A stretch of 64,000 nucleotides of DNA, from NCBI GenBank assembly GCA_019359445.1, contig JAHHHJ010000008.1:124001-188000 (forward strand), given 5' to 3'. The notes under the pieces are model-generated. The model ran no database searches. It worked only from the letters and a program-made list of their open reading frames with translations, and was not told where the DNA came from. This stretch comes from Kastovskya adunca ATA6-11-RM4. Lineage in GTDB: Bacteria; Cyanobacteriota; Cyanobacteriia; Cyanobacteriales; Coleofasciculaceae. Position 1 is the first letter of the stretch; every line of letters begins with the position of its first letter. The position numbers and the translations under genes were made by a program. Shown piece by piece: positions 1-64,000 of this stretch.

Positions 1-278
1 TGGAGTTCTATCCATAGCGCTCGGATCTTATCTGTTTGATCCTTGCGCGGTTTATGGCTGGATGCGGGGCTGAGGCGCGTTTTAAATCCTTTGGCTTTAA
101 ATGCGTTGAGAACCGCATTTAAGCCTGAAATATCCAAATCCTTACAAGAAGATGCCCCGACTACACCCTGAAGAAATGCTCGATAAGCTTCCTCACTAAG
201 TTTCAATTGCTTTTTAGCAACGTGAATCTTAGCTAAAAGCCGTTTTCTCTCTTCTGCGGGTAAGGATTCGCTTTCCAT
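1..278 (-). CDS. gemA: GemA / Mu gp16-like early regulatory protein (DUF1018), partial
   Basis: The reading frame starts at ATG 278 and is still open at the left edge, so about 92 residues are visible. The N-terminal stretch reads RKRLLAKIHVAKKQLKLSEE, followed by AYRAFLQGVVG, the signature start of the Mu gp16/GemA family. In Mu this early protein affects host gene expression and DNA supercoiling; the molecular role is poorly known. It is the last visible gene of the leftward early operon, about 25 bases after the preceding gene. Its place downstream of transposase and MuB-like ATPase fits the Mu gene order. The C-terminal part lies outside the window. Confidence 0.8.
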   Translation of the reverse strand, partial: MESESLPAEERKRLLAKIHVAKKQLKLSEEAYRAFLQGVVGASSCKDLDISGLNAVLNAFKAKGFKTRLSPASSHKPRKDQTDKIRALWIEL

Positions 279-302
279 AGAAGCCCCAATGATCGAAAGA
301 GC

Positions 303-890
303 TTAGTTGTGGTCTGTACTTCCATTTTCTAGGCTTTGGCTGTAAACTTCCGCAACATCTAAGACTCCCTGCTGGAATAGGAAGGCGGCGATCGCCTGGG
401 TGTAAAGCTCATTAGTATCGAGGTTGTGAGCCTCGGCATACTGTTTAAGGATTTGGTGGAGTTCTTGGGGGATGTGCGCCACCAAACTGATTTGAACGGG
501 GCGCGAGTAATTAACCCCAGACACCTGTGGAATCTGTGGATTAAGGGCGGCGATCGGTAGGGATAGCTGCCCTTCCAAGGCAGGAACATTCCGCTTGAGC
601 CTGCCAATAATTCGCAAAGAAGTTACCGCTCGACAATGAAGCCATTTGCAAACACCATTGATTTCTTCGCTGCTACTTGCCCAGTAGTACCCTGTTTCTG
701 GCGTTGAGCAAACTGCGAATCCTTGGTCTCTTAATTCGGAGACTACATGCCGTAGCCTCCGGATTTTGGAAGGAGTAGCCAGGGTTTTTGTCATCGCTTC
801 TATTAAATCTGCCCCTCGCATCCCTTTACTGGCACCCTGGCAGTAACTTTGCAGGAATGTAATGACTAGCTGCGGGGATATTTCTTCCAT
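303..890 (-). CDS. early-operon winged-helix protein
   Basis: A 195-residue protein. Residues about 20-90 look like a winged-helix DNA-binding fold: a helix beginning GADLIEAM, a second helix with IRRLRHVVSELRDQG, then a short beta wing ending GYYW. The C-terminal third contains VQISLVAHIPQELHQILKQY, which resembles a ribbon-helix-helix or helical segment. The start is taken as ATG 890, which overlaps the TGA of the upstream gene (TGATG), so translation is probably coupled. I do not recognise a named family. It sits between MuB and GemA, where Mu-like elements carry non-essential early genes. A regulatory role is inferred only from the fold. Confidence 0.7.
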   Translation of the reverse strand: MEEISPQLVITFLQSYCQGASKGMRGADLIEAMTKTLATPSKIRRLRHVVSELRDQGFAVCSTPETGYYWASSSEEINGVCKWLHCRAVTSLRIIGRLKRNVPALEGQLSLPIAALNPQIPQVSGVNYSRPVQISLVAHIPQELHQILKQYAEAHNLDTNELYTQAIAAFLFQQGVLDVAEVYSQSLENGSTDHN

Positions 891-1174
891 CACAGCCCCC
901 CAATCTTCCTGAGGAGGGAAATAATCTTGCTGGAGTCCAGGAATAATATCTCGTAGGTCGGAGTAATGCCGCCATTGTATTGCGGCTTATTCATCCAACC
1001 GTAGTCAAATATTTGGGCTTGCAATTCCTGCCCAATGGCATTGTCATCCAAAATGAAGGTTCCATCTAGGAGTGCCGCTCGATAGCGTCGGGGCATTCCG
1101 TCAAAAATAATTGAGCTTTGTTGTTTTGGGCGTGCCCACTCAGGCACTTGATTTAGTTCATTTAGTTCTGGCAT
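890..1174 (-). CDS. hypothetical early-operon protein
   Basis: A 94-residue soluble protein of unknown function. It begins MPELNELNQVPEWARPKQ and has a middle segment rich in aromatic and acidic residues, with no membrane segment, cysteine cluster or nucleotide-binding motif. Its stop codon overlaps the ATG of the next gene, and it starts only 8 bases after the end of the preceding one, so it is a member of the leftward early operon. Reality is supported by position and coupling rather than by homology. Confidence 0.6.
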   Translation of the reverse strand: MPELNELNQVPEWARPKQQSSIIFDGMPRRYRAALLDGTFILDDNAIGQELQAQIFDYGWMNKPQYNGGITPTYEILFLDSSKIISLLRKIGGL

Positions 1175-1182
1175 AGAGCCTC

Positions 1183-1392
1183 CTAGTAGTTAGAAATCTT
1201 TCTGATTTGCCCAAAGGAAAAAATGTGAAGCCGTTTTTTCCAGGTGTTCTCTGTGGCGTCGAAAAAATCTTGGCCCCAGAAAAATAGACAGACAGTATTA
1301 TTTGATGCACTGATCTCGTGAACCGAACCAATGCGCCCGTTCCACTCGCTATTCGGTTTGGTAACAATCACACGGTCATAGAGTTGAAGCAT
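1183..1392 (-). CDS. small KOW/SH3-like protein
   Basis: A 69-residue protein starting LQLYDRVIVTKPNSEWNGRIG after the Met. The pattern of a beta strand with basic and hydrophobic residues followed by a Gly-rich turn resembles KOW/SH3-like barrels. The rest is aromatic-rich (LFFWGQDFFD). Function is unknown. It follows a terminator-like hairpin by only a few bases, so its expression may depend on read-through. The overlapping frame at 1158-1367 is rejected because it lacks coupling to the neighbours. Confidence 0.55.
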   Translation of the reverse strand: MLQLYDRVIVTKPNSEWNGRIGSVHEISASNNTVCLFFWGQDFFDATENTWKKRLHIFSFGQIRKISNY

Positions 1393-1396
1393 CTTT

Positions 1397-1422
1397 AAAA
1401 AAGAGGGGAGGACAGCCTCCCC
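1397..1422 (-). terminator. terminator-like hairpin inside the early operon
   Basis: On the minus strand GGGGAGG (1422-1416) pairs with CCTCCCC (1411-1405) around a 4-base loop and is followed by a T-rich run (1402-1397). This looks like an intrinsic terminator or attenuator placed just before the gene starting at 1392. Confidence 0.5.
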
Positions 1423-1507
1423 CGTTAATTGGGAGATTACACTGCGTATGGTTGCCCATCCGCTACACCCCAGGTGGGGCGTTTCGACTACTGGGCCAGC
1501 AGTCTCA

Positions 1508-1708
1508 TCAGGCGGTGATATTTTTCTGCTTCATTAACTGGTCGTACTTGCCTTGAAGTTCCAGGTAACTTACATAGATGGCTATAGCTGCATCCCCTGC
1601 TTTGTCAGGATTAGCAGCGATGAACTTCTGATACTCTTCAAATTGCTGCTGGGAGTCGTAAGATAGTTTTGCCAAATCGGAAGGCATGAATTGACTGAGT
1701 TTAAGCAC
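1508..1708 (-). CDS. small hypothetical early protein
   Basis: A 66-residue, mostly helical hydrophilic protein starting MLKLSQFMPSDLAKLSYDSQ. It overlaps the end of the upstream winged-helix gene by 8 bases (1701-1708), consistent with translational coupling in the early operon. No known family is recognised and there are no membrane segments or metal motifs. The stretch 1393-1507 downstream holds only the hairpin described separately and possible very short frames that I do not call. Confidence 0.5.
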   Translation of the reverse strand: MLKLSQFMPSDLAKLSYDSQQQFEEYQKFIAANPDKAGDAAIAIYVSYLELQGKYDQLMKQKNITA

Positions 1709-2273
1709 TGGCTATCTCCTTTTTGTTTTTGCGAACTGAACAGATTGTTGTATTAATGTTTGGGTCGTAAATCTGACCCTTTTGCAATTGCAATACTGGG
1801 GCTAGAGGCCCAGTATTTCTAACAAGGCGATATTCCGAGCCTTTCCGTCCGCCTCCGTTGCTAGTCAGGAAGCCAGCCCGAATCAAGGCAGCACAGTATT
1901 CGTAGGCAAAATCTTCATCAATTTCGGCGCACGTTTGTAGATCAGCTTGAGAAAAGACTTTCAAAACTCGCATCGCCTGCCAGCAACGAGTTTGCTTATC
2001 CGGGCTTTTCTGTTTGTTGGGATCTACTACCTCGCCACTGGCTACAATTGGTGCTTGTGCGCCAGTATTGTAGATGAGCTGATATCGGGTTATTTGTCTG
2101 CCTGCCCTATTGGGGTTTAATTTCTTCAAGTAGCTGGCTTTCTCCAGCTCTTGAACATACTGCTGAAGAAAACCACGAGAGGCACAATCAGCTAAATCTC
2201 GCAAAGTAAATTCGCCTAACTTCTGCATTCTTTGCCAAGTAAGTGTTCTGGGGATGGGATTACCGGGTTTCAT
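1701..2273 (-). CDS. early-operon protein with two winged-helix repeats
   Basis: About 190 residues from ATG 2273, chosen because GGGAGGGCAAG lies directly upstream; an in-frame ATG at 2297 is weaker. The protein is an internal duplication. The first half has FTLRDLADCAS, LEKASYLKKL, then a wing with YQLIYNTGAQAPIV and VVDPN. The second half has FSQADLQTCAE, LIRAGFLTS, then YRLVRNTGPLAPVL and IYDPN. Each repeat looks like a winged-helix DNA-binding unit. It lies in the Mu-like early operon after two small genes. A role in early regulation or replication control is inferred from the fold only. Confidence 0.65.
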   Translation of the reverse strand: MKPGNPIPRTLTWQRMQKLGEFTLRDLADCASRGFLQQYVQELEKASYLKKLNPNRAGRQITRYQLIYNTGAQAPIVASGEVVDPNKQKSPDKQTRCWQAMRVLKVFSQADLQTCAEIDEDFAYEYCAALIRAGFLTSNGGGRKGSEYRLVRNTGPLAPVLQLQKGQIYDPNINTTICSVRKNKKEIASA

Positions 2274-2520
2274 CTTGCCCTCCCATCCGGTTGCCATACC
2301 GAAGATTTGATAGGCAACTCATCAGGCTGTATCCAGAAATCATTGATTGGGATGCTTCTTGGATGATTTCAGCAGCGATGAGTTCGATTTCTTGATCCGT
2401 TAGAGCTGCCTTAGAGGCACTGAAAACCTCTGATTCGTATCCCCGAATCTCCTCCAAAAGATCGTGGAGGACAGAACAAAAAGCTGCTGTGTAAATCCGC
2501 CCTACTACTTGTCCTCGCAT
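2260..2520 (-). CDS. small hypothetical early protein
   Basis: An 86-residue protein, helical and without recognised motifs. ATG 2520 is preceded by GAGGTGGAGCG, a good ribosome-binding site, and overlaps the end of the upstream gene by 16 bases. Its own end overlaps the preferred start of the winged-helix gene. The tight overlaps on both sides support a real gene of the leftward operon. Nothing indicates function. Confidence 0.55.
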   Translation of the reverse strand: MRGQVVGRIYTAAFCSVLHDLLEEIRGYESEVFSASKAALTDQEIELIAAEIIQEASQSMISGYSLMSCLSNLRYGNRMGGQDETR

Positions 2521-2774
2521 CGCTCCACCTCTCGTCGATTGATAAATTCTGCAAGCTTCTCGATATCTGATGTCCCATCTATCTGCTGGAGCTGCTGATG
2601 ACCATTCAAAAGCGACTGATGAATATCTTTGATAATTGGTGAGACTGAATGATTTGCTAGATAACGTTTGCCGACTGGACTATTCAAAGAGAACCAGCGA
2701 TTGCAATCGCAACATCCCACCTGATTGCCGTGTCTAACTAAGCTGAAATGTCCGCAGAAGAAGTCGTTGATCAT
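2505..2774 (-). CDS. small cysteine-rich early protein
   Basis: An 89-residue protein. The N-terminus holds a possible zinc-binding group, FFCGHF near residue 7 and GCCDCNRWFS near residue 20, followed by a helical region. ATG 2774 overlaps the TAA of the MuB-like gene (TAATG) and follows GGAGGTAAGCGG, so translation is coupled. The position directly after the transposition ATPase suggests an accessory early role, but the family is not recognised. Confidence 0.6.
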   Translation of the reverse strand: MINDFFCGHFSLVRHGNQVGCCDCNRWFSLNSPVGKRYLANHSVSPIIKDIHQSLLNGHQQLQQIDGTSDIEKLAEFINRREVERCEDK

Positions 2775-3481
2775 TACCGCTTACCTCCTTGGCGTTCTAA
2801 GTAGGCGTCCCACTGAACTTTGTTACAGGCTTCCCAGCGCTGGCTCTTGACAAAAGCCTCTACTTTGGCAAGCTCAACAATGATGCGGCGGACTGACCCT
2901 TTACATCTGCTGTGAATTTCAGCAATTAAATCTTCCTCAATGCCTACTTCACAGCAGGTTTGCGCCAACGACTTGGCATCACTGATGTCGCAGGGTAGGA
3001 ACTTCAGTTTCTTTGCTAGTCGGCTGGAGAGTTGTTCTCGCTTTGCAAGTTTTTGATCGAGGTTCTGCATTCCGATCAAAATGACTGGGATGCCTGCTTT
3101 GTCGTGGACACTGCGAAGGGTTTCCAGTAAGCGGACATTGTCCACAATCCGGTCTACCTCGTCGATGAAGAGAGGGGCTTCAGCCGCTCTCAAGCGATCA
3201 ATAACAAGGTCTTCAGTTGCTTTGGCTGAGCGCATTGGTACTGCGCCCAACTCGTGAGCAAGGTCGCCCAACATTGAGTAGGGCGTCCAATTCGATGAAG
3301 CCTCTAGATAAATGCCGCTGACCTGGACGGCAAGCCAAGCGATCGCCGTCGTTTTTCCGAGTCCACTTTGACCGTAAATAATACCCATTCTTTCTTTGAC
3401 ACGAGAGGGAAGATTGATCAATTCCTTGTGGGTTTCTGAGAGGAGTCGGATGTTTCTTGTCTTGGCTAGTTCATTTCGCAT
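2774..3481 (-). CDS. MuB-type AAA+ transposition ATPase
   Basis: A 235-residue AAA+ protein. Walker A is GQSGLGKT (residues 37-44), Walker B is LFIDEVD (about 104-110), and an arginine-rich helix SRLAKKLKFL follows. In Mu and related TniB/TnsC systems this ATPase binds target DNA, activates the transposase and gives target immunity. It is shorter than Mu MuB (312 residues) and seems to lack MuB's N-terminal extension, resembling cyanobacterial TniB-like proteins. It follows the transposase gene by 70 bases in the same operon. The match to the AAA family is clear from the motifs; the partnership with the adjacent transposase is inferred from gene order. Confidence 0.88.
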   Translation of the reverse strand: MRNELAKTRNIRLLSETHKELINLPSRVKERMGIIYGQSGLGKTTAIAWLAVQVSGIYLEASSNWTPYSMLGDLAHELGAVPMRSAKATEDLVIDRLRAAEAPLFIDEVDRIVDNVRLLETLRSVHDKAGIPVILIGMQNLDQKLAKREQLSSRLAKKLKFLPCDISDAKSLAQTCCEVGIEEDLIAEIHSRCKGSVRRIIVELAKVEAFVKSQRWEACNKVQWDAYLERQGGKR

Positions 3482-3551
3482 TTATAATGTCCTCAAAACG
3501 TGTGGTTTTTGCCCTCTGGTGTTGGTTGACTCCCGGTGCCAGAGGGATTTT

Positions 3552-5780
3552 TCATACTGCTAGCTGTTTGTCACCGTCAATGGCGACAACGGCTTCCTGC
3601 AAGCGTTCCAAGATCTGCTGAAGCCTGAGGGGCTTCAAATAGAGTTGGATGCCTTCGCCAGCGGCAGTTTCTGTCAGCCAGTACTTCATCCAAGTCACTT
3701 CAGACGCTGGAATAATTTGCCCCGCTTCGATTTCCGACCAAAGCGCGTACCAGTACTCGGAATCCCGAATCTGAAACTTGGGCGTGGCTGTTTTTTCGAT
3801 GGCTTCTAAAGCTGCGAGTTCGCGCTCTAGCTCTTCCTCAGAGGGAGGTTGAGGTAAAGTCGGTTCTCGCAAAGCTTCAACTGCCTCTTGGGCTGCTCGC
3901 AAGCCCTTGCTGCTGTGTTCTTCAGATGGCGCGGGGAACGCTGCCAACTGATTTGCAGCTTCTTCTCGGTGGGATAAAATCTGTTCGACGATTTCGCCAG
4001 TGTTTGCCCTTTTGGCGATCGCCTTGAGGGCTTTGCGCCCTGCTGAAATCCGCTGCTTCTGTAGAGTTCTAGCAGCGATGGCAACCTCTTTCCGACTGAT
4101 GCCTGTTCTTTCTGGGCATTCAGCAACGCAGATGAAGCGAAGATCGGAGCCGCCAAATATATAGAGGCGTCCCAAGTCGTGAGGATCAAAGCGCACCTGG
4201 ACGGATTGCCCGATGAACGCCTCCAGTTCTGGAGAAATGAACCAAGCTCCCTCTAGCTGAATGCCGCGTTTTTGGACTCTTCTCATACCGTTGCCGCCAG
4301 GGGCTTCGGCAAGCAGGATATCCAAAGCTCTTTCATCCACTATCGTTCGGATGGATGCGCGGCTGTTGGTCAGAACTTGGAAGGGCGTTTGCTCTTGCAG
4401 ACCTTCATGAGAGCGGTGCTGGTAATCGTCATCGCACCAGCGATCGCAGAACTGCTGAAATTCAATGTTGCTGATTCGCAGCTCAAGCGTCTTGTCTTTC
4501 TGGAATAGGCGATCAGCAAAGGAATGCCGCGCTTCCAGTTCCCGACGTTCAGTAACGTTGTGTCCGACGTAGCCAGGTAAGAGCTTGAGAATGTCGTGAG
4601 AGAAAGTTTTGAAAAACCTTTCGATATGGGGTTTCTGCCAGGGATGGAAGGGTTGGCAGAGTTTTTGCTTGATGTCCAGACCAGCCAAAACCCTTAGTAG
4701 ATGGCGACTGGTGTAGTCTTTACCGTTGTCGGTCTTTACAACTTCTGGGACTCCCCACTCGAGTAACGCACGGCGGAGAAGAGCGGCGATCGCGCTTGCC
4801 TTACTCGTCCTGCTTACCAGCAACATTGCTCGGCGCGTGTAGACATCGATCAAACCGACGATGTTATATCGCCCATCTTCCAGAAGGATATCGGCAGGGG
4901 TGCTATCCAGCTCCCAGAGCTGATTTGGATACTTGATATTCTCCGAGTAGCGTCCAAAAGCTACCATCCGCTTTGACTTCCAGGCGTCTGGATTGCTAGT
5001 TGCCAGAAGGAGATTCTCGTTCTCCTCCCTCCAGCTCGCTACCCACCGCTGGATAGTGCGAAGTGAAGGAAGAATCTCGCGCTCAAATCTGCCTTCTAGC
5101 GCCAAGAAGACATCCTGTGTCGAGGCATGGGGGAAGTCGATGAGCATCGCAGTAATTACGTCGCGCACCGCAAAGCGCTCATCAACCTTTGATCTTCCTT
5201 TGCGGTGCCCGTGCTTTCCCGCCAGTCGATTGACCCCTTCTTTTTCTAGCTGTTGGCGCTTCCGCTCCAACGTCATTCTTGAGAGATTCTTGGGAAGAAT
5301 CTCGCGAACATCTGAAGGAATATCAAGTTTTCCAGCCTTGTAGCGGCGACAGAACTCGAACTGGCATTCAATTTTCTTCAACCCCTCGTTGTTACAAAAG
5401 TTTTCCCACTCCCGTAGCACGTAAACCCAAGCATCAATTCGCTTTTGGGCTTTTTCGCCTGCGGGAATCTGTGTATCAGAGTCCTCAATAAAGGTTTCGG
5501 TTTGAATTGGTTGGGGAGCTACAACTACTGGAGGATTTTCATAATGTTCGGAGCTTGCCGAGCAATGTTCGGACTCAATCGAGAAATGTTCGGAGTTTAA
5601 AGCCGCTTGTGTTTCTGTGGGCAAGCAGTCCAGGGAATATTCCCATCCTCCGCCCCGCCCTTGGCGCTTACGTCGGCTGTTAGCACACTCTCTTTCGAGT
5701 TTTTTTGTGACCCCTCGCCTGGTGTTTGGCATCCCAGGCAGTCCAACCAAATCTAAAGGAGCGATCCACTGTTGCACCAT
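3552..5780 (-). CDS. MuA-type DDE transposase
   Basis: A 742-residue transposase from ATG 5780 (GTG 5783 is also possible; GAGGTG is the ribosome-binding site). Residues 5-55 form a Mu-type winged-helix end-binding domain (DLVGLPGMPNTRRGV...GGGWEYSLDCLP). The RNase-H-like core shows the DDE triad D293, D352 and E388 (numbered from the GTG), with 35 residues between the last two as expected. A Mu C-terminal beta-barrel domain follows. The protein cuts and joins the element ends. The stop of the small upstream gene overlaps its start (TGATG), so both are translated together. It is longer than Mu MuA (663 residues) mainly because of its tail, which probably contacts the MuB-like ATPase. Confidence 0.93.
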   Translation of the reverse strand: MVQQWIAPLDLVGLPGMPNTRRGVTKKLERECANSRRKRQGRGGGWEYSLDCLPTETQAALNSEHFSIESEHCSASSEHYENPPVVVAPQPIQTETFIEDSDTQIPAGEKAQKRIDAWVYVLREWENFCNNEGLKKIECQFEFCRRYKAGKLDIPSDVREILPKNLSRMTLERKRQQLEKEGVNRLAGKHGHRKGRSKVDERFAVRDVITAMLIDFPHASTQDVFLALEGRFEREILPSLRTIQRWVASWREENENLLLATSNPDAWKSKRMVAFGRYSENIKYPNQLWELDSTPADILLEDGRYNIVGLIDVYTRRAMLLVSRTSKASAIAALLRRALLEWGVPEVVKTDNGKDYTSRHLLRVLAGLDIKQKLCQPFHPWQKPHIERFFKTFSHDILKLLPGYVGHNVTERRELEARHSFADRLFQKDKTLELRISNIEFQQFCDRWCDDDYQHRSHEGLQEQTPFQVLTNSRASIRTIVDERALDILLAEAPGGNGMRRVQKRGIQLEGAWFISPELEAFIGQSVQVRFDPHDLGRLYIFGGSDLRFICVAECPERTGISRKEVAIAARTLQKQRISAGRKALKAIAKRANTGEIVEQILSHREEAANQLAAFPAPSEEHSSKGLRAAQEAVEALREPTLPQPPSEEELERELAALEAIEKTATPKFQIRDSEYWYALWSEIEAGQIIPASEVTWMKYWLTETAAGEGIQLYLKPLRLQQILERLQEAVVAIDGDKQLAV

Positions 5781-5971
5781 CACGCCACCTCACATGGTGA
5801 CTTAAACTCACCCGCTTCTATCCCTTGGCGTGCAGCTTCCTTTTCTATGATTTGAGCAAGCCAATCTTGCTCAGAAACCCCTTGACGGGCGGCTCCTAGG
5901 CGAACAAGGTACCACAGCTTTTTATCTATTCTTGGTCGTACTTGTTGGCTTTTTTCGCTGTTTGCGTTCAC
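5780..5971 (-). CDS. small protein leading the transposase operon (ner-like position)
   Basis: A 63-residue protein. The segment RPRIDKKLWYLVRLGAARQG followed by VSEQDWLAQIIEKEA resembles ribbon-helix-helix DNA-binding proteins. It is the first gene after the leftward promoter and ends in the start codon of the transposase gene. In Mu this place is taken by ner, a negative regulator of early transcription. The sequence itself is not Ner-like, so the functional parallel is inferred from position and fold. Confidence 0.65.
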   Translation of the reverse strand: MNANSEKSQQVRPRIDKKLWYLVRLGAARQGVSEQDWLAQIIEKEAARQGIEAGEFKSPCEVA

Positions 5972-6044
5972 GGTTCCACCTAATTGTTCGTGCTGTTAGC
6001 GGTGTTAGTGGTGTTAGCACTATCATAATGGTGCCAGTGGAACC
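5972..6044. promoter_or_regulatory. candidate repressor operators in the early control region
   Basis: GGTTCCAC (5972-5979) and GTGGAACC (6037-6044) are a perfect inverted pair. Between them GTTAG recurs three times with the spacing of GGTGTTAG units (5995-6018). The right arm lies inside the spacer of the leftward promoter, so a protein bound there would block it. The binding protein is probably the divergent HTH gene or the small regulator. Confidence 0.5.
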
Positions 6045-6050
6045 AGTCAA
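6022..6050 (-). promoter_or_regulatory. leftward early promoter of the Mu-type element
   Basis: On the minus strand TTGACT (6050-6045) and TATGAT (6027-6022) are separated by exactly 17 bases, close to the sigma-70 consensus. It reads into the small regulator and transposase. The start point would be near 6015, about 45 bases before ATG 5971. Confidence 0.75.
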
Positions 6051-6093
6051 GTTATACTGAAGCCAAGCAAGAAGAAATGCAGTAGGCAAGCCA

Positions 6094-6786
6094 GTGACAG
6101 CGATCGTCTTCAATTTTGAAAAATTGACCAGACCCCGACCAAACTACACAGCCGCAGGAATTGAGCGGTTGCAGGCGGTCATCCGCGCAACCCTGGCGAT
6201 CAATTCCTGGTCAACTAGGCAACTGGCAAAAAGAGCGGGTATTTCCCATGTCACCGTTGCTAAGTATGCGAATGGCTCGTTGAGAGAGCCGCAAGAAGAC
6301 ATTCTCAAGGCTCTGGCTCCTTACATCTACAGAGCTACGTTCAGCCAGAACAACATTGAAATAGCCTCAAAAACTTATCAGGATGATTGGGAGGCTCTTT
6401 GCACAATCGCAACAGATGAATTTTGTAGCGGTTCGCAAGGGTTTCCAGATCAGGAGGGTGCTATGTCCGATATTGCCAGGATGATTCGGGAGTGTGTCAA
6501 TTTCAGAAATCTCTCCCAGCAAGAAGTAGAGGCTCAACTGCATGAAATGCAAAAAGCCAAAACAGCTAAGATGTCCGTTGAACGCCTTCGTCAGATTCAA
6601 TCCGGCGAACATAGCGCTCTGTCTGACGATGAAGTCAGGATCATCCGAGTTTTAGTCGATCCCTTTGAAGATTCAGGCATCTACCGCGAAAGCGAATGGC
6701 TAGAAGCGGCAGGCTTGAGAGAAAAAAATCCCCCTGCTCAGCGAGAGCAGAGGGCAGACAACGGAATGTCTAATGGGGTTAAGTGA
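6094..6786 (+). CDS. HTH repressor of the Mu-type element
   Basis: A 230-residue protein starting at GTG 6094. Residues about 35-65 form an XRE-like helix-turn-helix: STRQLAKRAGISHVTVAKYA followed by NGSLREP. The C-terminal half contains a second possible helical DNA-binding segment (LSQQEVEAQLHEM, RLRQIQSGEHSALSDDEV). It is divergent from the transposase operon across the control region, the same arrangement as repressor c in Mu, so it is likely the lysogeny or transposition repressor. It ends tail to tail with the next minus-strand gene with an 8-base overlap. A matching TATACT -10 box lies at 6053-6058, but a good -35 is not seen. Confidence 0.75.
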   Translation: MTAIVFNFEKLTRPRPNYTAAGIERLQAVIRATLAINSWSTRQLAKRAGISHVTVAKYANGSLREPQEDILKALAPYIYRATFSQNNIEIASKTYQDDWEALCTIATDEFCSGSQGFPDQEGAMSDIARMIRECVNFRNLSQQEVEAQLHEMQKAKTAKMSVERLRQIQSGEHSALSDDEVRIIRVLVDPFEDSGIYRESEWLEAAGLREKNPPAQREQRADNGMSNGVK

Positions 6787-7531
6787 TAGGTTGCCGCTCT
6801 TTGCAGTAGCAAATGTAGACTAACAGGTTGAGATCCTCAACTTGAGTGATTTCTATATCGGCGTTGTAGAGCCTCTCTTCAGCCCTACATAGTAAATCCC
6901 GCGTAGGATCGACGGTATAGGAGCGGTATTCGTAATCACGAAGGATTGTTCGTTGTCCTTCCGGCGCTGTAGAAATCTCTTTCATCAAGGCTTCATGCCG
7001 CTTCTCAAATTCGGGACGATCGAAAAGCAGTGTCACGTCGTCACCGTGCCATCGGGGCGCGATTCGTCCCGAAAAATCCGTAACTTGGGAACTGGTCAGG
7101 ATGCAGCGCTGAGGCTGTCCCCAGTGCCAATTGTGCGGAATCTCGACAAAATAAGCTGGATAGTCCGAGTTCAGGGCTATGCGTAATAAGTCAGCATACT
7201 TGCAACTGTTTGCTGTTGTTGTTGGTAAGATCATATTGGGTTGCACCCCCTCATAGATTGAAGGAGAGGAAACCGAGCCAAAAAGGAATCCTCTCCTTTT
7301 AAATATTAATCTTCCAGTCAAGCCCAATAAAGTAGCGCTATCTAAGATGAAGTGGCGTTGTTCCCAAAGTTTGTCTAGGTTGCTAGTTTGAGAGCAATCT
7401 ACGATGAGCGCCACTTCTCCATCTTCTTGTTGCTCTCTCCAGATATCACAAAACTCCAGAAGCTCCTGACATTCGCTCAGAGAAATCAAGTTTTTAATCG
7501 CTTGCAAAGTTAGGGCTGATTGGCTCATCAT
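6779..7531 (-). CDS. hypothetical protein; apparent N-terminus extended by heptad repeats
   Basis: The likely start is one of two adjacent ATGs at 7531 or 7528 (MMSQSALTLQAIKNLISLSE), giving about 250 residues. The frame stays open upstream through heptanucleotide repeats that would encode copies of LGTKKQELGTWNLE, which I regard as non-genuine. The protein is soluble and aromatic-rich with conserved-looking segments EVALIVDCSQTSNLDKLWEQ and HNWHWGQPQRC. I do not recognise the family. It is on the minus strand between the repressor and the plus-strand cargo genes, overlapping the repressor stop by 8 bases. No ribosome-binding site is obvious, perhaps because the repeats have invaded the upstream region. 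Confidence 0.6.
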   Translation of the reverse strand: MMSQSALTLQAIKNLISLSECQELLEFCDIWREQQEDGEVALIVDCSQTSNLDKLWEQRHFILDSATLLGLTGRLIFKRRGFLFGSVSSPSIYEGVQPNMILPTTTANSCKYADLLRIALNSDYPAYFVEIPHNWHWGQPQRCILTSSQVTDFSGRIAPRWHGDDVTLLFDRPEFEKRHEALMKEISTAPEGQRTILRDYEYRSYTVDPTRDLLCRAEERLYNADIEITQVEDLNLLVYICYCKERQPIT

Positions 7532-7532
7532 T

Positions 7533-7722
7533 TTTAGTTCCAAGTTCCAAGTTCCAAGTTCTTGTTTTTTAGTTCCAAGTTCCAAGTTCCAAGTTCCAAG
7601 TTCTTGTTTTTTAGTTCCAAGTTCCAAGTTCCAAGTTCCAAGTTCTTGTTTTTTAGTTCCAAGTTCCAAGTTCAGTTCCAGGTTCTTGTTTTTTAGTTCC
7701 AAGTTCAGTTCCAGGTTCTTGT
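7533..7722. repeat. heptanucleotide tandem repeats (TTCCAAG family)
   Basis: The heptamer TTCCAAG is repeated in blocks separated by TTCTTGTTTTTTAG, so the whole block repeats with a period near 35 bases. This resembles the short tandemly repeated repetitive sequences of filamentous cyanobacteria. It has spread inside the mobile element upstream of the gene ending at 6779. Confidence 0.85.
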
Positions 7723-7817
7723 TGCAACTACTTTCTATTTATTGCTTTACTCTGCGAAAAAATCCAGATCCACTGGTACCATTACTACACTAAACTCTAG
7801 AATAATTTTCTATCTAC

Positions 7818-8030
7818 ATGAATAATCCAAAATCAAAACCACCTCAAAACAATGCCCAAAATCAAGTAGTTACAGAACTAGCGGCAATGCGTCAGGAGTT
7901 ACAGGAGATTAGGAAAGAAGTCTCTATATTAAGAAAAAACCTGACCAGCTCTGTAGCTTCAGGAGTTGTCTTAGGCTTCTTAATTATTGCTGGTATTGGT
8001 TTAGTTCTCCAGCTTCTCCTAAATCGATAA
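7818..8030 (+). CDS. small coiled-coil single-membrane-segment protein
   Basis: A 70-residue protein. Residues 18-44 form a heptad-like coiled coil (ELAAMRQELQEIRKEVSILR). Residues 47-67 form one membrane segment (VASGVVLGFLIIAGIGLVLQ). It resembles the short membrane protein at 19026 in layout. It is on the strand opposite to the flanking operons, with its own AT-rich upstream region, so it is probably an independently transcribed cargo gene of the element. Function is unknown. Confidence 0.6.
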   Translation: MNNPKSKPPQNNAQNQVVTELAAMRQELQEIRKEVSILRKNLTSSVASGVVLGFLIIAGIGLVLQLLLNR

Positions 8031-8060
8031 AATTTAAAATAAGTTCACTAAGTTGTAGTG

Positions 8061-8576
8061 ATGAACTACGAAGACTTATTTCTGTGGCGCAGTATTTGTG
8101 AGCTTTTAGTTGAGAAAAAGGGTTTCGCCGATCCAGACGAAATTCTTTCTGCTGTGCCTGGTGCTGTCCATCTTATTAGTTTCGATCGCACTCACCGCCA
8201 AGCGCTCTGGGATGCTTACAAAATCCAGTTGATTATCTGGGATAATCACCCTCGCAGATACCAATACCAGGGCTGGAATCTCAAAGGTAACTGGGAATTT
8301 AAGATAGATTTTCTGGAGCAAATCTACATCTTTGGCAAAGACCCAGACTTCTTACCTAAGATTTGGCTAGAGAAGTGGCAGCGCAAGCAAGAACAAAAGC
8401 GCCAGAAAGAAGCCGAAAGAGAAGAGAGGTGGCGACAGTACCACATCAAACGACAGGAAGAACAAAACGAGCGTATGCGACAGAGGGTTAAGGAAAACCG
8501 CTGCCCTCATTGCGGCATTCCTCAAATCGCTCTGATGCTCGATTGTCTAAACTGCGGCAAAGCCTACCAAATCTAA
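8061..8576 (+). CDS. hypothetical cargo protein with C-terminal zinc ribbon
   Basis: About 171 residues from ATG 8061. The N-terminal part is globular. Residues 110-150 are a highly charged helix rich in Arg, Glu and Gln. The C-terminus is a zinc ribbon with CPHCG and CLNCG pairs. The strong charge suggests binding to nucleic acid or a large complex. It lies 30 bases after the coiled-coil membrane gene on the same strand and overlaps the end of the opposing operon by 4 bases. I do not recognise a family. Its reversed orientation inside the element marks it as a possible cargo or host-takeover gene. Confidence 0.65.
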   Translation: MNYEDLFLWRSICELLVEKKGFADPDEILSAVPGAVHLISFDRTHRQALWDAYKIQLIIWDNHPRRYQYQGWNLKGNWEFKIDFLEQIYIFGKDPDFLPKIWLEKWQRKQEQKRQKEAEREERWRQYHIKRQEEQNERMRQRVKENRCPHCGIPQIALMLDCLNCGKAYQI

Positions 8577-8902
8577 TACTCCTCTTCCCAAAACTCCTCA
8601 TCAACAGCTTTAGGAAAGTTCGATTGATTTAGAGGCGCTGATTGAATTCTCGCCTTCTGCTTTGCATTGCTGCGATTCAAACCCAGCACACCTGGCGGCG
8701 TATAAACCACCGTGTCATTAGCATTGAGTCGTCCAATCGCGTTCCCGATCGCCGACGACACCGCCACAATCAATCCCACTGTCATTGACGCTGACAGCTT
8801 CTCCCCCGCCTCAACTTCTTGAACGTAGGGATAGACCGCCGCTGAAACCAAAGACACTAGCGACCAAAAGGAAGAGGTAGAAAAGTAATTTTTTACTTGC
8901 AT
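8573..8902 (-). CDS. small two-membrane-segment protein, holin-like
   Basis: A 109-residue protein with hydrophobic segments at about residues 10-27 and 39-58 (MTVGLIVAVSSAIGNAIG) and a hydrophilic, acidic C-terminus. Size, topology and place directly after a lysozyme/L,D-transpeptidase-like gene are typical of phage holins or pinholins. Sequence similarity to a holin family is not recognised. The ATG overlaps the upstream TGA (TGATG), so the two are coupled. It is the last gene of the long leftward operon. A role in inner-membrane pore formation is inference. Confidence 0.6.
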   Translation of the reverse strand: MQVKNYFSTSSFWSLVSLVSAAVYPYVQEVEAGEKLSASMTVGLIVAVSSAIGNAIGRLNANDTVVYTPPGVLGLNRSNAKQKARIQSAPLNQSNFPKAVDEEFWEEEY

Positions 8903-10122
8903 CAGGAGTACTTAATTTCTAAAGGAATAGTGTCGATACCAGCCGACTTCGCCTTGTTCAGCAGCGGTACGACCAAGGAATCAAATGAGTGCCGATTCTG
9001 AACAACAATGCAGCCAGCACTGCCAGGAACGTTGCCATCAAAGTGCAAGCCAATGTCGCTACGTCCGTACTCCCGCATTAGGAACGGCAAGATGGGGTAA
9101 AACATTCCCTCTACTCCCTTTTTTGGGATGTAGATGCCGTTGGTGCTGATCTGTAGATTCTTTGCTGGGGGGCAAGGGCCGCGACCGCGACTAGAGAAAT
9201 TCGATGCACTCTGATAACCGGAAGCACCACTGGTAACAACGACCCTTAAAAGCTGCTGCCCCGACTCGTTATAGAAGGTGAGATTGCCTAGCAATAACTG
9301 AGGCGATCGCCCCAGCTTCATCTCAAACACCGCTAACTTCGGCAAATCCGATGGAGGCGTGAAGATACTCAAAGGGCGTATAGGGGCATCTCGCCAGCGC
9401 TTGGCAAACTCTTCTAAAATCTCACTGTTGGTTTGCGACTGGAGCCATTGCAATGCCGCAGTCTGGTGAGGTAGATCTTGAAAATATTGAGCTGCCTGGG
9501 TCAGTTGAATTGATGCGTTACTATCAAATTTCTGCGGTGAGGTTTCTTCGGGAGCCTCTTTTAATAGCCACCATATAACAGCCGCTGCGCCTACCTGTTC
9601 AGAGCAAGCGTGTTGGTCAAATCGACCATCAGCAACGAATTTGCCTTGCTGATACCAATTTGTACTACTCCACAAATAAGGAGTAAAAATCTTTTTAGTC
9701 CGATATCCAAACCCGTTGTAAAGCTCCAAACGCCAGAGCTGTGCAGCGATATCCCACTGTTGTGCCTTTTGATGATTCTGCATCATCAAGGCGTCTACGG
9801 CAGATTCCTCGAAGCTGTAGCTTATCCCGTTATTGGGAGGCGCGGTTGGTCTCCCCGCAGGCACTCTCACAGTCCGACTCTTTAGGGAATCCCCATTGTG
9901 AAGATGTGCCTCAGCAAAGCTAGATTCTAGGCTATGTATGATTCCTGGAAAGTACCAGGGCATGAGCGGGTTTACCGCCTTCGCAATCTGCTCGTAGCGC
10001 TCCCTTCCTTCCTGAATCCTGGTGCAAGTCGATTGGATTCGCCCGATCCAGTTAGAGCGGATTTTGATCTCCGCAAACATCTGCTCATATTCCGGACGCA
10101 ATTCACCCAGTCTGTAAGACAT
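8902..10122 (-). CDS. cell-wall enzyme: lysozyme-like N-terminus, L,D-transpeptidase-like C-terminus
   Basis: A 406-residue protein. The N-terminal half (about 45-200) carries IIHSLESSFAEAHLHNGDSL, TVRVPAGRP and WSSTNWYQQGKFVADG, a pattern found in phage-like lysozyme or peptidoglycan-degrading proteins, with the Glu of SLESS as a likely catalytic residue. The C-terminal part (about 265-400) has IGLHFDGNVPGSAGCIVV, which matches the His...Ser-x-Gly-Cys core of YkuD-type L,D-transpeptidases. No signal peptide is seen. It may act after membrane permeabilisation by the following holin-like protein, as phage endolysins do. The two-domain reading comes from motif recognition and the exact reaction is uncertain. 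Confidence 0.7.
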   Translation of the reverse strand: MSYRLGELRPEYEQMFAEIKIRSNWIGRIQSTCTRIQEGRERYEQIAKAVNPLMPWYFPGIIHSLESSFAEAHLHNGDSLKSRTVRVPAGRPTAPPNNGISYSFEESAVDALMMQNHQKAQQWDIAAQLWRLELYNGFGYRTKKIFTPYLWSSTNWYQQGKFVADGRFDQHACSEQVGAAAVIWWLLKEAPEETSPQKFDSNASIQLTQAAQYFQDLPHQTAALQWLQSQTNSEILEEFAKRWRDAPIRPLSIFTPPSDLPKLAVFEMKLGRSPQLLLGNLTFYNESGQQLLRVVVTSGASGYQSASNFSSRGRGPCPPAKNLQISTNGIYIPKKGVEGMFYPILPFLMREYGRSDIGLHFDGNVPGSAGCIVVQNRHSFDSLVVPLLNKAKSAGIDTIPLEIKYS

Positions 10123-10265
10123 TTATAGAATGAGAATGCAGTTCTTCCCCTCAATCAAACTCCACAAACCTAGAAATTTTCAGTCTGCGTTTTCTAAATA
10201 AGTCTGTCTAAAGGCATACGCCTAAAGAGGGAATAAAATAGAAGTTATCTATCTCCCATCTTCCT

Positions 10266-10484
10266 ATGCCACCAAAAGCGATCCAGCCAGGACTGCTGGT
10301 AGTCCCCAGTCTTCTCAATTTCACCCTGATTCCTGTGCCAGGAAGCCTAACGTCCTACAGAGTTGTAGAAGCTGACGAGAAGGTGCTATTGATCCAGCAA
10401 GTCCATGTATCTTATTTCAGGTCTTCCTCTGATCATTGGCGAGAAGAAAAAAGTATCTTCGGACTATCCGAAGATACTGCCTGA
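10266..10484 (+). CDS. small hypothetical protein (plus-strand cargo)
   Basis: A 72-residue protein starting MPPKAIQPGLLVVPSLLNF, with a beta-rich predicted pattern and no known motif. It opposes the surrounding minus-strand operon and is followed after 36 bases by a zinc-ribbon gene on the same strand, so the two may be one cargo unit. Upstream is a 143-base gap with an AT-rich stretch suitable for a promoter. No good ribosome-binding site is visible, so the call is moderate. Confidence 0.45.
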   Translation: MPPKAIQPGLLVVPSLLNFTLIPVPGSLTSYRVVEADEKVLLIQQVHVSYFRSSSDHWREEKSIFGLSEDTA

Positions 10485-10520
10485 ATACCAAGATCTGGAA
10501 GTAGACTAACCAACAGCTCA

Positions 10521-10706
10521 ATGACCAAACGAGTGCAATGGTATGGGTGCCCCTATTGCACCAGCAGAGATTACATCTCCAGGAAAACTGACGAAATAGA
10601 TTGTATCCGAATCAGTTTTAAATGTAATGCTTGCCACAAGGAATTTTTCACAGAGCCGTTGCTGTTTTGGCTTGAAAAACCGCAGTATGACCAAACACAG
10701 AATTAA
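10521..10706 (+). CDS. small zinc-ribbon protein (plus-strand cargo)
   Basis: A 61-residue protein with two cysteine pairs, GCPYC near residue 10 and CNACHKEFF near residue 37, the layout of a zinc ribbon like those in transcription or transposon-related proteins. It lies opposite to the main operon and next to another small plus-strand gene. Function is unknown. The ordered cysteine pairs support a real gene despite its size. Confidence 0.55.
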   Translation: MTKRVQWYGCPYCTSRDYISRKTDEIDCIRISFKCNACHKEFFTEPLLFWLEKPQYDQTQN

Positions 10707-10776
10707 AAGACATTTGTATCTAGAAAGTCACTGGGGAACATAAACCGAACCTCCCTTTGATTTGATGTGTGGAAGG

Positions 10777-11190
10777 TTACTTCTTATCTAATAGCAAGTG
10801 ACACCACGCACTTAACTCTAATCCCGCGCCTATAGCGGCAATTTGCGCTGCCTTAACTTCTGGTAAGGGGATAATTCCCAGTACCCAGAAGGGAAAAAGC
10901 ACGATCATGAAGTATCCCACACGCCCAAGGGTGCCGAGAAGGACGCTGTGTGAAAGCCGGGAGCGGTGAGGGACAATTTTTTGATAGGGAATCCACAAAA
11001 ATTTCAAATAGCCCCAACGAAGAAAGGGGCGGCTGTGGATATCTAAATCGGGAGAAAGCCACAGTCCACCTATCAGGTAAGAGATGCCAACTACGATTCC
11101 TAATTGGAGTGTTGTCGTTGCCGCTACAGCCCCAGCAACAACCGGACAAGATAGCAAAATAGCGCGGTCGTGAATGACGCCAGAACTCAT
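10777..11190 (-). CDS. DUF2227 / YdjM-like putative metal-binding membrane protein
   Basis: A 137-residue protein with 3-4 hydrophobic segments. The motif GGLWLSPDLDIHSRP, then IPHRSRLSHS, with ordered His, Asp and Arg residues, matches the DUF2227 family of cyanobacterial metal-binding membrane proteins, related to YdjM-type hydrolases. These are usually chromosomal, so its presence in the element operon is noteworthy. It lies 18 bases after the SLT transglycosylase gene. The substrate is unknown; membrane location and metal binding follow from the family. Confidence 0.75.
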   Translation of the reverse strand: MSSGVIHDRAILLSCPVVAGAVAATTTLQLGIVVGISYLIGGLWLSPDLDIHSRPFLRWGYLKFLWIPYQKIVPHRSRLSHSVLLGTLGRVGYFMIVLFPFWVLGIIPLPEVKAAQIAAIGAGLELSAWCHLLLDKK

Positions 11191-11208
11191 AGATGGTTTA
11201 AAAGTTGA

Positions 11209-11862
11209 CTAAGGTTTACGGTCTGTTGGTGGCAGAAAACGACTGACCTTTGCCGCCGCTTCTTTCGCAGTAACCACGCCATCTCGATCGCTGTCTAGCC
11301 CAGCGTTCTGCCGATAGGCAATCGTTCCCCTAGTGAAGAGGCGATAGTTCCCACCGTTGCCGACAGCAGCAGGGTAGAGGACAGCCATATAAGTATCGAT
11401 TAGGGTGTTAAGCTGCCCCTTAAACGGGCGTAGATATCGCTCTACATAATCAAGCTGCTCAATTCGGCTCATTCGCGCAAGGGCAGCAGTTGAAGTTCCC
11501 AAGCCCCTTGCCGTAGCAGGCATGAACTGAATCAATCCGGTGGCATCAGAGCCTGCTAAGTTTTTTTTGCTAGGGCTAAAGGAGCCGCCACTCTCAAAAT
11601 GCATGACTGCAAATAGATATTCAGGTTTGGTTCCCAGGCGATGAGCGATCGCTTGGGTCTTTTCAACAAATTCCGTATCCGAAGAGATCGCAGAAGGCAA
11701 GGTATAGGTTGCCTCTTGGTAAGACTGAGGAATTAAAGAGAATCGTTTCAATACGTTGTGCAACGAGTTGAGGGCGATCGCTCCCACTAACCCCAGTAAG
11801 ATCAAATCGCCCAAATAGTCAGGTGAGGAGTTAGAGCGCCTAGCCCATTGTTTTAGGCTCAT
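11209..11862 (-). CDS. membrane-anchored SLT lytic transglycosylase with EF-hand
   Basis: A 217-residue protein. There is one N-terminal membrane segment (LGDLILLGLVGAIALNSL, about 18-36). The SLT lysozyme-like fold follows with YLFAVMHFESGG, whose Glu is the likely catalytic acid, and GLIQFMPATARGLG. A canonical EF-hand loop DSDRDGVVTAKE sits near residue 195. The enzyme would open peptidoglycan locally, as VirB1-type proteins do in type IV secretion or as virion transglycosylases do in phages. ATG 11862 overlaps the upstream TGA (ATGA). The calcium-binding loop suggests control or folding by calcium. Confidence 0.8.
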   Translation of the reverse strand: MSLKQWARRSNSSPDYLGDLILLGLVGAIALNSLHNVLKRFSLIPQSYQEATYTLPSAISSDTEFVEKTQAIAHRLGTKPEYLFAVMHFESGGSFSPSKKNLAGSDATGLIQFMPATARGLGTSTAALARMSRIEQLDYVERYLRPFKGQLNTLIDTYMAVLYPAAVGNGGNYRLFTRGTIAYRQNAGLDSDRDGVVTAKEAAAKVSRFLPPTDRKP

Positions 11863-12107
11863 TGCGTATCTTCCATGTATGAGACAAACTCTTCGTCAAT
11901 GGCATCCCAATCCGGGACACTGTTTTCATCCTGACCCTGCCACTCTGGATGTGCGTGCCATATCAGGCGCACAATTCTTAAATTTTCTGGGGAGTAACCC
12001 AAGTCCCCCACCATTTCAGGAAACTCGTAATGATGCACCCCTTCAGAGTCTGTATATACCTCACAAAAGCCAGTAGACAAAACGGCTTCAACTTCTTTGC
12101 TTATCAT
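11859..12107 (-). CDS. small acidic hypothetical protein
   Basis: An 82-residue acidic protein (VYTDSEGVHHYEFPEMVGDL, then many Asp and Glu residues at the C-terminus). There is no membrane segment, unlike its neighbours, so it probably acts in the cytoplasm. Its start and stop both overlap neighbouring genes by 4 bases, which places it firmly in the operon between an M23 peptidase and an SLT enzyme. Family not recognised. Confidence 0.6.
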   Translation of the reverse strand: MISKEVEAVLSTGFCEVYTDSEGVHHYEFPEMVGDLGYSPENLRIVRLIWHAHPEWQGQDENSVPDWDAIDEEFVSYMEDTQ

Positions 12108-12823
12108 TGACCTTTCCTCACAAAAGCAAAGTAATTTTCAATCAGTGGCGCGGTGTGGGCACGATCGGTAATCCTTGCCCCCCAGTTGTCGCCTTGGATT
12201 TTGTGAATCTGAGCGTGGACATGATCACCATTACTGCGTCCAGTTGATCCTTGAATCCCCATCGCGTGACCCTTAAGCACCTGGTCGCCCTCTCTGACTA
12301 AAGGCTTCTCCATGTGAGCTATAAGCCAGCCGTAATCTTTGCCTTCGCAGGCAACCTGCACTATTTGTCCTGCCCCTCTGCCCGTTGTTAAGTTGCCACT
12401 GACACCTTGAAACCAAACTCGGTTAACAACCCCTGTGCAGGGACTGGGAATCTCTACAGAAGTTGAACCATTGCGGCTTAGGGTAAAGTCCCAGCTACCA
12501 GGGGGAGAGTTATCGATTAGAAATGGGGTAGCCACTTTTAAAGCTTCAAAAGAGGTTGTTTTAGCCAGTGACGATCCAGTTTCGCTGGTCATTAGCTTGG
12601 GCAGTAACTGCGGCGGCGCAGGTACTGGTAAACGAAGTTTGAACGCCAAGACAATTAGCAAAACAACTGCGATAAATCCCTTCAGACTACCGACTTCTTC
12701 TTGAGCATGGTGACGGGCGATCGCGCTAATCGCTTCCTCCAGCGTCTTCTCCGAAGGAAACCCATTGGGGTAGTCCCGCCGAAGCTGCTCAATTATCTCC
12801 TCACTCGTTATTCGGCGGGGCAT
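12104..12823 (-). CDS. membrane-anchored M23 (LytM-like) peptidase
   Basis: About 239 residues from ATG 12823, preferred over the frame opening at 12898 because GGAGG lies 8 bases upstream. An N-terminal cytoplasmic helix region is followed by one membrane segment (GFIAVVLLIVLAFKL). The C-terminal M23 domain has GVVNRVW, YGWLIAHMEKP, a Gly-rich turn and HVHAQIH, the His-x-His metal site. The usual first HxxxD of the family is not evident, so activity may be altered or missing. It overlaps the preceding gene by 16 bases. It would work in the periplasm on cell-wall cross-links alongside the SLT enzyme. Confidence 0.75.
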   Translation of the reverse strand: MPRRITSEEIIEQLRRDYPNGFPSEKTLEEAISAIARHHAQEEVGSLKGFIAVVLLIVLAFKLRLPVPAPPQLLPKLMTSETGSSLAKTTSFEALKVATPFLIDNSPPGSWDFTLSRNGSTSVEIPSPCTGVVNRVWFQGVSGNLTTGRGAGQIVQVACEGKDYGWLIAHMEKPLVREGDQVLKGHAMGIQGSTGRSNGDHVHAQIHKIQGDNWGARITDRAHTAPLIENYFAFVRKGQ

Positions 12824-13179
12824 GGAACATCCTCCATCTTTAAAGTCCCGCCCAAATCCTTTGCGGTTTTGGCTAGCGAGGTCTGGTAAGTTTTGCAATC
12901 AATTTTTGTCTGCTCTGCTTCACTGGTGCCAGCAGACAACGGAATCACGCGACCGTGAGGAGTTTTAGGGGCGGGACGATCTAGCCCCTTATCGTTGCTG
13001 AGGTAGGGTGAATCAGGAATAGCCTCTATTGATTGATAAATCCTCTGCGCTGTGGCTTTGGCTTCATCAATTCCTTTGAGCATTCCTACCATCTTTGTCA
13101 AAGACGGGAGTATGTTTGTCCAGACCAAGAAGCAAAATACTCCAAAGCAAGCCGAAAGGTTCCAAATCGTCCGCCCCAT
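12808..13179 (-). CDS. small membrane or exported protein
   Basis: A 123-residue protein from ATG 13179, which follows AGGAGG at a suitable distance. One N-terminal hydrophobic segment (WNLSACFGVFCFLVWTNILP) serves as anchor or signal. The rest is hydrophilic with two Cys residues (DCKTY, VPCPAE) that could form a disulfide in the periplasm. It lies between an EF-hand membrane protein and the M23 peptidase. Family not recognised; a structural part of the same envelope complex is a guess from context. Confidence 0.6.
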   Translation of the reverse strand: MGRTIWNLSACFGVFCFLVWTNILPSLTKMVGMLKGIDEAKATAQRIYQSIEAIPDSPYLSNDKGLDRPAPKTPHGRVIPLSAGTSEAEQTKIDCKTYQTSLAKTAKDLGGTLKMEDVPCPAE

Positions 13180-13188
13180 CAAATCCTC

Positions 13189-13635
13189 CTAGAGTTCGTC
13201 AAGGGTGACAATGCCATCGCCGTTACGGTCTTGGCTGACCACGCCGCCACCGTTAATCTGGGCAGAGCGCAAGGACGCACTGACCGGATTGACGCTACTC
13301 TCAAAAGAGCGCACAGGCTGTACGCTCCCCTGACCAATCGAGTTAACTGAGCTAGGTAGTGTAGGTAGAGGAACCTCAAATCGAAGCTTCCCACCTGTAC
13401 CAGAATCAAGGCTGCTAGCATCTTTTCCATTGCGAAAAGCTGGAAAAGTTCCCATGATGAACTCGTGCAATCCTCCGGAGATTGCCGCACCAGCATTCCG
13501 CCCCACATCCTGTGGGCGTGATACATCTCCGTCAGGCTTGAGGCTGCGAGTAATCAGTCCACCCGCAAATTGGCCACCACCGTAAATAACTATTGCGGTT
13601 CCTAAAAGTAATCCAGCAATTCCTTTTCCGTCCAT
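13189..13635 (-). CDS. membrane-anchored protein with C-terminal EF-hand
   Basis: A 148-residue protein. The N-terminal membrane segment is Gly-rich (GIAGLLLGTAIVIYGGGQFA), the middle is low in charge with many Ser, Gly and Pro residues, and the last 15 residues contain a complete EF-hand loop DRNGDGIVTLDE. Its ATG overlaps the TAA of the P-loop ATPase (TAATG). A single membrane helix followed by a Gly/Ser-rich region is compatible with a minor coat or pilin-like subunit, but nothing proves this. It is the second EF-hand protein of the operon. Confidence 0.65.
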   Translation of the reverse strand: MDGKGIAGLLLGTAIVIYGGGQFAGGLITRSLKPDGDVSRPQDVGRNAGAAISGGLHEFIMGTFPAFRNGKDASSLDSGTGGKLRFEVPLPTLPSSVNSIGQGSVQPVRSFESSVNPVSASLRSAQINGGGVVSQDRNGDGIVTLDEL

Positions 13636-15065
13636 TACTCTTCATCCTTTTCTAGTCGTTGTTTTGCGATCTCAACAGCATTCCTCCAGGCGTCCGCGAC
13701 AAACCTTGCATACCTAGGCGATCGCGGGCCATAAGGAACACCGAAGCCCTGACAGACTTCCTCTTTCAGCGGCGATTTTATCTCCCCTGCCACGAAGCGG
13801 TAGGCAAGGGTTTCAAGCCACTGTTTCTTTTCAGAAGTCCAAATACTTTTCCACCAAGCTAGGTCTGCATCTTGGGGCTGCTTGGTTTTGATTTCCCAGG
13901 TAGGAGCCATTGAAAGATCTGGAATGACTTGAATGGTTGCTCCCCTGCCCGGAATTTGAACACAGGCGACTCTTACTTTCTGCTTGAGTAAGGTTCCTGC
14001 TTCTTGGGCAAGTTCCTTGGCTTTGCTCTTAGAGAGCCTGAGCAACGCATCCGAGTCTGCTGCATCATCTCCACAGATCGCTAGAGCCATATTGCGCCGT
14101 GTATCCTCGCTGATGTCCGCTTCGCCAACTGCTAGGGCTTGTCCAGAGAGCAAGAACTTCCATCCATAGCCAGCGGATTCGTAAAGGAATTTGGCTAACA
14201 ATCGGCTAAACTCGCCGTCCTTTCCTTTCCCGCCATTACAAGCTTTGGCGGTGGAGTTGAGTTCGTCGATCAAAATAATGCGCTTGGGCTTGTTAATCCC
14301 CAGCTCTTTGCGTCTTTCTAGCTCCTCGTCTTCTGCTAAGAAGGCTGCCATGATATCTTCCGGCTTGCGCTGCACGTAGCTGCGAGGCAGGCGCATCCAG
14401 TCGTTCTTCCGGCCTGTTACTGGGTCAGGTTTGAGATAGTGAATATCCCAAATCCGAAGTTCCACGTTTGAATCTGCTTTGAGAATTTCTTTCAAAATCC
14501 AGAGCATCAAAAAGGTTTTTCCTGCTCTTGTACGCCCCGCGATCCAGGCGTGAGGCGCTTTGAGAAATTCCTTAAGCCAAGTTACAGCAAGGGTCTTTTT
14601 CTCCAGAGCCGTTTTTACCTGGGCTGGTGCAGTGTTAAGCCAGACAACCTCAGCGGTTTTCTTTCCTCTCAGAACAGCCCAAGACAGACCGCCAGCGATC
14701 GCCGTCCCCAGCGACTCGTTAAAGATTTGCCCCGTGATGATTGCTGTTTCTGCAAAGTCTTTTCTAAAGGCATCAGGGCGCAAATCAATTAGGGCATTGC
14801 CTGCACCATCGTCGGCGCTGAGGATTAACCCAGCCATAAGAATAGAGCTACCCATCATAATCAGGTAAAATTCCCGGTTCCGGATGGGGTTTTTACCATG
14901 ATCAATCTGGTAGCCAGCCTGAGCCTGATTGAGGTACGGATGAAATCCGCCGATGTAGCTTTCACTTTTGAGCGAAACTCCCCAAAACGTCACAGCGCTA
15001 GCTATAGAAGCAACAAAGCCAAGAATGGCGAGGTGCTTTGCTTGGTATCTATTTGGGTAAGCCAT
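13635..15065 (-). CDS. membrane-anchored FtsK/HerA/VirD4-like P-loop ATPase
   Basis: A 476-residue protein. Two N-terminal membrane segments (about 12-32 and 66-84) precede the motor domain. Walker A is GRTRAGKT (177-184) and Walker B is IILIDELN (263-270). A Gln-containing sensor-like strand KFLLSGQALAV follows. This layout is that of VirD4/TraD coupling proteins and FtsK/HerA motors, which pump DNA through membranes, and it recalls assembly ATPases of membrane-containing or filamentous phages. The family assignment within this group is uncertain. It is the central gene of the operon and overlaps both neighbours, so DNA export or virion packaging is the most likely job of the whole cluster. 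Confidence 0.75.
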   Translation of the reverse strand: MAYPNRYQAKHLAILGFVASIASAVTFWGVSLKSESYIGGFHPYLNQAQAGYQIDHGKNPIRNREFYLIMMGSSILMAGLILSADDGAGNALIDLRPDAFRKDFAETAIITGQIFNESLGTAIAGGLSWAVLRGKKTAEVVWLNTAPAQVKTALEKKTLAVTWLKEFLKAPHAWIAGRTRAGKTFLMLWILKEILKADSNVELRIWDIHYLKPDPVTGRKNDWMRLPRSYVQRKPEDIMAAFLAEDEELERRKELGINKPKRIILIDELNSTAKACNGGKGKDGEFSRLLAKFLYESAGYGWKFLLSGQALAVGEADISEDTRRNMALAICGDDAADSDALLRLSKSKAKELAQEAGTLLKQKVRVACVQIPGRGATIQVIPDLSMAPTWEIKTKQPQDADLAWWKSIWTSEKKQWLETLAYRFVAGEIKSPLKEEVCQGFGVPYGPRSPRYARFVADAWRNAVEIAKQRLEKDEE

Positions 15066-16074
15066 TGTCTTTTTCTTCCGGCTTAGGTGAGGCAGAAGGT
15101 TGTGGAGGTACAGCCTCAGAATCAGAAATGCCCAGCTCTCTCAACTTTTGCTCGTGAGTGCGGCGTCGGACAACTGCACCAAGCCGCCACATATCAGCCA
15201 TGTGTCGATTCAACTCGGCTGGGCGGATAGTCTCCTGGACTACGTTATTAGCGGATGGGCGCGACGGCAACGGACGAAGAGCAACCCCAGAGCGCTCCAT
15301 TGCTTTGATTAAGTCATAGGATGAGGGGCAGGCATACTCGCTGCTGGCGCATACAGCCTCAATAGCCATTGCTGCCTGTTCCTCTATTTCAGGATTGTTA
15401 TTAGGAATTTCAACATCCCAGATGATCCGCAGGGCATCTAGCACAGCGAAACTATCAGCGAGTAGCGGCAGAAGAGTTTTCTGATGAGCAGCAGTGCCGC
15501 TAAATTCACCAGAGTTGATCAGCAGTTTTTGCTGTTCTTGAACTTGCCGATACACTTCTCTCAGCAAAGTAATATCTCTGGGAATGCTATTTCCTTCCAG
15601 CTCTTTCTGAGACTTGCTCAACATAAAAGCCCTACGGGCATTCTTAGCATTGTCTACCAAGCTCTCTGTTTCTAGAAGTGCCAGTCCCAGCGCTTCGTCC
15701 CTAGCTTGAGTAGTAGCGTCGATTTGTAATGAGGGAATTTCAATTTCAGCAGGGGAAGTAGAAGGAGTAGGAGTCGGCTGCTGAGTTTGAGGCTCTTGAA
15801 CTTGAACGTTTTGGAGCTGCTTAACTTCCCGCTGAGGGCGGTTAAGCAGAATGCTGCTGACAATCCCCAATCCCGCAAGTCCTACTAGTACAGTGAAAAT
15901 TCGACGGCGATTAACGTCTTTCGCCTTCAGTGCTGAATCTACAAGTTCTTTGTGTTGAGAAGTAACGTCAACGGGTTCTTGTTCTTCTGGTTGAGGTTTT
16001 CCATTACTTTGAGCAGAAACCTCTTCCTCTTCCTGCGGCTCCCAAATTTCAAATCCTTCAAACCCTCCCATCAT
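15049..16074 (-). CDS. single-pass membrane protein with proline-rich linker
   Basis: A 341-residue protein with an acidic cytoplasmic N-terminus (about 1-58), one membrane segment (IFTVLVGLAGLGIVSSILL, about 60-78), a Pro/Gln/Thr linker and a helical C-terminal domain with two Cys residues (VCASSEYACPSS) likely to be in the periplasm. This order resembles VirB10/TonB-type proteins that span the periplasm, although the C-terminal domain does not look like VirB10. It overlaps the ATPase gene by 17 bases. A scaffold linking inner membrane and cell wall is inferred from architecture. Confidence 0.65.
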   Translation of the reverse strand: MMGGFEGFEIWEPQEEEEVSAQSNGKPQPEEQEPVDVTSQHKELVDSALKAKDVNRRRIFTVLVGLAGLGIVSSILLNRPQREVKQLQNVQVQEPQTQQPTPTPSTSPAEIEIPSLQIDATTQARDEALGLALLETESLVDNAKNARRAFMLSKSQKELEGNSIPRDITLLREVYRQVQEQQKLLINSGEFSGTAAHQKTLLPLLADSFAVLDALRIIWDVEIPNNNPEIEEQAAMAIEAVCASSEYACPSSYDLIKAMERSGVALRPLPSRPSANNVVQETIRPAELNRHMADMWRLGAVVRRRTHEQKLRELGISDSEAVPPQPSASPKPEEKDNGLPK

Positions 16075-16165
16075 GGCAAAAGCCTCGGTTGCAAATAGCG
16101 GTTGTTTGGTTGCAGGCTCAACATGGAAAAATCAGTGGTTGAGCCTGGTTGCTGGTTGTTAGATG

Positions 16166-16501
16166 CTACGAACCCAGGCGATTCTGGCCCGATAGCGCTG
16201 CGTAGGCTTCCGAAAGCCTTGCTGCTTGCTCTGGCTCTATTTCAGAGCGCTGAAGTTGCATCAAGATAGCTTCCTCTGGGGTTGTTGGAATCTTCCGCTT
16301 TCCCAGAAACTCAGCCACCAGCAGGGTAGCGGCGGAAGCTAATCCAGCCCCCGTTCCTATTTGGTAGGCGATCGCCATCATTCGCTCTTCGGAAACAGAC
16401 TTTTCCAATGCAGGCAAGACTAGGAGCTGCATCGCAACAGCACTGCCTACAACTCCCGTCGCTGCTACACCTAATGCTTTTACTAAGAGGTTCACGAACA
16501 T
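16166..16501 (-). CDS. small two-membrane-segment protein
   Basis: A 111-residue protein with hydrophobic segments at about 5-28 (VKALGVAATGVVGSAVAMQL) and 43-63 (YQIGTGAGLASAATLLVAEF) and a helical acidic tail. AAGGAGAAC precedes ATG 16501. Small Gly/Ala-rich helices of this sort are common in phage membrane-associated coat proteins and in pilins, but no family is recognised. A 91-base gap separates it from the next gene of the operon. Confidence 0.6.
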   Translation of the reverse strand: MFVNLLVKALGVAATGVVGSAVAMQLLVLPALEKSVSEERMMAIAYQIGTGAGLASAATLLVAEFLGKRKIPTTPEEAILMQLQRSEIEPEQAARLSEAYAALSGQNRLGS

Positions 16502-16515
16502 TCTCCTTTGGAGTT

Positions 16516-17076
16516 CTAGGCAGTTGCAGAGGAGGGTGCCTTCTCTGAAGCCGCGCCCTCTAGCGTCCTCGCATCGGTCGAGAAACCATCTAGTAAGTTT
16601 CCCTCGTCATACCCAAGGATGTTTCCTAGCAGGCACGCTTCCACGAGTCGCTCTGATTGACGGACTTTTTCCTTGACTTCTGGGGAGTGAAAATTCCCCG
16701 TTGCCAGATATTGGGCAGTGCGGACGTTTTTGGTGATAACTAGTCCTGCCGCCTGTTTCTCAGCACTGCGATCGATTAGTGCAAGCTGATCTTGCCGCAT
16801 TTCCTCGGCAGTCTTGGCACCTTCCTCATTGATTTTTTCCGTATAAGCCTGCGTCTTAGAATTTGCCGTGACAGCCCGTTCTCCGGCACGGTAACGTTTA
16901 ATTGCTTCACCTGGCTCTCTAATACTTTGGGCAGTCATTAAGGAATCGATCTCATCAATCTCTTTACACTGGTTTTTTGTGAACGGCTCAGAGGCTCCAA
17001 TACCCTCTGCGATTGCCTTTCCACGAGCCTTAGAAACAACCTTTTTACCTTGAAACAGTTGAGCAATCGTCGTCAT
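16516..17076 (-). CDS. soluble helical protein, first product of the envelope operon
   Basis: 186 residues from ATG 17076, chosen because GAGGAAAGCT lies just upstream; the frame is open to 17112. The protein is highly helical, charged and Ala-rich (EEGAKTAEEMRQDQLALIDR) with no membrane segment. It overlaps the end of the small HTH-like gene by 32 bases. It is followed after 14 bases by a two-membrane-segment gene. It could be an abundant structural or scaffold protein, but I recognise no family. Confidence 0.6.
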   Translation of the reverse strand: MTTIAQLFQGKKVVSKARGKAIAEGIGASEPFTKNQCKEIDEIDSLMTAQSIREPGEAIKRYRAGERAVTANSKTQAYTEKINEEGAKTAEEMRQDQLALIDRSAEKQAAGLVITKNVRTAQYLATGNFHSPEVKEKVRQSERLVEACLLGNILGYDEGNLLDGFSTDARTLEGAASEKAPSSATA

Positions 17077-17341
17077 AGCTTTCCTCGGTGAAATTATATT
17101 TATTGCCGCCACACCTAAGGTGCAGCGCGTACTTGAGCAGTTTTTTGTATTCAGAAAGGGAAAAGAAATCAGCGTTTGAAGAGATTTCTAAACAGTCGCA
17201 CCATCGCCAAAAAGTGGATTGGTTGACTGTCCTTTGTGATACTCCCCACCGTTTGAGTGAAATGTCGGCAATCACTTTCTTCTTGGGGACTTGTGTTTGG
17301 ATACCATGCATCTTGCATTCAAATTTCCATGCACCTTGCAT
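17045..17341 (-). CDS. small HTH-like protein heading the envelope operon
   Basis: Up to 98 residues from ATG 17341 (ATG 17311 is a shorter choice). The segment ADISLKRWGVSQRTVNQSTF followed by WRWCDCLEI looks like a helix-turn-helix with a recognition-helix tryptophan, similar to small MerR-like or excisionase-like DNA-binding proteins of cyanobacteria. It could activate or repress the operon it heads. Two near-identical 15-base DNA repeats lie over its apparent start, so the true start may be downstream. Confidence 0.55.
   Translation of the reverse strand: MQGAWKFECKMHGIQTQVPKKKVIADISLKRWGVSQRTVNQSTFWRWCDCLEISSNADFFSLSEYKKLLKYALHLRCGGNKYNFTEESYDDDCSTVSR
17304..17341. promoter_or_regulatory. 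two direct 15-base repeats at the head of the envelope operon
   Basis: CCATGCATCTTGCAT (17304-17318) and CCATGCACCTTGCAT (17327-17341) differ at one base and are spaced 23 bases apart, close to two helical turns. The spacing is not a multiple of three, so the repetition is at DNA level. They could be binding sites for the regulator of the envelope operon. Confidence 0.45.
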
Positions 17342-17358
17342 AGAGGCTTGTAAACATT

Positions 17359-17383
17359 AAAAAGCCCCTCAAGTTGAGGGGCT
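17359..17383 (-). terminator. intrinsic terminator separating the HTH operon from the envelope operon
   Basis: On the minus strand AGCCCCTCAA pairs perfectly with TTGAGGGGCT and is followed by TTTTT (17363-17359). It ends the transcript of the genes at 17419-17854 and insulates the envelope operon, which therefore needs its own promoter. Confidence 0.85.
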
Positions 17384-17418
17384 AGGTGCAAGAGCGGTAG
17401 TATTGTCCACTTCAGCCG

Positions 17419-17640
17419 TTAGTCTTCTTCATGATCGTTCACCAGAAATGTGTTGTCATTTTTGCTGAAAACTAATTCCTGTTTAAATTCGACAACATAG
17501 ACCCTTGTTAGTTCGTACTTTTCAGCTCTGTCATCAAATAGGCAGTTAACTGTTTGAACTTCTTTTCTGCCTGAGTTGCAATAGTGGATAGTCCCAGTGA
17601 TAGTTCTAATTTTCATAGGTGTTAGTTCCACTTCAAGCAA
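17419..17640 (-). CDS. small hypothetical protein
   Basis: Up to 73 residues from a TTG at 17640, or 65 from ATG 17616. It is beta-rich (IRTITGTIHYCNSGRKEVQT, VYVVEFKQELVF) with an acidic tail, and has no known family. The TTG start overlaps the end of the upstream HTH gene by 8 bases, suggesting coupling. The transcript ends at the strong terminator just downstream. Confidence 0.5.
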   Translation of the reverse strand: MLEVELTPMKIRTITGTIHYCNSGRKEVQTVNCLFDDRAEKYELTRVYVVEFKQELVFSKNDNTFLVNDHEED

Positions 17641-17854
17641 CTTGGCTTTCTGTCTCTGCTTTTTTTTCGCGCTCCCACTTTTCGTCCAGGAGCTGGCAGG
17701 TACGCTGTACCAGATCGGATGGATGCCTAAATTTCTTAGCTGTAGAGCGGAAGCCCCAAGCTCTCACCGTTGCCTCAGTGAGATGCAGTTCATTTGCTAG
17801 CTGAGTATATGACAAGTTCCACTTTCTTAAGAGAGCGATCGGGTGCATAATCAA
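17633..17854 (-). CDS. small HTH DNA-binding protein
   Basis: About 73 residues from TTG 17854 or two fewer from ATG 17848; AGGAGG lies upstream. The segment LSYTQLANELHLTEATVRAW is a clear helix-turn-helix of the Cro/C1 or MerR type. It is divergent from the RHH gene at 17997 with a 140-base control region between them that carries a perfect inverted repeat. It could form a regulatory pair with that gene near the right end of the element. Confidence 0.65.
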   Translation of the reverse strand: MIMHPIALLRKWNLSYTQLANELHLTEATVRAWGFRSTAKKFRHPSDLVQRTCQLLDEKWEREKKAETESQVA

Positions 17855-17937
17855 ATTGCCTCCTTTGGGGGTAAGCGATCGCTTGCGATATCTGGTGGAT
17901 GGAGCGGCGATCGCTTTTGCTTGTAGTTTACTCCCAA

Positions 17938-17978
17938 ATGGGAAAATGGGAAAATTACCACTAGAGGAATTTTCCCAT
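17938..17978. promoter_or_regulatory. candidate operator between divergent regulators
   Basis: ATGGGAAAATT (17946-17956) and AATTTTCCCAT (17968-17978) are a perfect 11-base inverted repeat with an 11-base spacer. A third, direct half-site ATGGGAAAAT overlaps at 17938-17947. It lies 18 bases before the ATG of the RHH gene, where a repressor would block its expression. Confidence 0.6.
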
Positions 17979-17996
17979 CAATGCCAAAATTAGGGC

Positions 17997-18302
17997 ATGG
18001 AAGATACTGAAGAAATCAAACTAAAGATAAACCCTGCTCTAAAACAACGTTTTCAAATTAAGTGTGCAGAACGGCGCACTAAGATGAGTCCAGTCTTGCG
18101 AGACTTCATTCAGTCTTGGTGCGAGGCTGATTCTAACGAAAGTACCTCATCCAATCTGGCGGCTGAATTCCTCAAAAAAGTAGCAGCGGGAGAAACTCCA
18201 GATAATCGCGAATTTGTAGCCTTAGCCGCTGAGTTGGGTATAAGTACAAGAGAGCTAATGAAAATAAAGAAATCCGAAAACGGAGTGAAAAATGGGATCT
18301 AA
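17997..18302 (+). CDS. ribbon-helix-helix-like DNA-binding protein
   Basis: A 101-residue protein. Residues 6-43 (IKLKINPALKQRFQIKCAER, then KMSPVLRDFIQSW) have the strand-helix-helix pattern of RHH (CopG/Arc-like) proteins. The C-terminal part (AALAAELGISTRELMKIKK pattern) may be a second helix-turn-helix. A perfect inverted repeat just upstream is a likely autoregulatory site. Its end overlaps the start of the next gene by 11 bases, so both are one unit. Confidence 0.65.
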   Translation: MEDTEEIKLKINPALKQRFQIKCAERRTKMSPVLRDFIQSWCEADSNESTSSNLAAEFLKKVAAGETPDNREFVALAAELGISTRELMKIKKSENGVKNGI

Positions 18303-18957
18303 TCTTCTTTGGCAGACAATTCGCCATACAGACTGGAAAGTCTCCGTCGATTTTCAGTCCCGGACTCTCAAGATATCTAACCTCAAAAATCCTAAAGAGC
18401 ATCAACAGCTTTTAGATAAGCACCTTGAGGAAATTGCCTTGTGGGCTTATCGAGTAGGTTGCCAGCAAGCGTTGATAGGGAATTATCTAGAGATTCCGGT
18501 AGAGATGGTTACTACGTCAACCAATGAGGCTGAAGGTGATCGCGTCATCGTTCAACCGGAACGCACTTTGATATCTTCCCCCAGGTCTCGCACAGAAGAA
18601 TTAGAGATTGAGGCAAAGTCCGCTCCCAATCCCGTAGGTTTTGCAAGCCTACGGAATGGCAAGATCCTCTACATGAATCCCAAAATGCCTTCCTTCACAG
18701 GTTTGCCCTTTGATGAGATCGCACCGCCCGATATTAGAGAGCAGTTCCAGTCACGCTCAGGCTTGCAGCCCGACGACCTGGACGCCTTCAACTCGCGACT
18801 AGAACAAGACGGCGTAATCAACGGCTTCCTAACCGCCTTCCGCACCAACGGCGACTTCGGGCGATTCTGGGGAAAGTTCAGCAAAGAAATTTACAACGGC
18901 GTCCCCATCAGAAGATCCGAGTATCACCACTTCGAGCTACTCCAAGCCTGCTGCTAA
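18292..18957 (+). CDS. PAS-like domain protein next to the element right end
   Basis: A 221-residue protein. The N-terminal 80 residues look helical (KEHQQLLDKHLEEIALWAYR). The C-terminal part (about 118-215) reads like a PAS-type sensor domain: LRNGKILYMNPKMPSFTGLP, later LTAFRTNGDFGRFWGKFSK and a final HFELL strand. CGGAGTGAAAA precedes ATG 18292. It is co-transcribed with the RHH gene and ends at a strong terminator. PAS-like domains in element genes could sense a signal for induction, but the ligand is unknown and similarity is by pattern only. Confidence 0.6.
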   Translation: MGSNLLWQTIRHTDWKVSVDFQSRTLKISNLKNPKEHQQLLDKHLEEIALWAYRVGCQQALIGNYLEIPVEMVTTSTNEAEGDRVIVQPERTLISSPRSRTEELEIEAKSAPNPVGFASLRNGKILYMNPKMPSFTGLPFDEIAPPDIREQFQSRSGLQPDDLDAFNSRLEQDGVINGFLTAFRTNGDFGRFWGKFSKEIYNGVPIRRSEYHHFELLQACC

Positions 18958-18986
18958 CGAAACAAATAAGCCTGAATATCACTAGA

Positions 18987-19021
18987 AGGTCTAGGTAGCG
19001 TTAAACTACCCAGACCTTTTT
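18987..19021 (+). terminator. intrinsic terminator after the PAS-like gene
   Basis: AGGTCT-A-GGTAG pairs with CTACC-C-AGACCT across a short loop and is followed by TTTTT (19017-19021). It ends the plus-strand RHH/PAS transcript. Confidence 0.88.
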
Positions 19022-19025
19022 AGCA

Positions 19026-19295
19026 ATGTTAAACCCAAGCAAATCGTCCATACTGACCGACCACCTTGCAAATTGGATCGCAGCGATCGCGACAGCGGCA
19101 ACCTTAACGACACTCGCGACAGTCAGCAACACAAACAATCAAGTAGCCCGGTTAGAAGAACAGAATAAAGCTATCAAAGAGCAGCTCAATAAAATCGAAG
19201 TCGCAGTGGAGCGACAATCTGCTACGCAAACTTCGAGCGCACAACTAATAAGTCAACTACAAATAAAAGTCGAGTCACTAGAAAATAGAAGGTAG
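19026..19295 (+). CDS. small membrane/coiled-coil protein at the right end
   Basis: An 89-residue protein with one N-terminal hydrophobic segment (LANWIAAIATAATLTTLATV, about 14-34) followed by a coiled coil (QVARLEEQNKAIKEQLNKIE). It starts 5 bases after a terminator without a visible ribosome-binding site, so its expression route is unclear. Its membrane plus coiled-coil layout parallels the 70-residue protein at 7818. It is the last gene before the element end. Confidence 0.5.
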   Translation: MLNPSKSSILTDHLANWIAAIATAATLTTLATVSNTNNQVARLEEQNKAIKEQLNKIEVAVERQSATQTSSAQLISQLQIKVESLENRR

Positions 19296-19329
19296 CTTAT
19301 TGCAAAATATACTCAGTAAGAATAGGCTG

Positions 19330-19480
19330 ATTAATCAATCTATTTGTCATAGTCGCGACAACATTAATCAATCTATTTGTCATAGTCCAAAAGCGGTAAT
19401 CCCTTGAAAGGACGCTATACCAACACTTCCCGCTAAGTTCCAAGAAGTCTCGAATTAATCAATGTAAGTGTCGCCCTACA
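19330..19480. repeat. right terminus with three transposase-binding-like repeats
   Basis: The consensus ATTAATCAATNTANNTGTC occurs at 19330, 19363 and 19454, all in the same orientation. The first two copies are identical over 25 bases, and the third runs directly into the terminal CTACA at 19480. Mu carries three MuA sites at its right end in a similar way. The complementary strand begins TGTAGGGCGACAC, a TG-terminus. Confidence 0.8.
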
Positions 19481-20696
19481 TATGATGCAGCAAATCTCCC
19501 TGAGGAAGTTGAGGAACACCAGCTGTAGCAATGGGGTTTTGCCAGGGACGGTTATTTGCCTCATACTGGCACTGGTTTCTCAGCGCCACTCCCATCATGT
19601 CTAGTGCCTCACTGTAGTAGCGATAGGCAAAGCCCGGATCAAATACAGCGCGGATTTGTACACCCTGTTGAGCGGACACTTCCAAAAGGTTCACGAGCGG
19701 CTGCTCAGAAAAGACAAACAACGCCAAGTCAACGCTTTGAGTAGCTGTACTCAACGTTTTGCCAATTAGACCGTTACTGCTCTGACTCCAGAGTAGGGTA
19801 GCAGAGGCAGGAGAAAATTGTGCGGTAACAGTGACATCACCGAGGGTAACTGGCTGTAGCGCTCGCATCGGCTTTTTGACACCAAATCGACTATCAGGCT
19901 GCCCTGCGAGTCCATCGCCCCACATAAGATTGAATTCTTCGGTAAACTGAACGGCGAGTTCTGGACTGCTAATTTTCAAAAGATTGTTGGCATTGCCTCG
20001 GCTTTCCGCCACACTGAGATCGCCGTGGATGTCGCTACTTGTAAAGTTTGCACTGGTAACAATCAGCCGACTGTTATCAACAATGACAAACTTGTGATGC
20101 ATTAATCCAGTGCCTTTAGAGCCGTCTGCCGTATCGTCAATAACAGGAATACCAGAATTACGGAGCACAACCAAAGCATCTTTGGTGTTGATTTCCTCCG
20201 GACTCAGTTGACCATCGTCATTGCTGTCTACTAACTTGCGAAACTCGTTGTAACGCGATCGCTCCCTTTCCGGCAATTTTTCTACTTCAGCAGCGGTGTA
20301 TTCACTCCAGGGACGACTGTAGGTATTTTCGAGAATCACTCTCACCTGTATCCCAGCTTGATGACGCTCTACTAACGCCTGAGCAATTTTGGGCAGACGT
20401 AACTCCTGCACCGCAACATCTACAGTGGACTCAGCCGAGGCGATCGCTTCTACAATGAGCGCCTCCAAATCATCCCCTGAACGCTTGAGTTGTCGATAAG
20501 AATCTGTATACTCCGCTGATTCTGCCTGATTAAAGTAAACCTGTACAAACGTATCTTGAGGCAGAGGAGCCGGACGCTGTAGTTGGGAGCGGGCTTGTTG
20601 ACACCCTGAAAGCAGTAGTGTTAGCAGCAAGGCGCTGCAAACAGACAACCGAGTTGGAGAACGTTGAGACACAAGCGTTGTTTGATAGTGAACCAA
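19476..20696 (-). pseudogene. phospholipase-D-like lipoprotein interrupted by the element
   Basis: The visible 406 residues begin with a lipoprotein signal ending LLLSGC. The first HKD motif reads HHKFVIVDNSRLIVTSANFT. An EF-hand-like insertion DSNDDGQLSPEE precedes it. The frame then ends GDLLHHM and a TAG whose bases belong to the element end. PLD-family proteins of this kind continue GDLLHHK into the second HKD motif, so the gene has lost its second half-site to insertion and the product should be inactive. The missing 3' part should lie beyond the other end of the element, left of the window. In life it would have been an envelope phosphodiesterase or nuclease. Confidence 0.88.
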
Positions 20697-20978
20697 GGAA
20701 TGAATAATGAAGATTATTCCTCAATCATTATTCCCATTTGCCTTAACATAAACACCAAGTCTACGAGTCTGGTTTATCTGTTGCGGCAGACTCCTAGCAC
20801 CACAAGCCGTCATCTCCCATGAGGTTTATAACATTAGTAAACCGGGTATTTAGATGAAGTATGAAGGAGGTTATTGGTTCTCCCTATCCCCTGATCTCAC
20901 GACTGAGAACTCACAACAACAGACAACGGACAAGCCAGCGCTATATCCTAAAAGAGATAGCCCGTTGCGAAATTTAAG

Positions 20979-22148
20979 ATGCAAATTTATCTGGATTATA
21001 GTGCCACAACACCAACGCGCCCAGAAGCGATCGCTGCGATGCAAAAAGTTCTCACACAACAGTGGGGTAATCCCTCTAGCCTGCATGAGTGGGGACAACA
21101 GTCAGCGACGTTAATTGAACAAGCGAGAATGCAGGTAGCAGGACTAATTAATGCCGCTACCTCCGAATCAGTGATCTTTACCTCCGGTGGCACTGAGGCG
21201 GATAATTTCGCCATCATGGGTGTGGCACGTTCCTACCAGAAACCCCAGCATTTAATTATTTCCAGCGTTGAACATTCTGCGATCGCCGAACCAGCTAACT
21301 TATTAGAGCAACAAGGGTGGGAAGTGACGCGGCTACCAGTAGATAGCCAGGGACGAGTCAACCCAGAGGATTTAAAAAACGCCCTGCAAGCCAATACCGT
21401 TTTAGTCTCAGTCATTTACGGTCAAAGCGAAGTCGGCACCTTACAACCGATTGTAGAACTGGGAGAAATTGCCCGCGATCGCGGCGTTTTGTTTCATACC
21501 GATGCCGTCCAAGTTGCCGGACGTCTGCCGATTGACATGCAACAGCTCCCCATCGATTTGCTTTCGCTTTCCAGCCATAAAATTTACGGCCCTCAAGGAG
21601 CAGGAGCGCTTTATATCCGTCCCGGCGTGAAATTAGTTCCCCTCTTATTAGGTGGGGGACAAGAGATGAAACTGCGTTCCGGCACCCAAGCTGTGCCAAT
21701 GATTGTCGGTTTCGGCGTGGCGGCGGAACTTGCCGCCGATGAACTAGCCAAAGAGACACCTCGACTAATCGAGTTACGCAACAAACTCTTCGAGGAATTG
21801 GCAGATACACCCAATCTAAAACCCACAGGTTCTCGGTTGCACCGCTTACCTCATCACGTTAGTTTCTGTATAACCAACACAGACAACACAAGCATCACAG
21901 GTAAAACCCTGGTGCGGCAACTTAACCTAGCTGGCATTGGGATCAGCGCGGGTTCCGCTTGTCATAGCGGGAAACTCAGCCCTAGCCCCATCATGCTTGC
22001 CATGGGCTACAGTGACGTAGAAGCCCTAGGAGGAATTCGCCTAACCCTAGGACGTGAGACTACAGAAGCCGATGTAGAGTGGACAGCAATGGTTCTCAAG
22101 CAAATCCTCAAGCGACTGATACCCAAAGCCGCCTTATCGACTGTCTAA
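20979..22148 (+). CDS. cysteine desulfurase (NifS/IscS family)
   Basis: A 389-residue PLP enzyme that takes sulfur from cysteine for iron-sulfur clusters and thiolated cofactors. Diagnostic segments are DYSATTPTRPEA, GGTEADNFAIMG, SSVEHSA, the PLP lysine in SLSSHKIYGPQG (K201) and the catalytic cysteine in SAGSACHSGK (C328). Length and motifs fit class I desulfurases. The usual NNEVGT segment reads GQSEVGT here. The start has only a weak ribosome-binding site. It is not next to other Fe-S genes; a TnpB insertion follows directly. I cannot tell the NifS from the IscS role by sequence alone. Confidence 0.92.
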   Translation: MQIYLDYSATTPTRPEAIAAMQKVLTQQWGNPSSLHEWGQQSATLIEQARMQVAGLINAATSESVIFTSGGTEADNFAIMGVARSYQKPQHLIISSVEHSAIAEPANLLEQQGWEVTRLPVDSQGRVNPEDLKNALQANTVLVSVIYGQSEVGTLQPIVELGEIARDRGVLFHTDAVQVAGRLPIDMQQLPIDLLSLSSHKIYGPQGAGALYIRPGVKLVPLLLGGGQEMKLRSGTQAVPMIVGFGVAAELAADELAKETPRLIELRNKLFEELADTPNLKPTGSRLHRLPHHVSFCITNTDNTSITGKTLVRQLNLAGIGISAGSACHSGKLSPSPIMLAMGYSDVEALGGIRLTLGRETTEADVEWTAMVLKQILKRLIPKAALSTV

Positions 22149-22149
22149 T

Positions 22150-22290
22150 TTCAGTGACAACTCCTACACCAACTGAGTACAGTATGGTGTAGGCTTCTCA
22201 GCGACTCCTGAAGAGAGCATAGGACATTAACTGAGCTTTAAGAACGGTTTGCCCATCCGCTCTGTTTCTGATATTTATAGCTGCATTATG
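22150..22290 (-). ncRNA. candidate omega (guide) RNA region of the TnpB element
   Basis: In IS605-type elements the guide RNA overlaps the 3' end of tnpB and runs to the right end. The corresponding region here holds the terminal hairpin at 22163-22193. The guide would come from the sequence flanking it, near the end of the desulfurase gene. This is inferred from the family only, and the limits are approximate. Confidence 0.3.
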
Positions 22291-23623
22291 ATCACGGTCT
22301 AGACTACACCCACAGTGAGGGCAGTTGTGCCAACGAATATGCAGCTTTTTTGGTACTTTCTCGCCGCAACTGGAGCAATCTTGTGAGGTGTTATGGGCAC
22401 TTACTGGGACAACCAACAAACCAGCTTTTTCGGCTTTGTTTGCCAGTATCGACAGAAAGCTAGACCAACCAGCATCCAACACAGATTTAGCCAACCTTGT
22501 ACGAGCAAGTCCTTTGACGTTTAAATCCTCGTGAGCGATTACGTCATATTTTGACAACAACCAATTGGCTGTTTTGAAGTGAAAATCTTTTCTCTCATCC
22601 GCAACCTTCTTGTGCTGCTTTCCTAATTGCTTAATAGCTTTAAGCCTACTATTGCTCCCCTTCTTACGGCGTGATACCCGCTTCTGGATAACCCGTAACC
22701 GTTTTTGAGCTTTCCTGTAATGCTGTGGAATAGCAACCGTTTCACCCTCAGAAGTTGTCAAAAATTCCTTCAGTCCCATGTCAATCCCGGTGATTTTATC
22801 TGGATTGAAATCTGGCTTAATTGTAGGAACCGTTTTATCTTCCAGCGAGAGCGTCAGGTAAAACCCGTCAGCTTTTTTGGTGACAGATGCCGTTTTGATT
22901 TTGAACCCATTAGGAATAGGGCGATGCAGGACAACCTTAACTTTCCCGAACATTGGCAGGTTAATTAGGTTGCCTTGCAAACATCCCTCTTTCATCTGGG
23001 GATAGGTGAAAGTGCGATAACGGTTACGAGCTTTAAACCTTGGTTTTCCGCTACGCTTACCGTTACTGTCACCCTTGAGAAATCTATTCATAGTTACCTT
23101 CACTCGCTTGACTACATCCTGAAGCACTTGTGAGTAAATCTCTCCGTACCAAGGATGTGTTTTCTTGAGTTGAGGTAGGGTTTTCTTCTGAGTGAAATAA
23201 TTGGGGTTGTCCCGCAATTCAGGCAGGTGACATACCAGAGGACAAGCATTAATAGGAGAACGGTTTTCCTCATACCAGTTAAACCTATCAGCCAACAAAT
23301 AGTTGTACTGAGCGCATAACATGGACAGCCATCTGTCTATCTCTTTGGCTTGGTGTTTTGTTGGTTTTAATTTGTACTGGTATGAAGTTCTCATGCCATA
23401 ATCATAACTGAAGTGACGGCAATATGGCGGCATGACAAAAATAACAGTTAGACCATCAGACCAGGAATACCAGCACTTAGCGCAGTATTGCAAGTTGACC
23501 AAACGGACACAAAATGATGTACTGCGAGAACTTATCAGGAAGTTGTCAATCTCAGGGGTATTGAACCCCGTCGATTGACTGCCTATCCATCTCACGCCAA
23601 TTTGAGTACAAATATGGCGTGAG
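22163..23623 (-). mobile_element. tnpB-only IS200/IS605-type insertion with hairpin ends
   Basis: The tnpB gene is bracketed by two similar hairpins in the same orientation: CCTACACCA/TGGTGTAGG (22163-22171 and 22185-22193) and CTCACGCCA/TGGCGTGAG (23591-23599 and 23615-23623). Both loops contain GAGTACA. Same-oriented subterminal hairpins are the recognition sites of Y1 transposases in this family. No tnpA is present, so it would need a transposase in trans. The coordinates span the hairpins; the exact ends lie slightly outside. Confidence 0.75.
22198..23394 (-). CDS. tnpB: TnpB RNA-guided nuclease (IS605 OrfB / IS1341 family)
   Basis: About 398 residues from ATG 23394 ([15 protein letters not shown]); the frame is open further upstream but that part is not TnpB-like. 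RuvC residues are visible in GIDMGLK (Asp), [10 protein letters not shown] (Glu) and [11 protein letters not shown] (Asp). A zinc finger CSSCG...CPHCG lies between the last two. TnpB proteins cut DNA guided by an RNA made from the right end of the element and favour its retention. All key residues seem intact, so the protein may be active. It lies just downstream of the desulfurase gene in the opposite direction. Confidence 0.9.
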
Positions 23624-23717
23624 GCTTCCGACGTTTAGCTAAATTTAGGGGTAGTGTAGAAAGTGATTCCCTGACGATGTCTTCAAAAGATAAGCTTTTT
23701 TAGTAAACAGACGATAA

Positions 23718-24473
23718 ATGGCTCAACTTCCCAAAACCTTAGAAGAAGCGATCGCCCAAGCCAAAGAGGCGACACAAGCGGCTCTGGATGATGGTCACCG
23801 CCTCCTACAAGTCCAGTTAGTCTTCCCAGAAATTGCTCTCCAAGCCCAGTCAATTGCCCAGCAGTTTATCCCCCTATTTCAAAGCTATGGTTCCGGGCTA
23901 AAAGTCTTCTTTCCCGACACAGGGGCGGCGGCTCTGGCTCGTCGGGACTGGGGTGAAGTTCCCTTCAAAGTTAGTGATGTTGGTAGTAGCCGGACATCAC
24001 CCGAAAAAAAAATTGAGCCGGAGGACGAAGCCTTCTTGGTCATTTCCCCGTCAGCCGTGGAAGTGGCTCAAGTTGAAAAAATGTTCAACCTAGCAGGCGA
24101 TCGCCCCTTTGTTTTACTCAATCCCCAGATGGAAGATATTTCCATCGTTGGTATTGGCTACTCCGCTCGTCAAATGCGCGATCGCTTCCTCAACACAATC
24201 GAGTCCTGCTACTACCTCAAACCCCTCGAAGGAGCCGCTATCCTCCGCACCTACCCCTCCCTTTGGCAAGTCTGGCAAGAAATCAGCGACGGCGAGTACC
24301 AGCTCATTACCGAAGAATCACAAAGACCAGCCGGAGACGAACTTGACCAAATCCTAAGCAGACAGCCAACCAGTACCACCGACGAAACAGTAGGCGAGAC
24401 CCCAGCCCCAACTCCCAAAAAAGCGGGTTTCTTGACCAACTTACAGCGCTTCATGCGTGCCTTAAGTCAGTAG
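23718..24473 (+). CDS. DUF1995 (LPA3-like) protein
   Basis: A 251-residue soluble protein. MAQLPKTLEEAIAQAKEATQAALDDGH and LQVQLVFPE at the start, FFPDTGAAALARRDW and FVLLNPQMED in the middle are typical of the DUF1995 family of cyanobacteria and plastids, whose plant member LPA3 helps photosystem II assembly. The C-terminus is Pro/Thr-rich with a basic end. Function in cyanobacteria is not settled. It stands alone, divergent from the TnpB element. Confidence 0.8.
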   Translation: MAQLPKTLEEAIAQAKEATQAALDDGHRLLQVQLVFPEIALQAQSIAQQFIPLFQSYGSGLKVFFPDTGAAALARRDWGEVPFKVSDVGSSRTSPEKKIEPEDEAFLVISPSAVEVAQVEKMFNLAGDRPFVLLNPQMEDISIVGIGYSARQMRDRFLNTIESCYYLKPLEGAAILRTYPSLWQVWQEISDGEYQLITEESQRPAGDELDQILSRQPTSTTDETVGETPAPTPKKAGFLTNLQRFMRALSQ

Positions 24474-24491
24474 CCCCAGAGCAATAACTCC

Positions 24492-24983
24492 CTAACCTTT
24501 CTCACGTAAATCCTTAACGTAAATGCGATCGCAGCGCTCTGTCTCAACCCCCGTAGCGGGCAGATAACCGCTGCGTTCGTACAACTTCACCGCCTCCGCC
24601 AGAACACTTGCCGTTTCAATCCAAACCTGCTCAAACCCCCGTTTAGCGATCGCTACTTCCAACTGCTCCAGCAAATACCGCCCCAATCCCTGCCCTCGAA
24701 TCTGGGGCAAAAAATACATCTTGCGAATCTCCACAGCCTTTTCCCCTCGTTCCACCGGATAATAAGCACCCGTCCCCACCACCTGTCCTTCCCTCTCAAT
24801 TACCCAAAACTCCCCACCCGCCTCAACATAAAACCGCTCCACCTCCACCACATCCCGATCCGCTCCAGTCGGCTCCCAAAACAATCCATACTCAACCAAA
24901 ACCTCCCGAATCACCTCCACCGCACCAAAGCGATCGCCCGCAGTCCAAGAACGAATTAAAAACTCACCATAGTAACTCTTCAT
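24492..24983 (-). CDS. GNAT-family N-acetyltransferase
   Basis: About 163 residues from ATG 24983. The acetyl-CoA loop is seen in IRKMYFLPQIRGQGLGRYLL and the C-terminal beta bulge in AVKLYERSGYLPATG, both classic GNAT motifs. The substrate is unknown. It lies 18 bases after the opposing DUF1995 gene. It is similar to small stress or antibiotic acetyltransferases, but nothing narrows this. Confidence 0.85.
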   Translation of the reverse strand: MKSYYGEFLIRSWTAGDRFGAVEVIREVLVEYGLFWEPTGADRDVVEVERFYVEAGGEFWVIEREGQVVGTGAYYPVERGEKAVEIRKMYFLPQIRGQGLGRYLLEQLEVAIAKRGFEQVWIETASVLAEAVKLYERSGYLPATGVETERCDRIYVKDLREKG

Positions 24984-25039
24984 ATTTCTATTCCCACTCC
25001 CTATTCCCACTCCCCCTAACCAACACCCAACACCACAAA

Positions 25040-25125
25040 CCGATCACCCCTTGCACGGGGGGACTGGGGGCGGTGCTGCGCCCCCAGTGGGGGGATTGGG
25101 GGGAAGCCCCCCAAATCTTGGTTCT
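25040..25125. repeat. G/C-rich hairpin cluster
   Basis: GGGGGCG...CGCCCCC and GGGGG...CCCCC runs form several nested hairpins between the GNAT and miaE genes (for example GGGGGCGGTGCTGCGCCCCC). This looks like a dispersed palindromic repeat or a terminator for the minus-strand miaE gene, which ends at 25140. Confidence 0.5.
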
Positions 25126-25139
25126 TCCCCAAAAATCAG

Positions 25140-25739
25140 CTAACTATGAATTCTCGGTTCAGGATACAGCGTCGCTAATAACTCACTTTCCGCGATCGCC
25201 AACTCCTCCAGCCGTTGCTTAACCACCTCACGCTCACCGTAAGCATCCGCCAACAACCAATAAACTCCATAGTGACGCGCCTCCGACGCCATCAACCCAC
25301 CATAAAACTTAGCTAACTCCGGCTCAGGACAGTGCATTGCCAACAAACCCAACCGCTCATGGGAACGCGCCTCAATCAATCCTGAAACTAATAGAGAATC
25401 CAGTAACCGCTCCGGTTCCGAGCGTCGAATTAGCGCCTTGAGTCCCGCACCATAGGGAGGAGAGGAAAGCGGTGCTAGGGGAATCCCCCGACGTTCTAGC
25501 CACCGATTGACCTGTTCAAAATGTTCTAACTCTTCAATGGCGATCGCAGTTAGCTGCCGCACCAACTGCGTGTAAGCAGGGTAGCGAAACATTAAATTCA
25601 GTGCCACTCCCGCCGCCTTGCGTTCACAATGGGAGTGATCCAGGAGAATTACATCAAGGTTGGCGATCGCTTGCTCAACCCAAGTAGGGCTTGTGGGTTG
25701 TTTCAGAATATTAATAAGAGACAATGTAATAATAGACAT
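25140..25739 (-). CDS. miaE: MiaE-like tRNA hydroxylase
   Basis: A 199-residue di-iron protein. The ferritin-like four-helix pattern shows DHSHCERKAAG, IAIEELEHFEQV, LIEARSHERLG and ASEARHYGVYW, which supply the Glu and His ligands. These match MiaE, which hydroxylates ms2i6A at position 37 of some tRNAs. The length is normal for cyanobacterial members. It stands alone, with the GC-rich hairpins after its stop. Confidence 0.88.
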   Translation of the reverse strand: MSIITLSLINILKQPTSPTWVEQAIANLDVILLDHSHCERKAAGVALNLMFRYPAYTQLVRQLTAIAIEELEHFEQVNRWLERRGIPLAPLSSPPYGAGLKALIRRSEPERLLDSLLVSGLIEARSHERLGLLAMHCPEPELAKFYGGLMASEARHYGVYWLLADAYGEREVVKQRLEELAIAESELLATLYPEPRIHS

Positions 25740-26130
25740 AGTTCAAAAACCAACAAACTTTATTACAAATAGAGAATTCTCTGAGTAGAGAACAGCAACA
25801 ACAGCGGCAAACCCCCTCAAGCAAGAAACCCATCCCTCTTGGCTCAAGTTATTTTATCAAAGAAACTACAGCCAAATTTTGTTATTAAAGGCAGTACTCA
25901 ACGCCCAAAGTTTTCATCTGAAATTGATTAATTTTCTCCCGAAACAGTAAGTTCTGGCTTGTTAATTGTATTAACAAATAATAAATCATTCCCAAAGGAA
26001 AGATTGTGGAAGTAATCGGGCATACTAAGTACAGTAACTAGCGAAAGTATGTTTTCGACAACAACTGTGCTAACCAAATTTTAAGGGTGCTATCTAACAG
26101 TTCAGTGCAATCGGATATGGAAGAAAAAAA
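25740..26130. other. intergenic region without a gene
   Basis: 391 AT-rich bases between the divergent miaE and phosphatase genes. It must hold promoters for both. GGAAG precedes ATG 26131. I see no RNA gene or ordered repeat. Confidence 0.6.
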
Positions 26131-26880
26131 ATGACCCCCCGTCGTATTGTTATCGGTGACGTGCATGGTCACTACGAAACTCTGATGATATTGTTGGACG
26201 AGATCGCACCGACTAGCGATGACAACGTCTATTTTCTTGGAGACTTAATCGACCGCGGCCCTCAGAGCGCTCAGGTTGTAGAATTTGTCAAGCAAAGCCC
26301 TTACCACTGCCTGTTAGGAAACCATGAGCAAATGCTCATCGATGTTTTGGGTGACGGGCAAATGTATGGTCCAGCACTGCAAGCCTGGCTCTACAGCGGC
26401 GGTCATAGCACAGTTAATAGTTATGGTGAAGGGGGCATTTTACCTGAACATATCAAATGGATGCAGTCACTCCCTACTCATCTAGATCTTGGGGATGTTT
26501 GGCTCGTTCACGCTGGCGTCCATCCTACAATCCCCATTGAACAGCAAACCTCCGATCAGCTTTGCTGGATTCGAGATGAATTTCATAGCATGACTCAACC
26601 CTACTTCCCCGACAAGCTGATCATTACAGGTCACACCATCACCTTCACACTTCCCAGCGTCCAGCCAGGCAAGATTGCTCAAGGACAGGGCTGGCTCGAT
26701 ATTGATACAGGTGCCTATCATCCCAAAAGCGGCTGGATGACTGCCCTAGATATCAATAACTCCCTCGTTTATCAAGTCAACACCTTTCGCCACCGTCGCC
26801 GAACCCTGCCCTTAGCGGAAGCCGTGACGTGGGTTGAGCCTTCTCAGGTGTTCCCGCGTCGTTCAGTAATGCGGTCATAG
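26131..26880 (+). CDS. PPP-family serine/threonine-type metallophosphatase
   Basis: A 249-residue calcineurin-like phosphatase. The metal motifs are all present: IGDVHGHYETL (GDxHG), FLGDLIDRGPQS (GDxxDRG) and LLGNHEQML (GNHE), with later His residues in VHAGVHP and TGHTITF. Bacterial members act on phosphoproteins or on Ap4A; the sequence does not decide between them. It overlaps the end of the opposing M48 gene by 6 bases. Confidence 0.9.
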   Translation: MTPRRIVIGDVHGHYETLMILLDEIAPTSDDNVYFLGDLIDRGPQSAQVVEFVKQSPYHCLLGNHEQMLIDVLGDGQMYGPALQAWLYSGGHSTVNSYGEGGILPEHIKWMQSLPTHLDLGDVWLVHAGVHPTIPIEQQTSDQLCWIRDEFHSMTQPYFPDKLIITGHTITFTLPSVQPGKIAQGQGWLDIDTGAYHPKSGWMTALDINNSLVYQVNTFRHRRRTLPLAEAVTWVEPSQVFPRRSVMRS

Positions 26881-27723
26881 TACAGGGCGAATTTGGCGCT
26901 TGTAGGCAGCTTCATCTAAGCCATCCCCAGTATTCGCCTCAGTAGAGGGAATTTGGCGTTGCAACGTCCCAATGCGATCGCTAGTTGCTGGATGGGTACT
27001 GAGAAAGGTGGGAACCGAGCGCTTTTGGAGCAGCTTTTCCATAAACTCCACCATAGCGGATGGCGCATAGCCTGCTCCTCGTAACATCTTCAACCCCTCT
27101 CGATCCGCTTCCAATTCATCCTCACGGCTGTTGGGGCGTCTCAAGGCAAGGTCTACCCCAATCTGCACCAACGTATTGCGGTCAAGCCCAGCCGCCGCCG
27201 CGACACCACTGGCAACAGCAGACTGTCGTGCTTGCTTTAGTGCGTGACGTTCTGTAATATGACCAATTTCATGAGCCATTACACTGGCTAATTGCGCTTC
27301 ATTATCTGCGGCGGCCATTAAGCCAGTGTTGACATAGACAAAGCCCCCCATAGTTGCGAAGGCATTGATACTATCATCGGCAACCACTTGAAAGGTGTAG
27401 GGAATATTAGGACGACTGCTCTGTTTTGCTAGTTGCTGACCAATATTATTAACGTAGCGATTAATTTCTGGATTGCGATAGAGCCGAACTCGGTTGCTCA
27501 CCAACTGTTGATTAATCTGCTGCCCAATCTGGACTTCTTGGCGATCGCCCACATTAGAAAGCTGAATAATTTGGACGCCACGAAAAATTAAATCCAGCCA
27601 TGAACGGGCGTAAGACGCCTGTGGGGCACTTACCACGATCAAAATTGCCATCATTACAGACAGCAACGGATACAACCAGCTACGCCGGGAGCGATTGAAA
27701 GAAGAAAGGAAGTTCAATTTCAT
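26875..27723 (-). CDS. M48-family zinc metallopeptidase
   Basis: A 282-residue protein with an N-terminal hydrophobic signal or anchor (LLSVMMAILIVVSAPQASYA). The active-site motif is VMAHEIGHITERHALKQ (HExxH), with the third ligand Glu in REDELEADREGLKML. This is the BepA/LoiP/HtpX-like group that works on envelope proteins. It is likely periplasmic or membrane-attached and helps quality control of outer-membrane proteins, by family. Confidence 0.9.
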   Translation of the reverse strand: MKLNFLSSFNRSRRSWLYPLLSVMMAILIVVSAPQASYARSWLDLIFRGVQIIQLSNVGDRQEVQIGQQINQQLVSNRVRLYRNPEINRYVNNIGQQLAKQSSRPNIPYTFQVVADDSINAFATMGGFVYVNTGLMAAADNEAQLASVMAHEIGHITERHALKQARQSAVASGVAAAAGLDRNTLVQIGVDLALRRPNSREDELEADREGLKMLRGAGYAPSAMVEFMEKLLQKRSVPTFLSTHPATSDRIGTLQRQIPSTEANTGDGLDEAAYKRQIRPVL

Positions 27724-28083
27724 CGTAGACTAAGCGTGAGGAACAATTGGGGAAAAGGAAAATACAGGTAATGTAGTCCTGCTCAGGTTTACCGACTTCC
27801 ACCTTAGCGGCAGTTGCCAATCAAGTAGACGCAGTTTAAGTACCGTATGTTGCCTTTTCACCGCTTACTTATCCATTTTTAGCGATCGCTCACTGCCCTG
27901 GCTGGAACTTTCAGCACCCAAAAAAGTCATAAGTCGCAATCTTTTCATCACCTCGCCCTCAGCGCAACAGTTGTGGTAATTTAACACCAGACTACAAGTA
28001 CAAGCCTCATCGCCTTTTCAATAGTTAGCGAAAAGCTGCTTTCATTGTCTTTCTTGTAGTTAGCACACAGAGCAACAGTATCA
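27724..28083. other. intergenic region without a gene
   Basis: 360 bases between the divergent M48 and DUF4330 genes with one HIP1-like GCGATCGC core. No ORF with a ribosome-binding site, RNA gene or clear operator was seen. Confidence 0.5.
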
Positions 28084-28611
28084 ATGGCTATTTTGGATTC
28101 TAAAGGACGCGTCTTCGGTAAAGTCAGCATCTTAGATGTTGGTGCTGCCTTAGTAATTTTGTTAGTGATTCTCGGTATCTTTGTTTTTCCAGGGACAACT
28201 GGGTCTTCTATCGCCCAGGTCAATGCCACAAAACCCATCGAAGTAGATGTCATTGTCCGGGGGCTGAGCGTCAAGGAACCTCAATCTCTAATCCAGCAGT
28301 TCCGCGACAAAAAAAAGACAAATATCGTTATCCGCAATCAACCTTACGGTCAGGTTGATGTGAAATCTGTCCAAGAACTGGAACGAACCTTAGCCGTACC
28401 CCAGCCAGATGGCTCTGTTAAAGAGTTGCCAGACCCTCGTTCCTACTCTTTTAGCACCGATCTGCTAATGACGCTGGAAGGTCGAGGACAAGTGACTGAC
28501 AGTGGTGCTGTACTAGGTAACAGCAAAATCAAAATCGGGACGCCTGTTGAGTTAGAAGGTTTAGAGTACAACTTCAATGCCAGTGTTATTGATGTTCGCG
28601 TCCTGAAGTAG
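28084..28611 (+). CDS. DUF4330 membrane protein
   Basis: A 175-residue protein beginning MAILDSKGRVFGKVSILDVG, then one membrane segment (AALVILLVILGIFVFPG, about 22-39) and a beta-rich extracytoplasmic domain. This N-terminal pattern is characteristic of DUF4330, common in cyanobacteria. Function unknown. It stands alone; a hairpin 100 bases after its stop may end the transcript. Confidence 0.8.
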   Translation: MAILDSKGRVFGKVSILDVGAALVILLVILGIFVFPGTTGSSIAQVNATKPIEVDVIVRGLSVKEPQSLIQQFRDKKKTNIVIRNQPYGQVDVKSVQELERTLAVPQPDGSVKELPDPRSYSFSTDLLMTLEGRGQVTDSGAVLGNSKIKIGTPVELEGLEYNFNASVIDVRVLK

Positions 28612-29714
28612 CTTTTACGGCTCATCAAGCCTACCGCTAGCATCTTCAGACTCCCCGATCTTTTAAAAACAGAGGTCATAGCCTCATCTCTGTTAACTCA
28701 CGGGATGCTTATAGCCGCCGAATTGATTTCGGCGGCTATAAACTAGGAGCTGCATTTATTCAGGCATTAATTGCTAAAATCGCCTTCATCAGCGGAAAAG
28801 CGTAAAAAGCGAGTTTGTAGGGCCGCTACTACAATGGCAATAGCGAAAACCAACAGCGGCAACAGCCTAAACTCCTTGCATTGTAGGAAAAGCAAGAATA
28901 GAGTAATTCTCTACATACTGAGGTAAGACATACCTGAGAAGCTTGACAAGAGGTTAAGCGCTCTCTAACTCCTCAACGACCCAAGAATCAGCCTCTTTTT
29001 AAAACGCTGAGTGTCAACAGGGAGAAATATTTTTTCCCTAATCAGCCTATGTGCTGCTTTCTGAGGATTTCCTTTTTGAGGGGGCTAGGAGAGGTCTGTC
29101 GTTGTTAGATTGAAGTATCGCTCCCCGCCCCCCTGTTTAGCTTTTCTCCCCTAATCTCCGGGCTACTAGCAAGCGCTGCTAGCATCATTTCATCACTCCT
29201 GCTCCTGCTCTTCATCCTTCAGCCTTTCTCCCCCTCCTCCGATCAATTTTTCCCCAATTTATGAAAGATCGGAGATAATCCACACTAGGGGCATTAACTA
29301 TTGCATTACGTCTTGAGTCGTCTTATTGGGGTGCATCAGAACCAACAGACGGCTCGTAATTACTGCAAAAAGGCAAAAGAGGGAACTTTCACGACGGTTT
29401 TCTCTTCAAAAAATATTTACCAAATCGTGAGCTTTTTACCAACAGGGAAAAGTAAGTATCTGTAATGGCTTAAAAACTTTTGTAGCCTCTAGTATCACAC
29501 TCCTGTTAAATCTCCATGCTGCAAGCTGTATTAGAAGCACAAATGGAAATGTCCACTTGGTAGCCAGCGACGAAGTAAGGAGTCAGGATGATCCGGAGGG
29601 TATTGAGTGCTGTACGTAGTTAATATTTGAAAAATTGATCAGAAGGTTCAACCTTCTGATGTCAAAGCCGTTGAAGGTAGTTTGGTTTTGAGAAACTGCA
29701 CAAGAGAGAGTGTT
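28612..29714. other. 1.1-kb region without a recognised gene
   Basis: Apart from the hairpin at 28709-28741 I find no convincing coding frame. All frames are short and without ribosome-binding sites. It includes pyrimidine-rich stretches (29110-29260) and the promoter region of the gene at 29715. It could hide a small RNA, but nothing shows this directly. Confidence 0.5.
28709..28741 (+). terminator. perfect 14-base-pair hairpin downstream of the DUF4330 gene
   Basis: TTATAGCCGCCGAA and TTCGGCGGCTATAA form a perfect inverted repeat with a 5-base loop. It is stable and could stop transcription or protect the RNA end, though no T-run follows. Confidence 0.5.
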
Positions 29715-30293
29715 ATGGCAAAGCAAAGCAGTCTTCCGTGGGAGGAAGCCAGAGATTCGGAAGCCTTTGAATCGGCAGCTAGTTTTAAAGAGTCCCAAGC
29801 TGTGATAGCTTCTCCTGTAAGGGAAATAGGTAATTCAGAGCCGAAGCATCTTACTGTCAAACCCGTTTGCGCTCGTCTCAATCTGGAAGATCTTAAATGC
29901 TTTGAAGGAGTGGAGAAGCAGTTTCATTATTGGGGAGTGCTGTTTAGAAATGCGATCGCTCTCCAACCCTCCAATCCTGCTTACCCCCCTCGATCTGGTA
30001 CGACAGTCTTGATGGGAGCACCAGACAGTGGTTGGATAGAAGCAATCTTTCCCAAACCCGTTTGCTTTGTCTGCTGCTACGTCACCAGTTCTCAGCGAAC
30101 AATCATGTCCGCCTATGACGCTCAAGATAATCTTCTGTTGCGTAGTGAGATGCCGAGTGCCAATCTCGCGGGTTCTAGTTCAGAAATTCTGCCTAATACT
30201 CAACTAAGCGTCCAAAGCCCTAACATTTCTCGCATCACCCTTTCAGCCTTCGACGGTCAACTCATCGTCGATGACTTTAGCTTTGGCTTCTAA
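29715..30293 (+). CDS. beta-sandwich-type hypothetical protein
   Basis: About 192 residues from ATG 29715 (MAKQSSLPWEEARDSEAFES). The C-terminal part (about 45-192) runs through PSNPAYPPRSGTTVLMGAPD, FPKPVCFVCCYVTSSQ, MSAYDAQDNLL and a final ITLSAFDGQLIVDDFSFGF. This is the pattern of a secreted beta-sandwich domain often found with PEP-CTERM proteins, but there is no signal peptide or sorting tail here, so the protein may stay in the cytoplasm. Function unknown. Confidence 0.65.
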   Translation: MAKQSSLPWEEARDSEAFESAASFKESQAVIASPVREIGNSEPKHLTVKPVCARLNLEDLKCFEGVEKQFHYWGVLFRNAIALQPSNPAYPPRSGTTVLMGAPDSGWIEAIFPKPVCFVCCYVTSSQRTIMSAYDAQDNLLLRSEMPSANLAGSSSEILPNTQLSVQSPNISRITLSAFDGQLIVDDFSFGF

Positions 30294-30298
30294 TAAAG

Positions 30299-30350
30299 AA
30301 TGAAGTATGAAGGGTGAAGGATGAAGTATGAAGGGTGAAGGGTGAAGGAT
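30299..30350. repeat. heptanucleotide repeats (TGAAGTA/TGAAGGG)
   Basis: The heptamers TGAAGTA, TGAAGGG and TGAAGGA alternate in tandem just after the preceding stop codon. The same family recurs at 42935-42975 and 44530-44570, so it is dispersed in this genome. Confidence 0.85.
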
Positions 30351-30519
30351 TAGCTGCTTACGTATAAATACAAATTTAGTGGCGATGTCGCAGTTTGTCC
30401 CTGACGCCCAGCGTCGCCTGCGATCGCGTTTCCCTTCGCTCCCTTGTTGTTGAGAGCGATTTTTTATCCTCCCCCCTAAGAAGACTTTGTGAAAGCAAGG
30501 GGGGATAGACAGGCTCAAG

Positions 30520-31686
30520 TTATCGCGGACTGGAAGATTGAGAACGCTGCTGTTGGTAAAAATCCAGCACTTTTTGAGCGTAGGAGGCAGTAGGTTTGGT
30601 GTTATAGCGACTGGGGTCGCCTGTCATCCACCAAGCCGCCGTGCGACGGATAGCAACAGCTTCTCGGTTTTCACTAGCAGCATATTGATCGCGCAGCACA
30701 TCGCGCATCACGCAAACGAGAATGCTACGTGCTGTGACGGGGCTAGCTTCAAAGTCGGCAGGGGTGATTTCTCGCCCAATGCATTGTCTAGACCAACGAG
30801 GAATATTGTCAGCTTTCACCTGCCAATCACTGTAGAGTCCATCGTCTTCCCTCCCGGTTTGGGGAGAAGACAACCGTAGGGCTTCTACTAGTGATGCCAC
30901 TTGAGCATCGGAGATTGGGGAAGAAGACGTCCTTGCTTGTTGAGTAGGCTGAGGTGGAGATGAGCGCTGAGCAGGTGGAGTCGTTGTCGCCTGCGGTGCT
31001 GGAGTGGCTGAGGTAGCAGGTGGAGTCGTTGTCGCCTGCGGTGCTGGAGTGGCTGAGGTAGCAGGTGGAGTTGTTGTCGCCTGCGGTGCTGGAGTGGCTG
31101 AGGTAGCAGGTGGAGTTGTTGTCGCCTGCGGTGCTGGAGTGGCTGAGGTAGCAGGTGGAGTCGTTGTCGCCTGCGGTGCTGGAGTGGCTGGTGTTGATGA
31201 GGCGGCTGGTTTAGAGCGCTGCTGCTGATAAAAGTTGAGAACTCTTTGAGTATAAGCCGTCGTTGGTGCGTTGTTGTAACGGGTAGCATCGCCCGTCATC
31301 CACCAAGAAGCTGTGCGCTGCACGGCAAGGGCTTCGTTATTACCACTGGCTTGATACTGCTGGCGCAGGACATCGCCCATCACGCAAACAAGAATGCTGC
31401 GGGCTGTGACGGGGCTAGCTTCAAAGTCGGCAGGGGTGAGTTCTCGCCCAATGCATTGTCTAGACCAACGGGGTATATTAGCGGCTTTGATTTGCCAATC
31501 GCTGTAGAGTCCATCGTCTTCTCTCCCGGTTTGGGGAGCAGCCAGCCGCAGGGCTTCTACTAGTGATGCCACTTGAGGGTTGGAAATTTGCGCTGACGCT
31601 GGCAAAGGAAATAGTCCCAGGCTGAGGACTACTCCACCGATCAGCAGCTTTTTGGTTTGTTTAAGGATGTTAAAACTCATTGGCAT
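30520..31686 (-). CDS. secreted protein with duplicated domain joined by a Pro/Ala/Thr repeat linker
   Basis: A 388-residue protein with a signal peptide (LLIGGVVLSLGLFPLPASA). Two copies of a roughly 120-residue domain follow, each running from PQVASLVEALRL or AQVASLVEALRL through TGREDDGLYSDWQ, IPRWSRQCIGRE and PADFEASPVTARSILVCVM to a helix ending in FYQQQRS. Between them a 15-residue unit (APQATTTPPATSATP) is repeated about five times. The domain is of unknown function; its Cys pair may form a disulfide. The linker resembles those that cross the peptidoglycan. A two-headed periplasmic or outer-surface protein is inferred. Confidence 0.75.
   Translation of the reverse strand: MPMSFNILKQTKKLLIGGVVLSLGLFPLPASAQISNPQVASLVEALRLAAPQTGREDDGLYSDWQIKAANIPRWSRQCIGRELTPADFEASPVTARSILVCVMGDVLRQQYQASGNNEALAVQRTASWWMTGDATRYNNAPTTAYTQRVLNFYQQQRSKPAASSTPATPAPQATTTPPATSATPAPQATTTPPATSATPAPQATTTPPATSATPAPQATTTPPATSATPAPQATTTPPAQRSSPPQPTQQARTSSSPISDAQVASLVEALRLSSPQTGREDDGLYSDWQVKADNIPRWSRQCIGREITPADFEASPVTARSILVCVMRDVLRDQYAASENREAVAIRRTAAWWMTGDPSRYNTKPTASYAQKVLDFYQQQRSQSSSPR
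30970..31195. repeat. 45-base tandem repeat coding the linker
   Basis: A 45-base unit containing GGTGGAGTCGTTGTCGCCTG is repeated about five times with only T/C changes. It encodes the 15-residue linker unit of the minus-strand gene. Such near-identical copies point to recent expansion and likely length variation. Confidence 0.9.
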
Positions 31687-31890
31687 TACATTAAGTTAAA
31701 GTCTGTTTGCTCTCCAAGGACTTTACACTCTTGCTTCAACCTGAACTTCCGTCTAAGGAGTGTCGCGCCATCTTCAATAATCTTTCAACCCATTAACAGC
31801 ATGGATTGACAGCGTTGACTACGGCACATCTTTTTGACTAATTATTTATGAAGAAATCGGTGCTCCGTCTTGGCGATCGCCAATCGCTAA

Positions 31891-32448
31891 TTACTGCTGA
31901 GGAACTGCCTTTTCCACGGTGGGATGGGTGCTAATGCCATCCACTCCGCTAACGCCGACTCCTAAAGTAAGCTGCAAGGGCGTTTGTGAAGGGTAGGCTT
32001 TCACAACTTGTCGATAGACGGAGTAGTTGGTTGGTCGGGTGACTCTCTCACCATCTTTTGTGAAGGTAATCTGATAATCTACAGAGCGCAATAATTCCGG
32101 TCTGGTGGCTTTCTCGTTGAACTTTTTTCGTTGTTCCACCTCATCAACAGTTGGACGTGGAGGCGAAATGGGCCACCACAATCCCTGGTCATCGGGGCCG
32201 ATTACCCTACCTTCGGGTTTTTCGCCGTTGCGGTTTAGTAGAGACGCGGAGGCAAATTCTTCAAAGCGAGGCTGCTTAGCGGTTGCAGGGTTAATGCCAT
32301 ACTGAACCTGCCAGGTTACGGTTGTCCGGGCTGTGGCTTCATACTGGTTTGTTGTGGTGGTTTGGCAACCAGACAGCACCACGACCATAAAAAAGCTCGT
32401 TAGGATTGAAAAGATTTGGCGATGTCGCGAGTAACGATCGAAAGACAC
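31891..32448 (-). CDS. hypothetical lipoprotein
   Basis: About 186 residues if GTG 32448 is the start, which gives a normal lipoprotein signal (SFDRYSRHRQIFSILTSFFM, then VVVLSGCQ with the lipobox cysteine); TTG 32472 is also possible. The mature part has QVQYGINPATAKQPRFEEFA and YQITFTKDGERVTRPTNYS and looks like a small beta-rich domain. No known family. It is divergent from the polysaccharide deacetylase gene, sharing a very short upstream region. Confidence 0.6.
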   Translation of the reverse strand: MSFDRYSRHRQIFSILTSFFMVVVLSGCQTTTTNQYEATARTTVTWQVQYGINPATAKQPRFEEFASASLLNRNGEKPEGRVIGPDDQGLWWPISPPRPTVDEVEQRKKFNEKATRPELLRSVDYQITFTKDGERVTRPTNYSVYRQVVKAYPSQTPLQLTLGVGVSGVDGISTHPTVEKAVPQQ

Positions 32449-32471
32449 AAGGGAAAAGTAAAGATAAAACA

Positions 32472-33161
32472 ATGCAGCTAGCTCCGCTCTATCCTATCGT
32501 TTACCGAATTCTTCAGCCCAGTTTTCCTAGCTGTCTCTGGACGGGGGCAACAAATTCACGGGCGATCGCGCTGACCTTTGATGATGGCCCTCATCCTCAA
32601 TACACGCCCCAATTGTTACCTGTACTAGAGCGTTATGGAATTCAGGCGAGTTTTTTCTGGTTGGGGTCTTGTGTCGAGCGATCGCCTAGTATAGCCAAAC
32701 AAGTCTATCAGCAAGGTCACTGGATCGGGATACATGGTTACTCCCATCACAACTTCGCTTTCCTGAATCCCGCAGAACTCAAGCAGAGTTTGACAAAAAC
32801 TCAAGCCGCGATCGCTTCTGCTTGCCAACTCAACCCAGAGTTGGTTCGCGATGTTCGCCCTCCCAACGGTTTATTTACCCCCCAAACCTTAAAGTACTTG
32901 CACTCTTGGAACTACCGTCCTGTGATGTGGAGTGTTGTTCCTGAAGACTGGGAACGTCCTGGCATCTCTGTCGTCATCCAGCGAGTGTTAGAGCAAGTTC
33001 AAAATGGCTCGATTGTTGTTCTGCATGATGGCTACTATGGAGGACAGGATGTCGCCCAAACAGCAGCGCAACTGATCCCATTACTGTTGCAGCGAGGCTA
33101 CCATTTTGTGAGCGTGGAGCAACTCTGGCAGCAAAGTCTGAGCCGTGGTGTGGGCAATTAA
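32472..33161 (+). CDS. polysaccharide deacetylase (NodB/CE4 family)
   Basis: A 229-residue protein from ATG 32472. The CE4 motifs are visible: ALTFDDGPHPQYTP (metal Asp and catalytic Asp), HWIGIHGYSHHNFAF (HxxxxH-like metal site), VRPPNGLFTPQT and IVVLHDGYYGG. It removes acetyl groups from polysaccharides such as peptidoglycan or exopolysaccharide. No clear signal peptide is seen, so location is uncertain. The frame is open upstream to 32406, but ATG 32472 fits the family start better. Confidence 0.85.
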   Translation: MQLAPLYPIVYRILQPSFPSCLWTGATNSRAIALTFDDGPHPQYTPQLLPVLERYGIQASFFWLGSCVERSPSIAKQVYQQGHWIGIHGYSHHNFAFLNPAELKQSLTKTQAAIASACQLNPELVRDVRPPNGLFTPQTLKYLHSWNYRPVMWSVVPEDWERPGISVVIQRVLEQVQNGSIVVLHDGYYGGQDVAQTAAQLIPLLLQRGYHFVSVEQLWQQSLSRGVGN

Positions 33162-34043
33162 TTTAGAGAAACACCCTTGATGTCCCAGTTCAATCGAGTA
33201 GAGAGTGCTTTTTCGGGCTTGCACCGAGGACAACATCAAGGCTTTTTGATTTCAGTTAGTATCAGCAAGTTTCATGCTGAACTATTGTGAAGAATCTATC
33301 TGAGCCAAAAAAATTTCGCTAACCTGATAAACAAGGGAGGTTCAGTAATATAGTACCCGTGTACTATTATCGATCTGAAATCTCTGTTGTAATTTTTTCG
33401 CCCATTAGCTGTCATAAGCCGAGAGAATTCATTAAAATAGCTGAGTATAATCCTCTCAGATTTCTGGTACAAGCAAATTCAGACTCAGACTAAGTTTAGA
33501 GAAGATTTATTCAGCCACAGACAACGCTGCGTTTTTAACTGGGATCAGGTGCCATCTTGACATGGCTAGCCTTGTCGATCTTCCATGACACTCTAATCCA
33601 GTTAAATTCAGGATGTTGCCAAGTGCGGTTGATATTAAAATCTCTGCCTAAACACTCACTGAGTCATGCCTGTACTGCACAAATTCGATCGAGCAATGGA
33701 GTTGGACATGGGTTTATTGATCTCAATAGCAGAAAGTTCAGATCAAAGCCACCTAAAGTGAATTTTTGACCCTAGACAATTTCACTGATTAAATTACGTG
33801 CATTTTTTGTAAGAGAGGCTACAATCGGAAAAGTTTGCGACATAGTCAGTCTTAAACAATTACCGATCACGCTTTTACTGAAGGTTGAGTTTAAGAATAG
33901 AACTCGGATCTAATTTTCCAGTTCACCTCCTATATCAAGGAATTGGTGGTGCAGGAAAGTGTCTCACTGGCTAGGCTATCTTAAGTAGATCAACTAATAC
34001 CATCTACTATTTTTTTTTACTGAAGGAGCATGAGGAAAACGGC
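33162..34043. other. 880-base upstream region of sigA
   Basis: No convincing gene is found in this stretch. It holds the LexA-box-like palindrome and AT-rich sequence suited to several promoters. Long, multi-promoter leaders are usual for the main sigma factor gene in cyanobacteria. A 70-residue frame at 33557-33769 lacks a ribosome-binding site and is not called. Confidence 0.55.
33352..33365. promoter_or_regulatory. LexA-box-like palindrome
   Basis: AGTACCCGTGTACT fits the cyanobacterial LexA consensus RGTACNNNDGTWCB and lies in the wider palindrome ATAGTAC-CCGT-GTACTAT (33350-33367). It is about 680 bases before sigA, in a region without another convincing gene. Confidence 0.45.
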
Positions 34044-35165
34044 ATGACCCAGGCTAACGACGTACTCTCAACACTGACTCAGCCCGAAAGCGAGTTGGAA
34101 CTCTTAATAGAGGAGGACGCGAACCCAGACGAGCTTGCGGATGTTCAAGCAGAGGAGGACGATAGTCAACCTGGCAAGACACGTACTACTCGTCGTAGAG
34201 CGCAAACCAAAAAAAAGCACTATACAGAAGATTCAATCCGCCTCTACTTACAAGAGATTGGTCGCATCCGCTTGTTGCGTGCTGATGAAGAAATTGAACT
34301 CGCTCGGAAAATCGCGGATCTATTGGAGCTAGAACGCATTCGTGATCGCTTGGTCGATCAGCTAGAGAGGGAGCCGCAAGATAGCGAATGGGCAACCGAA
34401 GTTAACATGGCGCTACCAGCTTTTCGTCATCGCCTCTACCTGGGTCGGCGGGCAAAAGACAAAATGGTGCAATCCAACCTGCGACTGGTTGTCTCCATTG
34501 CCAAAAAGTACATGAATCGGGGACTCTCCTTTCAAGACCTGATTCAAGAAGGTAGCTTGGGTTTGATCCGCGCCGCCGAAAAATTTGACCACGAAAAAGG
34601 TTACAAATTCTCCACTTATGCTACTTGGTGGATTCGTCAGGCAATTACCCGCGCTATTGCTGACCAGTCTCGTACCATCCGCCTCCCGGTTCACCTCTAC
34701 GAAACGATTTCGCGGATCAAGAAAACCACCAAAATTTTGTCTCAGGAAATGGGTCGCAAGCCCACTGAAGAAGAAATCGCAGACCGCATGGAAATGACCA
34801 TTGAGAAACTGCGCTTCATCGCCAAATCTGCTCAATTGCCCATTTCCCTGGAAACCCCCATCGGTAAAGAAGAAGATTCCCGCCTCGGAGACTTTATCGA
34901 AGCCGACGGCGAAACCCCCGAAGACCAAGTTTCTAAAAATCTCCTCCGGGAAGACTTAGAGAGCGTCCTCGATACCCTTAGCCCTCGCGAACGCGATGTT
35001 CTACGGCTGCGTTACGGCTTGGATGATGGACGGATGAAGACACTAGAAGAAATCGGTCAAATCTTCAATGTCACCCGCGAACGGATTCGCCAAATCGAAG
35101 CCAAAGCGCTTCGCAAACTGCGCCATCCTAACCGCAACAGCATTCTCAAAGAATATATTCGCTAA
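34044..35165 (+). CDS. sigA: principal RNA polymerase sigma factor (group 1, SigA/RpoD1)
   Basis: A 373-residue sigma-70 factor. Region 1.2 is [20 protein letters not shown], region 2 has [20 protein letters not shown] and [19 protein letters not shown], region 2.4 is [20 protein letters not shown], and region 4.2 is [20 protein letters not shown]. The match to cyanobacterial SigA is near complete, with a short acidic N-terminus as usual. It directs RNA polymerase to housekeeping promoters. AAGGAGCATGAGGAAAA precedes the ATG. Confidence 0.97.
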
Positions 35166-35434
35166 CACCTCAACCTCCGGCGTTTAGCAACAATTTCCCA
35201 AAAGCAAAGAGCAACATTTAAGTTTGTTCTTTGCTTTTTTTGGGATGAATGTATTAGAAAAAAGCCAAAACAATTGGCTTATCGCTTTATTTATGGAGTG
35301 ACAAAAATCCTAGATTAGTGAACATCTAGAGTTTAAAGTGTATAGCTAGCTATACGCCCCTACCAAAAGATTCAGGAATGATTAGGACGGCTAGAATACT
35401 TTTCCTTCTTCTCCCTAGTCCCAGCGCCCCCTAA

Positions 35435-38400
35435 CTAAGTCTCTACTGGCTTGCCTAAGGCTTGGGTTCTAGACGGTTTTTGCTGCGGCTGTAGGGGAAT
35501 TTCAATGATAAACTCTGTCCCTTGACCGAGTTGACTGTTGCAGTACAAACGACCGTTGTGTTTTTCAGTCACTATTTGATAACTAATTGATAATCCTAAT
35601 CCGGTGCCAATGCCAAGGGGTTTAGTGGTAAAGAAAGGGTCAAAAAGTTGGGAGCATGTCGTTTCACTCATCCCCGAACCATTATCAGCGATCGCGATCG
35701 TGACTTGATTATCCTCTCTTACTTCAGTAGAAATCCGAATCTGACCAGGATGCACTTCAGTGTCTTTCAACAACCGTCCTTTGTAGCATTCATCAATGGC
35801 ATCAATGGCGTTGGATAGCAAATTCATAAACACCTGATTGAGTTGCCCCGCATAGCACTCCACTAATGGTAATTTGCCGTATTGTTTGACAATCTCGATC
35901 GCCGGATGGTCGCCTTTGGCTTTGATACGATTGGCAAGAATCATCAGTGTTGACTCAATCCCCTCGTGAATATCAACCGCTTTCATTTCGGCTTCATCGA
36001 GGCGAGAGAAGTTGCGGAGACTGCGGACAATTTCGCGAATGCGTTCGGCACCGACTTTCATTGAAGTCAGCATTTTTGGCAAGTCTTCGACGAGGAATTC
36101 TAGATCGATCTCTTCTACTTCGTTTAAAATCTCTGGCGTGGGATTGGGAAAGTGTTGTTGATACAGTGCCAGCAACCCCAATAAATCTTGTGTGTATTCG
36201 TTCGTGTGCGTTAAATTGCCGTAGATGAAATTAACAGGGTTGTTGATTTCATGGGCTACTCCTGCTACAAGCTGACCTAAGCTCGACATTTTCTCATTTT
36301 GTACGAGCTGAGTTTGTGCTTGTTTGAGTTGGTGTAGCGTTTGCTGAAGCTGTGTCGTTTGGGATTGAGCCGTTGCGGTGGCTTCCTGAGAGCCGGAATA
36401 CAGTTCGGCTTGATTAATACCGATCGCCAATTGGTCAACTACCGCTTGCAACAGTTCCACTTCACTATCAGTCCAAGGGCGAGAGGAGTGGCTGTGACCG
36501 CAACTGAGCACGCCAATTTCACCCGAACGAGTTTGAATCGGCAAACAAAGCAGCGAAATGTATCCAGCAGTTTGTAAAAATTCCTGCAAACTTGGCTCAG
36601 TGCAAGAGAGGTGATCATCAATGCGGAGCACTTCTCCACGCAAAAGCTGCTGACTTACCGGATCGGTTTCGGTAGTCGGGTAGGAACCAAGCGTGCTAGG
36701 GATAGCTGAAGTTCTAGCTTCCTGAATTATCTCCCAGGTGGGAGGAGCGCTCTGCTTTACGTACCAAGCGAAGGTACAGCGGTCGATTTGCAACAAGTCA
36801 CGAATTTCGCTGACAGCCGTTTCTAAGATCGTCTCTACATCAAGGGTGTTACGAATTTGGCTAGAGAGGCGGTTTAATAAAGCTTCCCGTTCGGCTAAGG
36901 CTCTAAATCGCGCTTCTGAGTGCCGCAGTGCTTCCTCTGCGGCGACGCGATCGCTAATATCAGTATGAACTCCCACCCATTCCCGAATACTGCCATCTGG
37001 CTCTAATACAGGCACCGCACGAACGCTCATATCCCTGTACTCGCCATCGTGGCGTCGCAAGCGATGTTCGATCTGGCAAGAGGTGCGACTAGCAACAGCA
37101 GCCGACCACACCTTTAATATATAAGGTTGATCCTCTGGGTGAACGGCATTTAACCATCCCCACACCTTCAACTCCTCAAACGTTTGTCCAGTGAAGGCGC
37201 TCCAATCTGGCTGTTCGGTAACAAATTCCCCTTCTGAGTTAGTGTCCCAAATGATCTGAGACGTTGCCTCAACCAGCGAACGATATCGCTCCTCCGAGTG
37301 TCGCAGCGTCTGCTCTGCCTGTTTAAGGGCGGTAATAACATTTGATGTACCGATAATCTTGATGATTCTCCCTTGCTTATCCCGTATGGGATTGAGGGTA
37401 GTAAGTGCCCAGACTTCTCCGATTGGAGAGGAGAGGCACTCTTCGTAGGTAATTGCCCTGCCAGCCTTGAGACACTCCACATAATGTTGCCGCATTTGAG
37501 TGCCTGTTGCGCTGTCAAATATTTCTTCCGGGGTTTTGCCGGAAATTTCCCAAGATTTAATACCAATACTCTTATCGGTGACTGGGTTCCAACCCGCAAA
37601 GCGGAAGTCGCCATCCTCTGTGACGTTGACAACGAAAATACTTTGTTCGACGCCATCGTAGATGGAGCGTAAAAACTGTTCACTCTCTCGAAGGTCGGCT
37701 TCTGCTTGTTTGCTCGCGGTGATATCATGAGCAACGGCATAAATCATTTGCCGATCTATGGAAGACGCTGAATTCCAGGCCAGCCATTTATAAGAGCCGT
37801 CTTTGCAGCGGTAGCGATTCTCAAAGCTAATGCCTTCAGCACCCGTAGATAGTGCTTGGGCTTCTTGTAGAGTTTTTTCTCGGTCATCGGGATGAACAAA
37901 TTCAATGAACGGAGAGGCTTTCAGTTCCGTTTGCGTCCATCCGAGGGTTTTTTCCCAAGCTGGGTTAAGTTGCTTAAAGTAGCCATCAAAGCTAGCGATC
38001 GCTAGCATATCTAAAGAAAGTTGGAAAAAGCTATCTCGCTGTTGTTCGGCTTGAATGCGATCGCTAATATCCAGGAGCAAGCCACCCCACATAATGTTGC
38101 CGTTGGCTTGCCTTTCTGGTCGGGAACGACCTTGCAACCATTTGAGGCGTCCCGATGGCGTAATCATTCGCCACTCATGACTCCAAGGCTGTAACGTTTG
38201 AGCAGAAACAATAATGCTCTGCTCTAGTTCTCGTCGGTCATCCGGATGCATCACGCTAAATAGGCACTCCGCATCCTGCTTAACAGCGTCTGGCTCTAAT
38301 TCGCATAGCTCAACACAAGCCTGGCTGACATAGGAGAAATAGTGACGACCATCCGGACACAGCACATACTGATAAATCATCCCCGGTATGTTGGCTGCTA

Positions 38401-38899
38401 GTTGCTGAAATCGCATTTCGCTTTGTTGCCATGCTTCTTCAGCTTGCTGACGCTCGGCAATTTCCGCCCGCAGTTGCTGGTTTGTTGTCACCAGTTCAAT
38501 TGTTTGTTGTTGTACCAGTTCTTCTAGCGCGATCGCTTCGCTGTAAATAATCATGCCGCCAATTTCCCCCTCGGCTTGTTTCCAAGGATGAATCTCCCAC
38601 CGCACGCGCTTTTGCGAGCCTCGGATCAAAGCCTCGACCGTTTGCCGTTCTATCGCTCCGGCTAAACACCGTTGGCAGATATTTTGCCAATCATCAGGAA
38701 GGTTAGCAAAGACCTCATAATCACCAGACGCGACTTCTAGAAGCGATCGCCCGATAATTTCTATCTCATTCAGCTCATAATCAAGCAACCAGCGACGATT
38801 TACCAGCATGTAGTGCATCTGGCGGTCAAACATCGCTACCCCTGATGGGATACGCTCAATTAAGAGCTGTAATAGCTCAGAATTATTCAAGATCTGCAT
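35435..38899 (-). CDS. multi-PAS/GAF sensor histidine kinase
   Basis: A 1154-residue soluble kinase. About five PAS domains occupy roughly residues 10-660 (for example FDGYFKQLNPAWEKTLGWTQ, then TDISDRVAAEEALRHSEARF). A GAF domain follows at about 690-850 (LQIDRCTFAWY, ISLLCLPIQT), then a coiled coil. The kinase core has the H-box GVAHEINNPVNF, N-box NLLSNAIDAID, G1 ADNGSGM and G2 TGLGLSIS. No membrane segment or receiver domain is present, so it senses a cytoplasmic signal and needs a separate response regulator, none of which is adjacent. GAF cysteine attachment for a bilin is not evident. Confidence 0.93.
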   Translation of the reverse strand: MQILNNSELLQLLIERIPSGVAMFDRQMHYMLVNRRWLLDYELNEIEIIGRSLLEVASGDYEVFANLPDDWQNICQRCLAGAIERQTVEALIRGSQKRVRWEIHPWKQAEGEIGGMIIYSEAIALEELVQQQTIELVTTNQQLRAEIAERQQAEEAWQQSEMRFQQLAANIPGMIYQYVLCPDGRHYFSYVSQACVELCELEPDAVKQDAECLFSVMHPDDRRELEQSIIVSAQTLQPWSHEWRMITPSGRLKWLQGRSRPERQANGNIMWGGLLLDISDRIQAEQQRDSFFQLSLDMLAIASFDGYFKQLNPAWEKTLGWTQTELKASPFIEFVHPDDREKTLQEAQALSTGAEGISFENRYRCKDGSYKWLAWNSASSIDRQMIYAVAHDITASKQAEADLRESEQFLRSIYDGVEQSIFVVNVTEDGDFRFAGWNPVTDKSIGIKSWEISGKTPEEIFDSATGTQMRQHYVECLKAGRAITYEECLSSPIGEVWALTTLNPIRDKQGRIIKIIGTSNVITALKQAEQTLRHSEERYRSLVEATSQIIWDTNSEGEFVTEQPDWSAFTGQTFEELKVWGWLNAVHPEDQPYILKVWSAAVASRTSCQIEHRLRRHDGEYRDMSVRAVPVLEPDGSIREWVGVHTDISDRVAAEEALRHSEARFRALAEREALLNRLSSQIRNTLDVETILETAVSEIRDLLQIDRCTFAWYVKQSAPPTWEIIQEARTSAIPSTLGSYPTTETDPVSQQLLRGEVLRIDDHLSCTEPSLQEFLQTAGYISLLCLPIQTRSGEIGVLSCGHSHSSRPWTDSEVELLQAVVDQLAIGINQAELYSGSQEATATAQSQTTQLQQTLHQLKQAQTQLVQNEKMSSLGQLVAGVAHEINNPVNFIYGNLTHTNEYTQDLLGLLALYQQHFPNPTPEILNEVEEIDLEFLVEDLPKMLTSMKVGAERIREIVRSLRNFSRLDEAEMKAVDIHEGIESTLMILANRIKAKGDHPAIEIVKQYGKLPLVECYAGQLNQVFMNLLSNAIDAIDECYKGRLLKDTEVHPGQIRISTEVREDNQVTIAIADNGSGMSETTCSQLFDPFFTTKPLGIGTGLGLSISYQIVTEKHNGRLYCNSQLGQGTEFIIEIPLQPQQKPSRTQALGKPVET

Positions 38900-39234
38900 G
38901 AGCTAGAAATTGACAATTTATGAACACCGAAAAAGCCAGCCTAAAAGCATTCTAACGATCCCAACGCTACATTTAGGACGTTGAGAATACGGAAGTTTGA
39001 GGGTTGCTGTTGTCAAGGGGAAGTCTGTGTGTGATTTCAATTTACCAGCAGTATCTTGTCAGCTACCTCACACCCATCAGTCTTCATGATATCTTTGCAA
39101 CCAAAAACAATTCTTAGATGTCCAACAACAGACTACTGACTGTCACCTACTAAAAAAAGCTGGGATTCTTATAAGAACTCCCAGCAACATGAATTGAGGT
39201 TGTCAGATTAATTTGAGGTTTCGCGACAGAGAAG
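38900..39234. other. intergenic region with hliP terminator
   Basis: 335 bases between the kinase start and the hliP stop. Apart from the minus-strand terminator at 39152-39185, I see no gene; the remainder should hold the kinase promoter. Confidence 0.6.
39152..39185 (-). terminator. intrinsic terminator of the hliP gene
   Basis: On the minus strand GCTGGGA...TCCCAGC, with an internal TTCTTATAAGAA palindrome, is followed by TTTTTTT (39159-39153). This is a strong terminator 50 bases after the hliP stop. Confidence 0.9.
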
Positions 39235-39387
39235 TTAAATCAAGCCCCAGAAGTGTAGTACACCCTGACCGCTAACATATTCGATAATCAGAGCCGCAAC
39301 AAAGCCGATCATTGCCAAGCGACCATTCCAGTTTTCCGCTTGAGGGGTAAAGCCAAACTTAACGTCGTTACGGTTTTCAGTTTGCAT
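39235..39387 (-). CDS. high-light-inducible protein (HliP/Scp)
   Basis: A 50-residue protein with one membrane helix. The chlorophyll-binding signature reads [20 protein letters not shown], the ExxNxR motif of light-harvesting-like proteins, preceded by KFGFTPQ and followed by [11 protein letters not shown]. Such proteins dimerise, bind chlorophyll and carotenoid, and protect photosystem II assembly under stress. It is a one-gene transcript ending at a strong terminator. Its small size makes it easy to miss in automatic calls. Confidence 0.93.
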
Positions 39388-39637
39388 AATTCTTATTTTC
39401 TGAGGTTACATTTTGTAAATTTACCTGTAAATTAATGTAACTGGAAATTAGCAAAACTGCAACAATCTGTACCGACGCGGTTCATGGGTTCTGCTTAGAC
39501 TAAGATGGATTCCTTTCACGGCACACTCTGCCGCACCTCAGAGCGCCCTGTAATCCTAGTTATTGGAGAAGGCAACGCGGCGATTGCCCGTCGTGAAGGG
39601 GTAAGATTTTCGGAATTATTCACATCAAGGGGATGTC

Positions 39638-42600
39638 ATGATCGCCTCCCGGCTGCCAGAGCGACTAGATAGTTACTACCACCACATCAAGACAGTCATT
39701 TTGAGTCGTCAAAACCCGATTACGGGGCTTTTGCCCGCTAGTACCGCAGTTAATGCCCACGGCGACTATACCGATGCCTGGATGCGGGACAACGTTTACA
39801 GCATTTTGGCAGTCTGGGGACTAGCATTGGCGTACCGCAAGCTAGATGCTGATAGCGGACGCCTGTTTGAGTTGGAACAAAGCGTGGTCAAGCTGATGCG
39901 AGGGCTGTTGTTCTGCATCATGCGACAAGCGCCGAAAGTCGAGCGATTCAAACAAACTCAATCCCTGATGGATGCCCTACACGCCAAGTACAACACCCAC
40001 ACGGGCGATGTGGTTGTGGGGGATGACGAATGGGGACACCTGCAACTGGATGCGACCTCGCTGTTTTTGTTGATGCTGGCGCAGATGACGGCATCGGGGT
40101 TGCACATCGTTTACACGATTGATGAAGTTAACTTTGTCCAAAACCTCGTTTATTACATTGGTAGGGCGTATCGGACGCCGGACTATGGAATTTGGGAACG
40201 GGGTAACAAAGCCAATCACGGCAATCCGGAACTCAACGCCAGTTCTGTAGGTATGGCAAAAGCCGCACTAGAAGCGATGAACGGGCTAGATTTATTTGGG
40301 GTGCGGGGTTCCCAAGCCTCGGTGATTCATGTTTTACCTGATGAAATTGCGCGATCGCGAATTACCCTCGAATCCTTACTTCCTCGTGAATCTAGCTCTA
40401 AAGAAACCGACGCCGCCCTCTTGAGCGTGATTGGTTTTCCAGCGTTCGCGGTCGAAAACACAGAACTAGTGGAACGCACCCGCCAAAAAATCATTGATAA
40501 GTTGCAGGGAAAATATGGCTGCAAACGCTTTTTGCGGGATGGGCATCAAACGGTTCTAGAAAATACAACTCGCCTGCATTACGAACCTTGGGAACTGCAA
40601 AAGTTTGAGCATATTGAGTCAGAATGGCCCTTGTTTTTCACTTATTTGATGTTAGACGGACTATTTCGAGGAGACATCAAACACGTTGAAAAATATCATC
40701 AGTTGTTAAAAGATTTACTAATCGAGCGTGATGGGATTGGGCTACTTCCAGAATTGTATTATGTGCCTGAGGAAAATATTGAGGCAGAACGCAAATCTCC
40801 CCACAGCCAGCTGCGTCTTCCCAATGAAAATGTCCCCTTAGTCTGGGCGCAGAGTTTGTATCTTCTAGGTCAATTGCTGAATGAGGGCTTACTGGCACCA
40901 GGAGATATTGACCCATTGGGGCGGCATTTAGGGGTGGGGCGTCATCAAGACCCGATGGTGCAAATTGCCCTAATCGCAGAAGATGAAAAGCTTCAGGCAC
41001 AACTGGGGGCTTACGGAATCGCTACACAGACGCTGGCGCAGGTAGAGCCACTGCAAGTACGTCAGGCAACCGAACTGTCTGCGGCGTATGCCCAAATTGG
41101 GCGCAATGACGCACTGAATTTAACGGGACGCCCAGTGCGACGCCTGCGGAGTTTGATGACTTCGCGCATCTTTCGGATTCAGGGAGAGGCGATGGTCTTC
41201 TTGCCATCGTTTTTAGACCAGCAGCAGTTTTACCTGACGCTGGATTACCATTTTTTGGTGGATCAGATTAAGAGCGAACTGGCTTATATTCAGCGTCACT
41301 GGTGGGAGTTAGGGCGTCCGACGATGACGTTGTTGTTAACTAAGACGATGTTGGAGATGGGGTCTGAGAAGACGGATGATGGTGGGATGGATGAAGATGC
41401 ACCGATGCAAGTCTTAATCCAGGAAATGAAGAGCGGTATCTGTAATGGTGTGTCGGTGAAGCTGGGGCGTCTTAATCAACTGATGCTGAAGGCAGGAACG
41501 GAACGGATTGATTTTTTGCATGATTTTGAACTGACGCGATCGCCGATTAATACCACCACCAACCCTGACTATTATCTCCATAGCCATTCCCATAAAAATG
41601 GCCCCTTAAGCCATAGCCAGGAGTTTCTCTTAGAGTGCGAAACGAATCTGCAATTTTTGCTCGATAGCCTCCGGGATTCTCAGAATCTCTACGAGCAAAT
41701 CGAGTTACTGCGGACGCTGCGACGGTTGCAAGGATGGCATTTTGATACCGGATTTGGCGGGCCAGGAAAACCTGTCACTGTCACCGATTTGCTGAATGAG
41801 GTGTACGTTAAAGCGGCAAGTGAAGGGCCATCGCCTTACTGGACTGTTGTGCGTCTAGCGGCGGGTTTACTAAATAAAGTAGACATCGGTTTGTCAGACG
41901 CTGTCACCGATATTTTGATCCGTGGGAAGCAAATTACCGTGGGAAAGGCTTACAGCGAGGCATCACTGATTAAAAAGCCAATGCCCCACTTGGAGATTCA
42001 GGCGAAGATCGATGAGTTTTGTGGAGAAGATATTCGCGATCGCGTCCTCACCCAAGAAATTCTCATTTACCTGGGCTTATTGATTAAAGCTCAACCAAAG
42101 CTATTTCAAGGACTGCTGACTCTGCGCGTAGGGTATATGATTCTCCTGATCACCAGTGAACTGGCAACAGAGTTAGGCATCACCCAGGATGAAGCTTACG
42201 AACAGCTCATGTCTTCTAGTCCAGTTGAAGTCAAAAGGCGCTTACGTTCCTGTTTAGCAGGCTACGACGACATTCACCAAAAGCTGCGGCAGCAAGAAGC
42301 CTTGCACCTCAAGCAGCCGAAACAAGCTATTGATTGGGCAACCGTCACAGACAGCTCGGAACGGGAAGATCTCCCCGTAGCAGGGAGTTGGGTCAAAAAG
42401 CGGCAACTTGACGGCACAGCGGGTCGAGTTCCCAAATACTTCTACCCCAGCGTCTGGCAAGTGATGAAACACTGTAAAGGTTTGATTATTGGCGACAAAT
42501 TAGAACGCCGCAATCGCCTGGATAGTCAACTGCTGCTTTCGGAGATGACTCCTGGTGAGAAGAACTTTGCCCTACGCGTCGAGCATTTGCTCAACAAAAT

Positions 42601-42892
42601 TCAGGCTCCAGAATATCGGCAAGTGAACATCGAAGCCTTGATGGAACTTGCCGCCGTTGTTGAACGCAACCCCGAACTCCAGATTGAAGAATACATTGTA
42701 CTAGATGTACTCGTTGGTCATGCTGTGCGACTAACATGGCTAGAGCGTTTCCCCGAACACACCAACCATTACGACGAGTACAAAGCCGCCGCGTGGCGTT
42801 CCTTCTACAATACCTCGCCCCAAGAGTGTGCCAGCTTCATCCTCAAAGCCTTCCGCTTCCTCACCCAGTTTGAACCAGAACGGGCGGCTTAG
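39638..42892 (+). CDS. GH15 / phosphorylase kinase alpha-beta-like protein
   Basis: A 1084-residue protein. The N-terminal two-thirds is an (alpha/alpha)6-barrel like family 15 glycoside hydrolases and the eukaryotic phosphorylase kinase alpha and beta subunits: LPASTAVNAHGDYTDAWMRD, DDEWGHLQLDATSLFLLML and HYEPWELQKFEHIESEWPLF. The C-terminal third resembles the kinase-subunit tail (VGYMILLITSELATELG). Large cyanobacterial proteins of this type are widespread, and their substrate is unknown. No signal peptide is seen. It is the only gene of its direction before a repeat-rich gap. Confidence 0.85.
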   Translation: MIASRLPERLDSYYHHIKTVILSRQNPITGLLPASTAVNAHGDYTDAWMRDNVYSILAVWGLALAYRKLDADSGRLFELEQSVVKLMRGLLFCIMRQAPKVERFKQTQSLMDALHAKYNTHTGDVVVGDDEWGHLQLDATSLFLLMLAQMTASGLHIVYTIDEVNFVQNLVYYIGRAYRTPDYGIWERGNKANHGNPELNASSVGMAKAALEAMNGLDLFGVRGSQASVIHVLPDEIARSRITLESLLPRESSSKETDAALLSVIGFPAFAVENTELVERTRQKIIDKLQGKYGCKRFLRDGHQTVLENTTRLHYEPWELQKFEHIESEWPLFFTYLMLDGLFRGDIKHVEKYHQLLKDLLIERDGIGLLPELYYVPEENIEAERKSPHSQLRLPNENVPLVWAQSLYLLGQLLNEGLLAPGDIDPLGRHLGVGRHQDPMVQIALIAEDEKLQAQLGAYGIATQTLAQVEPLQVRQATELSAAYAQIGRNDALNLTGRPVRRLRSLMTSRIFRIQGEAMVFLPSFLDQQQFYLTLDYHFLVDQIKSELAYIQRHWWELGRPTMTLLLTKTMLEMGSEKTDDGGMDEDAPMQVLIQEMKSGICNGVSVKLGRLNQLMLKAGTERIDFLHDFELTRSPINTTTNPDYYLHSHSHKNGPLSHSQEFLLECETNLQFLLDSLRDSQNLYEQIELLRTLRRLQGWHFDTGFGGPGKPVTVTDLLNEVYVKAASEGPSPYWTVVRLAAGLLNKVDIGLSDAVTDILIRGKQITVGKAYSEASLIKKPMPHLEIQAKIDEFCGEDIRDRVLTQEILIYLGLLIKAQPKLFQGLLTLRVGYMILLITSELATELGITQDEAYEQLMSSSPVEVKRRLRSCLAGYDDIHQKLRQQEALHLKQPKQAIDWATVTDSSEREDLPVAGSWVKKRQLDGTAGRVPKYFYPSVWQVMKHCKGLIIGDKLERRNRLDSQLLLSEMTPGEKNFALRVEHLLNKIQAPEYRQVNIEALMELAAVVERNPELQIEEYIVLDVLVGHAVRLTWLERFPEHTNHYDEYKAAAWRSFYNTSPQECASFILKAFRFLTQFEPERAA

Positions 42893-42897
42893 AGTCG

Positions 42898-43130
42898 GTG
42901 AGTCCTGAGTCCTGAGTCCTGAGTAGGAAAGAAAGTATGAAGTATGAAGGGTGAAGTATGAAGGGTGAAGTATGAAAGGTAAGAGGTTCTTCCCTGCACC
43001 CGTTCGGCTGAGCGTTCGACTGCCCTTCGGCAGGCTCAGGAACCGCGCTCACGCCGAAGTCTCACGTCGAAGCCTGCACCCCTGCACCCCTGCACCCCTG
43101 CACCCCTGCACCCCTGCTCCCCTACTCACT
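42898..43130. repeat. cluster of short tandem repeats
   Basis: Four repeat types follow one another: the heptamer GAGTCCT (42900-42922), the heptamers TGAAGTA/TGAAGGG (42935-42975), a palindromic segment with CTGCCCTTCGGCAG (43019-43032), and the octamer TGCACCCC in six copies (43075-43125). They fill the gap between the GH15-like gene and the histidine kinase. Confidence 0.85.
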
Positions 43131-43155
43131 GACTCTTTTCCCAACTGCCATTAGC

Positions 43156-44520
43156 ATGTTTCAAGCGACGCGTTGCCGACTTGCCCTTTGGTATACCGGA
43201 GTAACGGCTGTATTGCTTTTATTCTTTGCCACAGGTGTTTATGTATATGTCCGTAGCACCCTGATTGAGCGGGTGGATGACACATTGAAGCATGTGGTGG
43301 AAGTAGTAGAGCGATCGCTGATTATTCAACCCACCCCAGGTTCTGATGTTCCCTATCGCGTTAATATCGAAGCCAGCTTTCGAGACAACACCAACACTGT
43401 AGATGACGACCACATCGACCTGGAATGGTTTAGCCCCAATGGCGAGCTGCTGTGGTCAACCTTATCAGAACCCCTGGATATTCCCCTCAACCTCAACCCG
43501 ATGGGAAAAACCGTGCATCTTGCCGCCGATCACCTGTTGCGCCAGGTAACCGAGCGCGTGGAAACTGAGCGTCACGTTCTGGGTTATCTGCGGGTGAGCC
43601 ATCCTTGGTTTGAAGTCACAAAGCCTATCCAGCAATTAATTATTGACTTAACATTAGGCACCCTAATCATGGTGCTGTCGGTGGCGGCAATTGGCTGGTT
43701 CCTGTCGGGAATCGCGATGGAGCCTGTGCGGAAGTCTTACCAAAGCCTGAAGCAATTCACGGCGGATGCTTCTCACGAACTGAGAAACCCGATTGCAATG
43801 ATCCAAATGAACGTGCAGATGGCGCTGTCCTACCCAGATTTAGACACGCATCTTCAGCGGCAACAGTTGAAGGTGATTGAACGACTGACTCAACGTTTAG
43901 GGCGCTTAGTCAATGACTTACTGTTTCTAGCGCGTTCCGATAGCGGTATGGTACAACTCCAGCAGCAATCTGTACCTCTAGATGCCTTACTGATGGAGGT
44001 GATTGAAGAACAGCAGCTAGTGGCGGCAGAGAAGGGTATATCCCTCTCGCTGAATCTGCTAGAGACGCCGACGAGTAACGAACTACATAAGTCAGACAAT
44101 GCCTTCACTCTTCTAGGAGACTGGGATCAATTAGCACGTCTATTTACCAACCTGGTCAGTAATGCGGTGCAATATACTCCCACCTCAAAGGAAGCCTCTG
44201 TGCAGGTGGAATTGCAACAAACCGAACGCCTTGGCACCGTCGGCGGACGACATCCTCAGTCTTTACTGCAAGTGCAGGTGCGGGATACAGGAAGTGGTAT
44301 TTCTGAGGAGGCGCTCTCTCACATCTTTGACCGTTTCTACCGCGTAGACCTCGCCCGCACTCACGATACTGCTGCTGGTTCAGGATTAGGGTTAGCGATC
44401 GCCAAAGCCATTGTCGAAAATCATCACGGTAGCATCCAGGTTGCCAGCGTTCTCAATCAAGGCTCCACTGTCACCGTTAGCTTGCCCGCCTATCAAGGAA
44501 GTTTGAAGATGGAGTCCTGA
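43156..44520 (+). CDS. membrane sensor histidine kinase
   Basis: A 454-residue kinase. Membrane segments lie at about 12-32 (TGVTAVLLLFFATGVYVYV) and 160-185 (LTLGTLIMVLSVAAIGWFL), enclosing a periplasmic sensor domain of about 125 residues. The kinase core shows FTADASHELRNPIAMIQMN (phosphorylated His), NLVSNAVQYTP, VRDTGSGISEEAL and AAGSGLGLAIAKAI. It resembles the RppB/NrsS-like group of cyanobacteria that respond to redox or metals. No response regulator is adjacent, so its partner is unknown. Confidence 0.92.
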   Translation: MFQATRCRLALWYTGVTAVLLLFFATGVYVYVRSTLIERVDDTLKHVVEVVERSLIIQPTPGSDVPYRVNIEASFRDNTNTVDDDHIDLEWFSPNGELLWSTLSEPLDIPLNLNPMGKTVHLAADHLLRQVTERVETERHVLGYLRVSHPWFEVTKPIQQLIIDLTLGTLIMVLSVAAIGWFLSGIAMEPVRKSYQSLKQFTADASHELRNPIAMIQMNVQMALSYPDLDTHLQRQQLKVIERLTQRLGRLVNDLLFLARSDSGMVQLQQQSVPLDALLMEVIEEQQLVAAEKGISLSLNLLETPTSNELHKSDNAFTLLGDWDQLARLFTNLVSNAVQYTPTSKEASVQVELQQTERLGTVGGRHPQSLLQVQVRDTGSGISEEALSHIFDRFYRVDLARTHDTAAGSGLGLAIAKAIVENHHGSIQVASVLNQGSTVTVSLPAYQGSLKMES

Positions 44521-44853
44521 GTCGGGGAGAAAGTATGAAGGGTGAAGTATGAAGTATGAAGGGTAAGAGGTAAGAGATTCTCTTCATCTCCCCTGCACCC
44601 CTGCACCCCTGCACCCCATCTCCTCATCTATCTACCTTCAGAATGCCACTTGTGACAGATGCAGGGGCTTGCAACACAACCTAATTTAATAAAAGGCTGG
44701 AACATTCAGCGACATCTAGCTACTCGCTGTCAATGAAGTTTAGTCACCACTACAGCTGTAGCCTACTTGGGTCAATTGTGCATTGAAACCGTGGTCACCG
44801 CTGCTCCAGCCGTAATCACTGTATCCCAAAATTGAAATTTTTAGGAGACGAAT
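44521..44853. repeat. intergenic gap with heptamer and octamer repeats
   Basis: The heptamers TGAAGGG/TGAAGTA (about 44533-44570) and the octamer TGCACCCC (44594-44615) occur here as in the gap before the kinase. The remaining bases should hold the promoter of the next gene. No small gene is seen. Confidence 0.75.
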
Positions 44854-45726
44854 ATGCCAATTGCCTTAAGAGAAGATGTCACCTATATCATGTTAAAAAA
44901 AATTCATGAAGGTGATGACCAAGGTAAGCACCCAGTAGGGTTTACAAAATCCGACTTTGTGGGTCGTAATCTTTCACAGTCAGACCTGTTGGGTCATCTT
45001 GATTACCTTAATCAAAAACAGTACATCGACGCTGAGTTTACCGGGAACGCCTACGCCAACCAGGAAGATGTTCCTAGCGTCATTGATTCCGAAGAGGTAG
45101 ACTTTCGCGTCGCTAATAGCTTTGGAGCAGAAGACGGCCCATTACCCCATTTAATCACCTTTAAACGGGCAAAACTGACCGATAAAGGTCTAAAAATGCT
45201 GGAGAAAATGGAAGCCAATCCTCCTAAGGCGCTAGAAAAAGGGCCAGTAGTCCCAATTGCTACCAAGGACATGCCTTTCCTAGAAAAGGTGATGCTGAAA
45301 GCAGAGCTAGAGGATATTTTTGACGCCAGAGACCTCACCGAACTAGTCTTCCGCACTATGCGCGACTTGATGACCACAGAAGCGCAAGACCACGTTGCTG
45401 AGGAATTAAAAGGAGAGGAATCTCTACCTACAGACGACAAAGCTTTACAAAACGACCTTGTGGACCTTTGGAAAGATACGAACCCAATTGTCGCGTGGCT
45501 CAGTCGAGTTCGCCCCCCATTTGATGGTCCTGCTCCCTTTGTTATTGACGACGATCTCTTTGTTTTTCGAGTTGAACAAGAAGGAGGAGCCCCTCCGGGA
45601 GTCAGCGGCGAGAAAATTGTTAACGCCGTCTTTTCAGCAACTAAGGACGAACTGTCTGAAGAGCGAATTCAGGAAGTTGCTGGGTTTCTCCCCGGTAGAG
45701 TCAAAACTATGTGGGAGCAAGCCTAA
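44854..45726 (+). CDS. two-domain protein with C-terminal DUF2267
   Basis: A 290-residue protein. The N-terminal half (about 1-125) looks like a winged-helix-type domain (DVTYIMLKKIHEGDDQGKHP, LGHLDYLNQKQYID, KLTDKGLKMLEKM). The C-terminal half (about 140-290) is a DUF2267 domain (FRTMRDLMTTEAQDHVAEEL, VNAVFSATKDELSEERIQEV, LPGRVKTMWEQA). The second half is a paralogue of the next gene. TAGGAGACGAAT precedes the ATG. Role unknown; DUF2267 proteins are often stress-associated. Confidence 0.8.
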   Translation: MPIALREDVTYIMLKKIHEGDDQGKHPVGFTKSDFVGRNLSQSDLLGHLDYLNQKQYIDAEFTGNAYANQEDVPSVIDSEEVDFRVANSFGAEDGPLPHLITFKRAKLTDKGLKMLEKMEANPPKALEKGPVVPIATKDMPFLEKVMLKAELEDIFDARDLTELVFRTMRDLMTTEAQDHVAEELKGEESLPTDDKALQNDLVDLWKDTNPIVAWLSRVRPPFDGPAPFVIDDDLFVFRVEQEGGAPPGVSGEKIVNAVFSATKDELSEERIQEVAGFLPGRVKTMWEQA

Positions 45727-45785
45727 ACTTGCAAAAATGCGGATGTAAATTTTTCAGGCGACTACTGCTGAAAAACTAACTTTTG

Positions 45786-45819
45786 CTGTCCGACGTTCAT
45801 AATTATAAGCGTCGGACAG
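45786..45819. terminator. hairpin between the DUF2267 genes
   Basis: CTGTCCGACG (45786-45795) and CGTCGGACAG (45810-45819) are a perfect 10-base inverted repeat. It may partly end the first transcript or set the ratio of the two products. No T-run follows. Confidence 0.55.
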
Positions 45820-45848
45820 AATAACAATTTAAAAAAAGGAGAAATAAG

Positions 45849-46283
45849 ATGCCTTTTATAGACACAGTAATGCAGAAGGGACATTTAGAAAATGCCTTTG
45901 ATGCTAAACAGGTTAGTGAACTGGTGTTTCGGACAATGCGGGATTTGATGACCAGGGAAGCATCGGAGCGAGTGGCAGCAGAGCTTCCTGAGGAAGAAGT
46001 TCCCACAAAAGATAAACCTATTCAAGATAAGTTAACCGATTTGTGGCAAGATACCGACCCGGTTGCTGGTTTTATGAGCAAAGTTAGAGAACCGCAGAAG
46101 TTTGATGCTGATTCTTTTCTATTCCGGATTCGACAAGAAGCCGATTTACCTCAAGGAGTGGACGTAGAAACAGCCGTTTCAGCAGTTTTTAGTGCCACTA
46201 AAGAGAAACTCTCACTAGAGCGCAATGAGGAAATAGCCACTTGGTTACCGGACAAAATCAAACAAATGTGGGAAGCCGCATAA
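45849..46283 (+). CDS. DUF2267 protein
   Basis: A 144-residue protein equal to a stand-alone DUF2267 domain: MPFIDTVMQKGHLENAFDAK, LVFRTMRDLMTREASERVAA, VSAVFSATKEKLSLERNEEI and a final LPDKIKQMWEAA. It matches the C-terminal half of the preceding gene almost motif for motif, so the pair arose by duplication. AAAAAAAGGAGAAATAAG gives a strong ribosome-binding site. Function unknown. Confidence 0.85.
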   Translation: MPFIDTVMQKGHLENAFDAKQVSELVFRTMRDLMTREASERVAAELPEEEVPTKDKPIQDKLTDLWQDTDPVAGFMSKVREPQKFDADSFLFRIRQEADLPQGVDVETAVSAVFSATKEKLSLERNEEIATWLPDKIKQMWEAA

Positions 46284-46295
46284 AGGTCAGTCAAT

Positions 46296-46689
46296 TTATA
46301 CCTTGGCAATAATGCGCTCGCGTCCTTCAGCTTTGGCTTGATAAAGGAAGTCGTCAGCTATAGCAATCAAATCTATCGGTGAAGTATCGCCGGAAGGAAC
46401 AATGCGCTGGCGACGCCTAAACTAACAGTGACGTACTGGCTGACGGAGGATTGGGTATGGGCAATTTTCAAGCCTCGAACGATCCGATGAATTGCCTCAG
46501 CCACTTGTATCGCCCCAGCTTTATCTGTATTGGGCAAAATTATGGCGAACTCTTCTCCTCAATTTCTTGTAGATTCAGGGATTGGCGGATGCGATCGCCA
46601 ATCACCCCAATTAGCTGTTCTTTCTGAAATTGCTGCCGTAGTGCTAAGTCCTTTAGCTTCTGCTCAGTAATGTCTGTAAACGTCGCCAC
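46296..46689 (-). pseudogene. relic of a PAS/GAF-GGDEF diguanylate cyclase
   Basis: Reading the minus strand gives the end of a PAS domain (VATFTDITEQKLKDLALRQQ) and the start of a GAF linker (VIGDRIRQSLNLQEI). Then, after an abrupt junction in another frame, a GGDEF tail starts at GEEFAIILPNTDKAGA and continues to YVTVSLGVAS. A one-base loss then shifts the frame before IVPSGDTSPIDLIAIADDFL and ends REERIIAKV-like (RERIIAKV). The GAF body and the N-terminal part of GGDEF are deleted. It cannot make a working enzyme. Confidence 0.85.
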
Positions 46690-46775
46690 CGCACAACGCT
46701 AATGTGGGGGCGTTAACCAAACCCTGGGCGTCAGCGCTGGCGGTTCGCCCCTACCAGAGGTATCGAACTCCTCAC

Positions 46776-47834
46776 TTAAGTGCCTGCACGACGATAGATA
46801 ATTTGTGCCAGCTCGTTCCGTAAGAGCGCCTCTTGTTGGGTATCGCCTAATGCTGTGGCAAGAGCGATCGCCCGTTCGTAGAAATTCCGAGCATCCACGG
46901 TATTTCCTGATGCCCGATACAATTGGGCATACATGCGGAGGGTAATTAATTCTTGACGCCGATTTTCCTGTTCCTGTGCTAGAGCAATGCGTTGATCGAG
47001 GGTTCTAAAAGCTAAGAGATATTGTCCCTGAGCGCTATAGGAACCGAAAAGACCGTTCAAGGCGCGAAATTTATTGGCAGGGTCGCGGCTGTTTTGGGCT
47101 AGCCTCAAGGCGAAGCGATAGGAAGCGAGGGCGTCTCTGTGGCGATTTAGCGCCCGGTAAGCATCTCCCAAGTTATTGCGAGTATTTGCCTCTCCCAAGG
47201 GATCACCTGTGCGACGTCGCAGTGTCAGCGCGGCTTCGTAGCGTTTGATCGCTTGCTGGTAGTCTCCCGCACCAGCGGCGACTAAACCAAGGTTACTCAG
47301 ACTTAGTCCTTCCCCGGTATCGCTGTCAATGCTCCGGGCGATCGCCAGTGCTTCGCCAAAGGTTCTGGCGGCTGCCTCAAAACTCTCGCTCTGCAACAAC
47401 ACTGTCCCCAGATTATTCAAGGCATAAATCTGCCCCAGGAAGTCTTGGCGGGAACGAGCGACTCCTAAGCGCCGCCGTAGGGCATTTTCTGCCTCAAGGT
47501 AGCGCCCTAACTGGGCATAGGTAAGCCCCAGGTAGTCGTAGGTTAAACCAATGCCTTCATAGTCTTCTGCTTGCTGATAAAGCAAGAGTGCTTGCGTCCA
47601 GTAGTCAATCGCTTTCTCTAGATTGCCTTTCTGCGCTGCCTGTCCGCCAAAGCGCAACAAGAGGTCAGCTTCACTTCTCACTTCCCCAAGCGTGTCGTTG
47701 TAGCGGCGGATATCGAGTTGTTCGTCGAGACCGAGCGCACCTAGACTAGCAGGATTGAGCTGACCAAAGGCACCCGTGTCAGTCAGTATGACTGGTGCGA
47801 GTGCTAGTACGGCTGACAGCCACCATCTTTTCAT
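46776..47834 (-). CDS. secreted TPR-repeat protein
   Basis: About 352 residues from ATG 47834, after GGAGGG. A signal peptide (WWLSAVLALAPVILTDTGAF) precedes 5-6 tetratricopeptide repeats, for example AIDYWTQALLLYQQAEDYEG, NNLGTVLLQSESFEAAARTF and NNLGDAYRALNRHRDALASY. Such proteins act as periplasmic protein-interaction platforms. No CHAT protease tail is present. It lies just downstream of an ECF-like sigma factor gene in the same direction, which may be related in control. Confidence 0.88.
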   Translation of the reverse strand: MKRWWLSAVLALAPVILTDTGAFGQLNPASLGALGLDEQLDIRRYNDTLGEVRSEADLLLRFGGQAAQKGNLEKAIDYWTQALLLYQQAEDYEGIGLTYDYLGLTYAQLGRYLEAENALRRRLGVARSRQDFLGQIYALNNLGTVLLQSESFEAAARTFGEALAIARSIDSDTGEGLSLSNLGLVAAGAGDYQQAIKRYEAALTLRRRTGDPLGEANTRNNLGDAYRALNRHRDALASYRFALRLAQNSRDPANKFRALNGLFGSYSAQGQYLLAFRTLDQRIALAQEQENRRQELITLRMYAQLYRASGNTVDARNFYERAIALATALGDTQQEALLRNELAQIIYRRAGT

Positions 47835-47936
47835 CAAACCCTCCCCTAGGCTTTACAAAAACCAACTCAAATGATGCCCACAACGTCTAGCTGTGAAACC
47901 TTAGACCCGCCGTAACTCAAGTTACTTGACTTAAGT

Positions 47937-48602
47937 CTACTGGCTTAGAGTCGGCATCGCATACCTCTGAGATTGTGGTTCAGAAGTTACTTCCTTACCG
48001 AGATAGATCGCGCAGATATCTTCTGGTAAAGCGGCTTCTAGGAGTTGATAGCCTTGCTGCAAGTAAATCCGCACTTCGGCGGGAGCGATCGCTTCTCCTT
48101 CTGCCTGTAGATAAGCGGCAATGCGGGTTTCGCTCCAGTGGAATGTTTGCGCCATTACCACCATTAACCGAATTTCAGGCGGCAGTTGTTCCAATGCCTG
48201 TTCTAGGTAACACCAAAACGGTGGCGAGGAGGCTTGCAGGTTGTATTGAATCGATTCAACGGGAGGAAGTTCGAGTTGGTTGATGCAGTAAGCCGTTATA
48301 TTAATCAACCAATTTTGGAAGGAATTTGTCCCGGATGCCATTTCTGCACGTAAGTCTAAACCTCGCAGTTCGTAGTAGATATGACGCCAGGTGAGAGCAA
48401 ACAGGTAATCGGCTTGTACAGGCGATCGCGCTGAATGCTGAATTAAGGTATAAACAATCGGGCTATAGCGACAGAAAATCGCTGTGAAGTACTTCCCCTG
48501 CTCTGGATAGTGCTGAAACAGGGTTAGCAATTCCTGGTCACTGTGAGGAAACAGTGACTTGACCATCGGATGACTGGATTCAGGAAAATGCGGGATTTGC
48601 AC
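47937..48602 (-). CDS. ECF-like sigma factor
   Basis: A 221-residue protein. An N-terminal region 2-like part (ELLTLFQHYPEQGKYFTAIF, then YSPIVYTLIQHSARSPVQAD and YLFALTWRHIYYEL) is followed by a region 4-like part (ALEQLPPEIRLMVVMAQTFH, WSETRIAAYLQAEG). This is the layout of divergent cyanobacterial sigma-70-like factors. No anti-sigma factor is adjacent. The call is by pattern and some key aromatic residues of region 2.4 are weak, so it may recognise an unusual promoter. Confidence 0.7.
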   Translation of the reverse strand: MQIPHFPESSHPMVKSLFPHSDQELLTLFQHYPEQGKYFTAIFCRYSPIVYTLIQHSARSPVQADYLFALTWRHIYYELRGLDLRAEMASGTNSFQNWLINITAYCINQLELPPVESIQYNLQASSPPFWCYLEQALEQLPPEIRLMVVMAQTFHWSETRIAAYLQAEGEAIAPAEVRIYLQQGYQLLEAALPEDICAIYLGKEVTSEPQSQRYAMPTLSQ

Positions 48603-48859
48603 TGGTTTTAATATTACGAGCTGGAATTAAGAAAATTAAAGTAGATACTTCCCTTAATGTCTACTAGTAGCATCAGTCACAAATTGCTGGTGAGTGTCCT
48701 ACAGAGCGCTGCAATTTTACTATAGTTGTGCGTAGCTACTTGTGTTCCCAAGTCAGCGATCGCTTTAACTTGGTTAAAATAAGTAGCATCACTCTGGCAG
48801 GTAGGCGTGGTTTAATCTTACCTGCAACTGGACATCGGTTATACACACTTTGTCAGTTC

Positions 48860-49450
48860 ATGATTTTATCAATTAGTATCAACACTTTGCTTCCTTCATC
48901 CTTGACCCTGGGCGCGTTTTTCCCCGCTTTAGATAGTCTCCTTTCTACTCAAGGCATCATGGTGATGCTGCTAGCCGCCTATGCGGGTGCTATGTGGATG
49001 TTTCTCACTAGCGCCCCAAAAGTCCATACCGTCATGGTGACGGATTTGGAAGTGGCGCGGCAATTCTATGAAGGATTGTTGGATTTGTCAGCCGCCGAAG
49101 TCCCCTTGCACTACTACTACAACTACGAGCAAACCTTAGGAGTAACGGGTATCGATCCGTTGTATATGTCAGCAGGAATGGGAACCACCAGCGCCACCAA
49201 GCTCAATGGTTCAGATGGATTGTGGTATCAGCTTAAAAAGAGCACCCAACTACACGTCATTTCGGGGGCAAGCTTTGGTAGCAAAAATCGCCATCGCCAT
49301 GTATGTTTTGATCGCGAATGTCTTGAACAGGTGCTGATGCGCGTGCAGATGCGGCAATTGAAGTACAAAGTCCGCTCTCAAAAACCCTTTAATTTCCTAG
49401 TGAAGGATATTGAAGGGCGCGTAATTGAGATGGTGGAGGTTTCGGGTTAG
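48860..49450 (+). CDS. glyoxalase-like (VOC) domain protein with N-terminal membrane segment
   Basis: About 196 residues from ATG 48860; a GTG at 48728 would add 44 residues. A hydrophobic segment (STQGIMVMLLAAYAGAMWMF) is followed by a VOC domain beginning PKVHTVMVTDLEVARQFYEG and ending KDIEGRVIEMVEVSG, the repeated beta-alpha-beta-beta-beta units of glyoxalase and bleomycin-resistance proteins. Metal ligands are not certain. The substrate is unknown. Confidence 0.75.
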   Translation: MILSISINTLLPSSLTLGAFFPALDSLLSTQGIMVMLLAAYAGAMWMFLTSAPKVHTVMVTDLEVARQFYEGLLDLSAAEVPLHYYYNYEQTLGVTGIDPLYMSAGMGTTSATKLNGSDGLWYQLKKSTQLHVISGASFGSKNRHRHVCFDRECLEQVLMRVQMRQLKYKVRSQKPFNFLVKDIEGRVIEMVEVSG

Positions 49451-49623
49451 GGATTGGGGAAATTCATCGATCTTTCGAGCTTTTATAGAAAGAGATCCCC
49501 CCAACTCCCCTTAAAAAGAGGGGCTTTTCATAAGCCGAGGATATTGTAGGGGCGCTCTTGCTTTCATTGGTGTCAACTTAAGCCCATTTTACGAGCTTCT
49601 TCCCTTAGTCCAAGCGCCGTTAG

Positions 49624-51321
49624 CTATATCACCCGATCGCATCCGTACTTTTCCCGGATGTGGGTATTAAAGTATTGACCAACTGAGGTAGCAATTTTTA
49701 GCTCGTGATGGATTTTTTCCGGGACATCGTGATATTTGTAGATGCTGCCGTTGGTAAATTCTACTTGCAGGGTTTGGGTATTTTGGTCATAGTCGAAAGA
49801 CTTCAGCACCTGGCTAGAGTTTTTCAGTAAGGGGAAAGCGATCGCATCCCGAATACTGGCACAATCCGTTAGTAGCATCACCAAGCGATCAATGCCAATT
49901 CCCAAACCGCCCGTTGGTGGCATTCCATACTCCAGCGCCGTCAAAAAGTCTTCATCCACGCCTTGCGCTTCCAAATCCCCGGCGGCTTTCCGCGCCGCTT
50001 GCGCTTCTAAACGTTCGCGTTGATCGATGGGATCAGTCAACTCAGAAAAGCTATTTGCCAGTTCTCGCCCGACAACAAATAACTCAAATCGCTCGACTAA
50101 TCCCGGCTTTGAGCGGTGCGGCTTGGCAAGGGGCGAAATTTCTACCGGGAAATCTAACACAAACGTCGGCTGAATCAAAGTTGCTTCGCATTTTTGCTCA
50201 AAGGCTTCATTTAGCAACTTTCCGAGGGATTGGCATTCCTCAACATTGGCAATCCCCGCTCCTTTTGCTGCGGATATTGCCTCTTCCAGGGTTTTGAACG
50301 AATTGAAATCTAACCCCGTTTGTTCTTTCACCAACTCGTGCATCGTCACGCGCCGCCAAGGGGAAGTGAGGTTAATCTCCTCACCCTGGTAGGTCACTTG
50401 TAGCGTTCCCAACACCTGTTGCGCGGTGGTGGTAATAATGCCCTCCGTCAGCGCCATCATGTCGTTGTAGTCGGCGTAAGCCTGGTAAACCTCAATTGAG
50501 GTAAATTCTGGGTTGTGGCGCGTAGAGATGCCTTCATTGCGGAAAATCCGTCCTAGTTCAAATACCTTTTCAAACCCACCGACGATTAGCCGCTTCAGGT
50601 GGAGTTCTGTGGCGATTCGCAGGTACAACTCCATTTCTAAGGTGTTGTGGTAGGTAATAAACGGACGTGCATCTGCACCCCCGGCTTCTCCTTGAAGTAC
50701 GGGGGTTTCAATTTCGATGAAGTCTTGCTCTTCTAGGTAACGGCGAATCGCGGCGGTAATTTTGGCACGGCGGCGGAAGGTTTCCCGGACGGTAGGGTTA
50801 ACAATTAAGTCAACGTAGCGCTGGCGATAGCGCTTTTCGGTATCGGTTAGACCATGCCATTTATCCGGTAAGGGTAAAAGAGATTTTGTCAGCATGGCGT
50901 ATTGGCTGACGTAAACGGAGAGTTCGCCTTTTTCCGTGCGCTTAATTGTCCCCTTGACGCCGATAATGTCCCCAATATCGGTAAGCTGCTTGAGGTGGTT
51001 AAAGGCATCGGGAACGTCTGCCATGCCTTCTGTAATTTTTTTCTTTTCTAGATAAAGCTGAATTGTGCCTGTTTCGTCTTGCAGGCTAAAGAATGCCAGT
51101 TTTCCGAACACTCGCCGTGCTAAGATGCGCCCCGCGATCGCTACTTCAAAATCTACTTCTTCGCCAGCAGACAAATCAGCAAATTTCTCTTGGAGTGGGG
51201 CGGTATGGTGGGTAGATTCCCAGCGATAGGCATAAGGGTTAAACCCTAGCTGCTTAAGCTGTGCGACTTTTTCTAAGCGTGTGGCACGAATTTCTTCTAA
51301 AGGGGACTGATCGGCAGACAT
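49624..51321 (-). CDS. lysS: lysyl-tRNA synthetase with C-terminal KTSC domain
   Basis: A 565-residue class II synthetase that charges tRNA-Lys. The OB-fold anticodon-binding domain (about 60-150, [20 protein letters not shown]) is followed by the catalytic core with motif 2 ([20 protein letters not shown]) and motif 3 ([20 protein letters not shown]). The last 65 residues ([20 protein letters not shown], then [10 protein letters not shown]) form a KTSC domain, a tail known from this enzyme in cyanobacteria. The tail explains why it is longer than the E. coli enzyme (505 residues). Confidence 0.96.
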
Positions 51322-51494
51322 AGCGACGAATAACTATAAAAATTGCGTAGACAGAGTTTTAAGACATGGCTCTACCGGATTGTTTTAGGTAGAGGCACGC
51401 AAAGTTAAATTATAGAAACGATTTGGCGATCGCAGGTGTTTCGGCAAGTCACCTCACGAGCCTAAACTGAGATTTGCACGCCTGAGGTGACAGT

Positions 51495-51905
51495 ATGGAT
51501 CAACTAGACCGCTTGATCAAAATGGCAGAAGATGAGCTGACGGAGTACAGCACCGATGCCCGCAAAATGGAAAAACTCCGCCGCAAAATTGGTCTATCTG
51601 TCCCCATAGCAGAACAGCGTCGTTGTCGTGAAGCTTTGGCTGTGCAACTTCCCAAAAGTGGCTTTCGCCAAATCCTGGAGGAACAGCGCCAAGCGGTGGC
51701 TTTGCCGTTTTGGGGGCTGGCGGGATTAGGGTTATTAGCCGGGGTTTCTCTATCGCAAAGCTTAGGCTATGTCGCCGCCGTCATCGGAACTGTAAGCGCC
51801 TATCGCCTCCAGAAATGGGGCTGGGAGTTGCAAGCAAAACGCCTGCTGCTCAATACGCTGGAGGATATTGAAGCCCGGATAACACAACCGCAGCCTGAGT
51901 CCTGA
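51495..51905 (+). CDS. small membrane protein
   Basis: A 136-residue protein. A charged helical N-terminus (MDQLDRLIKMAEDELTEYST) precedes a hydrophobic hairpin with segments near 70-90 and 92-105 (PFWGLAGLGLLAGVSLSQSL, GYVAAVIGTVSAY) and a basic helical tail. No known family. It is divergent from lysS and ends tail to tail with a small minus-strand gene. Confidence 0.7.
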   Translation: MDQLDRLIKMAEDELTEYSTDARKMEKLRRKIGLSVPIAEQRRCREALAVQLPKSGFRQILEEQRQAVALPFWGLAGLGLLAGVSLSQSLGYVAAVIGTVSAYRLQKWGWELQAKRLLLNTLEDIEARITQPQPES

Positions 51906-51906
51906 G

Positions 51907-52149
51907 TTAGTTGGAGTTTAGCCGCTTAGAGATTTGGCTAGCGATCCCGCTGATTAGCGCTCCTGCCATGAGAATGCCGATAGCAGGGGTAAAGACGGGT
52001 TGCCAAAGGCGATACCAGAGATCGAGTCCTAAAGGAACGCCCAGGGAATGACCGATAACGGCGATCGCTAACCAAAAAAAACTCAACAGCACTAGGAAAA
52101 AATCGATCGCCAAAAGTTGGTTGAGCCACTCGGTCAGTTTGTCTTTCAT
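51907..52149 (-). CDS. small two-membrane-segment protein
   Basis: About 80 residues from ATG 52149 (MKDKLTEWLNQLLAIDFFLV); the frame is open 19 residues further. Hydrophobic segments are FFLVLLSFFWLAIAVIGHSL and PVFTPAIGILMAGALISGIA. The family is not recognised. It begins with an amphipathic helix and ends in a short basic tail. No clear ribosome-binding site helps to fix the start. Confidence 0.6.
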   Translation of the reverse strand: MKDKLTEWLNQLLAIDFFLVLLSFFWLAIAVIGHSLGVPLGLDLWYRLWQPVFTPAIGILMAGALISGIASQISKRLNSN

Positions 52150-52237
52150 TGTGCGATCGCTAACTAATTTTAGGTACCCTCGAATAGTTTTCGTTACTTT
52201 TATCACTTATGCGATCGCCTAGAGACAATTTTTAACA

Positions 52238-52507
52238 CTATTCGTTTGTAACGGTGAGAGTACGAGGCTGACCTTGCCACAAGGAAACGGTAACAATTTT
52301 TGCTCCTTCCTCTTCTAAGTCTTCAATGTACCCTGAACGCCTCAGTTCCGCTTCGTCATTGCTTTCAAAAGGGCCAAAATAGTAGGTACAGTGAGGCATT
52401 TCTGTCATCACTTTTAGCCACCAAGGTTGAGCGGGGCGAGGGCGATAAGAGCTGATGAGCAGGCTGAAGAAAACCAAGTAAACGCAGAACAAAAAAACTC
52501 CAACCAT
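52238..52507 (-). CDS. DUF1816 membrane protein
   Basis: An 89-residue protein with one N-terminal membrane segment (VGVFLFCVYLVFFSLLISSY). The remainder, WWLKVMTEMPHCTYYFGPFE, SNDEAELRRSGYIEDLEEEG and AKIVTVSL, matches DUF1816, a short cyanobacterial domain otherwise often found without an anchor. Function unknown. Confidence 0.75.
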   Translation of the reverse strand: MVGVFLFCVYLVFFSLLISSYRPRPAQPWWLKVMTEMPHCTYYFGPFESNDEAELRRSGYIEDLEEEGAKIVTVSLWQGQPRTLTVTNE

Positions 52508-52894
52508 GAGAGAAATCCGCGATTGTAGGAATGGACTGATTCCCTCGGTATCTTTTATGAATGGAAGTGCCTAAACGTCTCATTCATAAAAACTCCGTCA
52601 GGCAAAGCGGGCATTTTTTTCAGAGGCTGTCTTGGCAATTGGTAAGTTAGGAAAATTTTTATCTTTTGTTCCTTAAACTCCAAATGTTGAAGAATTTTTA
52701 AGATCGAGGTGAATTGACTTTTTGTAGTACAACGGCAACAATGTTGAGCGATCGATGACCCGTGCTCCGTCAATATATAGTTAATGGTAAGACTCTCTCT
52801 CGAAAAGTTGCCAGTTAAAATTTTTAGAGTTCACTAACGCAGGGCTTGCTAGAGAGTCAATACAAGGCGCGTCACTTACCCCCCCATAACGTTT
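52508..52894. other. intergenic region without a gene
   Basis: 387 AT-rich bases between divergent genes. The only frame (52555-52773, minus) has no ribosome-binding site or protein-like composition. Promoters for both neighbours are expected here. Confidence 0.5.
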
Positions 52895-54373
52895 ATGCAG
52901 AGATTCTGCCGCCAACGTCCAGCCATCACCAGCAGCCTAAAAGCCTGTAGTGTTACCCTTCTGTGTGCGTTTGTCGCTGGTTGTTCTTCCTCGTCAGCGC
53001 CCAATACTACCGCACAATTTATTTCTCGACTGACTTCAGGGAATCGCCCTGTCGTCTCGGAAGCCCCAGCGACTTGTGAGCTTGCCGTTGATCCCTTCTC
53101 TGAGGCAATCAACCAGGCGATGAACGCGGCGATTCTCGCCCAGTCTGCCGAATCTGATCGCCAGTGGAATGCCGTCTCATTAGAGTGGATTCAAGCGATT
53201 GAGAGGATGCAGGCGGTTCCTTTTAATAGCCCGAAGAAAGCCTTTGCCCAGAAAAAAGTAACAGAGTACCTGAAAAACTTACAAGTTGCTCAACAGAAAA
53301 CGAGTACAACGCGATCGCAACTTCCCTTCAACAGTTTTGACAACGCCCTCCTAGATGAGCAGTTGCTGCTGTACTTATCCTACGTTGAGGCGGTAGGAGC
53401 ACCGGATATCCTCATCGTCGGCAGTTCCCGCGCCTTGTTAGGCGTTGATCCTAGTCAGCTACAGCAATCGTTAGCCGCCAAAGGCAACGCGGGTTTAAAA
53501 ATCTTTAACTTCGGCGTTAATGGAGCAACAGCGCAATTTGTTGACTTACTAATCCGACAAGTTTTAACACCAGAACAACTGCCCCAAATGATTGTATTGG
53601 CAGATGGCGTGCGGGCATTTAATAGCGGACGACCGGATAAAACCTACAGCGCCCTCGTTAGCTCTCCCGGCTATAAGAGTGTTGCTACAGGTAGCCGTCC
53701 GAAGCTACCGCCCCAAGAATTAGCACCGGGTGCTACTTGCGGAAAAACACGCCCAGAGGAAGCTGTGATTGTCCCAACGGACGAGGCTAAGAATTCCCAG
53801 CCTTTACAGGTAGCCCAAGCCGCTGAAGCTGAGGATACCGCCACTACTTCCCCTCTCCCTCCCGAGCGCTGGCTGATCCGCCAGGTTACCATTGCTCAGG
53901 CAAATACTCAGGCAAACACCAGTTACCAAGGCTCTGCAATTGACGCTAACGGCTTCCTGACGGTAGAAGAGCGCTTTTCCCCAACGGAGTACTACCAGCA
54001 AAAGCCACGGGTTGCAGGGCGGTACGATGCGGACTACCAACCCTTTAGTATGGCAGGTCAGCAAGCAACGGCTCTCAAGCGGCTACAAGCCTTTGCACGG
54101 GAAAAGCAAATTCCGCTTGTAGTGGTTAACCTACCCGTTACCAAAGATTATCTAGATACGGTGCGCCGCAGCCGTGAACAGCAGTTTCGGCAATTTATGC
54201 AGCAACGCGCTAGTCAAGAAGGATTTATCTTCGTTGACATGGGCGATCGCTTTCTCAATCAAAATGAATACTTTACTGACCCCAGCCACCTCAACCGCTA
54301 CGGAGCCGCAGCGGTTTCCAGCCAGCTAGCGGCAGAAAGTAGAATTCCCTGGCCGATTTCAAGACCACAGTAA
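52895..54373 (+). CDS. SGNH/DUF1574-like lipoprotein
   Basis: A 492-residue protein with a lipoprotein signal ending LLCAFVAGCSSS. An SGNH-hydrolase-like fold is suggested by DILIVGSSRALLGVDPSQLQ (serine block), FNFGVNGATAQFVDLLIRQV (Gly/Asn block) and the C-terminal FTDPSHLNRYGAAAVSSQLA (Asp-His pair). A low-complexity Ala/Glu/Thr segment lies in the middle. Such proteins (DUF1574/AlgX-like) act on acetylated polysaccharides in the cell envelope. The substrate is unknown. Confidence 0.75.
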   Translation: MQRFCRQRPAITSSLKACSVTLLCAFVAGCSSSSAPNTTAQFISRLTSGNRPVVSEAPATCELAVDPFSEAINQAMNAAILAQSAESDRQWNAVSLEWIQAIERMQAVPFNSPKKAFAQKKVTEYLKNLQVAQQKTSTTRSQLPFNSFDNALLDEQLLLYLSYVEAVGAPDILIVGSSRALLGVDPSQLQQSLAAKGNAGLKIFNFGVNGATAQFVDLLIRQVLTPEQLPQMIVLADGVRAFNSGRPDKTYSALVSSPGYKSVATGSRPKLPPQELAPGATCGKTRPEEAVIVPTDEAKNSQPLQVAQAAEAEDTATTSPLPPERWLIRQVTIAQANTQANTSYQGSAIDANGFLTVEERFSPTEYYQQKPRVAGRYDADYQPFSMAGQQATALKRLQAFAREKQIPLVVVNLPVTKDYLDTVRRSREQQFRQFMQQRASQEGFIFVDMGDRFLNQNEYFTDPSHLNRYGAAAVSSQLAAESRIPWPISRPQ

Positions 54374-54444
54374 GAATGCTGTACTGAGAAGTTAGTGGAG
54401 GGTTACACTTAAGCTAACCCTCTCTAAAATTTGCTGCGTAGGCA

Positions 54445-54481
54445 GTTTCAATCCCTAATAGGGATTAGTAGAAGTTTAAAC
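54445..54481. repeat. isolated degenerate CRISPR repeat
   Basis: The first 22 bases match the array repeat (GTTTCAATCCCTAATAGGGA then TT), while the last 15 are altered. It lies 317 bases left of the first intact repeat. Degenerate repeats mark the end far from the leader, so the leader should be on the right. Confidence 0.85.
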
Positions 54482-54798
54482 CTGTGATCGCTAGCTGTCG
54501 ATCGGATCTCGTAGGTGGTTTTCCTATGTGATCTAGAAAGCGACCATCTAGATCTTGAGCAGGCAGAGGGTTTACCCTATCAACACTAAAGGGCGTAAGT
54601 CTTTAATGTTTAAGCCTTGCAGCAATCTAAGTCTATACTCACTTCAGCCCTCCCTGTTTTTCAAGGGACTACGGAGGCAGCAGTTTGCTTAAATACCTTG
54701 GGGCGCGATTGGTTATAGTCTCAGGGAGTCTATAAGCTTCATTTCCTCTAGCTCATCCTGTAGTATAGGTTATCCCTCAGAGGGTGTCTAGTGTTTAT
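54482..54798. other. 317-base segment between degenerate and first intact repeat
   Basis: No CRISPR repeat, gene or known element is seen in this stretch. It may be an insertion into the old end of the array or decayed spacers. Confidence 0.5.
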
Positions 54799-57700
54799 GT
54801 TTCAATCCCTAATAGGGATTATTGGTATTTGAAACTAGGTTAGTATGTTACTGCCTAAGGTATAAGCCAGAGTACTCTGTTTCAATCCCTAATAGGGATT
54901 ATTGGTATTTGAAACGAAAAAGCAAAAAGAGGAGGTTAAAAAAAGCGTAGTTTCAATCCCTAATAGGGATTATTGGTATTTGAAACGAAAATGCAAGTCT
55001 GGGTTTAAATCTGAGAAAAGAAGTTTCAATCCCTAATAGGGATTATTGGTATTTGAAACTTTCATCTACTCTCCTTTAGCAGCTTGGAGGAAATAGTTTC
55101 AATCCCTAATAGGGATTATTGGTATTTGAAACAGTTGCTAACAAAATGCGTTCGACAATTGTTACTGTTTCAATCCCTAATAGGGATTATTGGTATTTGA
55201 AACCTTGAGTGATTGTGTTTTGGTAGCTACTGAGCAACGTTTCAATCCCTAATAGGGATTATTGGTATTTGAAACTCAGTTGGTGAATGTGAACGAGCGA
55301 TTCCTTGATTTGTTTCAATCCCTAATAGGGATTATTGGTATTTGAAACATAAGTGGTTTTGCCGATCGGATAAAAGAGGCTGGTTCAAGTTTCAATCCCT
55401 AATAGGGATTATTGGTATTTGAAACCTTGGTGGTGCTGGACGACTTGATTAAATCCCCGTTTCAATCCCTAATAGGGATTATTGGTATTTGAAACTCATT
55501 CTTTGAAAGAAACCCCTCGCTAGTCTGGAGTTTCAATCCCTAATAGGGATTATTGGTATTTGAAACCCGATCCACGTAAACGTGAGTAATTGGATACAGG
55601 CGACACGTTTCAATCCCTAATAGGGATTATTGGTATTTGAAACCTGCTCTTTCCCTAAACCGCGCCGCGCTTCCAAAAGAGAAGATGTTTCAATCCCTAA
55701 TAGGGATTATTGGTATTTGAAACACTTATAGATTGGTGATCTATGGTTCCCACCGTTACCGTTTCAATCCCTAATAGGGATTATTGGTATTTGAAACCAC
55801 TTCAGCTAATATGCTGGATGCTACCAGAAGCAGGTTTCAATCCCTAATAGGGATTATTGGTATTTGAAACTGGCTGGAAATAAGCCAGGAAGCCTTACGG
55901 GAATCCCAGAAGCAGGTTTCAATCCCTAATAGGGATTATTGGTATTTGAAACGGATGTAATTGGGGATGATGATGATAGCTATTCATGTTTCAATCCCTA
56001 ATAGGGATTATTGGTATTTGAAACGATTCAATGCTTAAGGGTAGTAGAACGAACTTAAACGTTTCAATCCCTAATAGGGATTATTGGTATTTGAAACTGT
56101 AGGTAATAGGGTTTATACGATTTAGTTAAATGTTTCAATCCCTAATAGGGATTATTGGTATTTGAAACTAGCTTGCTTTTGTTTCAATGCTAATAGATAG
56201 TCTTGTTTCAATCCCTAATAGGGATTATTGGTATTTGAAACGCAGCACAACCAAGCCGGGGGGATGTTTGAATGGTTTCAATCCCTAATAGGGATTATTG
56301 GTATTTGAAACTCAATCCGTTGACCGCTAAAGTAACCAATTTAAATGTTTCAATCCCTAATAGGGATTATTGGTATTTGAAACCTTATCTAAAGTTATTA
56401 GTACGGTGCCAGGATATTTATTAGTTTCAATCCCTAATAGGGATTATTGGTATTTGAAACTAATATTTTGATGGTGAGTAGTTATCTTCCTAGTTTCAAT
56501 CCCTAATAGGGATTATTGGTATTTGAAACAGGGAAATAAGCCCTACTTCTCCCCCCTCCTCCAAGTTTCAATCCCTAATAGGGATTATTGGTATTTGAAA
56601 CCTGTGGTTCCTTTTGGAATCTCCTTTGCTCTCAAGATTGCCGGTTTCAATCCCTAATAGGGATTATTGGTATTTGAAACGATTCTCAGCGGTCTGTAAC
56701 CTGCTGGGCAAGGGGTTTCAATCCCTAATAGGGATTATTGGTATTTGAAACACCAGTTGCAAGAGATTTTTAAAGCTTCCTTCTCTGGTTTCAATCCCTA
56801 ATAGGGATTATTGGTATTTGAAACGTCCGGGTCTTTGCCCCGGCATAGCAATCGCTCTGTTTCAATCCCTAATAGGGATTATTGGTATTTGAAACCATTT
56901 AGGTCTTTGTGAAGAAGTAAGGCATCATCATCCAGCGAGTTTCAATCCCTAATAGGGATTATTGGTATTTGAAACGTCGCCAGTCGCAACCATTGACGAC
57001 GCAGCAGCTCGTTTCAATCCCTAATAGGGATTATTGGTATTTGAAACCGGATAGCCTTTTCCGCTTCACTCACCCAGCTAGGGTTTCAATCCCTAATAGG
57101 GATTATTGGTATTTGAAACTCGCTGAGTCCAACCGAAGCGTTGCCTCAAGCATTGCTAAAAGTGCGTTTCAATCCCTAATAGGGATTATTGGTATTTGAA
57201 ACCTCGGATCTCTGGGGGCAAATCTCGAAGGATGGCGTTTCAATCCCTAATAGGGATTATTGGTATTTGAAACCCGCGTTCACCCGGAGCAATGCCCGTA
57301 AATATTTGGTTTCAATCCCTAATAGGGATTATTGGTATTTGAAACCTGAGCTGGATTGTGGGTAAGCAGTACTCCCAGTGTTTCAATCCCTAATAGGGAT
57401 TATTGGTATTTGAAACCTACAGACTGATCGACTGACCTAGCTCCCTTCAGGTTTCAATCCCTAATAGGGATTATTGGTATTTGAAACAGGCGATCGCTTA
57501 GAACTTTTAGTAGCCAGCCTCATTCAAGGTTTCAATCCCTAATAGGGATTATTGGTATTTGAAACTATTTCCTCCAAGCTGCTAAGGGGGAATGATGAAG
57601 TTTCAATCCCTAATAGGGATTATTGGTATTTGAAACCGCCTACATTAAAGGCATCTATAAGGTACTTTTCATGTTTCAATCCCTAATAGGGATTATTGGT

Positions 57701-58157
57701 ATTTGAAACCTGACTTGGCGGCAAGTGCTTCTTGCACCTAAATAGTTTCAATCCCTAATAGGGATTATTGGTATTTGAAACTATCCCTCAACAACATTGG
57801 CGAATTGAGAAATATTGTTTCAATCCCTAATAGGGATTATTGGTATTTGAAACGCAGAGTGTCATCCAGCATTCCATAGAGCCTGTCTCCTAGTGTTTCA
57901 ATCCCTAATAGGGATTATTGGTATTTGAAACGGCGGTTGATCAATTCCTGTCCCCTCTCTCTTGAAGTTTCAATCCCTAATAGGGATTATTGGTATTTGA
58001 AACAACTGTCTGTTCTCGCTTTTGGCGGGCAGTATTTTCTTTGGTTTCAATCCCTAATAGGGATTATTGGTATTTGAAACCCAACGCATCGTGTTACTAG
58101 GTGGTGGTACACCTCGACCTGTTTCAATCCCTAATAGGGATTATTGGTATTTGAAAC
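54799..58157 (-). CRISPR. CRISPR array, 46 intact 37-nt repeats
   Basis: The repeat on the plus strand starts GTTTCAATCCCTAATAGGGA and ends TTGGTATTTGAAAC; I counted 46 intact copies with first bases from 54799 to 58121. Spacers are about 33-45 nt (mean near 37). On the minus strand each repeat ends in GGGATTGAAAC, giving the 8-nt ATTGAAAC handle usual for type I and III crRNAs, and the internal AATCCCTA/TAGGGATT can form a stem. The degenerate repeat on the left and a promoter on the right agree with leftward transcription. No cas gene is in the window, so the type cannot be fixed; repeats of this kind occur with type I-D and III systems in cyanobacteria. Confidence 0.97.
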
Positions 58158-58219
58158 TGCGGCAGCCTGAAAAGCTTGGTGTATTTAGTTTTCGAGGTGC
58201 AGTTGCGCGAATGGAAAAT

Positions 58220-58249
58220 ATTATAGCATTTGAGGGAGGGAAGCGCCAA
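58220..58249 (-). promoter_or_regulatory. leader promoter of the CRISPR array
   Basis: On the minus strand TTGGCG (58249-58244) and TATAAT (58225-58220) are 18 bases apart, about 62 bases before the last repeat. It would transcribe the array leftward. Confidence 0.65.
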
Positions 58250-58421
58250 AAACCTGAAAAAGACTCTTGGCGAAAATCACCTTCAGACAAGGGTTTCAGC
58301 CACGGCGCGGATCGGTTTTGAGGTAGATAGGGGTGAAATCCTTGTAGCAGGAGGGATAGAGGCAGATCAAAACGCGATCGCCTCCCAACACCTACCCATC
58401 CGCGCTCGGAACCGTTCAAAC

Positions 58422-60326
58422 TCACAAGATCAAAGCCGAAACATTCTGAGGTTGGTAGTCAGTTCCTAGCTTATTTGCACAAAAGCCCATATCAACCGTT
58501 TGATTTGGCTCAAGAACTCGTCCCCAATCTGGCGGAGTCACCACATACTGCGATCCTTGGGGAGCAAAACTGCCATTCCAACTGTTATTGATCGCCGCCT
58601 GATTCATCCGGAACTTCAGTTGCCAGTTTTCTGCCTTGGTATTACCTTGATTAGTCACGCGCATACTAACGCAAAAGCCACTTTGCCAATCTGACTGAAT
58701 ATTAGTCTCTGTTTTCAACTTCAGTCGAGAAGGTGCAGATTGGTTAACCCTAAACCGTTCAGGGCGGCGAGGTGTCTCAGAAGTACTCGGTTGAACCCTA
58801 ACAGAGGGTTGAGGTGAGGGAGTACGAGGAGAACCCAATTCAGATGAAGGTTTTGCCAGCCGAGTATCTCTGCTAACCGACGGTTGAGATGAGGGAGTAC
58901 GAGGAGAACTTTCCAGCGCACTTTGCCGAGGTAACAAAGTACTGAGAAGTTCTTGCTTCGGTTGCTCGACATTAAGCCAATCCTCTTGCAAAATGCCCCC
59001 CGTATCACCACTATTGGGATTCCAACTCCAGTAAGTAAAGCTGAGTTTTTCGCGATTGATGAAATTTACTAACTTTCGCTGCCAAATGCCCTCTTTAGAA
59101 GTGCTGTCTACCTGACGCCCTCCAAACTCCCCAATTAAAACAGGGGCAATCTTTTGCCTAGCAATGTAGTTAAATCCAATTTCCCACCGTCTTTCAAGAT
59201 TGTTAGGAAAACTGGCTTCAGAAAACCAAGGTTGATCGAAAACCCCAGGCCCATATTCATGGGGAGAATAAACTAGCTTATTCTTAACAGACAACCGTAC
59301 AGGATAGCGCTTTACCCCTTCTAAATTACCGCCCATCCAATGAATGGGTAATTTTTGTCCGGGGACATTATTTTCCACCCCTTCCACCACAATCAACCAA
59401 TTGGGATTGATCGACAAAATCGCATTACCAGCCCGTTCTGCTGCCAGTCGCCAATCGGTTTGGCGATCGCCAGTACCCCAACTAGCTCGCCCATGGGGTT
59501 CATTTTTCAAATCTGCCCCAATCACATTCGCCTGATTTTTATAGCGAGTGGCGAGCATTTTCCAGGCATCAATCCAATCTGCCTCACTAAACCCATCACC
59601 ATACCAAAGCTCAGGAATGCGTTTGTTGTTGAGCTGATGACTGTCGAGCAGAACTAACAACCCCTGCCGTTGAGCCTCCTGAACAATCAAATCCATCACC
59701 TCTAGAGGCGTTTTCCCCTCTAGCTCGTTGTTGCTGCCAATGCTGAAGTCAATCCCAGTCACCTCTTTCTCTTTGAGAGCTTGCACCGAGTAGGGTAGCC
59801 GGATGATGTTGTAGCCCAAGCTTTTAATTTGCGACAACATCTCCTTGTAATCTCTCGCCCATAACCCGTGGGGGGCGTGGTTTTCTGTCTCTATCCCGAA
59901 CCAGTTTACCCCTCTGAGCAAGATAGGTTTCCCGGAAGCATCGACAATTTGGGAACCGCGAGTAGAAAGGGGAACCGGAATGGTTAAAGCCGCCTCTGCT
60001 CTGTTTACTGAGTGGTGAGAGTGCAACAACAACGCCGTCAAACCCAACAATAAAGCCAGACTGAACCCGCGCCAAAATTTTCTCAACTTCACAGGCTGAA
60101 GTGAAATGGCTCTGATATAACGCGGGTTTGTCCTCTGCGCTGTCTTCGCCGCCGCACTGAAGTGCTGACTACGAACCCTTAAATCAGTACTCTTTGGCTT
60201 AGGTGCAGTTTGGCGCGAAAAAATTGTTCGCCTTCGCCTATAGAGTCTGAGAACCGTCAGTCTTAATGCCTGATAGACAAAGTTCAGTAACTGCAAGCTC
60301 TGTTGGAAAAACTTAGCCATCTGCAT
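58422..60326 (-). CDS. GH5 cellulase with C-terminal CBM2
   Basis: A 634-residue protein. A long basic N-terminus is followed by a membrane or signal segment (FSLALLLGLTALLLHSHHSV, about 85-105). The GH5 barrel (about 120-440) shows GKPILLRGVNWFGIETE, the acid/base Glu in GADLKNEPHGR and the nucleophile Glu in PVLIGEFGGRQ. A Pro/Ser/Thr linker with repeated SSPRTPSSQPS-type motifs leads to a C-terminal CBM2-like domain (about 535-630, with two Cys and Trp residues such as WNGSF and PPDWGR). It should hydrolyse beta-1,4-glucans outside the inner membrane. It could serve wall or sheath remodelling, or use of plant or algal cellulose. Confidence 0.9.
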   Translation of the reverse strand: MQMAKFFQQSLQLLNFVYQALRLTVLRLYRRRRTIFSRQTAPKPKSTDLRVRSQHFSAAAKTAQRTNPRYIRAISLQPVKLRKFWRGFSLALLLGLTALLLHSHHSVNRAEAALTIPVPLSTRGSQIVDASGKPILLRGVNWFGIETENHAPHGLWARDYKEMLSQIKSLGYNIIRLPYSVQALKEKEVTGIDFSIGSNNELEGKTPLEVMDLIVQEAQRQGLLVLLDSHQLNNKRIPELWYGDGFSEADWIDAWKMLATRYKNQANVIGADLKNEPHGRASWGTGDRQTDWRLAAERAGNAILSINPNWLIVVEGVENNVPGQKLPIHWMGGNLEGVKRYPVRLSVKNKLVYSPHEYGPGVFDQPWFSEASFPNNLERRWEIGFNYIARQKIAPVLIGEFGGRQVDSTSKEGIWQRKLVNFINREKLSFTYWSWNPNSGDTGGILQEDWLNVEQPKQELLSTLLPRQSALESSPRTPSSQPSVSRDTRLAKPSSELGSPRTPSPQPSVRVQPSTSETPRRPERFRVNQSAPSRLKLKTETNIQSDWQSGFCVSMRVTNQGNTKAENWQLKFRMNQAAINNSWNGSFAPQGSQYVVTPPDWGRVLEPNQTVDMGFCANKLGTDYQPQNVSALIL

Positions 60327-60738
60327 TGGTTTTTTTTAAAGTTCAAAGAAGTAGGTTCGACTCCGCCCGCGTCCAAGGGGATGAGGTAAATCTGTCAAGT
60401 TTCTACCCCTTAGGCACTTCTTCATTCATATATAACTCGACCAAGCTGATAGAAGCGCTAAACAATCAAGCCCTCTGTATCCTTAATCAAAATGCTCAAA
60501 TAGCTGTAATAGAAAGCATTCTGGTATTACTGCTACTCAGTATATTCACCGATTGCTCAGTAAAATTTACTAAAACTTTATACTTTTTCGAGCTTCTTCA
60601 CTAATCCTATAAGGAAATTTACTGTATATCTGGTTAAGTTTAATCAAGGAGCACCTGTTCAGTAATGCTGCTGGTTAGCTAAAAGCTATCGCTTCTCAAG
60701 TTTATTCAATCCTCGTCTATCTTGTGGAGGTTTCAGTC
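60327..60738. other. intergenic region without a secure gene
   Basis: 412 bases between divergent genes. A TTCGACTCC segment near 60356 resembles a tRNA T-loop, but the stem does not pair. A 92-residue frame at 60326-60604 is not supported. Promoters for both neighbours are expected here. Confidence 0.5.
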
Positions 60739-61674
60739 ATGACGGTTTCCCCTCTCAAACGGTTTATTTTACCCTCAGTAGTGCTTTCTGGTGCAATCTT
60801 TTCTTTGTTAACTTTGCCCTTGACGGTAATTGGTTCTGAGGACGTAGTTATCCAACTTCGGGAGGAACCGATGTTTCATGGCAAGGTTCGGGATGTGGCG
60901 GCTCCTTACTTGGGCTTTGCTACAGCACTGTCCTTGGGAGTTGCAGTTGGCAGTGTAGCGATCACAGGATGGCGTGAGTCTAGCCGCAAGTCAGCTCAGA
61001 TTGACGAAGAATTGTCTACACTTCAAGACAATTTAAAGAAAAAGGAAGGACAAATTGAGGAGCTAAAACTGTCAGAAATGCAGCTACAAGCTTCTGGATT
61101 GAACTTCTTTGTAGATGATGAAGTTTCTGACAGCCCCCAGCCAAAAGTTTCTGCTATCAAGGCTACCGAAATCACAGATGCGCCTTGCCAGCAACAAAAC
61201 AGAAATATCCAGTCAAACGCCCCTGTTAAGGCTACCGAAAGCAAGGTTGAACCAGAATCCGTAGGATATCATCTAGACCGTTGGTCTTTTACCCCTAGGG
61301 AACAAAAGCCTGCCATGGCTTATGCGATCGCTGATGAAACAACTTATTCCACGGCTGGCAAATCTTTAGCCGTCAGTGAAAGAAATGGCAGGAAAGAGCA
61401 GCCCTTGATGCAGATTCAAGAGCTACAAAGTCAATTTGAACAAATGATGTCTCAACTCCAGAGCCTGCAAACGGTTCTGCAAGACCCGGATGAATCCACC
61501 CCTCTCCAAGAGGAAGTAGAAAGTCCTCATCCTATTCTAGAGGAGATTCATCATCGCTTATTAGTTCTAGAATCTCAGCGGCAACAACACCAAGCAGTTT
61601 CCCAATCTTCACCAGAGCAACCTGAAAAAAAATCTTCAAGAAGCCGCAGAAGAGCCCCTAGAAAAACGGCTTAA
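60739..61674 (+). CDS. membrane protein with coiled coils
   Basis: About 311 residues from ATG 60739, which follows GGAGG by 8 bases. Two hydrophobic segments (about 8-31, LPSVVLSGAIFSLLTLPLTV; and 58-76, YLGFATALSLGVAVGSVAIT) enclose a short loop. A coiled coil follows (IDEELSTLQDNLKKKEGQIE) and a second one near 230-260. The tail is very basic (KKSSRSRRRAPRKTA). The layout suggests an inner-membrane scaffold with a cytoplasmic tail able to bind nucleic acid or phospholipid. Family not recognised. Confidence 0.75.
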   Translation: MTVSPLKRFILPSVVLSGAIFSLLTLPLTVIGSEDVVIQLREEPMFHGKVRDVAAPYLGFATALSLGVAVGSVAITGWRESSRKSAQIDEELSTLQDNLKKKEGQIEELKLSEMQLQASGLNFFVDDEVSDSPQPKVSAIKATEITDAPCQQQNRNIQSNAPVKATESKVEPESVGYHLDRWSFTPREQKPAMAYAIADETTYSTAGKSLAVSERNGRKEQPLMQIQELQSQFEQMMSQLQSLQTVLQDPDESTPLQEEVESPHPILEEIHHRLLVLESQRQQHQAVSQSSPEQPEKKSSRSRRRAPRKTA

Positions 61675-61741
61675 CCCCTTTTATCTAAAATGCTCAGGTA
61701 TGGGAGCGTTGCTATAGGGATTTCTTTACAAAGTCCGAGTC

Positions 61742-62512
61742 TTAACGTAAAAACTCTGAAGATGAAAGGGGAGCGTTGGTCTGAGTTTCGCTAGCCGGTG
61801 GCAAGTTAGCCGGTTGAGCGTTCGGTGGTTCCTCCTTAATCAGGAAGCGATCGCCCCAGCCCCCATTTTCATCCTCTGCTCCTAAAACTGGAGGTGTGGT
61901 TTTTCCGGTCGGAAGTGGAATCAAGAGAGTTTTTGTTGCTTGTATATATTGATCATCGGTTGTAAATCGGACGAGTTCGCCAGAGGGATTGGCGAGTAGT
62001 GTTTCTAGCTTTTGTGCTAAAGCAGGAGACTGAATTGCGGGTTCGACCAGAGCGACAAAGGTCACCTCTGTCTCTGGGTTCACAGAAACTCCCATCTCAG
62101 ACTGATTGAGTTGCCAAGCTTCTTGAAACTGACCATTGGGTGCAATTTGCCAGAGATTCAACGTAGCTTGCCAGTTTCCCTGCTCTACCTTGACAATTTG
62201 TCGAGCCAGGATAGAATAAGTTGCGTTTTGTTGAAAAACCCCATCCGGCGTTGAACCAGGACGAAGCGAGCGAGTCGCTGCTACGGCAATCAGACTTTGC
62301 TCAGGTAGATTAGTACTTCCAGCAACCAGATAAGCCCCAGGACGGCTTGATGGTTGCACTTGCATGTTCAACTCAACTTTCGGCGATCGCTCTTGGGTGC
62401 ATCCAGTAATAAGAATTAGAACTAAAATCAGACAAACGCCTACTGTCCGTAAATATACGAACCTACGGGTCAATCTCTGAGGGAAAGTTAGTGGACAAAA
62501 TAGATTTGGCAT
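61742..62512 (-). CDS. hypothetical lipoprotein
   Basis: About 256 residues from ATG 62512. The signal segment VGVCLILVLILITGC ends in a lipobox cysteine. The mature domain has two beta-rich parts (YLVAGSTNLPEQSLIAVAAT, LVRFTTDDQYIQATKTLLIP) and a Pro-rich tail. It has no recognised family. It is divergent from the following large outer-membrane gene, which may be functionally linked. Confidence 0.7.
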   Translation of the reverse strand: MPNLFCPLTFPQRLTRRFVYLRTVGVCLILVLILITGCTQERSPKVELNMQVQPSSRPGAYLVAGSTNLPEQSLIAVAATRSLRPGSTPDGVFQQNATYSILARQIVKVEQGNWQATLNLWQIAPNGQFQEAWQLNQSEMGVSVNPETEVTFVALVEPAIQSPALAQKLETLLANPSGELVRFTTDDQYIQATKTLLIPLPTGKTTPPVLGAEDENGGWGDRFLIKEEPPNAQPANLPPASETQTNAPLSSSEFLR

Positions 62513-62626
62513 GGGTGAATGATCAAAATAGCGACGAACGGCTGAGGGATAAACTCGAACGATCTGATAGCGGTTGGGGCAATTTAAACTCAGGATATTC
62601 GTCAATATATCAAGCCAAGCTTAGTG

Positions 62627-64000
62627 ATGCATCCAATCTTTCTTGATTTTCGCCGCTCTACCGTCTCAGACTCGCGACGGTTTGCTAGCTCGCTTTCAGT
62701 GGGGTCAGTATTGGTTCTCTTGGTCATGGAGTTGTTGGCAAGCCAACCCACCCCAGCTAATCCGCCGCCACAACCCCAAAATTCTGAGCCGATTCCGGCA
62801 TCAGCATTGGCACAACGCCGTCCGGAGACGCCTCAAGCCTTCGTTCCCAGACCGTCAGAACGGCAGATACCAACGCCTTCAACCTTCCAATCCATTGAGC
62901 AAGTTGAAGACGCCTTAATCCAACAGATGTCAGGCAATGCGGCGGTGGCTCCGGCTGCTCGTACTACTGCGTCCAGCCCGGTCTTTACTCCTCCTAGCCC
63001 AGCGCAAACCTTCTCCGGACGCGAGGGGGGTATTCCGGCATTGCCTCCTAATCCAACCGGGGCGATCGCTGAACCCCCACTTTTAGTGACAACGGGAAGC
63101 AATTCTGACGTAGGTTTAGGGTTATTAGCCCCAAGACAGCAGGAGTGCCTAGGGACGAGTTGCGATCGCCTCCAACCCTCGACAGCGCAACGGGGAACCC
63201 TCACCCCAACCATTCCCACTCTCCCTCCTAGCAATTCCTCCCCTAGTGGTAACTTTGCTGCGCCAGCGCTGACTCCTTCTATAGGGAATCCTTCCGCTCA
63301 GTTCCCGACTATCGACCCACCAGCGGCGGTACCGTCACAACAGGAACCCCTGCAGCGCAGTACGGCTTTGAACGAGCCAAGCTTGCAGTTACAAGGCGTC
63401 TATTTGCTCCAGGGCGATGATTCTTCGGCACGAGCTAGGCTAGCAGCCGTTTACCCCCTGACCCCCCGCGTTTTAGCGGGTGCCACCCTGGATTTAACCG
63501 ATGGCACTGCCTTTGATGATTCTCGCGGACAGGGACTGCAACTGAACGAACTGTATTTAGCAACCTCGCTGCAAGATTTGCCGAATCTCCGCTTTGTCAT
63601 CGGACAAATCGATTTAACGTCTTACTTCGATCGCAATAGCTTTGCCAAAGACGGAGCCACGCATTTCTTCAATCCCGTGTTTCAGACTAATCCTGCCCTC
63701 AGCGCCACGGGAATTGCTCCTCGTACAGGTGCCTTAGTTAACTGGACTCTGACCGATAACATTGAGGCGAAGGCGGCGGTTTATTCTTCCGCGCGGAATA
63801 TTGGCGGCTTCACCTTAGATGGATTTGCTGGGGAAGTGGGCATCAGGTACGGTAACGCCATTATTCGTGGCACCTATGCCGCCAGCCGCGATGCCGGACT
63901 CAACGATGGATTCCAGGGAATATTTCAACTCCCCAGGGGAGATGATCGTTTTGGCATTTTGGAATCTGACCGAGAGGAATCCTATGGTGTGAATGCGGAA
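62627..64000 (+). CDS. outer-membrane porin-like protein, partial
   Basis: The frame runs without a stop from ATG 62627 to the right edge, 458 codons. A hydrophobic segment (SVGSVLVLLVMELLASQPTP) serves as signal or anchor, followed by a long Pro/Ser/Thr-rich region (about 45-245). Then comes a beta-rich domain with LQLQGVYLLQGDDSSARARL, LNELYLATSLQDLPNLRFVI and GQIDLTSYFDRNSFAKDG, which resembles an OprB-like or other porin barrel. The C-terminus is outside the window, so the barrel call is provisional. A disordered N-terminal region this long is unusual for a porin. Confidence 0.7.
   Translation, partial: MHPIFLDFRRSTVSDSRRFASSLSVGSVLVLLVMELLASQPTPANPPPQPQNSEPIPASALAQRRPETPQAFVPRPSERQIPTPSTFQSIEQVEDALIQQMSGNAAVAPAARTTASSPVFTPPSPAQTFSGREGGIPALPPNPTGAIAEPPLLVTTGSNSDVGLGLLAPRQQECLGTSCDRLQPSTAQRGTLTPTIPTLPPSNSSPSGNFAAPALTPSIGNPSAQFPTIDPPAAVPSQQEPLQRSTALNEPSLQLQGVYLLQGDDSSARARLAAVYPLTPRVLAGATLDLTDGTAFDDSRGQGLQLNELYLATSLQDLPNLRFVIGQIDLTSYFDRNSFAKDGATHFFNPVFQTNPALSATGIAPRTGALVNWTLTDNIEAKAAVYSSARNIGGFTLDGFAGEVGIRYGNAIIRGTYAASRDAGLNDGFQGIFQLPRGDDRFGILESDREESYGVNAE

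Follow-up and report, generated by a model that had tools for sequence, protein, structure and literature searches.

Two spacers of one CRISPR array in Kastovskya adunca ATA6-11-RM4, spacers 4 and 38, carry the same 20 bases in opposite directions. We consider it likely, with a probability of about three in four, that they stem from separate immunizations, each against the homologous site in one of two related invaders (or in one of two variants of a single lineage), and that spacer 4 was acquired first. The array lies in the 64,000-nucleotide stretch of contig JAHHHJ010000008.1 that was analyzed (positions 124,001 to 188,000; here, the window), and coordinates are counted from the first base of that stretch. 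The targeted site would be a gene junction, where the final codons of one gene (...YFLQAAKGE-stop) meet the start codon of the gene that follows.

The shared sequence

Spacer 4 (55060 to 55095, minus strand) is 36 nt long and its guide begins with TATTTCCTCCAAGCTGCTAA; spacer 38 (57566 to 57599, minus strand) has 34 nt and a guide beginning with TTCATCATTCCCCC. The shared 20-mer, TTAGCAGCTTGGAGGAAATA, occupies 55076 to 55095 of spacer 4 on the plus strand and, as its reverse complement, 57566 to 57585 of spacer 38 on the minus strand. Both spacers and their 20-base match had been reported in the first-pass annotation with coordinates that proved exact, and the storage of the two in opposite directions is plain in the sequence. 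The same annotation placed TTCATC at the far side of both; the motif is indeed found in each, at a distance from the 20-mer that differs, 9 bases in spacer 4 (55067 to 55075) and 8 in spacer 38 (57586 to 57593), so that aligning it between the two needs a gap of one base.

When all 990 spacer pairs of the array were compared in both orientations, the longest common substring was 20 for spacers 4 and 38 and 11 for the next best pair, while the maxima in 20 sets of shuffled spacers ranged from 9 to 12, which rules out a chance origin of the 20-mer. In the 5.09-Mb assembly the 20-mer, with up to 2 mismatches, occurs nowhere outside the two spacers. Self-targeting was likewise rejected with a 30-nt pattern covering both spacers (up to 3 mismatches) and with the whole of spacer 38 (up to 3 mismatches), for both of which the two spacers are the only matches in the host genome.

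Array, leader, and order of acquisition

The array (54799 to 58157) is built of 46 identical, regularly spaced copies of a 37-nt repeat (GTTTCAAATACCAATAATCCCTATTAGGGATTGAAAC) separating 45 spacers, and its assignment to the minus strand follows from the leader. The latter lies at 58158 to 58260 on the minus strand (the outer edge is approximate), with a conserved motif at 58181 to 58209. Aligned leaders have in common the motif CGCGCAAC.G[CT]ACCT.GAAAA, together with the 3' part of the repeat, in five arrays of the genome: the window array, those on contigs C10, C11, and C13, and a second array on the same contig as the window. A -10 promoter-like box, ATGCTATAAT, is found at 58220 to 58229 on the minus strand; it is exact in four of the five arrays and variant in C10. 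Since the leader lies to the right of the array, from 58158 onward, the guides would come from the minus strand, with ATTGAAAC as what we take to be the guide-RNA handle. Spacer 38 is the 8th from the leader and spacer 4 the 42nd of 45, so spacer 38 is presumably the newer; the leader on the right thus supports the earlier suggestion of one older and one newer guide.

A pair of neighboring spacers agrees with this direction. Spacers 14 (55798 to 55833) and 15 (55871 to 55915) both carry CCAGAAGCAG right up to their leader-side ends. No match at that end is longer among the 22,578 spacer pairs of six arrays, and the 45 nt of spacer 15 can be divided into 35 + 10. The arrangement suggests an insertion in which the repeat was duplicated along with 10 bp, about one helical turn, of the spacer that was then first, as agrees with a right-hand leader. 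Spacer 19 (56169 to 56204) contains GTTTCAATGCTAATAG, a near-match to the start of the repeat; the likeness is not significant among 45 spacers (an equal score in 2 of 900 shuffles), and spacer 18 ties with it. A lone variant repeat lies at 54445 to 54481 on the minus strand, 317 bp past the array's old end. Its sequence is that of the 37-mer unit found most often (8 of 23) in the sister array on the same contig, an array starting about 15 kb beyond the one in the window; it is not a decayed copy of the neighboring repeats. HIP1 is a cyanobacterial mark, and 71 copies of GCGATCGC were counted in the window.

The differing bases look coding

An ungapped alignment on the 20-mer covers 34 positions of spacers 4 and 38 and shows 8 differences, which all fall to the same side; the first three are spaced exactly three bases apart. 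Spacer 4 can be read as TAT TTC CTC CAA GCT GCT AAA GGA GAG TAG ATG AAA and the opposite strand of spacer 38 as TAT TTC CTC CAA GCT GCT AAG GGG GAA TGA TGA A. Both give YFLQAAKGE followed by a stop (YFLQAAKGE-stop-MK in spacer 4), with the K, G, E, and stop codons spelled differently, and the start codon in ATGAA either directly follows the stop or overlaps it. In this frame (frame 0 of the reverse strand), the residue or stop is kept in 10 of 11 codons, four of which have another spelling, and the one changed codon comes after the stop; with four silent and one changed, it is the best of the six frames. Placing eight differences at random among the 14 bases outside the core reproduced this signature in 2 of 20,000 trials, and free placement did so in 135 of 20,000; the trials took the best of six frames and used random substitutions without a model of mutation bias. 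The opposite strand holds a partly competing coding frame, which reads SPLAAWRK in both spacers.

Because the differences fall as silent codon changes, the two spacers probably derive from homologous DNA, as had been proposed. The likeliest source would be one gene junction present in two related invaders. On the other strand TTCATC becomes GATGAA, which contains the ATG of a possible second gene, and its one-base shift can be accounted for by the spacing from stop to next start, which is free to vary. Gene and invader alike are read here from 36 bases.

The silent changes also bear on whether spacer 38 could have been made from spacer 4 by copying or inversion within the array, an idea that their related sequences and common array might invite. 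The flanking repeats are not inverted, the lengths are 36 and 34 nt, and the differences resemble silent codon changes rather than random decay; we reject such copying on the first and last of these grounds and give it practically no credence.

Related spacer pairs elsewhere in the genome

All 213 spacers of six arrays were compared (22,578 pairs); 8 shuffled sets gave a best score of 9.5. Gaps of more than 60 nt between repeats were excluded from the spacer count (one each in the window array, C10, and C11), 47 exact repeats of C16 were used against 48 copies listed, and the spacers of C29b are possibly one base short, as the first base of its 37-mer varies. Six pairs scored above 9.5, namely at 23.5, 15.5, 14.0 (spacers 4 and 38), 13.0, 12.0, and 10.0, and a seventh tied at 9.5. 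The top pair, C10_46 and C13_5 (L018 and L019), joins different arrays; its members are identical at 31 of 36 positions in the same orientation and read ARDIQ(R/M)HGHQFK with three silent changes. A pattern for this pair had a single viral match, in a frame outside the listed ORFs there and judged to be chance, BLAST of the spacer returned only 17-base matches, and no target was found. Each of the four other pairs scoring 23.5, 15.5, 13, and 12 has a frame with three or four silent codons, a signature that is weak by itself, since 1,314 to 2,026 of 20,000 trials reach the same; the marginal pair at 10 lacks it, with two silent against five changed codons. By orientation, the six pairs divide into four with the same direction and two with opposite directions.

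Repeated sampling of related invaders therefore seems common in this genome, and a single opposite pair is not remarkable. These pairs also weigh on the proposal that one invader with two diverged copies of the gene, as paralogues or an inverted repeat, gave both spacers. Two versions in opposite orientations are equally expected from one such genome, but the other related pairs, which occur inside single arrays as well as across them, are in keeping with repeated infections by related elements, and we regard a single two-copy source as improbable.

Searches for the target

A search of the spacers against phage and plasmid collections, as proposed in the first-pass annotation, gave partial matches, and neither spacer had a convincing protospacer in any of the viral, phage, plasmid, and genome collections that were searched. 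BLAST against phages returned 8 records for spacer 4 and 2 for spacer 38, all partial, with at most 61% query cover and a best E value of about 1; against plasmids it returned one partial record and none, respectively. In two overlapping sets of 97 and 388 genomes, both including the host, only the host matched. Low yields of this kind are usual; the excerpted text of PMC8482600 gives matches for 11% of I-D spacers.

Pattern searches gave similar results. In viral contigs there were no matches for the 20-mer, for YFLQAAKGE-stop, for FLQAAKGE-stop, or for the pattern with third positions free. LQAAKGE-stop had three, which are two starts of the microvirus gene VP4 read backwards and one larger contig, the last judged to be chance. 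Genome contigs gave no pattern matches; with third positions free there were five, in records not named as cyanobacteria, and none was seen to continue ...KGE-stop. In one of the five (L118), YFLQAANGE runs to the border of the retrieved sequence, but the frame has only 56 residues and lies inside a 496-residue ORF of another frame; we attribute all five to chance.

The VP4 matches raise the question of whether the target is the start of this replication gene in a single-stranded DNA microvirus. The reverse reading of the spacers, IYSPLAAWRK and HHSPLAAWRK, resembles M-x-C-Y-S-P-L-A-A-W-K, two of the three degenerate-pattern matches in viral contigs are VP4 starts, and one of those proteins, when scanned, was a PHROG replication initiation protein. 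At such starts the closest DNA matches score 22 of 36 and 21 of 34 (L034), above the control maxima of 20 and 18, but they sit in loci that were picked by a spacer-derived pattern. Over the best 80 of at least 600 candidate stretches, all relatives of one query, the means do not differ from those of the controls (15.96 versus 15.89 and 14.91 versus 15.14). In these same best 80 of at least 600, a cysteine directly precedes the next conserved residue in 80 of 80 loci (it is residue 3 in 79, and the 80th match begins with it), where the spacers have I and H. The spacers also have no start codon in the usual place, the SPLAAWRK pattern matched eight viral contigs that are all at least 9.5 kb long (9.5 to 93 kb), and the VP4 frame has two silent and two changed codons against four and one in the preferred frame. 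On this comparison of sequences a microvirus VP4 target is disfavored and appears very unlikely.

BLAST of the whole array returned long matches that look like CRISPR repeats, as judged from coordinates and names, and three other arrays compared with phages gave repeat-like matches or none. Stretches matching the window array occur in Nostoc phages N1 and YongM and in Microcystis phages (records H10 to H18), and Microcystis phage LMM01 is annotated with a "56 bp repeat unit." The matches in records H10 to H18 are probably to the repeats of the array, and those stretches could be phage-borne arrays or repeat mimics.

Adaptation machinery of the host

No cas gene was evident beside the window array on inspection of the listed ORFs of at least 90 residues between 38000 and 64000, and searches for the Cas1 and RAMP families found no match on the contig of the window. 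Type I-D genes for Cas1, Cas3d, Cas10d, Csc2, Csc1, Cas6d, and Cas4d are located on contig C13, where a 90-aa ORF is Cas2-like by eye. The C13 array adjoins these genes and has the same leader as the window array. A type I-B system is also encoded, with its own, different repeats. Contig C36 carries a type III-D-like effector (L114:3421-15965) with Cas10, Csx19, a CARF-PDDEXK nuclease, Csx3, and a WYL regulator; no array of the window's repeat group was found within the surrounding 20 kb, and neither of the two Cas1 matches of the genome lies there. The PAM of type I-D is GTN.

As the leader of the orphan array equals that of the array linked to I-D genes, we infer, with the leader as the sole basis, that the orphan array uses the I-D machinery; the type I-D adaptation genes on another contig would then have inserted both spacers. 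The arrangement is like the sharing known between type I and type III systems in that arrays distant from cas genes share the leader and the 3' half of the repeat with an array of a Cas1-bearing type I system and in that the type III effector has no Cas1 match nearby. Unlike the type I/III combinations counted in the excerpted literature, mostly I-B with III, the shared leader here belongs to type I-D. According to the excerpted text of PMC8482600, type III repeat clusters without adaptation genes of their own show a PAM 95% of the time, which is interpreted as pointing to type I adaptation in trans. For another cyanobacterium, the excerpted text of PMC10715143 describes orphan arrays along with sharing that may link I-D and III. 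Cas10d, Csc1, Csc2, Cas6d, Cas3d, Cas4d, and Cas1 with an array are found as in the type I-D systems of the cyanobacteria Synechocystis and Microcystis, but the window array differs from these in lying on another contig and having a variant repeat (as far as the excerpts of PMC10212523 describe them).

Separate captures or priming

The opposite directions of spacers 4 and 38 need no special cause because type I-D adaptation has no strand orientation bias, as stated in the excerpted part of a type I-D review (PMC10212523). They would reflect the chance of how each captured fragment went in rather than a special attack on two strands. For a DNA-cutting complex the direction of a guide should make little difference. 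The minus-strand guides would serve the I-D complex, which acts on DNA, and possibly also the encoded type III-D-like complex; if an RNA-binding type III complex used them, only one of the two guides could pair with the messenger, that of spacer 38 in the preferred frame.

With the direction set by the leader, the 20 seed-side bases of spacer 4 match the sequence of spacer 38. The first 20 bases of the old guide would thus fit the newer invader's version perfectly and mismatch it at the far end, and the newer guide would restore a full match. A perfect fit over the first 20 bases with a poor one beyond may be a setting in which type I systems prime, and a partly matching old guide with a newer spacer at the same site is like type I primed adaptation. 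The old guide may have bound the newer invader, with weak cutting and a stalled complex that recruited the adaptation proteins, so that a replacement spacer was taken at that very site in the other orientation. The array direction speaks for such a course, since under it the old guide pairs perfectly in its seed region and mismatches distally, as does a new spacer that covers the same site with one boundary identical. Against it, the excerpted text of the 2023 review states that there are currently no data on I-D priming (PMC10212523), the genome has further pairs of related spacers, of which four share one orientation, and chance overlap suffices, as by our own estimate about 0.8 overlapping pairs would be expected from 30 spacers against one 40-kb phage family. 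We consider primed reacquisition unlikely, and less likely again its fuller form, in which the I-D system reimmunized the cell by priming where silent mutations had weakened guide 4 and placed the new spacer in the orphan array.

A probable record of repeated infection

Taken as two separate captures, spacers 4 and 38 are a clear but ordinary trace of repeated infection and belong to ordinary CRISPR biology. So read, they document on a small scale, and in order, repeated encounters of one host with related invaders. A pattern of silent codon differences between paired spacers can indicate a coding target without any sequenced invader, and with several related pairs over six arrays, this genome would be well suited to asking whether type I-D systems prime.
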